This document shows positions 1-32,249 of a stretch of DNA of 32,249 bases, piece by piece (position 1 is the first letter of the stretch; each line of letters opens with the position of its first letter). A program made the translations under genes and the position numbers. The notes under the pieces are model-generated. The model was not told where the DNA came from, did not search any database, and worked only from the letters and a program-made list of their open reading frames with translations. The stretch is from Aquisalimonas sp. Its GTDB lineage: Bacteria; Pseudomonadota; Gammaproteobacteria; Nitrococcales; Aquisalimonadaceae. Where the stretch lies: NCBI RefSeq assembly GCF_007120195.1, contig NZ_SKOG01000044.1, positions 1 through 32,249 on the forward strand, in the 5' to 3' direction.

Positions 1-2
1 GC

Positions 3-1124
3 TATCTCCATGGTCGTGTGCGCGCTGGCGATGTGCTGGCCCGCATGGGTGGCGACGAGTTCGCCCTGCTCGCCAGTGACATTGATGAGGACTCGGCCCT
101 GGCCCTGGCCAAGGACATTGTTAAGGATCTTAATCAGCGCCCGTTCACACTCTCCGGTGAGCATTATCGGGTGGGTGCGAGCGCCGGTGTGGCGATGGTT
201 GATCAGCGCAGCGTGTCCGCCTATGAAGCGATGCGCGAAGCCGATATCGCCTGTTATGTCTCCAAGCACGCGGGCAGAGGCCGGGCACATCTTTTTTCCA
301 GGGGTGATCGTGCCGCTACCAGAACAGTCAGCGAGATGAAGCTGTTTCGCGATATCCGCGATGCCATGACGGAGCAACGCCTGCGGATCGTCTACCAGCC
401 CATAGTGGCAGTGGCGGACGGGCGGGTCAGCCACTACGAAGTCCTGCTGCGCATGGCCCGACGTGACGGCACCCTCGAATCGACGTCCGAGGTCATTACA
501 GCGGCCGAGCGGTACGGAGTAATCGGGGAGCTGGATCGCTGGGTCATCGACGCGGCGATTGCCGAGCTCGCGGCCGAGCATCGCCACGGTCGTGCGATAC
601 GGCTCACCATCAATCTGTCCGGCATATCCATGGGTGACCCCAGCCTGCAGGGCTTCATCATCAACGCGCTGGCACAGCATCAGGTCTCCGGTGAACGTAT
701 TGTCTTCGAAGTGACGGAAACCGCGGCCATCTCGGGCATGGAGCGGGCCTACGAGTTCATGCGGGAACTGAGAACTTACGGCTGCCAATTCGCACTTGAC
801 GATTTCGGCACCGGGTTCAGCTCGTATACACACCTGAAATACCTGCCGCTGACGTACCTGAAGATTGACGGCAGCTTCATCCGCGGCCTGGTGAGGGATC
901 CCGTGGACCAGGCCATGGTCCGCTCCATGACGGCCATCGCTTTTTCCATGGGCGTCGCCACCGTGGCCGAGTACGTTGAAAACCAGGAGATACTTGACTC
1001 TCTCCCAGGCCTCGGCGTGCGACTGGCGCAAGGTTTCCACATTTCCCGGCCTCTCGATTCCCCACGCTTCGTCGGCCAGGGCCGTTGGACTATTGCACCA
1101 AACGGGAAAATGGGGGCGACGTAG
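3..1124 (+). CDS. GGDEF-EAL cyclic-di-GMP signalling protein, 5' part outside the window
   Basis: The frame is already open at the window edge, so this is the 3' part of a longer gene. The visible protein starts just before the GGDEF active-site motif (RMGGDEFALL, about residue 16), so half of the GGDEF domain and any sensor domain are missing. A full EAL domain follows. It has the signature variant YEVLLRM, the N..S motif in NLSGIS, the E.TE motif in FEVTETA, DDFGTGFSSY followed by the lysine in YLKIDGSFI, and the late glutamate in AEYVENQEI. These are the metal-binding and catalytic residues of c-di-GMP phosphodiesterases, so phosphodiesterase activity is likely. The GGDEF motif is also intact, so cyclase activity or GTP sensing cannot be excluded. 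It acts at the cytoplasmic face. The next gene is on the opposite strand, so this is the end of its transcription unit. Confidence 0.93.
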   Translation, partial: YLHGRVRAGDVLARMGGDEFALLASDIDEDSALALAKDIVKDLNQRPFTLSGEHYRVGASAGVAMVDQRSVSAYEAMREADIACYVSKHAGRGRAHLFSRGDRAATRTVSEMKLFRDIRDAMTEQRLRIVYQPIVAVADGRVSHYEVLLRMARRDGTLESTSEVITAAERYGVIGELDRWVIDAAIAELAAEHRHGRAIRLTINLSGISMGDPSLQGFIINALAQHQVSGERIVFEVTETAAISGMERAYEFMRELRTYGCQFALDDFGTGFSSYTHLKYLPLTYLKIDGSFIRGLVRDPVDQAMVRSMTAIAFSMGVATVAEYVENQEILDSLPGLGVRLAQGFHISRPLDSPRFVGQGRWTIAPNGKMGAT

Positions 1125-1212
1125 GCAAATCTCGCTGATGCTGGTGATGGGCGTGAGGCCGCGCAGCCGTTCCTGATGGACCGCCCTGACTGACTGGTAG
1201 CGTGCCAGGCTG

Positions 1213-1479
1213 TCAGCGTAACTGGCTGTCCTTGCTTCCACGCCGGTTGTAGTGGGCCGCGCCGCGGTTGTCTGCGTCCCGCTCGCTCTGGCAAGCGACA
1301 CACAGGCGCACGCCCTGGATGGCCCGGCGCCTCGCCTCCGGGATGCCATCCCCGCACTCGTCGCAATGGCTGCGGCTCTCGCCGCTGGGCAGCTGACTGC
1401 GGGCGCGTTCCACGGCCTCTGCCACGGAACTCTCGATCTGCTCGTGTACGGCGTTGTCGCCAGCCCAGCCGTTGGCCAT
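1213..1479 (-). CDS. DksA/TraR family C4 zinc-finger protein
   Basis: This 88-residue protein has the layout of the short TraR/YbiI branch of the DksA family. A helical N-terminus with HEQIESSVAEAVERAR is followed by a four-cysteine zinc finger, C-D-E-C at about residue 39 and C-V-A-C at about residue 60. The signature IPEARRRAIQGVRLCVACQ lies between and around the cysteine pairs. Members bind the secondary channel of RNA polymerase and modulate initiation; the short forms lack most of the coiled coil of full DksA (about 150 residues), so its effect on polymerase is an inference. A good ribosome-binding site (GGGGAGG) lies about 9 bases before the ATG. It converges with the GGDEF-EAL gene and appears to be a single-gene unit. 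Confidence 0.88.
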   Translation of the reverse strand: MANGWAGDNAVHEQIESSVAEAVERARSQLPSGESRSHCDECGDGIPEARRRAIQGVRLCVACQSERDADNRGAAHYNRRGSKDSQLR

Positions 1480-1722
1480 AGCGTCAGCCTCCCCGCAGTG
1501 ATCCCACCCTCAAGTGTACTCGCCTATGACTGCTTGCCGCGAAAGGAGCGGTAGATGGCGCCGGCAGTGCAGGCCGGCCGCACGCGCGATTAGCCGCATG
1601 GGGGGCCACCGAGGCCGCGGGCCCCGGAACTGGCGGGCAGCCGCGGCGGCCATCGACTGCCGTTGTATCCTCCGGCGAGGCCTCGGTACGATGCGCGCAC
1701 GGAGTTCTGGTGGGAGCTGTCG

Positions 1723-2583
1723 TTAACCGCTCCCGTGATCGAATGGTTTGTCGTTGGTCCAGTCATAACTTCCCTGATCGCGTTCCTTAACCGCCTGCTT
1801 CCACCCGACCTCCTCAGCTCGGTGCTTGAAGTTGATGCCCTCCGGCGAATGCCGGGTCATACCATCAAATACCGTGGCTATCATCTGGGTGGTTTCCAGG
1901 CCCATGTTGTCATAGGCTTGGTTGATCAACAGCTTCTGCATCATCAACTGGTTGATGGGGACGGTGGCCATGCGCTCGGCCAGTGCGTCCGCCTCCGCAT
2001 CCAGCCTAGCGGATGGCACAGCACGGTAAACAAGCCCCAGACGCTCCGCTTCCGTACCGGTGATGCGGTCCCCGGTCAGCAGCATGCGCTTGGCACGTTC
2101 GGCGCCCAGGCGGTACACCCACATTGCGGTGGTGGGGCAGCCCCACACGCGGGTGGGCATGTACCCGATCTCGGCGGTCTCCTCCATGAGGATGATGTCC
2201 GAGCACAGGGCGATATCGGAGCCGCCGGCGACGGCGTAGCCCTGGATTTTGCAGACTACCGGCCGGTAGGAGCGCCACAGGCTCATGAATAGTTCGGTGT
2301 TGCCCTTCATGAAGGCGTAGTCCTGCATCGGGTCCCAAGGCATCTCCTGGGTGACATTGTTGGTGCCGTTGGCCTCGGCGTAATAGGTGAGATCGTAGCC
2401 GGCGCAGAACGCACGACCGGCCCCACCGAGCATGATGACGTGGACACCCCGATCGGCGTTGGCGCGCGCGACGGCATCGGCCAGCGCGCGTGGCAGTTCA
2501 TCGTCGATGGCGTTGAGGACGTGCGGACGGTTCAGGGTGATTCGAGCGATGCGGCCGTCCTTTTCGTACAGGACCTTCGGCAT
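1723..2583 (-). CDS. Crotonase-superfamily protein (enoyl-CoA hydratase/isomerase-like)
   Basis: The 286-residue protein has the crotonase fold signatures. These are the early strand ITLNRPHVLNAID, the first oxyanion-hole segment GAGRAFCAGYDL (about residues 55-66) and the second, GYAVAGGSDIALCSD (about residues 115-129). The segment where classical hydratases carry the second catalytic glutamate reads IGYMPTRVWGCPTT and lacks the usual E-x-x-x-G pattern. The reaction may therefore be isomerisation, hydrolysis or decarboxylation of an acyl-CoA rather than simple hydration. The C-terminus (about 40 residues after the fold, ending in WTNDKPFDHGSG) is longer than in short-chain hydratases. A strong Shine-Dalgarno (AGGAGG) precedes the ATG by 8 bases. 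It has no close operon partner. The substrate cannot be told from the sequence. Confidence 0.9.
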   Translation of the reverse strand: MPKVLYEKDGRIARITLNRPHVLNAIDDELPRALADAVARANADRGVHVIMLGGAGRAFCAGYDLTYYAEANGTNNVTQEMPWDPMQDYAFMKGNTELFMSLWRSYRPVVCKIQGYAVAGGSDIALCSDIILMEETAEIGYMPTRVWGCPTTAMWVYRLGAERAKRMLLTGDRITGTEAERLGLVYRAVPSARLDAEADALAERMATVPINQLMMQKLLINQAYDNMGLETTQMIATVFDGMTRHSPEGINFKHRAEEVGWKQAVKERDQGSYDWTNDKPFDHGSG

Positions 2584-3125
2584 GGGCTTTGCCTCCTGAG
2601 GTAGTGTTGGACAGGCCGCAGTTCGACGGTCCGTCAGGGTTTACTGGGTTCTGTTCTTCCGTCGTGGCGCCCGAATGGGCGGGCGTTCGTATATCCCAGT
2701 GTAAATAGCACGCCCGCGCCGCGGGTGCCGACGGCAAACCTGTGGCATACAGGCAGGTATCTGCCAGAATGCTCAAGCATAACGCTCGTGGCCGGGCGGA
2801 GGGCACTTGTGACAGCATGTCGGCAACATCGGCGAATCACGTATACAACGTGATGGCGAGCTGCGGGATACTGTCGTCGTGGCCGAGTCCACGATGACGG
2901 CGCGGCCGGGCCCGCACCGCCGGAACAGCATCACCAGCGCCACGCTGACGTGCAGGTGATCGCCGCGGGCGAAAAGTTGAGTCGGAAGGCGCAGGCCGCT
3001 ACCGAAGTGCCGCCTCGTCGGCCCGGGGTGGCGGGGTTGCAGGTTCGAATCTCATGCAGCCGACAGTCCCAGGACCTGTCGAAGCAAAGACCACGGGCCG
3101 CATTAGGCGGCCGGGAGCTGAAACG
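2584..3125. other. Intergenic region between divergent crotonase and GAF genes
   Basis: These 540 bases separate two divergently transcribed genes and must hold both promoters. I see no convincing sigma-70 pair. A short stretch near 3047 resembles a tRNA T-loop but does not fold into a tRNA. No reading frame here has a ribosome-binding site or a recognisable product. Confidence 0.5.
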
Positions 3126-3611
3126 ATGGCATTCACAGACCTCTACTACGACGGCTTTGGGGAACGCTGGCTCCATGCATTGGAGACAGTGGCGGCCGAG
3201 TCGGGCATTGACTCGCTGCTGATCATGCGTTCCACGCCAACGCACATGATCGCAGTGGTGAGCGCGGGCCCCAGGCGCGACACCTATACCCCCGGCGACG
3301 CCGGACCAAAGAGCGTCAACCCTGGCTATCACAAGCTCTATTGCGAACAGGTGGTTAACGATGCGGCGCCGTTGCATGTGCCAGACGCCGCGGCGGACCC
3401 CGAGTGGGAGGGCAACGAAGACCTGGTGCAGTTCGGCCTTGGTACGTACCTGGGTTACCCCATCAAAGGACCGGGTGGCGATGTCCTGGGCACGATTTGC
3501 GTACTGCACAGCGAGCCCATCGACTTCGATGCCGGGCTGCTGAGCCTGCGCCAGCGCCTGGATCAACTGCGCATCGAGATCGAGAACGACCTGGAGCGCG
3601 TGGCCGCGTAG
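3126..3611 (+). CDS. GAF-domain protein
   Basis: This is a stand-alone GAF domain of 161 residues. The start at MAFTDLYYDG is chosen because GGGAG lies 8 bases upstream; the frame is open further upstream, but that part is not protein-like. GAF features include the early helix ERWLHALETVAAESGIDS, the core strand IAVVSAG and the typical end LGTYLGYPIKG..GDVLGTICVL (about residues 108-130), followed by a closing helix. No output domain is attached. GAF domains bind small ligands such as cyclic nucleotides, haem or bilins; the ligand here is unknown. The sequence resembles the free GAF proteins seen near metabolic genes of proteobacteria. It may be co-transcribed with the short-chain dehydrogenase 125 bases downstream. 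Confidence 0.82.
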   Translation: MAFTDLYYDGFGERWLHALETVAAESGIDSLLIMRSTPTHMIAVVSAGPRRDTYTPGDAGPKSVNPGYHKLYCEQVVNDAAPLHVPDAAADPEWEGNEDLVQFGLGTYLGYPIKGPGGDVLGTICVLHSEPIDFDAGLLSLRQRLDQLRIEIENDLERVAA

Positions 3612-3736
3612 CCCCTCCGGGGCGCGCCGTCCATTGCTGGATTCGGCCGGCTACGGGCTCATTTCGGCTTCTGTCATGGTCTATACTGCGCGCGTGGCGG
3701 CTCCCGCGTTTACATCCAGCGAGAAGGACAGGCATC

Positions 3737-4495
3737 GTGGAATCGGGGCTGAACGGTAAAAGAGCGGTCGTAACCGGTGGTAGCAAAGGCATCGGCCGCG
3801 CTATTGCGCTGGGACTGGCAGCCGAAGGAGTGGACGTGGCCATCTGCGCCCGGAGCGAAGAGGCGTTGCGTGCCACCGAGACAGACATCGCCCACCTGGG
3901 CGTCAAGGCCTATGGTGCGATCTGCGATGTCGGCGACACCACCGCGCTCGACGGTTTCCTGGAGGATGCCCGCAGCACGCTGGGGGGCGTGGACATCCTG
4001 GTGAACAATGTGTCCGCCCTGGGCGGTGCCCGCAATGACCTGGATGCCTGGGAGGGGAACATTCGGCTGGATCTGATGGCCTCGGTGCGGGCAACCACCA
4101 AGGTGAGCCCCTGGATGCAGGAGGCCGGCGGCGGCAACATCCTCTTCATTTCGTCCATTGCCGCCCTTCGGGCAGGAGCGGCCGCCCCTTATTCCGCGGT
4201 CAAGGCGGCGCTGATCAGCTATTCCAAGAACTTGTCCATTTCGCTGGCCAAGGATCACATTCGTGTCAATACCATCGCCCCCGGTTCAGTGGAATTCCCG
4301 GGTGGCGTCTGGGACAAGGCGCGCAAGAACAACCCGGAACGCTACCAGTCCACTTTGAATACCATCCCCTGGGGCCGCATGGGTCGCCCGGAGGAAATCG
4401 CCGACGTCGCCGTGTTCCTGGCCTCAGAGCGGGCCAGCTGGGTCACAGGGGCCTGCCTGTCGGTCGACGGTGGCCAGCACAAGGGGAACCTGTAG
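3737..4495 (+). CDS. Short-chain dehydrogenase/reductase (SDR), classical type
   Basis: A 252-residue classical SDR. The Rossmann motif TGGSKGIGRA lies at about residues 13-22, the structural motif is NNVSALGG (instead of the commoner NNAG) at about 89-96, the catalytic serine sits in ILFISSIAAL at about 138, and the active-site pair is YSAVK at about 152-156. The C-terminal WVTGACLSVDGGQ is the family ending. The start is GTG, supported by GAGAAGGA 8 bases upstream; the frame stays open upstream through the GAF gene, but that part is not real protein. It probably reduces or oxidises a hydroxyl/keto group with NAD(P). Many such enzymes are annotated as 3-oxoacyl-ACP reductases, but the substrate is not readable here. 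With the crotonase and phasin-like genes nearby, a role in acyl-CoA or PHA metabolism is possible. Confidence 0.92.
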   Translation: MESGLNGKRAVVTGGSKGIGRAIALGLAAEGVDVAICARSEEALRATETDIAHLGVKAYGAICDVGDTTALDGFLEDARSTLGGVDILVNNVSALGGARNDLDAWEGNIRLDLMASVRATTKVSPWMQEAGGGNILFISSIAALRAGAAAPYSAVKAALISYSKNLSISLAKDHIRVNTIAPGSVEFPGGVWDKARKNNPERYQSTLNTIPWGRMGRPEEIADVAVFLASERASWVTGACLSVDGGQHKGNL

Positions 4496-4596
4496 CCCGC
4501 AGGCGCAGCTCAGTCTCACTGCGTCCAGCCGGATGGGCCGCTCCCTGCCAATGTATACGCCCCGCTGAGCGACCCATACCAGAGCCCGGCGGGCGC

Positions 4597-5118
4597 TTAC
4601 GCGCTCTTGGCACTCTTTCTTGCGGGCTGTTCTGAATTCGAGTCTGCCGTATCGGTTTCCTGCTGCGCCTTAGCCTGAGCGCCAGTGTATGCGCCGATCA
4701 GTTCTTGCCAGGCGGCAAAAGGGTTGGCGCTAAAGTTGACGTCGCCAGTGGGGATCATGGGTTGGGCGCGATGGAGCTGGTCGAAGGCGGCATCCCACAA
4801 CTGTGCCCGTGCCTTGATACCGTCACTCATCATGTCGCAGAGTAAGCGATTGAATGCGGGAAATACGCTGAGCCCATCGCCACTCTGCCTCGCCTCACTG
4901 GTCTGATCGAGTGCGGCAACCATCTGGGACTCCAGCTCAAGCGTTTCGTGAGTCAACCTCTCCATGGCCGAGCAAGCTGCCTCATAGCGTTCCCGCGGCG
5001 ACATCTGTCCGTCGGTGAGATTCCGTGGGGTCGCTGCGTAGGCATTAAGGAACGCCTCGTTGAAGGCGAGCAGCTGCTTCATGAAGGACTCGTTTGCGGG
5101 GGTACTTTGCATCGTCAT
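4597..5118 (-). CDS. Phasin-like helical protein, probably PHA-associated
   Basis: A 173-residue, almost entirely helical protein. It has amphipathic helices such as SFMKQLLAFNEAFLNAYAA near the start, a conserved-looking NPFAAWQELIGAYTGAQAKAQQ segment at about residues 130-150, and an Ala/Lys-rich tail (SEQPARKSAKSA). This tail and the absence of any enzymatic motif are typical of phasins, the granule-coating proteins of polyhydroxyalkanoate-storing bacteria; the assignment rests on style, not on a firm motif. The start at MTMQSTP is chosen because GGAGAATTCCG stands directly upstream; the frame is open for 43 more codons, but without a ribosome site. A 16-base palindrome lies upstream at 5233-5248. 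A second, clearer phasin is encoded at 22539-23033. Confidence 0.55.
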   Translation of the reverse strand: MTMQSTPANESFMKQLLAFNEAFLNAYAATPRNLTDGQMSPRERYEAACSAMERLTHETLELESQMVAALDQTSEARQSGDGLSVFPAFNRLLCDMMSDGIKARAQLWDAAFDQLHRAQPMIPTGDVNFSANPFAAWQELIGAYTGAQAKAQQETDTADSNSEQPARKSAKSA

Positions 5119-5232
5119 CGGAATTCTCCGTGTTGGCGAACGGCGTTCACCCATGTGCCTGAGGGATGGGAAACCGTCTCGCTTGTATGTGTCTGAGCAC
5201 TGCCAATTTACGCACGTCTTGGGCAGAAGGAG

Positions 5233-5248
5233 GTTGACTTGCGTCAAC
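5233..5248. promoter_or_regulatory. Palindrome upstream of the phasin-like gene
   Basis: GTTGAC and GTCAAC face each other across TTGC, a perfect 6-base inverted repeat, about 115 bases before the start of the leftward phasin-like gene. It could be a repressor operator, for example for a PhaR-type regulator, but there is no matched -35/-10 pair to place it and the site may be chance. Confidence 0.25.
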
Positions 5249-5433
5249 GGATCATGACGCGCTTGGAGTCCCCGCGGGATTACAGGGTTGAGTTCAGCGT
5301 GCGGACAACGGGTCGCGACATGACGCGCGGCCCGGCTGGAGGCCGCGACTGCCTCAGCAAACCGCCAAGGCCGCGCGTGTGTGTACCATGGCGCGGACTG
5401 TTCGACGATAGAAACTTGGCCTCGGGATGCGAA

Positions 5434-6111
5434 TCAGTCGTTGCCGGCTGACTGGTCGCCGCGTTCTTCCAATAGACGGAGGCGGTCGAGGACAACCGTT
5501 CCCGTCTGGCTCGTGAAGGTGAGCGTCGCGTCCCGGCTTTGCTGCTGGGAGATGCCGGTGACACGGTGGTCGCCGGTGTCGTAGACGCGAACGAGACCGC
5601 GGAAGCGAATCACCACCCGACGCTGCTCAGGGAAGATGGCGTAGGCAAGCTCGTTCTGGGCTCCCGTGGCACTCGGCGTCCCTAGCGACTCCGGCCACCA
5701 GCGTTCGTACGCAGCCCAGTTCCACGGCGCGGTCGAGAACGAAGCCCCCTGACCTTCACTCGACGACGTTGCGTCTGACCGAGACGTGGACCTTGACTGT
5801 CGCTGCCCTTGACGTGAGCCGGAAGCAGGCGCGGCAGGCTCGGTTGACTGCTCGACGATCAAATCGGAGATTTCCGTGCACAGCCCGTCGACGCGCGCCC
5901 TCAGGGCGTTGTTGAACATGTCACCGATCATCGTCATGCCCCCGCGCATCCATTGAACGCCACCACCGAACTCCGGGTGATAGAACTGGGCCATGCGACC
6001 GCCGCCTTCCGAGAGCGCGTGGAACGCGGCCAACGCCGCATCCTCGCTGACCTCGTAACGCTTGGCCAGCCTGGCGAGCCTACGGCGGATTGTCGGTGTG
6101 AGCTTGGGCAT
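5434..6111 (-). CDS. Conserved hypothetical protein with SHOCT-like ends
   Basis: A 225-residue protein of uncertain function. The N-terminal 75 residues are helical and contain the block FYHPEFGGGVQWMRGGMTM followed by MFNNALRARVDGLCTEISDLI. This layout matches small bacterial proteins usually described as SHOCT-domain proteins. A Ser/Gln/Arg-rich linker follows (about residues 95-125). The C-terminal 100 residues are a compact region rich in tryptophan and beta strands (PWNWAAYERWWPESLG, then FPEQRRVVIRFRG). There is no signal peptide and no membrane segment. GAGG stands just before the ATG. Nothing in the neighbourhood explains its job; treat the family name as tentative. Confidence 0.65.
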   Translation of the reverse strand: MPKLTPTIRRRLARLAKRYEVSEDAALAAFHALSEGGGRMAQFYHPEFGGGVQWMRGGMTMIGDMFNNALRARVDGLCTEISDLIVEQSTEPAAPASGSRQGQRQSRSTSRSDATSSSEGQGASFSTAPWNWAAYERWWPESLGTPSATGAQNELAYAIFPEQRRVVIRFRGLVRVYDTGDHRVTGISQQQSRDATLTFTSQTGTVVLDRLRLLEERGDQSAGND

Positions 6112-6381
6112 CGCCTCGATTATAACAACCCGCCGGCCGGGACGCCCTGATCGGCAGCTTGCGGCTCGCCTCGCGCGCGCCCGGTAACAATTCCTCGTCG
6201 CAGCCCACGAGGACGCCCAATCCCCGCTTCAGCACTCGGCGACTCTGACGCCCATTCTGGGATAGCTCACGGCACTTTCTGCGGCAGTTTACGGCGTCGG
6301 TCGGGTAGGCCACTATCTTGGTGGCTGTCGTTGTCCCGCTTCACCGACGTACCGTCCACGCCCGACGCCAGGAGCATCCCC

Positions 6382-6840
6382 ATGCGCTTTAAGACCGTCC
6401 AGGAAATCCTCGACTGGGCCGCCCAGTTCCACGGCCGACTCGCAGATCTGTTCAACGCCGCATCTGCCGTACACCAGCGCCAGCGCGTCGGGCTGCTGCT
6501 GGAGTACATCGCCGACGAGGAGAGCCGCTTGCGCAATAGCCTGAAGAGCTATGAAGTCGAAGGCGCTGACCGCCTACTCGCCACCTGGTTCGACAAGGCC
6601 CCTGACATCCAACTGCCGGAAATCCCGGAAAACCTCAGCGCCCTGCTCGAATCCGGTAAGACCGACACGATCCTAGAGTACGTGGTCACCCTCCGCGACC
6701 AGATGATCGACGTCTACATCAACCTGCGCGAGCAGGCCAACAACGACAGTATCCGTGCCGTGTTCGACAGTCTCGCCCAGATGGAACACAACGAGAAGTT
6801 GACCCTGGTTCGTGACGCCCGGCATTTCGAGGATGTTTGA
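6382..6840 (+). CDS. Ferritin-like / rubrerythrin-like four-helix protein
   Basis: The start at MRFKTVQEIL is chosen because AGGAG lies 7 bases upstream; an in-frame ATG 17 codons earlier has no such site. The 152-residue product is predicted to be a four-helix bundle. Acidic positions fall where ferritin-like proteins bind metal: the first long helix ends in EYIADEESRLR, and the last helix holds LAQMEHNEKLTL. Loops such as DKAPDIQLPEIPEN separate the helix pairs. The C-terminal rubredoxin zinc/iron finger of true rubrerythrins is absent. The likely role is iron or peroxide handling, but the metal ligands cannot be confirmed by eye. It appears monocistronic. Confidence 0.55.
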   Translation: MRFKTVQEILDWAAQFHGRLADLFNAASAVHQRQRVGLLLEYIADEESRLRNSLKSYEVEGADRLLATWFDKAPDIQLPEIPENLSALLESGKTDTILEYVVTLRDQMIDVYINLREQANNDSIRAVFDSLAQMEHNEKLTLVRDARHFEDV

Positions 6841-7031
6841 AAGACGGTTCGTCGAGAGACGCTGGGTGTCTATCAATTGCCCTTGGTTGGGCGGATTGGG
6901 GCGTTGTCATTGAGGTTGAAGCCGAGTCGAGGCGCAGATTCATGGCTGCCACTTGGCGCGGATACCAGCAATCCGATGGCTTCAGCGGAGGAAGGTAGAG
7001 TTTATACTGCCTATAATCGGGAGGCGCTGGG

Positions 7032-7910
7032 ATGAGTATGACATCGAAGGGGCTGATTCCCGCCGCATTCGTCGTTCTCTGTTTGCCAGTCACCGCACCG
7101 GCGGCATGGTTCGGGGATCTGGAGCTGGCCATTGCCCACGACGACAACATGAATCGTGCCGCCCGCGCCGCCGATGAGCGCAGCGACACGTTCGCGGACG
7201 TGGAACTGGTCGGGGCTCGGCCGTTCGACCTGCGCGAGTGGGGCACACTGGACGCGGGTGTCGTCCTCTCCGGTCGGGGGCACGACCGATTTCACGAGCT
7301 CAATCGCGCCAGTGTCGGTTTAACGCTTGATTTTCATCGTCGCCTGGGCCTTGGGCCGCAGGCTCCCTGGGTGGGTGCCCACGGCGAATTCCATTATGAC
7401 CGGGTCAAGGACGACCTGCGCAAGGCCCGGCGCCAAGTCGTGGGCGTCAGCGCAGGGCGCGGTTTCGGCGACGCCTTGCAGGTCTCGGGTGGTGTCACTT
7501 ACACCCGGCAGTCTCCCCGCAACGTGACGCGTGAGGAGGGCAATGCGCCGCAACGGGTGTTCCGGCTGAAAACGCTCACCCTGAGCGTCGATGTGGACTA
7601 CCTGCTGGCCAATGACTGGCTCTTGCTGGCCGGCTTCGATATTCAGGACGGCGATATCAACGCCAGCACCACCGACCCCGACCTGTTTGACTCCGAACCA
7701 CCCCCATGGCTGCAAGATCCGGTATTCGGCCGGGATTTCCGGACGTATCGCCTTGATGCGACGGTGTTCGGGCTGCATGCTGGTCTGTCTGTGCCCCTGA
7801 GTCCCCGCTCCTCGCTCAACGTTCAGGCGCGATATACGGAGGTGGATGCGCAGAACGACATCAGCTACGGAGCGACACGATGGCGACTGAGCTACCTTCG
7901 GGAGTTATGA
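7032..7910 (+). CDS. Outer-membrane beta-barrel protein, first gene of the cyclase operon
   Basis: A 292-residue exported protein. An N-terminal signal peptide (GLIPAAFVVLCLPVTAPAAW) is predicted to be cleaved near AAW at about residue 25. The mature part is a run of alternating amphipathic strands (for example FADVELVGARPFDL, TLDAGVVLSGRG, LNVQARYTEVDAQND) separated by polar turns, the pattern of an outer-membrane barrel. It ends in WRLSYLREL, with hydrophobic residues near the C-terminus as usual for barrels. A TATAAT box at 7012-7017 lies so close to the ATG that it would leave almost no leader, so the true promoter is unclear. The stop codon overlaps the start of the cupredoxin-like gene (ATGA), so the two are translationally coupled. 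The transported or sensed ligand is unknown. Confidence 0.72.
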   Translation: MSMTSKGLIPAAFVVLCLPVTAPAAWFGDLELAIAHDDNMNRAARAADERSDTFADVELVGARPFDLREWGTLDAGVVLSGRGHDRFHELNRASVGLTLDFHRRLGLGPQAPWVGAHGEFHYDRVKDDLRKARRQVVGVSAGRGFGDALQVSGGVTYTRQSPRNVTREEGNAPQRVFRLKTLTLSVDVDYLLANDWLLLAGFDIQDGDINASTTDPDLFDSEPPPWLQDPVFGRDFRTYRLDATVFGLHAGLSVPLSPRSSLNVQARYTEVDAQNDISYGATRWRLSYLREL

Positions 7911-8560
7911 GAACGGCGTTCGTCCTGTTTTGGGGGTTGGTTCTGGCGGTCACTGGCGTGACGGTGCAGGCGGCCGGGTTGCAGGTTCAGGTGCGAGATG
8001 GCGACGGTCAGGCGGTTGAGAACGCGGCCATCGTGGTGCGCGCCCTGGATGAGACACCCGAGCCTCCGTCGGGGCAGAAGGAGATCGTCGATCAGGTCGA
8101 TCGCGAGTTCGTGCCTCCCGCCATCGTGGTGCCGGTGAGTACGCGCATCCTGTTTCCCAACAATGACGACATTCGCCACCATGTGTACTCCTTCTCGGAG
8201 GCCAAGTCATTCGAGTTGCCGCTCTATACCGGCATGCCGGCGCGCCCCATCGAGTTCCCGAATCCCGGCATCGTCACCATCGCCTGCAACATCCACGACT
8301 GGATGAGTGCGCATATCTATGTGGTGGACTCTCCTTGGCACGGGTTGACGGACGGCGACGGTGCCTGGCGCGCATCCGACCTGCCCGCCGGGCAGTACAG
8401 CGTGGAAGTCTGGCACCACGGGCTGCCCGAGGAGCAGCAAAGGGTGGGCGAGATCGACCTCGAGGCCGATGCCAGCGTGGAACTGGAGGCGACGGTCGAA
8501 TTGGCCGCCGGGCCCTCCCCACGGCGCGCCCCGAGGCCCGGTCGACGCGGGTATCGTTGA
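7907..8560 (+). CDS. Periplasmic cupredoxin-like (plastocyanin/methylamine-utilisation type) protein
   Basis: A 217-residue exported protein; the start is the ATG in the ATGA overlap with the barrel gene. A signal peptide (VLFWGLVLAVTGVTVQAAG) precedes the mature chain. The cupredoxin core shows the expected copper ligands: a histidine in DIRHHVYSF (about residue 88), then cysteine, histidine and methionine in ACNIHDWM (about residues 126-133). The DIRHHVYSF / CNIHDWM pattern is that of the small blue-copper-like proteins often labelled methylamine-utilisation or plastocyanin-like. After this comes a carboxypeptidase-regulatory-like region (DGDGAWRASDLPAGQYSVEVWHHG). Its place between an outer-membrane barrel and a membrane cyclase with a periplasmic domain suggests a sensing or redox role, which is inference. 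Confidence 0.78.
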   Translation: MRTAFVLFWGLVLAVTGVTVQAAGLQVQVRDGDGQAVENAAIVVRALDETPEPPSGQKEIVDQVDREFVPPAIVVPVSTRILFPNNDDIRHHVYSFSEAKSFELPLYTGMPARPIEFPNPGIVTIACNIHDWMSAHIYVVDSPWHGLTDGDGAWRASDLPAGQYSVEVWHHGLPEEQQRVGEIDLEADASVELEATVELAAGPSPRRAPRPGRRGYR

Positions 8561-8567
8561 CGCTGAC

Positions 8568-10481
8568 ATGTTTCGATTCCGCCGATTCCAGACCCGTCTG
8601 CTGGTGCTCTTTCTGGCCCTGTTCACGCTCTCTCAGGCCGTTGCGCTCGGGCTGACGAACTGGGCCGGGCGGGCCGCCGCACAGGATGAGATCCACGGTG
8701 CCCTCGAGGTGGCCGCCGGTGTGTTCGGCAATCTGCTGGATGAGCGCGAGGCGCGGCTGCTGCAGGCGGCCGTGCTTCTGGCCGATGATTTCGCCTTCAA
8801 GTCCGCCTATGCCACGCGGGATGCGCCGACCATCGAATCCATGCTGCGCAACCACGGCGACAGGATTGGTGCGGACGTCATGTACCTGCTCTCGCTGGAG
8901 CACGAAGTGATTGCCAGCACGCGCGAGGAAGAAGGCGAGGGCCATGACTTCGGCCATGCGGAGTTGCTGGAGGCGGCCGGCGATGACCCGTATGGCGAGG
9001 CCACGGCGATTGTCCTGGTGGACGACCGTCCCTTCCAGTTGGTGGTGGTGCCGCTTCTGGTCCCGCGCCACGAGGCTTGGGTGGTTATCGGTTTCGAACT
9101 GGACGCGGACTTCGTGGCCAGTTTCCGTGATCTCACCCTCTCGGAGATCAGTCTCCTGGCGGAAACGGGGGAGCAGTGGCGCGTGCTCGCCACCACCCTC
9201 CCGGCCGATACGCGGGGAAGCCTTCCGGGCGTTCTCGCCCGTACCGGCTGGCAGGACGATGCGGCATTCAACATGGAGCTGGACGACGAGACCCATGTCT
9301 CCGTGTTCCGGACCCTTGGGGTGGATGATGACATCCGCCTGGCTGTCGGCATGCAGCGCTCCCTGGACGCCGCCATGGCCCCTTATCAGCGCCTGCAGCA
9401 GGTATTGCTCGGACTGCTGGTCGCCGGCCTCATGCTGACGGCCCTTGGCGCCGCCTGGGTGGCGCGCAAGGTGAGCGAGCCGGTGCGAAAGCTGCGCGCA
9501 GGGGCGGAGCGCATCGAGCAGGGCGAATACCAAACCCGGGTCCGGATCACCCAGCGCGACGAGCTCGGTGCCCTGGGCAAGGCCTTCAACCGCATGGCGC
9601 AAGGCCTGGAGGAGCGTGACCGGGTGCGGGGACTCCTGGGTAAAGTGGTGTCACCGGCCATCGCCGACGAGCTGCTGAGCCGGGACATCGAGCTCGGCGG
9701 CGAGGAGCGGGAGGCCAGCATCCTGTTCTCCGACATCGTCGGTTTCACCTCCCTCGCCGAGACCCTGCCGCCGGCCGAGCTGCTCGACCTGCTGAACGGT
9801 TATCTGACGGGGATCAGTGCAGATATCGAATCCGAAGGCGGTGTGATCGACAAGTACATCGGAGATGCCGTCATGGCCCTCTTCGGTGCGCCGCTGGCGA
9901 AGCCCGACCATGCTGAACGGGCAGTGCGAGCGGCCATGGCCATGGCGGATAGCGTCAGGGCCATGAACCGTGAAGCCGCGGATCGCGCGTCCACCCTCAG
10001 CCTCGGGGTGGGCATCAATTCCGGCACCGTGGTTGCCGGCAACATGGGATCGCGCACCCGCCTCAATTACACTGTGGTGGGCGACGCCGTGAACCTGGCC
10101 TCGCGCCTGGAGGGGCTGACTCGACATTACCGCGTCGGCATTCTCGCCAGCGCGGCGACCGTGGAGCAATGCCCCGGGCTGGTGTTTCGCGAAATCGATC
10201 GCGTGCAGGTCAAGGGACGCCAGGCTGCGGTCAGTATTCATGAACCTGTGGGCCGGAAGGCGCATCTGGATGACGCCATGCGCGAGCGCCTCGCCCTGTT
10301 CTCCAGGGCCCTGGACGCCTACCGGCAACAGTCCTGGGACGAGGCCGAAGCCGCCTTCCGGGCCGTCGCGCAATACGAGCCCAGCGGGCCCTCGGCGCTT
10401 TACCTATCCCGCATCGAGACGTTCAGACGCAACCCGCCGCCACCCGGCTGGGACGGCATCTACCGGGCGACGGAGAAATAG
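8568..10481 (+). CDS. Membrane-bound class III adenylate cyclase with HAMP domain
   Basis: A 637-residue receptor cyclase. Its start is the ATG 7 bases after the cupredoxin stop; an upstream in-frame extension lies inside that gene and is not real. Order of parts: transmembrane helix 1 (about residues 8-28), a large periplasmic sensor of about 250 residues, transmembrane helix 2 (about 282-302), HAMP (about 300-355), a class III cyclase domain (about 375-560) and a short helical tail with a TPR-like stretch. The catalytic metal aspartates are in LFSDIVGFT (about 386) and IGDAVMALFG (about 432). The base-selecting pair is Lys in DKYIGD and Asp in VVGDAVNLASR, the combination that favours ATP. 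The transition-state Asn and Arg sit in VNLASRL. So the product is most probably cAMP. The next two genes carry cyclic-nucleotide-binding domains. Confidence 0.93.
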   Translation: MFRFRRFQTRLLVLFLALFTLSQAVALGLTNWAGRAAAQDEIHGALEVAAGVFGNLLDEREARLLQAAVLLADDFAFKSAYATRDAPTIESMLRNHGDRIGADVMYLLSLEHEVIASTREEEGEGHDFGHAELLEAAGDDPYGEATAIVLVDDRPFQLVVVPLLVPRHEAWVVIGFELDADFVASFRDLTLSEISLLAETGEQWRVLATTLPADTRGSLPGVLARTGWQDDAAFNMELDDETHVSVFRTLGVDDDIRLAVGMQRSLDAAMAPYQRLQQVLLGLLVAGLMLTALGAAWVARKVSEPVRKLRAGAERIEQGEYQTRVRITQRDELGALGKAFNRMAQGLEERDRVRGLLGKVVSPAIADELLSRDIELGGEEREASILFSDIVGFTSLAETLPPAELLDLLNGYLTGISADIESEGGVIDKYIGDAVMALFGAPLAKPDHAERAVRAAMAMADSVRAMNREAADRASTLSLGVGINSGTVVAGNMGSRTRLNYTVVGDAVNLASRLEGLTRHYRVGILASAATVEQCPGLVFREIDRVQVKGRQAAVSIHEPVGRKAHLDDAMRERLALFSRALDAYRQQSWDEAEAAFRAVAQYEPSGPSALYLSRIETFRRNPPPPGWDGIYRATEK

Positions 10482-10489
10482 CGGACTGC

Positions 10490-12748
10490 ATGGTGACTGA
10501 CGAGCTGGCCGAGAAATTGGCGGCGGCCGCGCCGCTCGAGGGAGTGCGCCCGGAAACCGCGCGGGCGGTGGCCGAGCACGCGCGGGAGCGGCGGCTGCAG
10601 CCCGGGGAGACGTTGCTCCGGCAGGGCGAGGCGGCTGGAGATGTCTACGTCGTAGTCGATGGGCGGCTGCGGGTGGTTCTCGACGAGGGCACTGGTTCGC
10701 CCTGTGCGTTCGCGCTGGTGGAGGCCGGCGCGGTACTGGGGGAGATCGCCAGTCTGACCGGCGGGACGCGAGAGACCACTGTCGTCGCGGACACACCGGC
10801 CACGGTGATCGAAATCTCCGCCGCCGGCTTCGAACTGCTGATCAAGAGTGAAGCCGAGGTCGCCCGTCGCTTGACCGAGCTGGCAACAGTCAGGCTCCGC
10901 CAGGCGCAGCTCGCGCGCCAGGTCGCGACACTCTTCCCCGAAGTGGACGAGTCGGTGCGCTGGGCGCTCATGGCCGGTGTCAAATGGGTCCGTCTCAAGG
11001 CCGGCGACACGCTGGTGGAACGGGGCGACCCGGCGGATGCGGCCTACATTGTCGTGTCCGGACGGCTGCGAGCGACCCTCGGCGCGGGGGCGGACGACAT
11101 TCTTGCGGACGTCGGGCCTGGCGAACTCGTCGGCGAGATGGCCCTGGTCGAGGGCGGGGTGCGCACCGCCACGCTCGTGGCAGCCCGCGACAGCCACCTG
11201 GCGCAACTCGGGCGGGACGATTTCCTGGCGACCCTGCGGGGCCGTCCCGAATCCCTGCTGAGAATCGCCCGTGATGCCCTGCGGCGCGCGAGCGATGCCC
11301 GCGGAACGCACGGCGGCGACCGGCGTACCATCGTCCTCCTGGCTGCGCACCCCTGCGTGGATTTGTCAGCGTTTGCGCAGGGGCTTGTCGCGCCACTGGA
11401 GCGGGGGGGCGCGACCCGACTGTTGAGACGTCAGGACGCCGACGACGCGCTCGGGACCCGCACGCTCGCCCAGGGCGGCCCGGATGGCCCCGGCGCCGCC
11501 CGTGTCACGCAATGGCTACAGGAACAGGAGGAGCGCCACGAAACGTTGCTTCTGCAGACCGACACCGACTGGAGCCCCTGGAACGACCTCGTGCTGCGTC
11601 ACGCCGACCACATGGCGCTGATCGTCGATGCCGACGTTGAACCCACTCTGACCCCGGCCGAACAACGCCTTGGTGAAGCGCTCCGAGCCAGGATGGCCTC
11701 CGGGAGTCCGGCCCGGATCCGCAAGAGCCTCATCCTGCTTCATCCGGGCGAGGGCGTGCGCGCAATCGAGTCCCCGCGTGGCACGTCACAGTGGCTCGCC
11801 TCCCGGGACGTGGACGCCTGCCACCACGTTCGATGGGGTCACCCCGGGGACTTCGCACGACTTGCACGGATCATTGCCGAACGCCCCGTGGGTCTCGTGC
11901 TGAGCGGAGGCGGCGCACGCGGCTATGCCCACCTCGGCGTGATGCGCGCCCTGGAGGAGGCCGGCGTGCCGGTCGATATCGTGGCCGGGACGAGTATCGG
12001 CGCTGTCATGGCGGCGTTTGCCGCCTTTGACGTCGGTTGCGATGAGCGGGAGGCGCGGGCGAAGTCGACGCTGCGGGACACGCTGGACTGGACGTTGCCG
12101 CTGGCAGCCCTCGTGAAAGGGGGGCAGATGGCGGCCCTGGCCGAGCGGGAGACGGGGGGACGGGACATCGAGGACTTGTGGCTGCCCTGGTTCGCCGTGT
12201 CCACCAACCTGACCCGTTCGCAGGTGAGCGTGCATCGGCGTGGCTCGATCACCCGGGCGCTGCGCGCAAGTGTCGCCATCCCGGGGATTGTCCCGCCGGT
12301 GGTGTACGGGGACGAGCTCCACGTGGACGGCGGCGTGTTGGATAATCTGCCGGTCGAGCCCATGCGGCGCATCAACCCGCGCGGCCTGGTGATCGCAGCA
12401 GACGTTGCGCTCAATGCCGGGCCTCACGCCAGGGAGGACTTCGGCCTGTCGGTCTCCGGCTGGCGACTGCTGGCGGATCGGCTGTTGCCCGGCCGCCAGG
12501 GGCCTTACGTGCCGGGTATTACGACCACACTGATGCAGTCGATGATCGCCGGCTCGAGTCGGGCGCGCGACCGCGTGATCGCCGACGGCCTCGCCGACCT
12601 CTACCTCGATCTCGACCTGCCGCGCTGCGGGATGCTTGAGTTCGGGGCTCCGGACCGGATTATCGCGGTGGGTTACGACTCCGCCGCGCCCCGAGTGCGG
12701 GACTGGGCAGACGCTTTGCCGGCGCGGGTGCGCGCAAGCTTTTCCTGA
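10490..12748 (+). CDS. Patatin-like phospholipase with two cyclic-nucleotide-binding domains (NTE-like)
   Basis: A 752-residue protein built like bacterial relatives of neuropathy target esterase. Two cyclic-nucleotide-binding domains come first (about residues 5-125 and 140-260). The phosphate-binding cassette of the second, GEMALVEGGVRTATLVA, has the canonical R-T-A; the first, GEIASLTGGTRETTVVA, keeps the arginine but has E after it. A linker of about 200 residues follows. The patatin domain starts at about 467 with the oxyanion-hole motif LSGGGARGYAHLG, the nucleophile serine in GTSIG (about 500) and the dyad aspartate in DGGVLDNLP (about 611). The expected reaction is release of fatty acid from membrane phospholipid or lysophospholipid, gated by cyclic nucleotide. 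It starts 8 bases after the adenylate cyclase gene, so the two are surely co-transcribed. GTG three bases downstream is an alternative start. Confidence 0.93.
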   Translation: MVTDELAEKLAAAAPLEGVRPETARAVAEHARERRLQPGETLLRQGEAAGDVYVVVDGRLRVVLDEGTGSPCAFALVEAGAVLGEIASLTGGTRETTVVADTPATVIEISAAGFELLIKSEAEVARRLTELATVRLRQAQLARQVATLFPEVDESVRWALMAGVKWVRLKAGDTLVERGDPADAAYIVVSGRLRATLGAGADDILADVGPGELVGEMALVEGGVRTATLVAARDSHLAQLGRDDFLATLRGRPESLLRIARDALRRASDARGTHGGDRRTIVLLAAHPCVDLSAFAQGLVAPLERGGATRLLRRQDADDALGTRTLAQGGPDGPGAARVTQWLQEQEERHETLLLQTDTDWSPWNDLVLRHADHMALIVDADVEPTLTPAEQRLGEALRARMASGSPARIRKSLILLHPGEGVRAIESPRGTSQWLASRDVDACHHVRWGHPGDFARLARIIAERPVGLVLSGGGARGYAHLGVMRALEEAGVPVDIVAGTSIGAVMAAFAAFDVGCDEREARAKSTLRDTLDWTLPLAALVKGGQMAALAERETGGRDIEDLWLPWFAVSTNLTRSQVSVHRRGSITRALRASVAIPGIVPPVVYGDELHVDGGVLDNLPVEPMRRINPRGLVIAADVALNAGPHAREDFGLSVSGWRLLADRLLPGRQGPYVPGITTTLMQSMIAGSSRARDRVIADGLADLYLDLDLPRCGMLEFGAPDRIIAVGYDSAAPRVRDWADALPARVRASFS

Positions 12749-14188
12749 TCAGCGGATGCACTCTGCGAATAAGTTGATCCCCTCGTTCTCGAAACGGATG
12801 TTGGTGCTCGGGCGGCCGAATGCCGAGTGCGCGTAGAGCCGGTTGACGTCGTCCTCGGTGCGGTGGACGAGCTTCCAGTCGAGAACATGGTCCATCAGCC
12901 CCCGGGTGGGGTTGCAGGGGTGGATGTTGCCGAGGATGACCCGCCCTCCAGGCCGCAGCATGGAGTGGATCAGGTTCATCAGGCGAACCACCAGATCATC
13001 GCCCAGGTAGTCGATCAGGCCGATGCTGTAGACGAGATCCTGGTCCTGGATCTCCGCACGCGCCTTGCCCAGCGCCAGGCGTATCAGGTTCTCGCTGACC
13101 AGCGACATCTGGCGCTTCAGACCGTTGGCCTGGGCTGCATCGTCGACGAAGGCAAGCGCTTGCAGATCGATGTCGAGCAGCGTTGCCCGGAGATCGGTCG
13201 CATACTCCGGATGAGCGGCGTAGACGTCGAACAGTTCCCGTGCGGGGCCGCAGGCGAGACTGGTGACTTGCGCAGTGGAGCCCTGGCGTGTGCGGACCGT
13301 CTCGCCGATTTCCTCCGCCAGCAGATCACGGCGATTGCGAACGGCCCTGGATGCGGTGGTTTCCAGAAAGCAGCGATCGATCAGCCGCCCTACCGCACCG
13401 GAGCCCTCGGGCCGGTTGCGATAGATCAGCTCGATGGTCCAGAAGTCACCGGCATAGCCTCGCGGTTTGCTGTAGAAGCGCTCCGCCGTCTCCGCGAGCA
13501 GGATGTAGGGCAACAGCTCCTGTTGCATCCGCAGGCCCATCTCCCCCCGGACACGCTCATTGTCGACCTCCTGCGACAGGACTTGATCAAGCAGCGGACA
13601 GAACTGCAGGAACTGCTCAACGATCTCTGCGCTCATGGCCTCGGGGACGACGTCACCGTTCTCCGCCGCCGCTTTCTTGGCGGCGAAGGCGGCTCGCTTG
13701 AATGCTTGCAGTGGCTCATCCAGTCGCTTCCAGGCGCCGGCTTCCTCGCGGGTGGTCAGGTCGGTGTCTGTCGCGACCCGGGACCGGCGGTTCGCCGCCT
13801 TCAGCCGCTCGGCGAGCAAGCGGGCAAAGGCGCGATGCAGGCGTGCCGAGAAATCCGGATCCTGGTCCGCTCTCGCCTGCAGGGCCGAATGCGGAACGGC
13901 AAACGTTATGCTGTTTTCCAGCGCACGGACCCGCTCGGTCGGAGGGCCGGCCGCAAGGTAGGACATCTCGCCCGCCAGGTCGCCCGGACCGAGGGTGGCG
14001 AGCTGCACGTCGACGTCATCGGTGAAAACTCCAAACAGCCCCTGCACGATCAGATACAGGCTATCGAGCGGTTCGCCAGCTTCGATCAGGGTGTCGCCGT
14101 GTGCGACGTCCTGCTCGGCCGCGCTCGCCAGAAGCCACTCCGCGTCCGCGTCCGTGAGCTGCTCGAGCAGCGCAATCCCCTGCTTCAT
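12749..14188 (-). CDS. SAM-dependent methyltransferase with N-terminal cyclic-nucleotide-binding fold (PhcB-like style)
   Basis: The start MKQGIALLEQL is chosen because GGGGAG lies directly upstream; the frame is open 9 more codons. The 479-residue protein has an N-terminal cyclic-nucleotide-binding fold (about residues 5-125; LDSLYLIVQGLFGV, LGPGDLAGEMSYL), a helical linker and a C-terminal class I methyltransferase (about residues 245-450). SAM-site landmarks are SLACGPARELFDVY (motif I), LLDIDLQAL (acidic loop) and LVYSIGLIDYLGD. The block YSKPRGYAGDFW before it is typical of the family often annotated as 3-hydroxypalmitate methyl ester biosynthesis (PhcB-like); that substrate is only a suggestion. 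The phosphate cassette reads GEMSYLAAGPPTERVRA, where the cAMP-contacting arginine is replaced by proline, so cAMP binding is doubtful. Its stop codon abuts the patatin gene's stop with no gap. Confidence 0.85.
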   Translation of the reverse strand: MKQGIALLEQLTDADAEWLLASAAEQDVAHGDTLIEAGEPLDSLYLIVQGLFGVFTDDVDVQLATLGPGDLAGEMSYLAAGPPTERVRALENSITFAVPHSALQARADQDPDFSARLHRAFARLLAERLKAANRRSRVATDTDLTTREEAGAWKRLDEPLQAFKRAAFAAKKAAAENGDVVPEAMSAEIVEQFLQFCPLLDQVLSQEVDNERVRGEMGLRMQQELLPYILLAETAERFYSKPRGYAGDFWTIELIYRNRPEGSGAVGRLIDRCFLETTASRAVRNRRDLLAEEIGETVRTRQGSTAQVTSLACGPARELFDVYAAHPEYATDLRATLLDIDLQALAFVDDAAQANGLKRQMSLVSENLIRLALGKARAEIQDQDLVYSIGLIDYLGDDLVVRLMNLIHSMLRPGGRVILGNIHPCNPTRGLMDHVLDWKLVHRTEDDVNRLYAHSAFGRPSTNIRFENEGINLFAECIR

Positions 14189-14286
14189 GGTCTCCCCCGC
14201 CGTTGTCCAAGGCATCCGCCTGCGGGAATCAATGGTAAGTATGAACCACAGTCGATACTTGTAAGCCTAGGTCATCCGGCCTGGAC

Positions 14287-14315
14287 TTGACAGGAGTCGA
14301 AGTGGGAACAAGATT
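14287..14315 (+). promoter_or_regulatory. Probable sigma-70 promoter of the tmsA/tmsB-like pair
   Basis: TTGACA at 14287-14292 and AAGATT at 14310-14315 are separated by exactly 17 bases. The predicted transcription start is near 14322, giving a leader of about 24 bases that carries the Shine-Dalgarno GAGGTGAT at 14334-14341. The -35 is a perfect match and the -10 a weak one. The promoter lies in the 157-base divergent region shared with the methyltransferase gene on the other strand. Confidence 0.5.
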
Positions 14316-14345
14316 TCAAAGGTGCCGGGATTCGAGGTGATTGCA

Positions 14346-15686
14346 TTGACTGACGAGTTGACTTACCAGAAGCGCCTGGAGAGCCTGCAGCGTGCCATCA
14401 GCGCCTGCCCGGGTGACAGGCCTCGGATCGCCAAGCGCACCACCTCCAATCTGTTCCGGTATCAAGGCCGGCAACCGGCCGCGGGCAGCCGGATCTCGCT
14501 GCGCGGGTTCAATCATGTGCTTGGTTTGTGCTGCGAATCCCGCACGCTCGACGTTGAAGGCCTCACGACATACGAGCAGATCGTGGACGCCACGCTACCA
14601 CAGGGTTTCCTGCCGACCGTCACCCCGGAGCTGAAACACATCACCATTGGCGGAGCGACGGTGGGCATCGGGATCGAGTCGTCCGGCCATCGCCATGGTT
14701 TCGTGCATGACGGGTTGGTGGAGGCGGACGTAGTGCTGCCCGATGGCCGCGTCGTGACCTGCACCGCCGGCAATGCCCATGCGGATCTGTTCCACGCGTT
14801 GCCCAATTCGTATGGAACGCTTGGCTATATCCTCCGCGCAAGGATCAGGTTGATCCCGGCGCAGCCCTTCGTCCGGGTGCGTCATGCACGGTATCAGGAT
14901 GTGACAGGCTATCTGGACGCCATGAAGGAGGCGGTCGACGCCCGCGTTTCCGACTTCATTGAAGGCCTTTTCTATGGCAGTGACGTGCTGTACCTGACCC
15001 GGGCAGACTTCGCGGACAAGGCTTCCCATGTCGAAGACATCTACGGCACCATCTATTACAAGACCGCCGGCCGGATCGGCGATTTTTTCCTGCCCACGAA
15101 ACAGTACATCTTTCGCTATGACCCCGACTGGTTCTGGAACGTGCCTGATTCGCCTGCGTACAACCTGTTTCGCCGGCTGGCTCCACGGGCTCTGCGGAGC
15201 TCCGGATTCTATAACCGTTATAGCGCCTGGAAGAAAGGGATTCTCAAGGCGTTGGACGTGGAGAGAAACAAAAAAATGGAGCCGCTTATCCAGGATTGGC
15301 AGGTCCCGTGGGAACAGGCCGAAAACCTGATCGACTTTGCGCTGGAGCATGTCGATCTTGGAGGGAACCCCTGGGTTGCGCTTCCCATCGTCCCCCAAGG
15401 CTCGCCGACCCTGTATCCAGTTGAGACGGGACGCCTTTATTTCAACCTGGGCTGTTACTGTCTGACCGCGAAGCCGCGACAGGATCGGGAGTTTCACTAC
15501 ACTAGGATAATGGATGAGGCATGCCTGCGTCTGGGCGGATTGAAGATGCTGTATTCGTCCACGTTCATGGACAGGCAATCTTTCGATCGATGCTATAACG
15601 GCACCGCATATGCACGGCTCAAGCAGCGGTATGATCCTGAAGGAGCCGTGCCCGGCCTGTTCGAGAAAGTCGTAGAGGGCGTGTGA
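14346..15686 (+). CDS. tmsA: FAD-dependent oxidoreductase, DHCR24/TmsA-like
   Basis: A 446-residue enzyme of the vanillyl-alcohol-oxidase/PCMH flavin family. The FAD domain includes ISLRGFNHVLGL, the segment ITIGGATVGIGIESSGHRHG (about residues 100-119) that cradles the flavin pyrophosphate, and NSYGTLGYILRARIRLIP (about residues 153-170). The C-terminal half contains VALPIVPQG and YFNLGCYCLT. The family includes sterol delta-24 reductases and bacterial TmsA/BfaA proteins that reduce the methylene intermediate made by a Cfa-like methyltransferase to a 10-methyl fatty acid. The gene for such a methyltransferase overlaps this one. TTG at 14346 is taken as start because GAGGTGAT, an extended Shine-Dalgarno, ends 4 bases before it and a promoter places the transcript start near 14322. 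GTG at 14322 would be leaderless. The symbol is by homology and context. Confidence 0.75.
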   Translation: MTDELTYQKRLESLQRAISACPGDRPRIAKRTTSNLFRYQGRQPAAGSRISLRGFNHVLGLCCESRTLDVEGLTTYEQIVDATLPQGFLPTVTPELKHITIGGATVGIGIESSGHRHGFVHDGLVEADVVLPDGRVVTCTAGNAHADLFHALPNSYGTLGYILRARIRLIPAQPFVRVRHARYQDVTGYLDAMKEAVDARVSDFIEGLFYGSDVLYLTRADFADKASHVEDIYGTIYYKTAGRIGDFFLPTKQYIFRYDPDWFWNVPDSPAYNLFRRLAPRALRSSGFYNRYSAWKKGILKALDVERNKKMEPLIQDWQVPWEQAENLIDFALEHVDLGGNPWVALPIVPQGSPTLYPVETGRLYFNLGCYCLTAKPRQDREFHYTRIMDEACLRLGGLKMLYSSTFMDRQSFDRCYNGTAYARLKQRYDPEGAVPGLFEKVVEGV

Positions 15687-16993
15687 TGACCAATGAAACG
15701 GAGCACAGTGCCGTTCAGCGACGGAATCCGCTGGCCTTGCCCGGCAACAAAGAGCCGTCCAGCAGCACCTCGATTGCACCGGAACGCTGGCTGCTGCGCA
15801 AGGTTCATGAAGCCGTGGGCGAGCCACCGCTGCGGCTGCGCTTGTGGGACGGCTGCACGGTCGGCCCCGAATCCAGTGACATGATGATCGAACTCCGGGA
15901 CCGTGGCGCCTTGTACCGATTACTGCGCCATCCGAATCTCGCCTTCGGCGATCTCCACAGCAGTGGACGGTTGCGGATTCACGGGGAGCTCACCCGGGTG
16001 ATTCATGTCCTCATCGATTCGATGAATGCGCAGGCACATGGAACCTCTCCGGCCTGGACCGGCTGGTTCAAACGGGGGCGCAAACTGCGGGTACGCAAGG
16101 GTGCCAACCTCACCGCCGCCCGCGGCAATATTCATCACCACTATGATCTGGGCAACGATTTCTACCGCTTGTGGCTGGATCGCGCGGCCATGCAGTATAC
16201 CTGCGCGTATTTCGAGAGCCCGGACTATACCCTGGAGCAGGCACAGCTTGCAAAACTGGAACATGTCTGCCGCAAGCTGCGGCTGCAGCCGGGGCAGACG
16301 GTCATCGACGCCGGCTGCGGCTGGGGCGGGCTGGCGCGCTACATGGCCAAGCAGTACGGCGTGCGCGTCCGCGCGTTCAATATCTCCCACGAGCAGGTCG
16401 CCTACGCCAGGGAGGCTGCCAGGGAAGAGGGCCTGGAAGACCGCGTGGAGTTCATTGAGGAGGACTTTCGCAACATCAGCGGATCCTGCGACCGGTTCGT
16501 CTCCGTGGGCATGCTCGAGCATGTGGGGCCGGCGAATTACAAGGCCCTCGCCGGGGTGGTAAGCCGTTGCCTGCACGCGGACGGCCTAGGGCTGATCCAC
16601 ACCATTGGCCGCAATCGGCCGGCGCCACTGGACGCCTGGATCGAGAAACGCATCTTCCCGGGCGGCTATGTACCCAGTGCGGGGGAACTCATGAGGCTGT
16701 TCGAGTACACACCGTTCTCCGTGCTCGATGTGGAGAACCTGCGGCTGCATTACGCGCAAACCCTGGATCACTGGCTGGAGCGCTTCCGGGCTCACCGCGA
16801 GGAGGTGGCCCGGGATTACGATGAGCCGTTCGTGCGTGCCTGGGAGCTGTACCTGGCCGGCTCCAGTGCCACCTTCCGCAGCGGCGGGCTGCAGCTGTTC
16901 CAGGTTGTCTTCGCGCATCCGCGCAACAATCAGGTGCCGCGCGTGCGCAAGGATCTCTATCACGCGCCGGCCGCGCCGTCGGAGACACCCTGA
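15686..16993 (+). CDS. tmsB: Cyclopropane-fatty-acid-synthase family methyltransferase, TmsB-like
   Basis: A 435-residue SAM-dependent lipid methyltransferase. The N-terminal part (about residues 1-120) is the lipid-positioning domain of Cfa enzymes. The methyltransferase core begins near NIHHHYDLGNDFYRLWLD (about 148-165). It has the SAM motif VIDAGCGWGGLARYMA (about 207-222), FNISHEQVAYA, the acidic EEDFRNI, and MLEHVG, the conserved active-site region with the bicarbonate-binding glutamate. The family transfers a methylene/methyl group to the double bond of phospholipid acyl chains. Coupled with the FAD oxidoreductase it should give 10-methyl branched rather than cyclopropane acids. The ATG overlaps the preceding stop (TGATG), so the two are translated together; GTG at 15683 is an alternative. 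A damaged duplicate of the 3' part of this gene lies at 21782-22342. Confidence 0.9.
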   Translation: MTNETEHSAVQRRNPLALPGNKEPSSSTSIAPERWLLRKVHEAVGEPPLRLRLWDGCTVGPESSDMMIELRDRGALYRLLRHPNLAFGDLHSSGRLRIHGELTRVIHVLIDSMNAQAHGTSPAWTGWFKRGRKLRVRKGANLTAARGNIHHHYDLGNDFYRLWLDRAAMQYTCAYFESPDYTLEQAQLAKLEHVCRKLRLQPGQTVIDAGCGWGGLARYMAKQYGVRVRAFNISHEQVAYAREAAREEGLEDRVEFIEEDFRNISGSCDRFVSVGMLEHVGPANYKALAGVVSRCLHADGLGLIHTIGRNRPAPLDAWIEKRIFPGGYVPSAGELMRLFEYTPFSVLDVENLRLHYAQTLDHWLERFRAHREEVARDYDEPFVRAWELYLAGSSATFRSGGLQLFQVVFAHPRNNQVPRVRKDLYHAPAAPSETP

Positions 16994-17061
16994 TCTGGAA
17001 CCTCATCCCGCTCAGATCGACGGCTGACCAGTGGCACGGACGCCAGCACGGCAATGGCTTC

Positions 17062-17501
17062 TAATGTCCGCCCCCAAGTATGCAGGGCAAGCACAATCCC
17101 CGGCTTCGCCCCCAGATACCCCTCCTGGCCCAACAATTCCAACTGCGTCCCCCGGCAGGCATCGAACAACGCCGCCGCAAATATCTGACGGTTGTAGCGC
17201 CAGACCCCGATCAGCTCGTGCGGTACCGTGAAGATCGCATGGAAATGATCACACCCCAGCAACCGCTCCCGCTCCTGCTTCAGCCATAGCTGCCTCGAGC
17301 GCTCCGCGCAACGCGGGCAACTGCGGTGCCTGCACGAGTGGTATCGCGTGCGGCTGTAATGCCCCTCAGGGTAGCGCTGCTCATGGCCCCCAGCGCTTGC
17401 GTGCAGCACGCCATGATCGCTCCGGCTGCGCGCAGCTCGGGAAGGGTTAAGCGCTTACGCGCTCGCACCTCATCAAAATGGCTGCAAAATACATCCTGCA
17501 A
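17062..17501 (-). pseudogene. IS91-family transposase remnant, frameshifted and 3'-truncated
   Basis: Two frames together give the N-terminal third of an IS91-type (Y1 HUH) transposase. The first reads QDVFCSHFDEVRARKR then RAAGAIMACCTQALG; after a frameshift near 17388 the second continues with GHEQRYPEGHYSR, the zinc-binding HSCRHRSCPRC, FHAIFTVPHEL and GIVLALHTWGRTL. The homology then stops abruptly, before the catalytic HUH and tyrosine motifs, so the element is dead. IS91 relatives move by rolling-circle replication and often carry neighbouring DNA; this one lies between the tmsB-like gene and the decayed end of the integron cassette array. Confidence 0.85.
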
Positions 17502-17642
17502 TGTTGGCTTCCATGCCGTGGCCTCTCACCCTCTTTCCACTTACTTGGGTTACATTTCTTGCTGGCATCAAGCGATTCCATATCCGGCTCAATGTACCCG
17601 CTTTCCTCTGCCGCGAAGCGGCTTTGTGTAACGACCCGTCGC

Positions 17643-17954
17643 TCAGCTGCGCCGAGCAGCCGATGCATACCACGGGACGGCTCGAGCGGAAAAGGGACGA
17701 TCGCGAACCACTGGCGGTGAGGGAGAGAGATGGACCCAAACGACCTTGGGCGGATGACCGAACACGAAACTCCGCTGACGGAAGTCGGAATCCTTCGAGA
17801 CAATGGTGAACCCATGAGCGAGCGCGTAATCCCAGACGATCGGGTCGTCCGAGGTGTGGAGTTGGATCTCTCGTAAGTGGAGGGAGTCCGGGTAGAGGTC
17901 GCGGAGCCGCCCAACGAGGCGCGGGGAAAGGTTGTGATCGAATAGCAGCTTCAC
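17643..17954 (-). pseudogene. DUF5615 PIN-like toxin, 3' end replaced
   Basis: The first 77 residues are a clear DUF5615 protein, a predicted PIN-fold RNase toxin: MKLLFDHNLSPRLVGRLRDL, HTSDDPIVWDYALAHGF, and the acidic pair in TIVSKDSDFRQRS. The family continues after KVVW with a hydrophobic helix and 30 more residues, but here the frame runs into unrelated Pro/Arg-rich sequence (from about residue 79), so the end of the gene has been lost by a junction near 17718. The GTG start overlaps the stop of the antitoxin remnant (GTGA), the usual arrangement of DUF433-DUF5615 operons. Activity is unlikely without the C-terminus. Confidence 0.75.
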
Positions 17955-18160
17955 TCGGGCGGGCTCGAGACGAGCCGGCGTTCTCTGTCCGCGGCAAAGG
18001 CTAGGCAGGCACGGATGTCCTCTGTGGTCAGGTCCGGAAAGTCGCTGAGAATCTCTTCTTCGGACATCCCCGAGGCGAGGAACTCGAGCACGTCGTAGAC
18101 AGTGATTCGCATGCCGCGAATGCAGGGCTTTCCGCCACGCTTCGCGGGCTCGATCGTAAT
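17951..18160 (-). pseudogene. DUF433 antitoxin, 5' end lost at a cassette junction
   Basis: Translation from 18160 leftwards gives ITIEPAKRGGKPCIRGMRIT, then VYDVLEFLASGMSEEEILSD and FPDLTTEDIRACLAFAADRE before a TGA at 17951-17953. This is almost a whole DUF433 antitoxin (a winged-helix protein paired with DUF5615 toxins). What is missing is the start codon: the family begins M-N-Y-x-D-x-ITIEP, and here an in-frame TGA (18161-18163) stands in its place directly beside a half attC site. An internal ATG at 18112 could still give a 53-residue fragment. The gene is in the antitoxin-first order, overlapping the toxin by 4 bases. Confidence 0.75.
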
Positions 18161-18163
18161 TCA

Positions 18164-18183
18164 GCCCCTCGTTAGCTCGCGTC
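18164..18183 (-). other. Half attC site (R'' arm) closing the vapBC cassette
   Basis: On the - strand this reads GCGAGCTAACGAGGGG. Its AGCTAAC (18171-18177) is the exact complement of GTTAGCT at the beginning of the same cassette (18864-18870), as required of the two ends of one integron cassette. The rest of the attC (L'', L' and R' arms) is missing; the DUF433 coding remnant follows at once. The site is therefore a truncated attC. Confidence 0.6.
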
Positions 18184-18192
18184 CGCAGATGG

Positions 18193-18567
18193 TCAGGGCT
18201 TCCGCTTCAGTCGTACGTTCTCGAGCCCCTCGAAATCGGCATCTTGGGTCCAGAACAAGCCATCGTGTGCCCGGGCGGCTGCCAGCATGATACTGTCGGC
18301 CAACGGCAGCTTCGTGGCAATACTGAGCTCAGCGGCGTCCAGCGCCAGGCGATCATCGAGGTCCATGACCGTCCCCTGCCGCATGGCCGCGATGATGTTC
18401 AGGGCTTCGTCCCTGCCCAAGTGACGGAGCAGGTGCCGGTAGACCTCGAATAGGCTCAGCGTCGGAATGAGAAGAGCTTCCTCGTCCTCGATGGGATCGC
18501 GGAAAAAGGCCGCGTTGGGACCTCCAGACAGGTACTCGATCCAACCACTCGAATCAACGACGTTCAC
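18193..18567 (-). CDS. vapC: VapC-family PIN-domain toxin
   Basis: A complete 124-residue PIN-domain ribonuclease. The acidic metal-binding positions are visible: D5 in MNVVDSSGWIEY, E41 in PTLSLFEVYRHL, D91 in LPLADSIMLAAA and D109/D111 in LFWTQDADF. PIN toxins of this type cleave tRNA or rRNA when the antitoxin is lost. The start codon overlaps the stop of the antitoxin gene (ATGA), so the two are translated together. Both genes sit inside an integron cassette with its own promoter, which fits the stabilising role proposed for toxin-antitoxin cassettes in chromosomal integrons. Confidence 0.9.
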   Translation of the reverse strand: MNVVDSSGWIEYLSGGPNAAFFRDPIEDEEALLIPTLSLFEVYRHLLRHLGRDEALNIIAAMRQGTVMDLDDRLALDAAELSIATKLPLADSIMLAAARAHDGLFWTQDADFEGLENVRLKRKP

Positions 18568-18767
18568 AGCCGGTCCGGCTCGCGCTTCAGTGGCGGTAGG
18601 TCAGGGAACTTGCCCCGGAACGCCTGAATCGGCTCCACCGGGACAAGCTCCACCCGGTTGCCGACGGCAAACACCTCGACCTTCTGACCAGGGCGTATTC
18701 TCAGCTTCTCACGGACATCCTTCGGGATGACGACTTGGTACTTGGGTGACACGGTCACGACCGACAT
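18564..18767 (-). CDS. vapB: VapB/AbrB-type antitoxin
   Basis: A 67-residue protein with an N-terminal SpoVT/AbrB swapped-hairpin DNA-binding domain: VTVSPKYQVVIPKDVREKL, RPGQKVEVFAV and RVELVPV. The C-terminal tail (IQAFRGKFPDLPPLKREPD) is the flexible toxin-binding part. The start at MSVVTVSP is chosen because GGAGAAACC lies upstream; the frame is open 21 more codons, but these lie upstream of the ribosome site. It should neutralise the VapC toxin encoded next and repress the shared promoter, whose -10 carries a palindrome. Confidence 0.88.
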   Translation of the reverse strand: MSVVTVSPKYQVVIPKDVREKLRIRPGQKVEVFAVGNRVELVPVEPIQAFRGKFPDLPPLKREPDRL

Positions 18768-18792
18768 ATGTCGGTTTCTCCATCGATAAGTA

Positions 18793-18830
18793 TATCGTAA
18801 TACGATACCGCTCCGTGGAGGGTCCGTCAA
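18793..18830 (-). promoter_or_regulatory. vapBC cassette promoter with overlapping operator palindrome
   Basis: Read on the - strand, TTGACG (18825-18830) and TATCGT (18802-18807) are separated by exactly 17 bases. A perfect inverted repeat, TATCGTA-T-TACGATA (18793-18807), covers the -10 box and the predicted transcription start. This is where an AbrB-fold antitoxin would bind to repress its own operon. The promoter lies within the cassette, so vapBC does not depend on the integron's own cassette promoter. Confidence 0.65.
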
Positions 18831-18863
18831 CGAGCGCGGGGAGGTCCGAGAGATGGAGAAGCG

Positions 18864-18944
18864 AGCTAACGCCAGCCATAACCGGACACAAAAAGCGGCG
18901 CACTGCGCAGCTATTTGAGGTCCGAGTTTATGGCCTTGTTATGC
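18864..18944 (-). other. attC recombination site of cassette 1
   Basis: Read on the - strand the 81-base site begins with GCATAAC (R'', 18938-18944) and ends with GTTAGCT (R', 18864-18870). The arms are complementary: AAGGCCATAAACTCGGACC near one end pairs with GGAC..GGTTATGGC..GGCG near the other, with a few unpaired bases on one arm as expected of attC hairpins. A small inner stem (GCTGCGC / GCGCAGT region) forms the terminal structure. GCATAAC matches GTTATGC at the integron junction (19837-19843), so this attC belongs to cassette 1. The stop codon of the cassette gene (TAA) lies inside the R'' box. Confidence 0.85.
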
Positions 18945-19811
18945 CATTTCATAATTAACAAGATCAATTATGGTTTCCTCACCTTCAAACGAAGTATCAA
19001 CACGCACCGATGAAATACCATAGACAGAAGCATTTAGTCCTTTAAAGACAAACTCTTTCTTTAGACTTACGCGCAGCTCAAGCGCTGTATTGTTGTTATG
19101 CTTCACGTATATAGAAGACTCATCAAATGTAACATCTATGCCAGGTATTGCTCCGAAACGCTCAAAAAACATTTCTTCGACAAAGAAACCATTGACATTA
19201 AATCCAGATCTAGTGCCGTTAGCATCGATTGAATAGGCCTTTGCAAAGGCTGTGTTCATTTGAAATTCTGAAGGATTATATAAAAAGTTCTTCTCCAACA
19301 GTCGCTTTCCCCACTCACTTGGGGCATCACCATGTGACAGAATTGAATTACCCGTGAATGTTGTTGGAGAATATTGAATGCGCTCACCTCCTGCCAACAC
19401 CGTTCGAACACCCAAATGGTTATGGTTTGTTAAGCGCAACAGGTGTAGGTGAGCTAGCACTAAAGCACGGATATAAAAAATTGCCTGTACTGCTTGTGCG
19501 CATTGAACATTACCAAGATCAACTGTTCTTGCAATGCCATCATTTAACACTAAAACACTTTCGTATGGTTCGGGCTCGACACCAACCCAAAAAGGATGTC
19601 CAACACGCTGGTATACCTCGCTTAATAAATTTACAGTTCCGCCAACCTGAAACTCACTGAGATTCCACTTTGCTTTTTCTAATTGAGACCCAAATCCACA
19701 AACATCTATCCATGCCCCGATACAGGGGATTGGTGTTAAGGAACCAGATCTAGCCCTTCTTTTCCATTCAAGCGAATTGTGAAATTCTTCCTTTTCCCAC
19801 GGTGTTGGCAT
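18939..19811 (-). CDS. Integron cassette gene: unknown protein with class III cyclase-like motif order
   Basis: A 290-residue protein of unknown function, the sole gene of the first integron cassette, and visibly AT-rich compared with all its neighbours. GGGGAAG lies just before the ATG. There is no signal peptide or membrane helix. I do not recognise the family with certainty, but the motif order resembles class III nucleotide cyclases: a first strand ending in IGAWIDVCGFGS (about residues 32-43), then VLVLNDGIARTVD (about 85-97), LGVRTVLAGGERI (about 132-144, like the R-x-G-x-x-x-G segment) and QMNTAFAKAYS (about 186-196, like the N-x-A-x-R region). The two Asp positions would match the metal ligands of the fold. 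The last 80 residues are beta-rich. Enzymatic activity is only a hypothesis; a cyclase-fold binding protein is equally possible. Confidence 0.7.
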   Translation of the reverse strand: MPTPWEKEEFHNSLEWKRRARSGSLTPIPCIGAWIDVCGFGSQLEKAKWNLSEFQVGGTVNLLSEVYQRVGHPFWVGVEPEPYESVLVLNDGIARTVDLGNVQCAQAVQAIFYIRALVLAHLHLLRLTNHNHLGVRTVLAGGERIQYSPTTFTGNSILSHGDAPSEWGKRLLEKNFLYNPSEFQMNTAFAKAYSIDANGTRSGFNVNGFFVEEMFFERFGAIPGIDVTFDESSIYVKHNNNTALELRVSLKKEFVFKGLNASVYGISSVRVDTSFEGEETIIDLVNYEMA

Positions 19812-19836
19812 TTCTTCCCCAGACTACCTTTTTAGG

Positions 19837-19979
19837 GCATAACTAGAAGTCGACGTCACATCCGATGCGGCGGAACACGTCAATAGTGACGTATAATGCT
19901 CATCCGCTTGCCATAAGTCGCTTGCTCCGCTACCTTTAACACGTTCTATCACGTCAAGACCTGAAGGGATACAGGGGCC
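19837..19979. other. Integron attI region and intI leader
   Basis: The gap between the integrase gene and the first cassette. The recombination point is GTTATGC on the - strand (19837-19843), identical to the complement of the R'' box of cassette 1. The rest of attI should extend towards the integrase gene. A TATAAT (19892-19897, + strand) lies 83 bases before the intI start and may be its -10 box, though no good -35 is spaced correctly. I could not identify the cassette promoter Pc or a LexA box. Confidence 0.6.
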
Positions 19980-20945
19980 ATGGAGCGGGCACCGCGGCTT
20001 CTGGACGAGGTCCGGGAGCGGATTCGATTCAAGCATTACAGCATTCGGACAGAACGCTCGTATGTGGGCTGGATTCGAAGGTTCATTTTGTTCCACGGCA
20101 AGCGGCACCCGCGGGAGATGGGTGCGCGCGAGGTCGAAGCATTTCTGACACACCTCGCCAGTAACAGGGATGTTGCTGCATCGACGCAGAACCAGGCCTT
20201 CAGTGCGCTGCTCTTTCTCTACCGGGACGTTCTGGGCGTACAGCTTGAGGCAGTCCAGAACGTTGAGCGGGCCAAGAAGCCGACCCGTTTGCCAACGGTG
20301 CTCACCCGCAATGAAGTGCGGGCGGTACTGGCCCATCTCGACGGTACAAACTGGTTGATGGCCTCTCTTCTCTACGGTGCAGGCCTTCGGCTGATGGAGT
20401 GCGTTCGCCTACGCATCAAGGATGTTGATTTCGAACGCCGTGAGATTCTGGTGCGCGACGGCAAGGGCGCGAAGGACCGGGTCACCATGCTGCCCAGCTC
20501 GCTTGTCTCCCCGTTGCAGAAGCGGATGCGACGGACCTGCGAACTCCACCGGCAGGACCGGGCTTCGGGTTATGGGGGAGTCTGGCTGCCCGATGCACTT
20601 TCTCGGAAGTATCCATCGGCTCCGCATGAGACGGGTTGGCAATATGTGTTTCCGGCATCTGTATTGTCCCTTGATCCGAGGTCCAGGGTTCGTCGGCGGC
20701 ACCATGTTGGTGAGCAGGCGGTGCAACGGGCGGTGAAGAAGGCGGTACGGGCCGCCGGGCTTGCGAAACCCGCATCGTGCCATACGCTGCGGCACTCGTT
20801 TGCCACCCACTTGCTGGAAACCGGTTACGACATCCGTACGGTGCAGGAGCTGCTCGGGCACAGTGATGTGCGCACCACAATGATCTACACGCACGTCCTG
20901 AACCGTGGCGGGAAGGGGGTAAGAAGTCCGCTGGATGCCACCTGA
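19980..20945 (+). CDS. intI: Integron integrase (tyrosine recombinase)
   Basis: A full-length 321-residue IntI. The N-terminal arm-binding domain shows [17 protein letters not shown]. The catalytic tyrosine-recombinase residues are Arg in [13 protein letters not shown] (about 139), His and Arg in [10 protein letters not shown] (about 271-274), His in [10 protein letters not shown] and Tyr in MIYTHV (about 305). The extra helix that distinguishes IntI from other recombinases is present ([15 protein letters not shown], about 200-214), ahead of WQYVFPAS. It inserts and excises cassettes between attI and attC sites. It is transcribed away from its cassettes, and no frameshift is seen, so the enzyme may be active. 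The region downstream (20946-21143) holds no recognisable gene. Confidence 0.95.
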
Positions 20946-21143
20946 TGGGGGTGGTTTGGCGTAGTCGTTCAAGTTGGCGATGGCCAGCATTGCTGCCCTG
21001 CTCGGCGTTTCTTTGGCGCAACCGCTTTATGGTGCATTAGGAGGCACGCTATCGCCCCAGGTGTGTCCTTAGGACAAAGATAGCGAATGTTCCAGGGCGT
21101 GCCACATGATCGTTTCTCGACTCCGCGCCCCTTACGGACTCGC

Positions 21144-21797
21144 TTACGCAACGACTTCGGTGTAGAGGGGTAGATGGTGATGGCGTCGCCCCGGGTGACG
21201 GCGGTGTTTGGCGGGATTTCCGCCAGGGCGCTCGCCCAGGTGGTGGAGCTGATGATGCCGGAGCCCTGGTCCGGGTACAGGGTCGCGCGCTGGCCCTGCG
21301 CGTCGTGGATAACGCGGGCCCGCAGGTAGCGGGTACGCGGGTCTGGCTTGTCCAGGCTGAAATCCGCACGGGCCGGGGTTGTGCGGGGCTGGAGCTCCGT
21401 TGCTCCCTGGCGCTTGAGGATCATGGGGTGGCCGAACAGGCAGAAAGTCACGAATAGGGAGATGGGGTTCCCCGGCAGGCGAGGAACGGGGTGTCGTTGA
21501 TGCGGCCAACAGCGATGGGCTTGCCGGGCTGGATGGCGACGCGCGAGAGATCGAGGCTGCCGAGTTGCTGCACAACACCGCCTTGGCCGGGTCGGCATCA
21601 CCCACCGAGACGCCGCCGCTGGTGATCAGGATGTCGGCATCCTTCGCGGCGCGCTCCAGTATAATGAGCGTGGATTCGAGCGCGTCCGAGACGACGGGCC
21701 AATGACCTCGCAGCCCAGGGATTGCAGCAGGCCCAGCAGGGCGTAGCCGTTGGAGTTGTAGATCTGCCCCGGTGCGGCGGTCTGGCCAGGCAGTAAG
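21144..21797 (-). pseudogene. moeA: moeA remnant (molybdopterin molybdotransferase), frameshifted and 5'-truncated
   Basis: Pieces of MoeA are readable in successive frames on the - strand: AAPGQIYNSNGYALLGLLQS (near 21780-21710), then DILITSGGVSVGDADPAKAV (near 21640-21580), then the segment IQPGKPIAVGRINDTPFL, then LPGNPISLFVTFCLFGHP (near 21480), and the C-terminal domain with IISSTTWASALAEIPPNT. At least three frameshifts separate them. The N-terminal half is absent: at about 21797 the sequence switches to a fragment of the tmsB-like gene in the opposite orientation. MoeA inserts molybdenum into molybdopterin; this copy cannot be functional. Confidence 0.88.
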
Positions 21798-22342
21798 GCG
21801 TGCGCGTCCGCGCGTTCAATATCTCCCACGAGCAGGTCGCCTACGCCAGGGATGCTACCAGGGAAGAGGGCCTGGAAGAGCGCGTGGAGTTCATTGAGGA
21901 GGACTTTCGCAACATCAGCGGATCCTGCGACCGGTTCGTCTCCGTGGGCATGCTCGAGCACGTGGGGCCGGCGCCACTGGACGCCTGGATATAGAAACGG
22001 ATCTTCCCGGGCGCTTATCTACCCAGTGCGGGGGAACTCATGAGGCTGTTCGAGTACACCCCGTTCTCCATACTCGATGTGGAGAACCTGCGGCTGCATT
22101 ATGCGCAAACCCTGGATCACTGGCTGGAGCGCTTCCGGGCTCACCGCGAGGAGGTGGCCCGGCATTACGATGAGCCGTTCGTGCGTGCCTGGGAGCTGTA
22201 CCTGGCCGGCTCCAGCGCCACCTTACGCAGCGGCGGGCTGCAGCAGATCCAGGTTGTTTTCGCGCATCCGGGCAACAACCAAGTGCCGCGCGTGCGCAAG
22301 GATCTCTATCACGCTCCGGCAGCGCCGCCGGAGACTCCCTGA
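21782..22342 (+). pseudogene. Duplicate 3' fragment of the tmsB/cfa-like gene
   Basis: This is a nearly identical copy of the 3' part of the gene at 15686-16993, starting inside the SAM domain (VRVRAFNISHEQVAYA) and ending at the same stop, with similarity continuing some 15 bases beyond. Three lesions show it is dead: the 5' two-fifths is missing; a 90-base internal block is deleted, its ends in the intact gene both being GGCCGGCG (16527-16534 and 16617-16624); and a TAG replaces a glutamate codon just after (21990s, DAWI-stop). The remainder, from the in-frame ATG at 22040, still reads as the C-terminal 100 residues (MRLFEYTPFSILDVENLRL). Confidence 0.92.
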
Positions 22343-22538
22343 TCTGGAATCCCATCCCCTGCATCGCTCGGTTTAGGCGTAAGCTGTCTCGACAGCGCTC
22401 TTGCCGGGTCGGAAATGGCGCGTACAACTGTCCAGGATCCGCCTATGTCAGGCGCCTATCGGGTCATGGAGAATAGGGCAGGTTCACGTAGATTCTCGTC
22501 TCCGTCGAGACGCTCAGGGCCGAAAAAGGGAAACAGAC

Positions 22539-23033
22539 ATGACAAGACGCAGAACCGGCACTTCGTTCATCAACCCGTTCCTGGCCTGGGGTGACCTGGC
22601 CATGAAAACCAGCGAGATGATGCTGGCATCGGGACAGGTTATTGGTCACCGCACGGGGCGCATGGCGTCGGCCGGCTCAAACCCCAGCCCCCGCGATCGC
22701 CGCGAATTCACCCGCATGGGACAGGAGAAGATCGAAGCGGCAACGGAGTCAGCCCAAGCCATGGGATTACAGATGATGCGGATGGACCCACTACTCGGCC
22801 CAAGGATGCTCAAGCAAATGATGGCCGGAACAACGGCCATGATGTCCCTGGCAACAAGCCAGACCTGGACTCAATTTCTGGTACAGCAAGCGAAACTGTC
22901 CCAGGCGGTCGCACAGGCAGCCACAACGGGTTCGCGAATGTCTGGTGCCGCGGCTCGTGTCAGCCAACGCGGGCTGAAACCGATCCATTCGCGAGCGACG
23001 GCGAATGCGAAGAGGCTGGGCAAGCGCAATTAA
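22539..23033 (+). CDS. Polyhydroxyalkanoate granule-associated phasin
   Basis: A 164-residue helical protein with the block FINPFLAWGDLAMKTSEMML and VIGHRTGRMA near the N-terminus, followed by DRREFTRMGQEKIEAATESA. This pattern is that of short PHA granule phasins. The middle is methionine-rich and hydrophobic, and the C-terminus is basic (SRATANAKRLGKRN). Phasins coat storage granules and control their number and size. ATG at 22539 is chosen, with AAGGGA upstream; an upstream extension (from 22401) lies in intergenic sequence. The gene follows the truncated tmsB-like copy, probably its original downstream neighbour. Confidence 0.75.
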   Translation: MTRRRTGTSFINPFLAWGDLAMKTSEMMLASGQVIGHRTGRMASAGSNPSPRDRREFTRMGQEKIEAATESAQAMGLQMMRMDPLLGPRMLKQMMAGTTAMMSLATSQTWTQFLVQQAKLSQAVAQAATTGSRMSGAAARVSQRGLKPIHSRATANAKRLGKRN

Positions 23034-23092
23034 CCAATGAGCTTTAGCCCCCGGGACCCGCCGCCATTTCCGGAGCCCCGGCAGGTGCTTGG

Positions 23093-23425
23093 TTAGGCTG
23101 GGGCAGAGCCGAAGCGGTTTGGCCCCTTTTCGCCCTCGAGAACACCGAGATCGATGATGGCCCAGATCATGCCAACAACCGGGATGAGCAACAGCAAGCA
23201 CCACCAGCCGGTCTTGCCCCGGTCATGGCAGCGTTTGATGTGCAGCATGACACCCGCCAGGAGCAGCAGCAGGTTAATGACGACGGGAATGATCCCACCC
23301 TCCCCCAAAAGCGCCCCCACAATGAGTGACGCTACGAACAGAATACCGACACCGATCCACCACGTTTGCCGTCCAATGCGGCCTTCCGGGGACATGAACA
23401 TATATTTCAGATCGATATTACCCAT
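23093..23425 (-). CDS. DUF805 inner-membrane protein
   Basis: A 110-residue DUF805 membrane protein. It begins with the family's Phe/Arg-rich start (MFMSPEGRIGRQTWWIGV). Three or more hydrophobic helices follow (ILFVASLIVGALL, VVINLLLLLAGVML, WCLLLLIPVVGMIWAI), and the conserved IKRCHDRGKTGWW loop lies between the second and third. The C-terminus KGPNRFGSAP is also typical. The function of the family is unknown. It converges with the phasin gene. Confidence 0.92.
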   Translation of the reverse strand: MGNIDLKYMFMSPEGRIGRQTWWIGVGILFVASLIVGALLGEGGIIPVVINLLLLLAGVMLHIKRCHDRGKTGWWCLLLLIPVVGMIWAIIDLGVLEGEKGPNRFGSAPA

Positions 23426-23433
23426 TTAAAAAT

Positions 23434-23864
23434 CTCTCTCGTTGGAATTCGCCATGAAAAGTAAAGACAAGATCCAGCCAGCCCTCGCGGGCAAGTGTCT
23501 TATCAGATTCGGACTCACGCTTGATTCGCCAGCCGATACGAAGGAGTGCACTGAGAGCGCGCCGCGCCTTTGTCGCGGGCCATCGGCTCATGCCGCCATA
23601 GATATGGAAATCGGTTCCGCCGCGCCCCTTTCGAGTGCCTGATAACGCACGATAGCACCTTACCTATTGCGATCTTGTGCTGCCGCTTTCACTGTCTGCC
23701 GCCTGCACACAAGTACGCGCGAGCGCCTGGATAGTTCGCCGAATGTCTGCGTTCAGGGTTCAGGGGTCTACCAGGAGGTCGGGAAGGAACTGCTGAGCGG
23801 CGGGACCGAAATCCGCAAGGGCCTCGATATCAAGCCGCCCCAGGGGGTGGGATTTCGAGGGGGT
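23434..23864. other. Region without a recognisable gene
   Basis: About 430 bases between divergent or unrelated genes. A 66-codon frame from 23442 has no protein-like composition. A stretch near 23755-23850 reads as a possible fragment in one + frame (VYQEVGKELLSGGTEIRKGL), but I cannot assign it and it has no start or stop context. Confidence 0.4.
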
Positions 23865-24134
23865 TCACTCTGCATACGGCTCGTTGGTTCGTGGGGCGCC
23901 TGGTGCTTGCGCATCCAGGGATTCGCGATACTTGATGCAACCCCTTATGAATTCCGGCCACGCCGGGACCACTGGAATAGGATCCGTCCGCTCCGACAGT
24001 AATCCCCATAGGGCAGGGTGGTGCCAGCAAAGCTCGTGGCGACTGCAGTCACGGTGCTCGCGGATACCTGCGCGTAGCCTTTTGACTTCGTCAATGAGTT
24101 GCTGGCGTGTCATCTGGTCAAGGTCTTCGTCCAT
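23865..24134 (-). CDS. Small conserved hypothetical protein
   Basis: An 89-residue protein. The first 30 residues are a charged helix (MTRQQLIDEVKRLRAGIREH). A Trp/His/Pro-rich region follows: CWHHPALWGLL, then DPIPVVPAWPEFIRGCIKYR. The pattern of a short helix plus a CWHHP...LWGLLP block is one I have seen in widespread small proteobacterial proteins of unknown function. The first Met that gives a sensible N-terminus (MDEDLDQ) is used; the frame is open 5 codons more. No partner gene is evident. Confidence 0.7.
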   Translation of the reverse strand: MDEDLDQMTRQQLIDEVKRLRAGIREHRDCSRHELCWHHPALWGLLSERTDPIPVVPAWPEFIRGCIKYRESLDAQAPGAPRTNEPYAE

Positions 24135-24222
24135 AGTCGGCCTTTGCAATACGCTCGCGATTACGATAATCGATCACCTCGCGCTGCCCATCTGCGGGTG
24201 CAGCGGCATGTTGCGTAACAGA

Positions 24223-24366
24223 TCAGTGCTGTTTGCTGTCTCGCACAGCCATCGACGGGGTCAGTTGCTCAGCGCCGAACTCCACGATCTCCGGCGGGTC
24301 GAGGTTGTAGTCGCTGTAGCGTATCCATGTGGGGCGAACACACACGTACACCAGCCCGGGCCAGCC
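24223..24366 (-). pseudogene. C-terminal fragment of a PPOX-family (pyridoxamine phosphate oxidase-like) gene
   Basis: The frame reads GLVYVCVRPTWIRYSDYN, then LDPPEIVEFGAEQL and a stop at 24223. The VRP.WIRYSDYN..PPEIVEF pattern is the C-terminal signature of the pyridoxamine 5'-phosphate oxidase-related flavin proteins. Upstream of it the sequence becomes an unrelated repeat, so the N-terminal 100 or so residues are lost. The assignment rests on one short motif. Confidence 0.5.
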
Positions 24367-24424
24367 AGCGCGGTCGGGAGCATCGGGATGCTCGCGGCCT
24401 TGCCTGGACGATGGTCCGGCCGTA

Positions 24425-24492
24425 GCCACTGCCGGGCGCCGGCGTCGACAGCAACGAAGGGGCCCCCGACGCCGGAGGACAAGGCGGTCTAT
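24425..24492 (+). repeat. Left copy of the repeat flanking putA
   Basis: This 68-base segment matches 28566-28633 without gaps at about 51 of 68 bases (hand count). In one + frame both copies read SHCRAP..TA and end in KAVY, and in that KAVY all three differences (aag/aaa, gcg/gca, gtc/gtt) are silent, which hints at a common coding ancestor. Weaker similarity extends upstream in both. Confidence 0.55.
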
Positions 24493-24539
24493 ACGTCCTG
24501 TACGCGACAAGGATCCGTTCGGCGGTATGCCGAGGCAGA

Positions 24540-26720
24540 TCAATCGACCGACGCAAGCAGGCTTGCATTGCCGCCGGCCGCCGTGGTGTCGATGCACAGA
24601 TGCCGCTCGACCACGTATCGGGTCGGGGCGACGGTCTGCGTTTCCAACGGCACAACAGGCCCTTCGCGCTTTGCCAGGGCAACGCGCAGTTCGCGCGTCC
24701 AGTCAGAGGCGCCGGCGGCTGCCACCGAGCTGATCCCATCGAGCTCGGTCAGCGTCTCTGCGGAGACGGTCCCGTCCAGCGCGGCGATGGGCGCTGCCGC
24801 CTCGGCCAGCGGCCGCGCTGCCGCCTGGGCGCCAGGCGCCACCATGACCGCCGCGCAACCGGAGCCGAGGGCCTGAACCGCCTGCGCCACAGCGATATCT
24901 GCCGTGGGGCCGAGGCACAGCGTCGTGCCGCGCGGATAGACACTCAGCCGGTTGCTTTCGCCCGTGGGACCGGGCAGCGTCTGCGGGCTCATGTCGAACG
25001 CCGCGGTCTCGGTCAGCGCTTTGCGGATTGCCCCGCCCTTTCCCGACAATGCCTTGCGCAGGACCGAAACCCGATCGGGACGCGCTTCCCAGTTGCGTGC
25101 GTCGAGGCCGCGGATCGCCGACTGCAACTGCTCGGCCGCAATCGCCGCGCCCCTGGGTGCGTCATGTGCCTCGGGCTTGGCGGTGCGGCGAAAGCGGTCG
25201 ACGTAGAGCGGCCCACCTGCCTTGGGGCCGGTGCCCGACAGACCCTCGCCGCCGAAGGGCTGGCTTCCAACGATCGCGCCGATCTGGTTGCGGTTGACGT
25301 AGGTGTTGCCGACATGAATCCGTTCGACGATCTGCTGGACGCGATCGTCGATCCGGGTATGCAGACCGAAGGTGAGCCCGTAGCCGCGCGCGTTGATCGC
25401 GTCGACGACCTTGTCGATATCGACCGCCTTGAACGTGGCGACGTGCAGCACGGGGCCAAAGATCTCTCGCTCCAGATCGTTGATGCCCGAGACCTTGACC
25501 ACGGTCGGGGCCACGAAGGTGCCACGCTCGGGCACCGGCAGGGTCTTCATAAGCCGTCCCGCCTTCTTCTGCGCCGCGATGTAGCCCGAGATCTCCTTCT
25601 GCGCCTCGGCGTCGATCACCGGCGAGACGTCGATGTCCTCGTTCCACGGATCCCCGATCACCAGCGCGTCCATCGCACCGAAGAGCATCTCAAGGAGCCT
25701 TTCGCGCGCCCCTTCCTGAACATAGAGCATCCTGAGCGCCGAGCAGCGCTGACCGGCCGACTGGAGCGCCGAGATCAGAATGTCGCGCACCGCCTGCTCG
25801 GTCAGTGCAGTCGAATCGACGATCATCGCGTTGAGCCCGCCGGTCTCTGCGATCAGCACCGCATCCGGCCCGGCATTGGCGGCCAGCGCCTTGTGGATGA
25901 TCTGCGCCACCTGGGTCGACCCGGTGAAGCACACGCCCGCGATACGGGAATCGGCCGTCAGGGGGCCACCAACGGTCGGCCCGTCGCCCGGCAGAAGCTG
26001 CAGCGCCGCCTCCGGCAGCCCTGCCTCGCGCATGAGCTCGACCGCGCGGGCGGCGATCAGCGGCGTCTGTTCCGCGGGCTTGGCAAGCACCGCGTTGCCA
26101 GCGGCCAGCGCCGCCGCGATCTGACCGCTGAAGATCGCAAGTGGAAAGTTCCAGGGGCTGATACAAACGAACACACCACGCGGTTGACCCGGCGCCTCGT
26201 CCTCCAGCCGTTCCGCCTCGTTGGCATAGAAGCGCAGGAAGTCGACCGCCTCGCGCACCTCGGCGATGCCGTCGAGCACGGTCTTACCCGCCTCACGGGT
26301 CGCGAGCGCCGTCAACTCGCCGATGTTGGCCTCGTAGAGGTCCGCGATCTGCCGCAGCAACTCCGCGCGCTCGGCCACAGGCCGCGCTGACCATTCCTTG
26401 AAGCCATCCTGGGCGGCGTCGAGCGCCGCGGCGACCTCCTCGGCGGTCGCCTCGAAGACCTCTCCTACCACCCGGTCGGGGTCGGCGGGCGAGATCGCCT
26501 TGCGGCCGGTCCCTTTCGGCGCGGGGCTGCCCGCGAGCATCGGCGCCGCGCGCCACGTGGTTTGCGCAAATGCGGCGCGCGCCTCGTGCAGCGGGATGAT
26601 GGAGGCGGGTTCGTTTACGCGGAACCCTTTGGAATTGCGTCTTTCCGGCAAGAAAAGCTCGCCCGGCTGACGGATCGCCGGATTAGCGATCTGGTCACCC
26701 AGCGCCTCGACTTCGGCCAC
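24540..26720 (-). CDS. putA: PutA C-terminal half: delta-1-pyrroline-5-carboxylate dehydrogenase, downstream of an amber codon
   Basis: Same frame as the proline dehydrogenase gene but separated from it by a TAG at 26766-26768. The part from GTG 26720 encodes 726 residues. An aldehyde dehydrogenase domain runs from about residue 45 to 530, with WNFPLAIFSGQIAAAL (NAD site), FTGSTQVAQ, the general-base Glu in IAETGGLNAMI (about 293), the nucleophile Cys in SAGQRCSALRML (about 327) and FGGEGLSGTGPKAGG. A C-terminal ALDH-like accessory domain follows, ending in CIDTTAAGGNASLLASVD, the normal PutA terminus. It would oxidise glutamate semialdehyde to glutamate. No ribosome site precedes the GTG. 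Its codon and protein style are like alphaproteobacterial PutA, unlike its neighbours. Confidence 0.88.
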   Translation of the reverse strand: MAEVEALGDQIANPAIRQPGELFLPERRNSKGFRVNEPASIIPLHEARAAFAQTTWRAAPMLAGSPAPKGTGRKAISPADPDRVVGEVFEATAEEVAAALDAAQDGFKEWSARPVAERAELLRQIADLYEANIGELTALATREAGKTVLDGIAEVREAVDFLRFYANEAERLEDEAPGQPRGVFVCISPWNFPLAIFSGQIAAALAAGNAVLAKPAEQTPLIAARAVELMREAGLPEAALQLLPGDGPTVGGPLTADSRIAGVCFTGSTQVAQIIHKALAANAGPDAVLIAETGGLNAMIVDSTALTEQAVRDILISALQSAGQRCSALRMLYVQEGARERLLEMLFGAMDALVIGDPWNEDIDVSPVIDAEAQKEISGYIAAQKKAGRLMKTLPVPERGTFVAPTVVKVSGINDLEREIFGPVLHVATFKAVDIDKVVDAINARGYGLTFGLHTRIDDRVQQIVERIHVGNTYVNRNQIGAIVGSQPFGGEGLSGTGPKAGGPLYVDRFRRTAKPEAHDAPRGAAIAAEQLQSAIRGLDARNWEARPDRVSVLRKALSGKGGAIRKALTETAAFDMSPQTLPGPTGESNRLSVYPRGTTLCLGPTADIAVAQAVQALGSGCAAVMVAPGAQAAARPLAEAAAPIAALDGTVSAETLTELDGISSVAAAGASDWTRELRVALAKREGPVVPLETQTVAPTRYVVERHLCIDTTAAGGNASLLASVD

Positions 26721-26765
26721 CGGATCGCGGCTGATCTGCTCTGGCGGAATGGCCTCATCGACAAC

Positions 26766-28205
26766 CTAATTGACGAAGGAACTGTTGGCGCCGTTTTCCA
26801 AGAGCCGCCGCACCAGATACGCCAGTAGGTCCCGATGTGCGCCGACAGGTGCATAGACGCGGCAGCGCGTGCCTTCGCCCTCCTTGACGATGGTATGTAC
26901 CGACTCGCCCATGCCGTGCAGGCGCTGGAACTCGAAACTGTCCTTGTCGTTGCCCGCCAGCGCCAGCACCGCCGCGCAGGTATGCGCATTGTGTGTCGCG
27001 AACTGTGGATAGATCCGGTCGCGCCGGTCCATTAGCATCCGCGCGCAGGCCATGTAGCTGACATCGGTGTTCACCTTCCGCGTAAAGACGGGGAAGGTCT
27101 TCGTGCCCATCTCCTGCGCCAGCTTCACCTCCGTATCCCAGTAGGCGCCCTTGACCAGCCGCACCATGATCCGCCGGTCGAGCCGCTCGGCAAGGTCGTA
27201 GAGGGCCTCGATGACGGGACCAGCGCGGCGGCCATAGGCTTGCACCACGACGCCGAACCCGTCCCAGCCCTTCAACGCGGGGTCCGAAAGCAGCGCCTCG
27301 ATCACGTCGAGCGACAGCTCCAGCCGATCCTGCTCCTCGGCGTCGATGTTGAAGCCGATATTGGCCTTCGCCGCCTGCTTCGCGAGTTCGAGCGCGCGCG
27401 GCACGAGTTCCGCCATGACGGTGTCGCGATGGGTGTATTCGTAGCGCGGATGCAGCGCCGAAAGCTTGACCGAAATACCAGGGCTCGACCGCACGTCGCC
27501 CTTGGCGCGTTTGGCGATCACCTTGATCGCATGGGCATAGGCCGCGTGGTAGCGCACCGCGTCCGCGTCGGTGCGGGCCGCCTCGCCCAGCATGTCGTAG
27601 GAATAGGTATAGCCCTGCGCCTCGAGGGTACGGGCGTTTTTGATGCCTTCCTCGATGGTTTGGCCCAGCACGAATTGCCGCCCGAGGATCTTCATCGACT
27701 GCCCCACCGCTGTGCGAACCACCGGCTCGCCCAAGCGCCGCACGAGTCCGCGCAGCGCCGCCGCGGGCCGCTTCGGGTCGTCATCCAGCACCTTGCCGGT
27801 CAGCAGCAGCGCCCAGGTCGAGGCATTGACCAACGACGACGACGAGTTACCGAGATGCGCACCCCAGTTCGACGGTTCAATCTTGTCCCGGATCAGTTCG
27901 TCGATGGTCTCTGCATCTGGCACCCGGAGCAGCGCCTCGGCCAAACACATCAGACCCACGCCTTCCGAGGTCGACAACCCGTATTCGGCCAGAAAGCTTT
28001 CCATCATGGACGGCGATGTCTCACGCCGTACGCGTTGGACGATCTGCGCACCGGCGGCGGCGATTTCCTTGCGCTCGGCTTCGTCCAGTCGGATCTGTCC
28101 GATCAGTTCGCGCATAACTTCGGCCTCGTCGGCAGCATACCTGCGCCGAATCGCATCCTTCCAGGCGCTAAGCGCCGGCGGGTCCATCACCATCGCCTTG
28201 TTCAT
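26766..28205 (-). CDS. putA: PutA N-terminal half: proline dehydrogenase, ending in an in-frame amber codon
   Basis: This 479-residue part holds the PutA dimerisation and arm region (from about residue 25, AADEAEVMRELIGQIRLDEA) and the FAD-dependent proline dehydrogenase barrel (about residues 165-470). Its marks include ISVKLSALHPRYEYT, NIDAEEQDRLELSLD, VQAYGRRAG, RLVKGAYWDTEVKLAQ, ATHNAHT and FQRLHGMGE. There is no N-terminal ribbon-helix-helix, so this is a bifunctional, non-DNA-binding PutA. GGGAG precedes the ATG. The family continues NSSFVNQVVDE; here it reads NSSFVN then TAG then VVDEAIPPEQI, so a single C-to-T change of CAG would explain the stop. It oxidises proline to P5C and passes electrons to quinone. 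Confidence 0.92.
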   Translation of the reverse strand: MNKAMVMDPPALSAWKDAIRRRYAADEAEVMRELIGQIRLDEAERKEIAAAGAQIVQRVRRETSPSMMESFLAEYGLSTSEGVGLMCLAEALLRVPDAETIDELIRDKIEPSNWGAHLGNSSSSLVNASTWALLLTGKVLDDDPKRPAAALRGLVRRLGEPVVRTAVGQSMKILGRQFVLGQTIEEGIKNARTLEAQGYTYSYDMLGEAARTDADAVRYHAAYAHAIKVIAKRAKGDVRSSPGISVKLSALHPRYEYTHRDTVMAELVPRALELAKQAAKANIGFNIDAEEQDRLELSLDVIEALLSDPALKGWDGFGVVVQAYGRRAGPVIEALYDLAERLDRRIMVRLVKGAYWDTEVKLAQEMGTKTFPVFTRKVNTDVSYMACARMLMDRRDRIYPQFATHNAHTCAAVLALAGNDKDSFEFQRLHGMGESVHTIVKEGEGTRCRVYAPVGAHRDLLAYLVRRLLENGANSSFVN

Positions 28206-28565
28206 TTCGATCTCCCGTTATGCGGGTGTGCAAAGCCGCGTGCACTGCCACGTGACGATGCCTTCTCGCTTTTTATAATCTTAAATAAAGAATCACACGT
28301 GAGTTTGACGAAACCAGGCCCGGAAAACAACTGCTTTGTCAAACGTCGAAATCGCTTGGATATCCGGGCATTCACGTGGTCCACAGTAGAGGTCGATCAT
28401 CGTCTGCACCGATGCCCTGACCACCCGGGGCTGCGACGTTGCGGCGCGGCAACGGTGGCGGCTGGCCAGAGGTTCAGGCTCACGGCGAAAAGCGCGACCG
28501 CGCAACCGTCGTCGGAGAGCATTCGGGTGCCGGGACGCCAGTCAGAGGCGACTGGCCGGTCGCAA
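28206..28565. other. putA upstream region, no gene recognised
   Basis: The leader and promoter of the leftward putA lie here. The part at 28270-28310 is AT-rich (TTTTTATAATCTTAAATAAAG) and is the likeliest promoter position, but I could not place a spaced -35/-10 pair on the - strand. There is no divergent putR-type regulator gene, which often accompanies putA in alphaproteobacteria. Confidence 0.4.
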
Positions 28566-28633
28566 GCCACTGCCGAGCGCCGGTGTTGACAGCAAGCGAG
28601 GAGCGACTGCCGCGGGAAGAAAAAGCAGTTTAT
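28566..28633 (+). repeat. Right copy of the repeat flanking putA
   Basis: The partner of 24425-24492, in the same orientation. It runs directly into a gabT-like remnant. Confidence 0.55.
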
Positions 28634-28653
28634 GATACTTTACGCCATCGCAC

Positions 28654-28755
28654 GTCCACGCGATCGCACGCTGCGCCACCGGCCGCGCGCGGGTGATCGC
28701 CTTCGACGGCGGCTACTACAGCCGGACTCCGCTAACCATGGGGCTGGCTGGCTAG
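28654..28755 (+). pseudogene. Fragment of a class III aminotransferase (gabT-like)
   Basis: The + frame reads AIARCATGRARVIAFDGG, then YYSRTPLTMGLAG and TAG. This is the segment of 4-aminobutyrate-type aminotransferases that is usually KIARAxTGRxxVIAFxGxFHGRTxxxMALTG, about a third of the way into the protein. Neither the N-terminal part nor the pyridoxal-lysine part is present, so only a scrap of the gene is left. Confidence 0.65.
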
Positions 28756-29014
28756 GTTGTGCCCTAAGCGAATTCCGCTCAAGGCCAGGGAGGGAGCATG
28801 GCCTGCATCTGCTGACCTGTGGTCTGCTATGGCACATAGTGTGCTTGGTTCCCGCCTTGACCATTGCGGGCGCGGCGTGCCGTGCCAACGGAGCCAATTG
28901 ATTCGAAGTCGACAGCGGCGCCGGGACAAACGCAAGGGCCACTAGCGTCGGAGCAGCCGGGTCAACCTGCACAGCAAGCTTACTACAGCTCGTCACCATC
29001 AAAAGGGTCAAGTA

Positions 29015-29893
29015 ATGACATATTTCACTATCGCCGGCGTGCAGATGAGTGCGCCACACCATGGTGATAACACACAGTTAATGCATCACAATATCGATGT
29101 GATCATGCACCGCTTTCCCCAGGTTCAGATGATCGTTTTCAGTGAGCTGCTTGCCTCGGGCGCCTCCACGCTGAATGCGCAAGTCTTGCCCAGCGGAGTG
29201 GAGAACCTGTTTTGCCAGCTTGCCGCTCAGCATCAGGTTTGGGTCATTCCCGGCTCCCTGTTCGAGCGGATCGATGACAAGATCTACAACACGTCTCCGG
29301 TAATCAACCCGGAAGGGCATGTCGTGGCCCGCTATCGGAAGATGTTCCCATTTCGTCCCTACGAGCACGATGTGGAGTGCGGCAGCGAGTTTGTCGTGTT
29401 TGACGTTCCCGAAGTGGGGCGTTTTGGCATTTCCATCTGCTATGACATGTGGTTCCCCGAAACCACCCGGACCATGGTGGCCATGGGTGCGGAAGTCATT
29501 ATTCACCCCACCATGACCGACACCATCGACCGGGACATCGAACTGTCCATTGCCCGCACCAATGCGGCAACCAACCAGTGCTACTTCTTCGACATCAACG
29601 GTACCGGCGGCATCGGCAACGGCAGATCCATCGTCGTGGGCCCCTCAGGCGACGTTATCCACCAGGCCGGCAGCGGTGAGGAGATCATGCCCGTCGAAAT
29701 CGACTTGGGCCGCGTCAGGCATGAGCGTGAATGCGGCTTGCGTGGTCTGGGCCAGCCGTTGAAAAGCTTCAGGGATCGTCAGGTCGATTTCTCCCTGTAC
29801 CGTGCTGAAACCAAGTCGACGCCATTTCTCGATACACTCGGACCGCTTGCAAAGCCTACTAAAAAACCGGTCACCGGTTTTAGCGGTAAGTAG
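29015..29893 (+). CDS. Carbon-nitrogen hydrolase (nitrilase superfamily)
   Basis: A 292-residue nitrilase-superfamily amidase. The catalytic set is complete: Glu44 in IVFSELLASG, Lys109 in ARYRKMFPF, Glu117 in FRPYEHD and Cys142 in ISICYDMWFPE. The fold is followed by NQCYFFDINGTGGIGNGRS and a tail of about 40 residues ending in KKPVTGFSGK. The CYDMWFPET pattern is amidase-like rather than nitrile-specific; the substrate is unknown. AAAGGG precedes the ATG. Thirty-six bases separate it from the ATP-grasp gene, so the two probably form one operon in which this enzyme cleaves or transfers an amide. Confidence 0.9.
   Translation: MTYFTIAGVQMSAPHHGDNTQLMHHNIDVIMHRFPQVQMIVFSELLASGASTLNAQVLPSGVENLFCQLAAQHQVWVIPGSLFERIDDKIYNTSPVINPEGHVVARYRKMFPFRPYEHDVECGSEFVVFDVPEVGRFGISICYDMWFPETTRTMVAMGAEVIIHPTMTDTIDRDIELSIARTNAATNQCYFFDINGTGGIGNGRSIVVGPSGDVIHQAGSGEEIMPVEIDLGRVRHERECGLRGLGQPLKSFRDRQVDFSLYRAETKSTPFLDTLGPLAKPTKKPVTGFSGK
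29863..29881 (+). terminator. Hairpin at the 3' end of the nitrilase gene
   Basis: AAAACCGG and CCGGTTTT are separated by TCA, giving an 8-base stem with a 3-base loop, ten bases before the stop codon. The T's are in the stem itself and no further T-run follows, so it may pause transcription or stabilise the message end rather than terminate fully. It could serve to tune expression between the two genes. Confidence 0.3.
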
Positions 29894-29929
29894 CATTTTC
29901 TTGGAAATACCAAAGTTGGATGGGCCTCC

Positions 29930-31708
29930 ATGGCGAACGACAGCAATAAATTTTCCAAAGGAATTGGATTGATCAACAGTGTCTGGGAACGGATAAAGTC
30001 CTTCCTCGCACCAGCAGCCGACCCGGCGAGCGCCAGGCCTGCGCCGCCGCCGGGTGCGGCCCCGTGGGCCGGGGCCAGCGCCAGTCCTCAGGCGGAACCG
30101 ACAGCCGAGAACAAGGCCGATACCAGTGCCAGGCCCAAGTCCGAAGACAATGCCACGCCGAGGCCTGATACTGCTTCCGGTTCGGATGTGCAAGCGACCA
30201 CGAACAATTCAAATCCAGGTGAAAAGGACAAAGGAGCAAGGCAAATGTCAAAGATAACAGGAATCTCAGAAGTAAGGAGATACTTCCGTAATAATAAGGA
30301 TCCCATCTATTTTATTTCTGCAACCAACTTCAATCTTCTCGGGATCGGTGATTGGGTCTCCAATTTCAAGCATATCAACTACCTAGATTGCTTCGACGGT
30401 CGTCAGAAAAACGTTTTCGTTCCAAAAGAAAAGTTTCCTCGCGAGTTTGAAAGCATTGAAGATATCAATAACTACCTGCTTGAGCATAAGGAGGTTATCG
30501 ACTACCTGATGACAAAAGGGGGAAAAGGAACCGCCGCCTTCCTGATGTTCGATGAACGCACGGAAGAGATCTGCAAACAGCTAGGCCTGAGAATCGCTTT
30601 CCCGCCGGCTGCGCTCAGAAACCGGATGGACAACAAGATAGAAACGGTGCGTATCGGCAATAAGGTCGGAGTTCCCAGCGTTCCGAACGTGCTTGCGAAG
30701 GTTGAAAACTATGCCCAGCTCAAGGAAATCACCAAGGAGATTGGCAGCGATCTCGTCATCCAGTCCGCATTTGGTGACTCGGGGCACACCACGTACTTCG
30801 TGTCCAATGAGCAGGAATACAACAAGCACGCTGACGAGATTGAAGGGGAAGCAGAAGTAAAAATCATGAAGCGCATCAACTGCAGGGGCTCCGCGATCGA
30901 GGCCTGTGCAACCCGGTGCGGCACCGTGGTCGGCCCGTTGATGACCGAACTTGTGGGCTTCAAGTCACTTACCCCCTACAAGGGCGGCTGGTGCGGTAAC
31001 GAGATGTTCGCCGGCGCCTTTACCCAGGAGATTCGGGACAAGGCCCGGGAATACACCTTCGTGTTTGGTGAGGCCCTCCGCGAGGAGGGCTACAGAGGCT
31101 ACTTCGAGCTCGATTTTCTGATTGACATGGATACCAACGAAGTCTACCTCGGTGAACTCAATCCGCGGGTAACCGGGGCCAGTTCCCTGACCAACGTTGC
31201 TGCGTTCGCGCACTCCGATATCCCGCTGTTTCTGTTTCATTTGCTGGAGTTCTCCGACGCGGACTTCGATCTGGATATCAAGGACCTCAACAACCGCTGG
31301 TCGCATCCGGACAGCATCGACAGCTGGAGCCAGCTGGTCATTAAGCACACCGAGGAATCGGTTGACCTGCTGACCCAGGCGCCCCAGTCCGGTGTGTGGA
31401 AGCTCAACGGCGATGGGTCGGTGGCGTATGACCACTATGCGGCGCACCCCCATGCGGCTGAGAGCGAACAGGAAGCGTTTTTCCTGCGCATCAGCGGCGT
31501 CGGCGACTTCCGCTATGAAGGCGCGGATCTGGGCATCCTGATCACCCGTGGCCGCCTCATGGACGACGACTTCAACCTGACGCCGCGGGCAACCGCCTGG
31601 ATTGAAGGCATCCGTGCGCAATACCGCGGTCAGTCTCTGGCCGATCCGGCTGTTGAACAGGCCGCGGTTGCCCATGGCGTGGCCGGCGGTAACTTCAAGA
31701 TCCTCTAG
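29930..31708 (+). CDS. Biotin-carboxylase-like ATP-grasp ligase with N-terminal extension
   Basis: A 592-residue protein in two parts. The first 105 residues begin with an amphipathic helix (KFSKGIGLINSVWERIKSFL) and continue as a low-complexity Ala/Pro/Ser/Glu linker. From MSKITGISEVRRYFRNNKD (residue 106) it is a typical ATP-grasp enzyme. It has an N-terminal lobe with FISATNFNLLGIG, an ATP-binding lobe with VIQSAFGDSGHTTYFV (about 283-298), and the metal-binding EELD/N region in GYFELDFLID and LGELNPRVTGASS (about 404-416). Such enzymes ligate a carboxylate to an amine or activate bicarbonate; no biotin partner is nearby, so an amide-forming ligase is more likely. A strong ribosome site precedes the internal ATG at 30245, so the short form may be the main product. 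Confidence 0.85.
   Translation: MANDSNKFSKGIGLINSVWERIKSFLAPAADPASARPAPPPGAAPWAGASASPQAEPTAENKADTSARPKSEDNATPRPDTASGSDVQATTNNSNPGEKDKGARQMSKITGISEVRRYFRNNKDPIYFISATNFNLLGIGDWVSNFKHINYLDCFDGRQKNVFVPKEKFPREFESIEDINNYLLEHKEVIDYLMTKGGKGTAAFLMFDERTEEICKQLGLRIAFPPAALRNRMDNKIETVRIGNKVGVPSVPNVLAKVENYAQLKEITKEIGSDLVIQSAFGDSGHTTYFVSNEQEYNKHADEIEGEAEVKIMKRINCRGSAIEACATRCGTVVGPLMTELVGFKSLTPYKGGWCGNEMFAGAFTQEIRDKAREYTFVFGEALREEGYRGYFELDFLIDMDTNEVYLGELNPRVTGASSLTNVAAFAHSDIPLFLFHLLEFSDADFDLDIKDLNNRWSHPDSIDSWSQLVIKHTEESVDLLTQAPQSGVWKLNGDGSVAYDHYAAHPHAAESEQEAFFLRISGVGDFRYEGADLGILITRGRLMDDDFNLTPRATAWIEGIRAQYRGQSLADPAVEQAAVAHGVAGGNFKIL
30231..30247 (+). promoter_or_regulatory. Internal ribosome-binding site and alternative start of the ATP-grasp gene
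   Basis: AAGGAG at 30231-30236 stands 8 bases before an in-frame ATG at 30245. The ATP-grasp fold begins exactly here. The upstream ATG at 29930 has no comparable site. Two protein forms, with and without the 105-residue extension, are plausible. Confidence 0.7.
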
Positions 31709-31715
31709 CCATATT

Positions 31716-31776
31716 AGGAGGGCGGTTGTGCTCTGGGAAGTCCGGAGCACAACATGCGTATGAGTGCATTTTAATG
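31716..31776 (+). promoter_or_regulatory. Structured leader between the ATP-grasp and C45 genes
   Basis: A perfect AGGAGG (31716-31721) is followed by a 12-base stem with a 5-base loop (GTTGTGCTCTGG and CCGGAGCACAAC, 31725-31736 and 31742-31753; one G-U pair). Several starts follow the Shine-Dalgarno. TTG 31726 is in frame with the C45 gene and would extend it by 16 residues. GTG 31728 opens an 11-codon frame. ATG 31754 opens MRMSAF, whose stop overlaps the C45 ATG at 31774. No T-run follows, so it is not a simple terminator. Translation coupling or RNA-level control is likely. Confidence 0.45.
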
Positions 31777-32249
31777 GCCAAGCAGCTTCTCTTTCGAGCG
31801 GTCAAGGAATTGGTCGCGGGTGATAAGTGGCGATCACTTTTTGATCTGCACTGGCAGGCGTATGAGCGTTGGTATTTGTCGGAAGGCGAGCGTGAGCGCC
31901 CCTCTTACCTGTCTTGCTTCAACATGTTCCAGACTCACATGCCGGAACTCCTGGGTACGTATCGACACCTGTGCGACCTGGGCGGGGGAGGCGATCTTGC
32001 TGCGCGCATGCTGAGCCTCTACCGCCCGCCCGCCTACATCACGGGCTGCTCCCAAGCGGTGCTCTCGAACAGCAATGGGAACATGCTGGTGAGAAACTAC
32101 GACTACCCCCCGGAGTTGTGCGAGGGGACGATCCTCTACACCCACTGGAACGACAAGCGGGTCATCGCCATGTCGGATTGCCTGTGGGGCGTGCTTGACG
32201 GGATCAACGATAGCGGCCTGGCCTTGTCGCTGGCATTTGGCGGCCGGAA
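31774..32249 (+). CDS. C45-type autoprocessing Ntn-hydrolase (acyltransferase/peptidase), 3' end outside the window
   Basis: The visible 158 residues match the start of the C45 family (acyl-CoA:6-aminopenicillanate acyltransferase-like). A helical pro-segment of about 91 residues (ELVAGDKWRSLFDLHWQAYE, HMPELLGTYRHLCDLGGGG) ends at Gly-Cys in YITGCSQAVLS; this cysteine (residue 92, codon 32047-32049) would become the N-terminal nucleophile after self-cleavage. The typical RNYDYPPEL follows at about residue 107, then LYTHWNDKRVIAMSD and LDGINDSGLALSLAFGG. The family cleaves or transfers acyl groups on amide bonds. It is third in the operon after the nitrilase and the ATP-grasp ligase. The true start may be TTG 31726. 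Confidence 0.85.
   Translation, partial: MAKQLLFRAVKELVAGDKWRSLFDLHWQAYERWYLSEGERERPSYLSCFNMFQTHMPELLGTYRHLCDLGGGGDLAARMLSLYRPPAYITGCSQAVLSNSNGNMLVRNYDYPPELCEGTILYTHWNDKRVIAMSDCLWGVLDGINDSGLALSLAFGGR

Follow-up and report, generated by a model that had tools for sequence, protein, structure and literature searches.

Gene content and organization of the locus

The window, i.e., the whole stretch of 32,249 nucleotides of Aquisalimonas sp. DNA that was analyzed, carries a gene block whose content was checked by translation and Pfam:

7032..7910, + strand: outer-membrane beta-barrel protein (OMP); PF13505, 5.7e-07
7880..8560 (likely start 7907), + strand: cupredoxin-like periplasmic protein with a CarboxypepD_reg domain; PF13620, 8.3e-09
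8568..10481, + strand: receptor adenylate cyclase, dCache_3-HAMP-Guanylate_cyc; Pfam and alignment
10490..12748, + strand: cNMP-patatin of the NTE type, with CNBD1, CNBD2, NTE_Ploop (PF24179) and Patatin; Pfam
12749..14215, - strand: CNBD-methyltransferase of the PhcB/FmtB kind; Pfam, profile, tree and fold
14322..15686, + strand: FAD-binding oxidoreductase, TmsA-like; PF01565, 8.3e-12
15683..16993, + strand: CMAS-family S-adenosylmethionine methyltransferase, TmsB-like; PF02353, 1.3e-87

The genes and domains agreed with a preliminary description of this DNA, and two of its details proved exact: the 8-base gap between the cyclase stop (ending at 10481) and the patatin start (10490), and the stop-to-stop convergence of the patatin and methyltransferase genes. 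The methyltransferase and FAD genes diverge, with 106 bases between them, and the FAD and CMAS genes overlap by 4 bases.

Promoter and terminator scans gave results at or below chance, a comparison of four genomes revealed no clear motif common to the intergenic region between the methyltransferase and FAD genes, and Rfam at its gathering thresholds gave no match in the window. A scan of the window for a Crp-like pattern returned 3 matches for 9.6 expected, which is within chance; the sole match by the block (7028-7043, two mismatches) lies at the block start. As the scan stayed below the chance expectation, Crp-type control of the block was not retained.

Periplasmic protein and receptor cyclase

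The cupredoxin-like protein more likely starts at ATG 7907, which overlaps the OMP stop. Pfam finds only CarboxypepD_reg in this protein, which also shows an H..C-H-M pattern (H/C/H/M) that we take to be the copper ligands. With 60-78% identity in four other carriers, it is a conserved partner of the receptor. The long ORF of the cyclase begins at 8361, and the ATG at 8568 is the start kept in relatives. Translation and alignment located residues D389, K429, D433, T502, N509 and R513, whose roles were presumed from what is known of the cyclase family. Both metal aspartates of a class III cyclase (D389, D433) and the ATP-type lysine (K429) are found. The cyclase had been described at first as carrying ATP-type specificity residues; this stands for Lys429, but not for its partner, which is Thr502 and not an aspartate. 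A threonine at this second specificity position has been reported for sAC-like enzymes (PMC3383692). Also, in genome G012 a homologous sensor half lies beside a cupredoxin-like protein, but with a GGDEF output, and no methyltransferase relative was found there among the best candidates (at most 20 scored per genome).

The cNMP-patatin

The patatin combines in one chain the cNMP (7.4e-40), NTE_Ploop (7e-18) and Patatin (2.5e-29) domains. Its catalytic motifs, GGGARG at 473, GTSIG at 500 and DGG at 613, fall in columns kept in the alignment; thus, the oxyanion loop, the GxSxG serine and the DGG aspartate of an NTE-type patatin are all present. Two cNMP domains, one of them with R-T-A, had been announced, and this was confirmed: CNBD2 follows the phosphate-binding-cassette pattern G-E...R-T/S-A and reads R-T-A in all five patatins of such blocks (R-S-A in locus L101), and CNBD1 reads R-E-T. 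Because the cyclase is adjacent and the R-T-A cassette is intact, control of the patatin by cAMP is plausible at the sequence level. According to a review, raised cAMP leads to a higher level and esterase activity of human NTE (PMC9025805). The cNMP domains of NTE have been reported as non-essential for one function (PMC9319352).

A cyclase followed by an effector of this kind could also belong to an anti-phage system, in which infection would lead to a cyclic nucleotide and the CNBD-patatin would damage the membrane. Pycsar systems have the layout of a cyclase with a CNBD effector, and PADLOC profiles do match: PycC hits the cyclase (4.9e-27), PycTIR the patatin CNBDs (2.9e-25), and phospholipase effectors match weakly. 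These matches are, however, confined to shared domains. Moreover, the cyclase is a receptor facing the periplasm and carries an ATP-type lysine, the homologous sensor half in G012 has a GGDEF output, and Pycsar has no known role for the methyltransferase and the FAD/CMAS genes. We consider a Pycsar-like role extremely unlikely.

The CNBD-methyltransferase

The catalytic domain of the methyltransferase aligned over 255 columns with methyltransferases of phcB operons (hhalign 100%, 3.1e-41), as against 5% and 104 columns for the CMAS control. The label "phcB-operon" rests on gene order, and the sequences compared included no Ralstonia or experimentally studied PhcB. The KPxGYxGD signature is common to the window methyltransferase and the phcB-operon enzymes. 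In a tree with midpoint root, the window clade was split from the phcB-operon clade (98/98); because of long branches (L057, L058, L109), the tree was used only for this split, and L047, which has a broken reading frame, was for that reason left out when the methyltransferases were aligned.

Modelling of the full-length methyltransferase gave a poor result (pLDDT 52.4) that was set aside; the model retained had a pLDDT of 90.3. Its nearest solved structure is 3ocj (Z 22.1; 249 residues aligned, among them the N-terminal helical part), the match covering positions 3-330 of the model, and the next structure reached Z 19.0 over 203 residues. The same entry is the top PDB match by sequence profile (5.3e-11; next 7.3e-09). 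The window enzyme is thus predicted to have the methyltransferase fold with the helical substrate domain of 3ocj, which is the Bordetella parapertussis ortholog of FmtB (BP2936), a free fatty acid methyltransferase, and whose cavity holds a probable palmitate (PMC5426589). Overproduction of FmtB raised methyl-ester fatty acids, the effect being significant only then, and its in vitro assay failed (PMC5426589). In the profile alignment, the window methyltransferase has Leu-Asp-Ile at the place of the Ile-Asp/Glu-Tyr motif described for FmtB (PMC5426589). PhcB, for its part, is a synthase of 3-hydroxy fatty acid methyl esters (PMC6989110, PMC8578825). Since profile and fold both go with PhcB-type and FmtB-type enzymes, whose target is the carboxyl group of fatty acids, the methyltransferase probably methylates the carboxyl of free fatty acids rather than performing acyl-chain chemistry, although 29% identity to the phcB-operon enzymes and a shared fold are not enough to fix its substrate.

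The methyltransferase had been credited with the same regulatory fold as the patatin. The cNMP fold is indeed there, but without the phosphate-binding arginine (PPTE in the window) in all nine CNBD-methyltransferases aligned, the window included, a count that excludes the relatives lacking a CNBD, L045 and L046 among them. Lacking this arginine, the domain is unlikely to bind cAMP in the canonical way; it appears degenerate, and cAMP gating of the methyltransferase is probably absent.

Homology to PhcB-type synthases raises the question of a Phc-type methyl-ester quorum sensing with a new regulation. Full MT-HK-RR/HK-RR operons were found in 6 of the 24 other family-bearing genomes of a phylum survey (best six candidates per genome), and within the window's order MT-HK-HK-RR(-RR) operons occur in six genomes, two of these operons being truncated where the contig stops. 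Nevertheless, phcB-operon proteins have another N-terminal part in place of the cNMP fold, and a search for the PhcS-type sensor domain at E 0.001 gave no match in the window's genome (G000) or in G003, G005 and G007. The same search finds matches in 9/54 genomes; the block carrier G006 is one of these nine, with a weak match beside a methyltransferase paralog. The lack of a sensor match in the window's genome argues against ordinary Phc quorum sensing, and on balance we find a Phc-type system quite unlikely.

The FAD/CMAS pair

Beyond the methyltransferase, the expected TmsA/TmsB-like pair was recovered as an adjacent FAD oxidoreductase (PF01565) and CMAS methyltransferase (PF02353). The published names give tmsA to the reductase, which corresponds to the FAD gene, and tmsB to the methyltransferase, which corresponds to CMAS (PMC7762315). 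Any methylation of acyl chains would come from this pair, and products of CMAS enzymes other than a 10-methyl fatty acid are possible.

As a constant neighbor of PhcB-type enzymes, CMAS was discarded, being present in only L065, L038 and L041 among 34 loci. In L065, from Paraburkholderia, CMAS lies near a phc-like operon, and in L041 it lies near the methyltransferase. A fatty acid desaturase adjoins the CNBD-methyltransferase in L044.

The preliminary description had proposed cAMP-gated lipid remodelling, i.e., deacylation gated by cAMP, with the chains of the remaining or remade phospholipids adjusted by the TmsA/TmsB-like pair, which would make the methyltransferase an accessory and its ester beside the point. 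The patatin and the CMAS/FAD pair are indeed lipid enzymes in one conserved block, and the lipid genes near the methyltransferase (L041, L044) or a phc-like operon (L065) go in the same direction. The conserved gene set and the plausible cAMP control of the patatin survive from this proposal. However, remodelling ignores the most informative protein of the block: the methyltransferase groups with carboxyl, and not chain, methyltransferases, and a cNMP-methyltransferase adjusting membrane acyl chains does not fit a PhcB/FmtB-like enzyme without the arginine. Remodelling as the main function thus seems rather unlikely.

Conservation and distribution of the block

The order cupredoxin-like protein, cyclase, patatin, methyltransferase, FAD/CMAS is kept, with differing flanks, in the window, L038 and L040. 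Also, the patatin and the CNBD-methyltransferase were found in the same 5/54 genomes of the window's order (at most the best 20 candidates scored per genome); with the carriers being relatives and the two genes linked, we attach no independent p-value to this. The named carriers of the block derive from metagenome assemblies. Conservation of the order in relatives had been set in advance as a test of the preliminary description, and it held. The 8-base cyclase-patatin gap recurs in L038, and a contig labelled actinobacterial keeps cyclase, patatin and methyltransferase together with CMAS, the cyclase having a different architecture there. The block is therefore a real conserved unit.

The OMP gene is the first of the operon in the window, ahead of the cupredoxin-like protein, as initially described. 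Among the relatives, it occurs in L038, in pieces, and is without a tblastn match in L040 and L043 (E 1e-6); in L060 the contig ends at this place. Thus, the OMP does not belong to the constant genes of the block.

The genes could also be linked but separate in function, with a cyclase-patatin operon and the methyltransferase-FAD-CMAS genes remaining neighbors by shared descent only. The units converge or diverge and do not form one operon, and the cyclase-patatin pair occurs without the rest of the block in G159 (L101). Nevertheless, the neighbors are kept in three genomes with different flanks, and partly in the actinobacterial-labelled contig despite its different cyclase architecture, which makes linkage by shared descent only highly improbable.

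A cyclase beside a cNMP-patatin was also considered as a general rule and rejected: counted on the retrieved stretches, several of which were short because the contig ended (3 kb for L072, 7 kb for L107), the adjacency was seen in only 1/43 other patatin loci (42 other genomes). Two more of these loci have a cyclase domain 9.2 kb (L102) or 8.5 kb (L205, weak) away. Paracoccus aminophilus provides a loose case, with a cyclase catalytic domain about 6 kb from the patatin on the opposite strand, and L183 shows a weak CMAS-like match near the patatin.

Proposed pathway

The product expected of the lipase is the substrate expected of the methyltransferase, and in our judgment the chances are about even that the block encodes a pathway, under cAMP control, that turns membrane phospholipid into fatty acid methyl ester. 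We infer that a periplasmic signal would act through the cupredoxin-like protein and the dCache domain on the receptor cyclase, whose product would be cAMP. The nucleotide would bind CNBD2 of the patatin, which would then release free fatty acids from phospholipid, and the PhcB/FmtB-type enzyme would cap the freed carboxyl with a methyl from S-adenosylmethionine. The FAD/CMAS pair would feed methyl-modified acyl chains into the pool. The ester could serve as a signal, a detoxified fatty acid or a membrane agent. The evidence suggests methyl-ester formation first, with membrane remodelling as a possible consequence of the release of acyl chains.

This route might even be a closed circuit, with the cyclase sensing the block's own exported methyl ester of a methyl-branched fatty acid; cAMP would then activate the patatin, more precursor would be released and capped, and the ester would feed back on the receptor. 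Such a circuit would be an autoinducer system in which a second messenger replaces the PhcS phosphorelay. The sensor half of G012, which drives GGDEF in a genome where no methyltransferase relative was found among the candidates scored, counts against it, and we regard the closed circuit as very doubtful.

To our knowledge, the sources and roles of bacterial fatty acid methyl esters outside Phc are little understood. The route from phospholipid to methyl ester offers a testable link between a second messenger and these compounds and, if true, a simple bacterial case in which to ask whether NTE-type lipases are under direct cyclic-nucleotide control.

Comparison with known systems

Each protein type of the block is already known; here, one conserved unit joins a receptor cyclase with an NTE-type lipase and a probable methyltransferase of fatty-acid carboxyls. 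No description of this gene set was found among the papers listed in the literature searched, whose coverage leaves out most subscription journals. The block shares a cyclase and a CNBD effector with Pycsar, but its cyclase is a receptor, its effector is a lipase and not a TIR or TM protein, and it has extra lipid genes.

With PhcB, the whole catalytic domain is homologous to the phcB-operon methyltransferases, whereas the window enzyme belongs to a separate clade, has a different N-terminal domain and has no phcS, phcR or phcQ beside its gene. With FmtB/3ocj it shares the catalytic fold and the N-terminal helical substrate domain at 19% identity; unlike them, it has an additional cNMP-like domain, and its gene neighbors encode a patatin, a cyclase and the FAD/CMAS pair, and FmtB is described as membrane-associated and Bvg-regulated (PMC5426589). 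As in TmsA/TmsB, an FAD oxidoreductase adjoins a CMAS-type methyltransferase, but the window pair is divergent from a carboxyl-type methyltransferase. Finally, the patatin resembles NTE (PNPLA6/NTE, SWS) and bacterial cNMP-patatins in its cNMP domains, NTE P-loop-like domain and patatin lipase domain; whereas NTE has three cNMP domains (PMC9025805), the window patatin has two, and its gene follows that of a receptor cyclase after a gap of 8 bases.

Organization and conservation of the gene block

The gene list of the preliminary description was confirmed by translation and Pfam searches. The window is the entire contig C85 of a genome totalling 4.05 Mb, whose named close relatives are metagenome assemblies of Ectothiorhodospiraceae and Aquisalimonas. 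The block comprises, in order:

Cupredoxin-like gene
Receptor cyclase, start 8568 (common to relatives): dCache_3, HAMP and class III domains
Patatin, 8 bases after the cyclase stop: two cNMP domains, a neuropathy target esterase (NTE) P-loop-like domain and a patatin domain (Pfam), the last containing the motifs GGGARG, GTSIG and DGG
CNBD-methyltransferase, converging stop-to-stop with the patatin gene: cNMP_binding and Methyltransf_20 (Pfam)
FAD gene, opposite strand, its start 106 bases from the methyltransferase start
CMAS gene, overlapping the FAD gene by 4 bases

The 3' portion of the CMAS gene is duplicated (16344-16916 and 21783-22265, about 5.4 kb downstream), the copies falling into two ungapped families with identities of 97% and 95%. 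The repeats flank a 290-aa ORF without Pfam match and a tyrosine recombinase at 19980-20945 (PF00589, PF13495) that resembles an integron integrase.

Four other genomes of the order carry the block:

L038 (G006) and L040 (G007): cupredoxin-like gene, cyclase, patatin, convergent methyltransferase, FAD gene, CMAS
L039 (G005): CMAS, FAD, methyltransferase, patatin end
L060 (G005): patatin start, cyclase, cupredoxin-like gene; with L039, the same arrangement split over two contigs
L043 (G003): cupredoxin-like gene, cyclase, patatin, methyltransferase, ended by the contig edge

The genes flanking the block in L038 and L040 match neither the window's flanks nor each other's; one flanking gene is common to L039 and L040. 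The patatin (E 1e-40) was found in 5 of the 54 genomes of the order, and the CNBD-methyltransferase in the same five, the G003 copy being a fragment at the edge of its contig. The FAD gene (E 1e-20) was also restricted to them, the G003 copy being a 38% relative on a different contig. The cupredoxin-like gene occurs in 8/54 genomes with its closest copies in the five carriers, and some relative of the methyltransferase catalytic domain (E 1e-15) in 12/54. Since the carrier genomes are related, this distribution shows a unit kept together rather than a set of independent events.

Outside the order, contig L041 (7 kb, from an assembly whose label reads Nitriliruptoraceae) has a cyclase directly before the patatin, a converging methyltransferase and a CMAS gene nearby. 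Its patatin and methyltransferase are 57% and 63% identical to those of the window; its cyclase is 28% identical, differs in architecture and bears Gln in place of the ATP-type Lys. Patatins of this kind (E 1e-45) were detected in 43 of 398 Pseudomonadota genomes surveyed, the window's genome counted. Among 43 patatin loci outside the window's genome, a cyclase adjoined the patatin only in L101 (6254-10293, a CHASE2 cyclase 20 bases after the cNMP-patatin) and a methyltransferase lay within the stretch in none, so the combination is rare. The genome of L101, G159, also carries a phcBSRQ-like operon elsewhere.

Family and predicted fold of the methyltransferase

The signature K-P-x-G-Y-x-G-D, R295, W447 and R452 is common to 20 aligned relatives (Y in 19/20, the other named residues in 20/20). 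Several relatives (L145-L149 and L168; 6 of 24 other genomes with family members) share an operon with genes for a histidine kinase, a receiver-kinase and a receiver. In six genomes of the window's order (L169-L174, two cut by contig ends), the phcB-like operon encodes a second histidine kinase in addition to the first, the receiver-kinase and the receiver. Operon order and domain make-up match those described for phcBSRQ (PMC8578825).

The window-clade profile aligned with that of nine phcB-operon methyltransferases over 255 columns (29% identity, profile-match probability 100%), a class defined here by gene order and domains, versus a probability of 5% over 104 columns with the block's own CMAS family. 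The tree separates the two clades (support 98/98, midpoint root), and therefore the window's enzyme is, judged by its sequence, a cousin of the phcB-operon enzymes and not a member.

The catalytic part and N-terminal helices were modelled from nine sequences (pLDDT 90.3). Against solved structures, Foldseek placed 3ocj first (6.1e-11; next, 9.5e-10), as did VIA-align (Z 22.1, 3.2 A, 249 residues, model 3-330), whose next rows had Z ≤19.0 and mostly began past residue 80, so that the helices were not covered. It was also the first PDB match of the family profile (5.3e-11; next, 7.3e-09). 3ocj is reported to be the FmtB ortholog, with probable palmitate in its cavity, the carboxylate being positioned for methylation in a model (PMC5426589). 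Thus, two kinds of characterised relatives, one by sequence (PhcB type) and one by fold (3ocj/FmtB), act on fatty acid carboxyls. The preliminary description had proposed cAMP-controlled membrane-lipid remodelling; the system is real, but on the profile and fold evidence the methyltransferase had been given the wrong chemistry.

Three further contexts of the family were noted. A polyketide synthase on an Enterobacter plasmid (L109:9640-12777) ends with KS, a last carrier domain and a C-terminal PhcB/FmtB-family methyltransferase, a position that fits chain-end methylation and does not prove it. A fatty acid desaturase gene immediately precedes a CNBD-methyltransferase in a Verrucomicrobiaceae assembly (L044:8833-11443), and on a plasmid of Paraburkholderia graminis a CMAS gene lies upstream of a Phc-like operon (L065:5349-11779).

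cAMP, its probable target and the sensor

In 5/5 patatins aligned, the phosphate-binding cassette of the second domain reads R-T-A, that of the first domain being R-E-A or R-E-T; the cassette arginine is absent from 9/9 aligned CNBD-methyltransferases. For this reason, if cAMP is the messenger, its target is likely the patatin and not the methyltransferase.

The cyclase specificity residues are Lys429 and Thr502, the latter presumably at the position of the threonine of sAC-like cyclases. Several named relatives bear the sample label CSSed, which we take to mean soda-lake sediment. Threonine there has been proposed to predict a bicarbonate response in sAC-like cyclases (PMC3383692). Together, Thr502 and the label suggest that bicarbonate may be relevant to this cyclase.

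In G012 (L116:1366-3574), a related cupredoxin-like protein precedes a dCache_3-HAMP receptor with GGDEF output; the sensor halves of this receptor and of the window's cyclase share 37% identity over 358 columns. The sensor half thus looks like a module with exchanged second-messenger output, and a link between its ligand and the methyltransferase is unlikely.

The analysis establishes the genes, their order and conservation, the key residues, the homology and the predicted fold; from there we infer cAMP as product and ligand, lipase activation, the methyltransferase substrate and the fate of the ester. In the reading we favour, the periplasmic receptor cyclase would produce cAMP, which would activate the patatin lipase; the free fatty acid released would be converted to a methyl ester by the methyltransferase, and the FAD/CMAS pair would modify the chains. 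We regard this whole chain as evenly balanced between right and wrong.

Comparison with Phc quorum sensing

In the 54-genome search, the PhcS-type sensor domain had no match in G000 (the window's genome), G003, G005 or G007; a receptor of the kind known for such esters was therefore not found in the window's genome. The domain was present in nine genomes. Six of these have phc-like operons, one is G012, and the other two, G002 and G006, gave weak matches (E about 1e-11), each in a protein encoded next to a methyltransferase paralog:

L061:2637-5515 (G002): PhcB-family methyltransferase paralog and protein with weak PhcS-type membrane sensor match, also bearing a SpoIIE phosphatase domain
L062:4160-6654: PhcB-family methyltransferase paralog and protein with weak PhcS-type membrane sensor match

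By its domains, the L061 pair possibly represents methyl-ester signalling with a phosphatase output.
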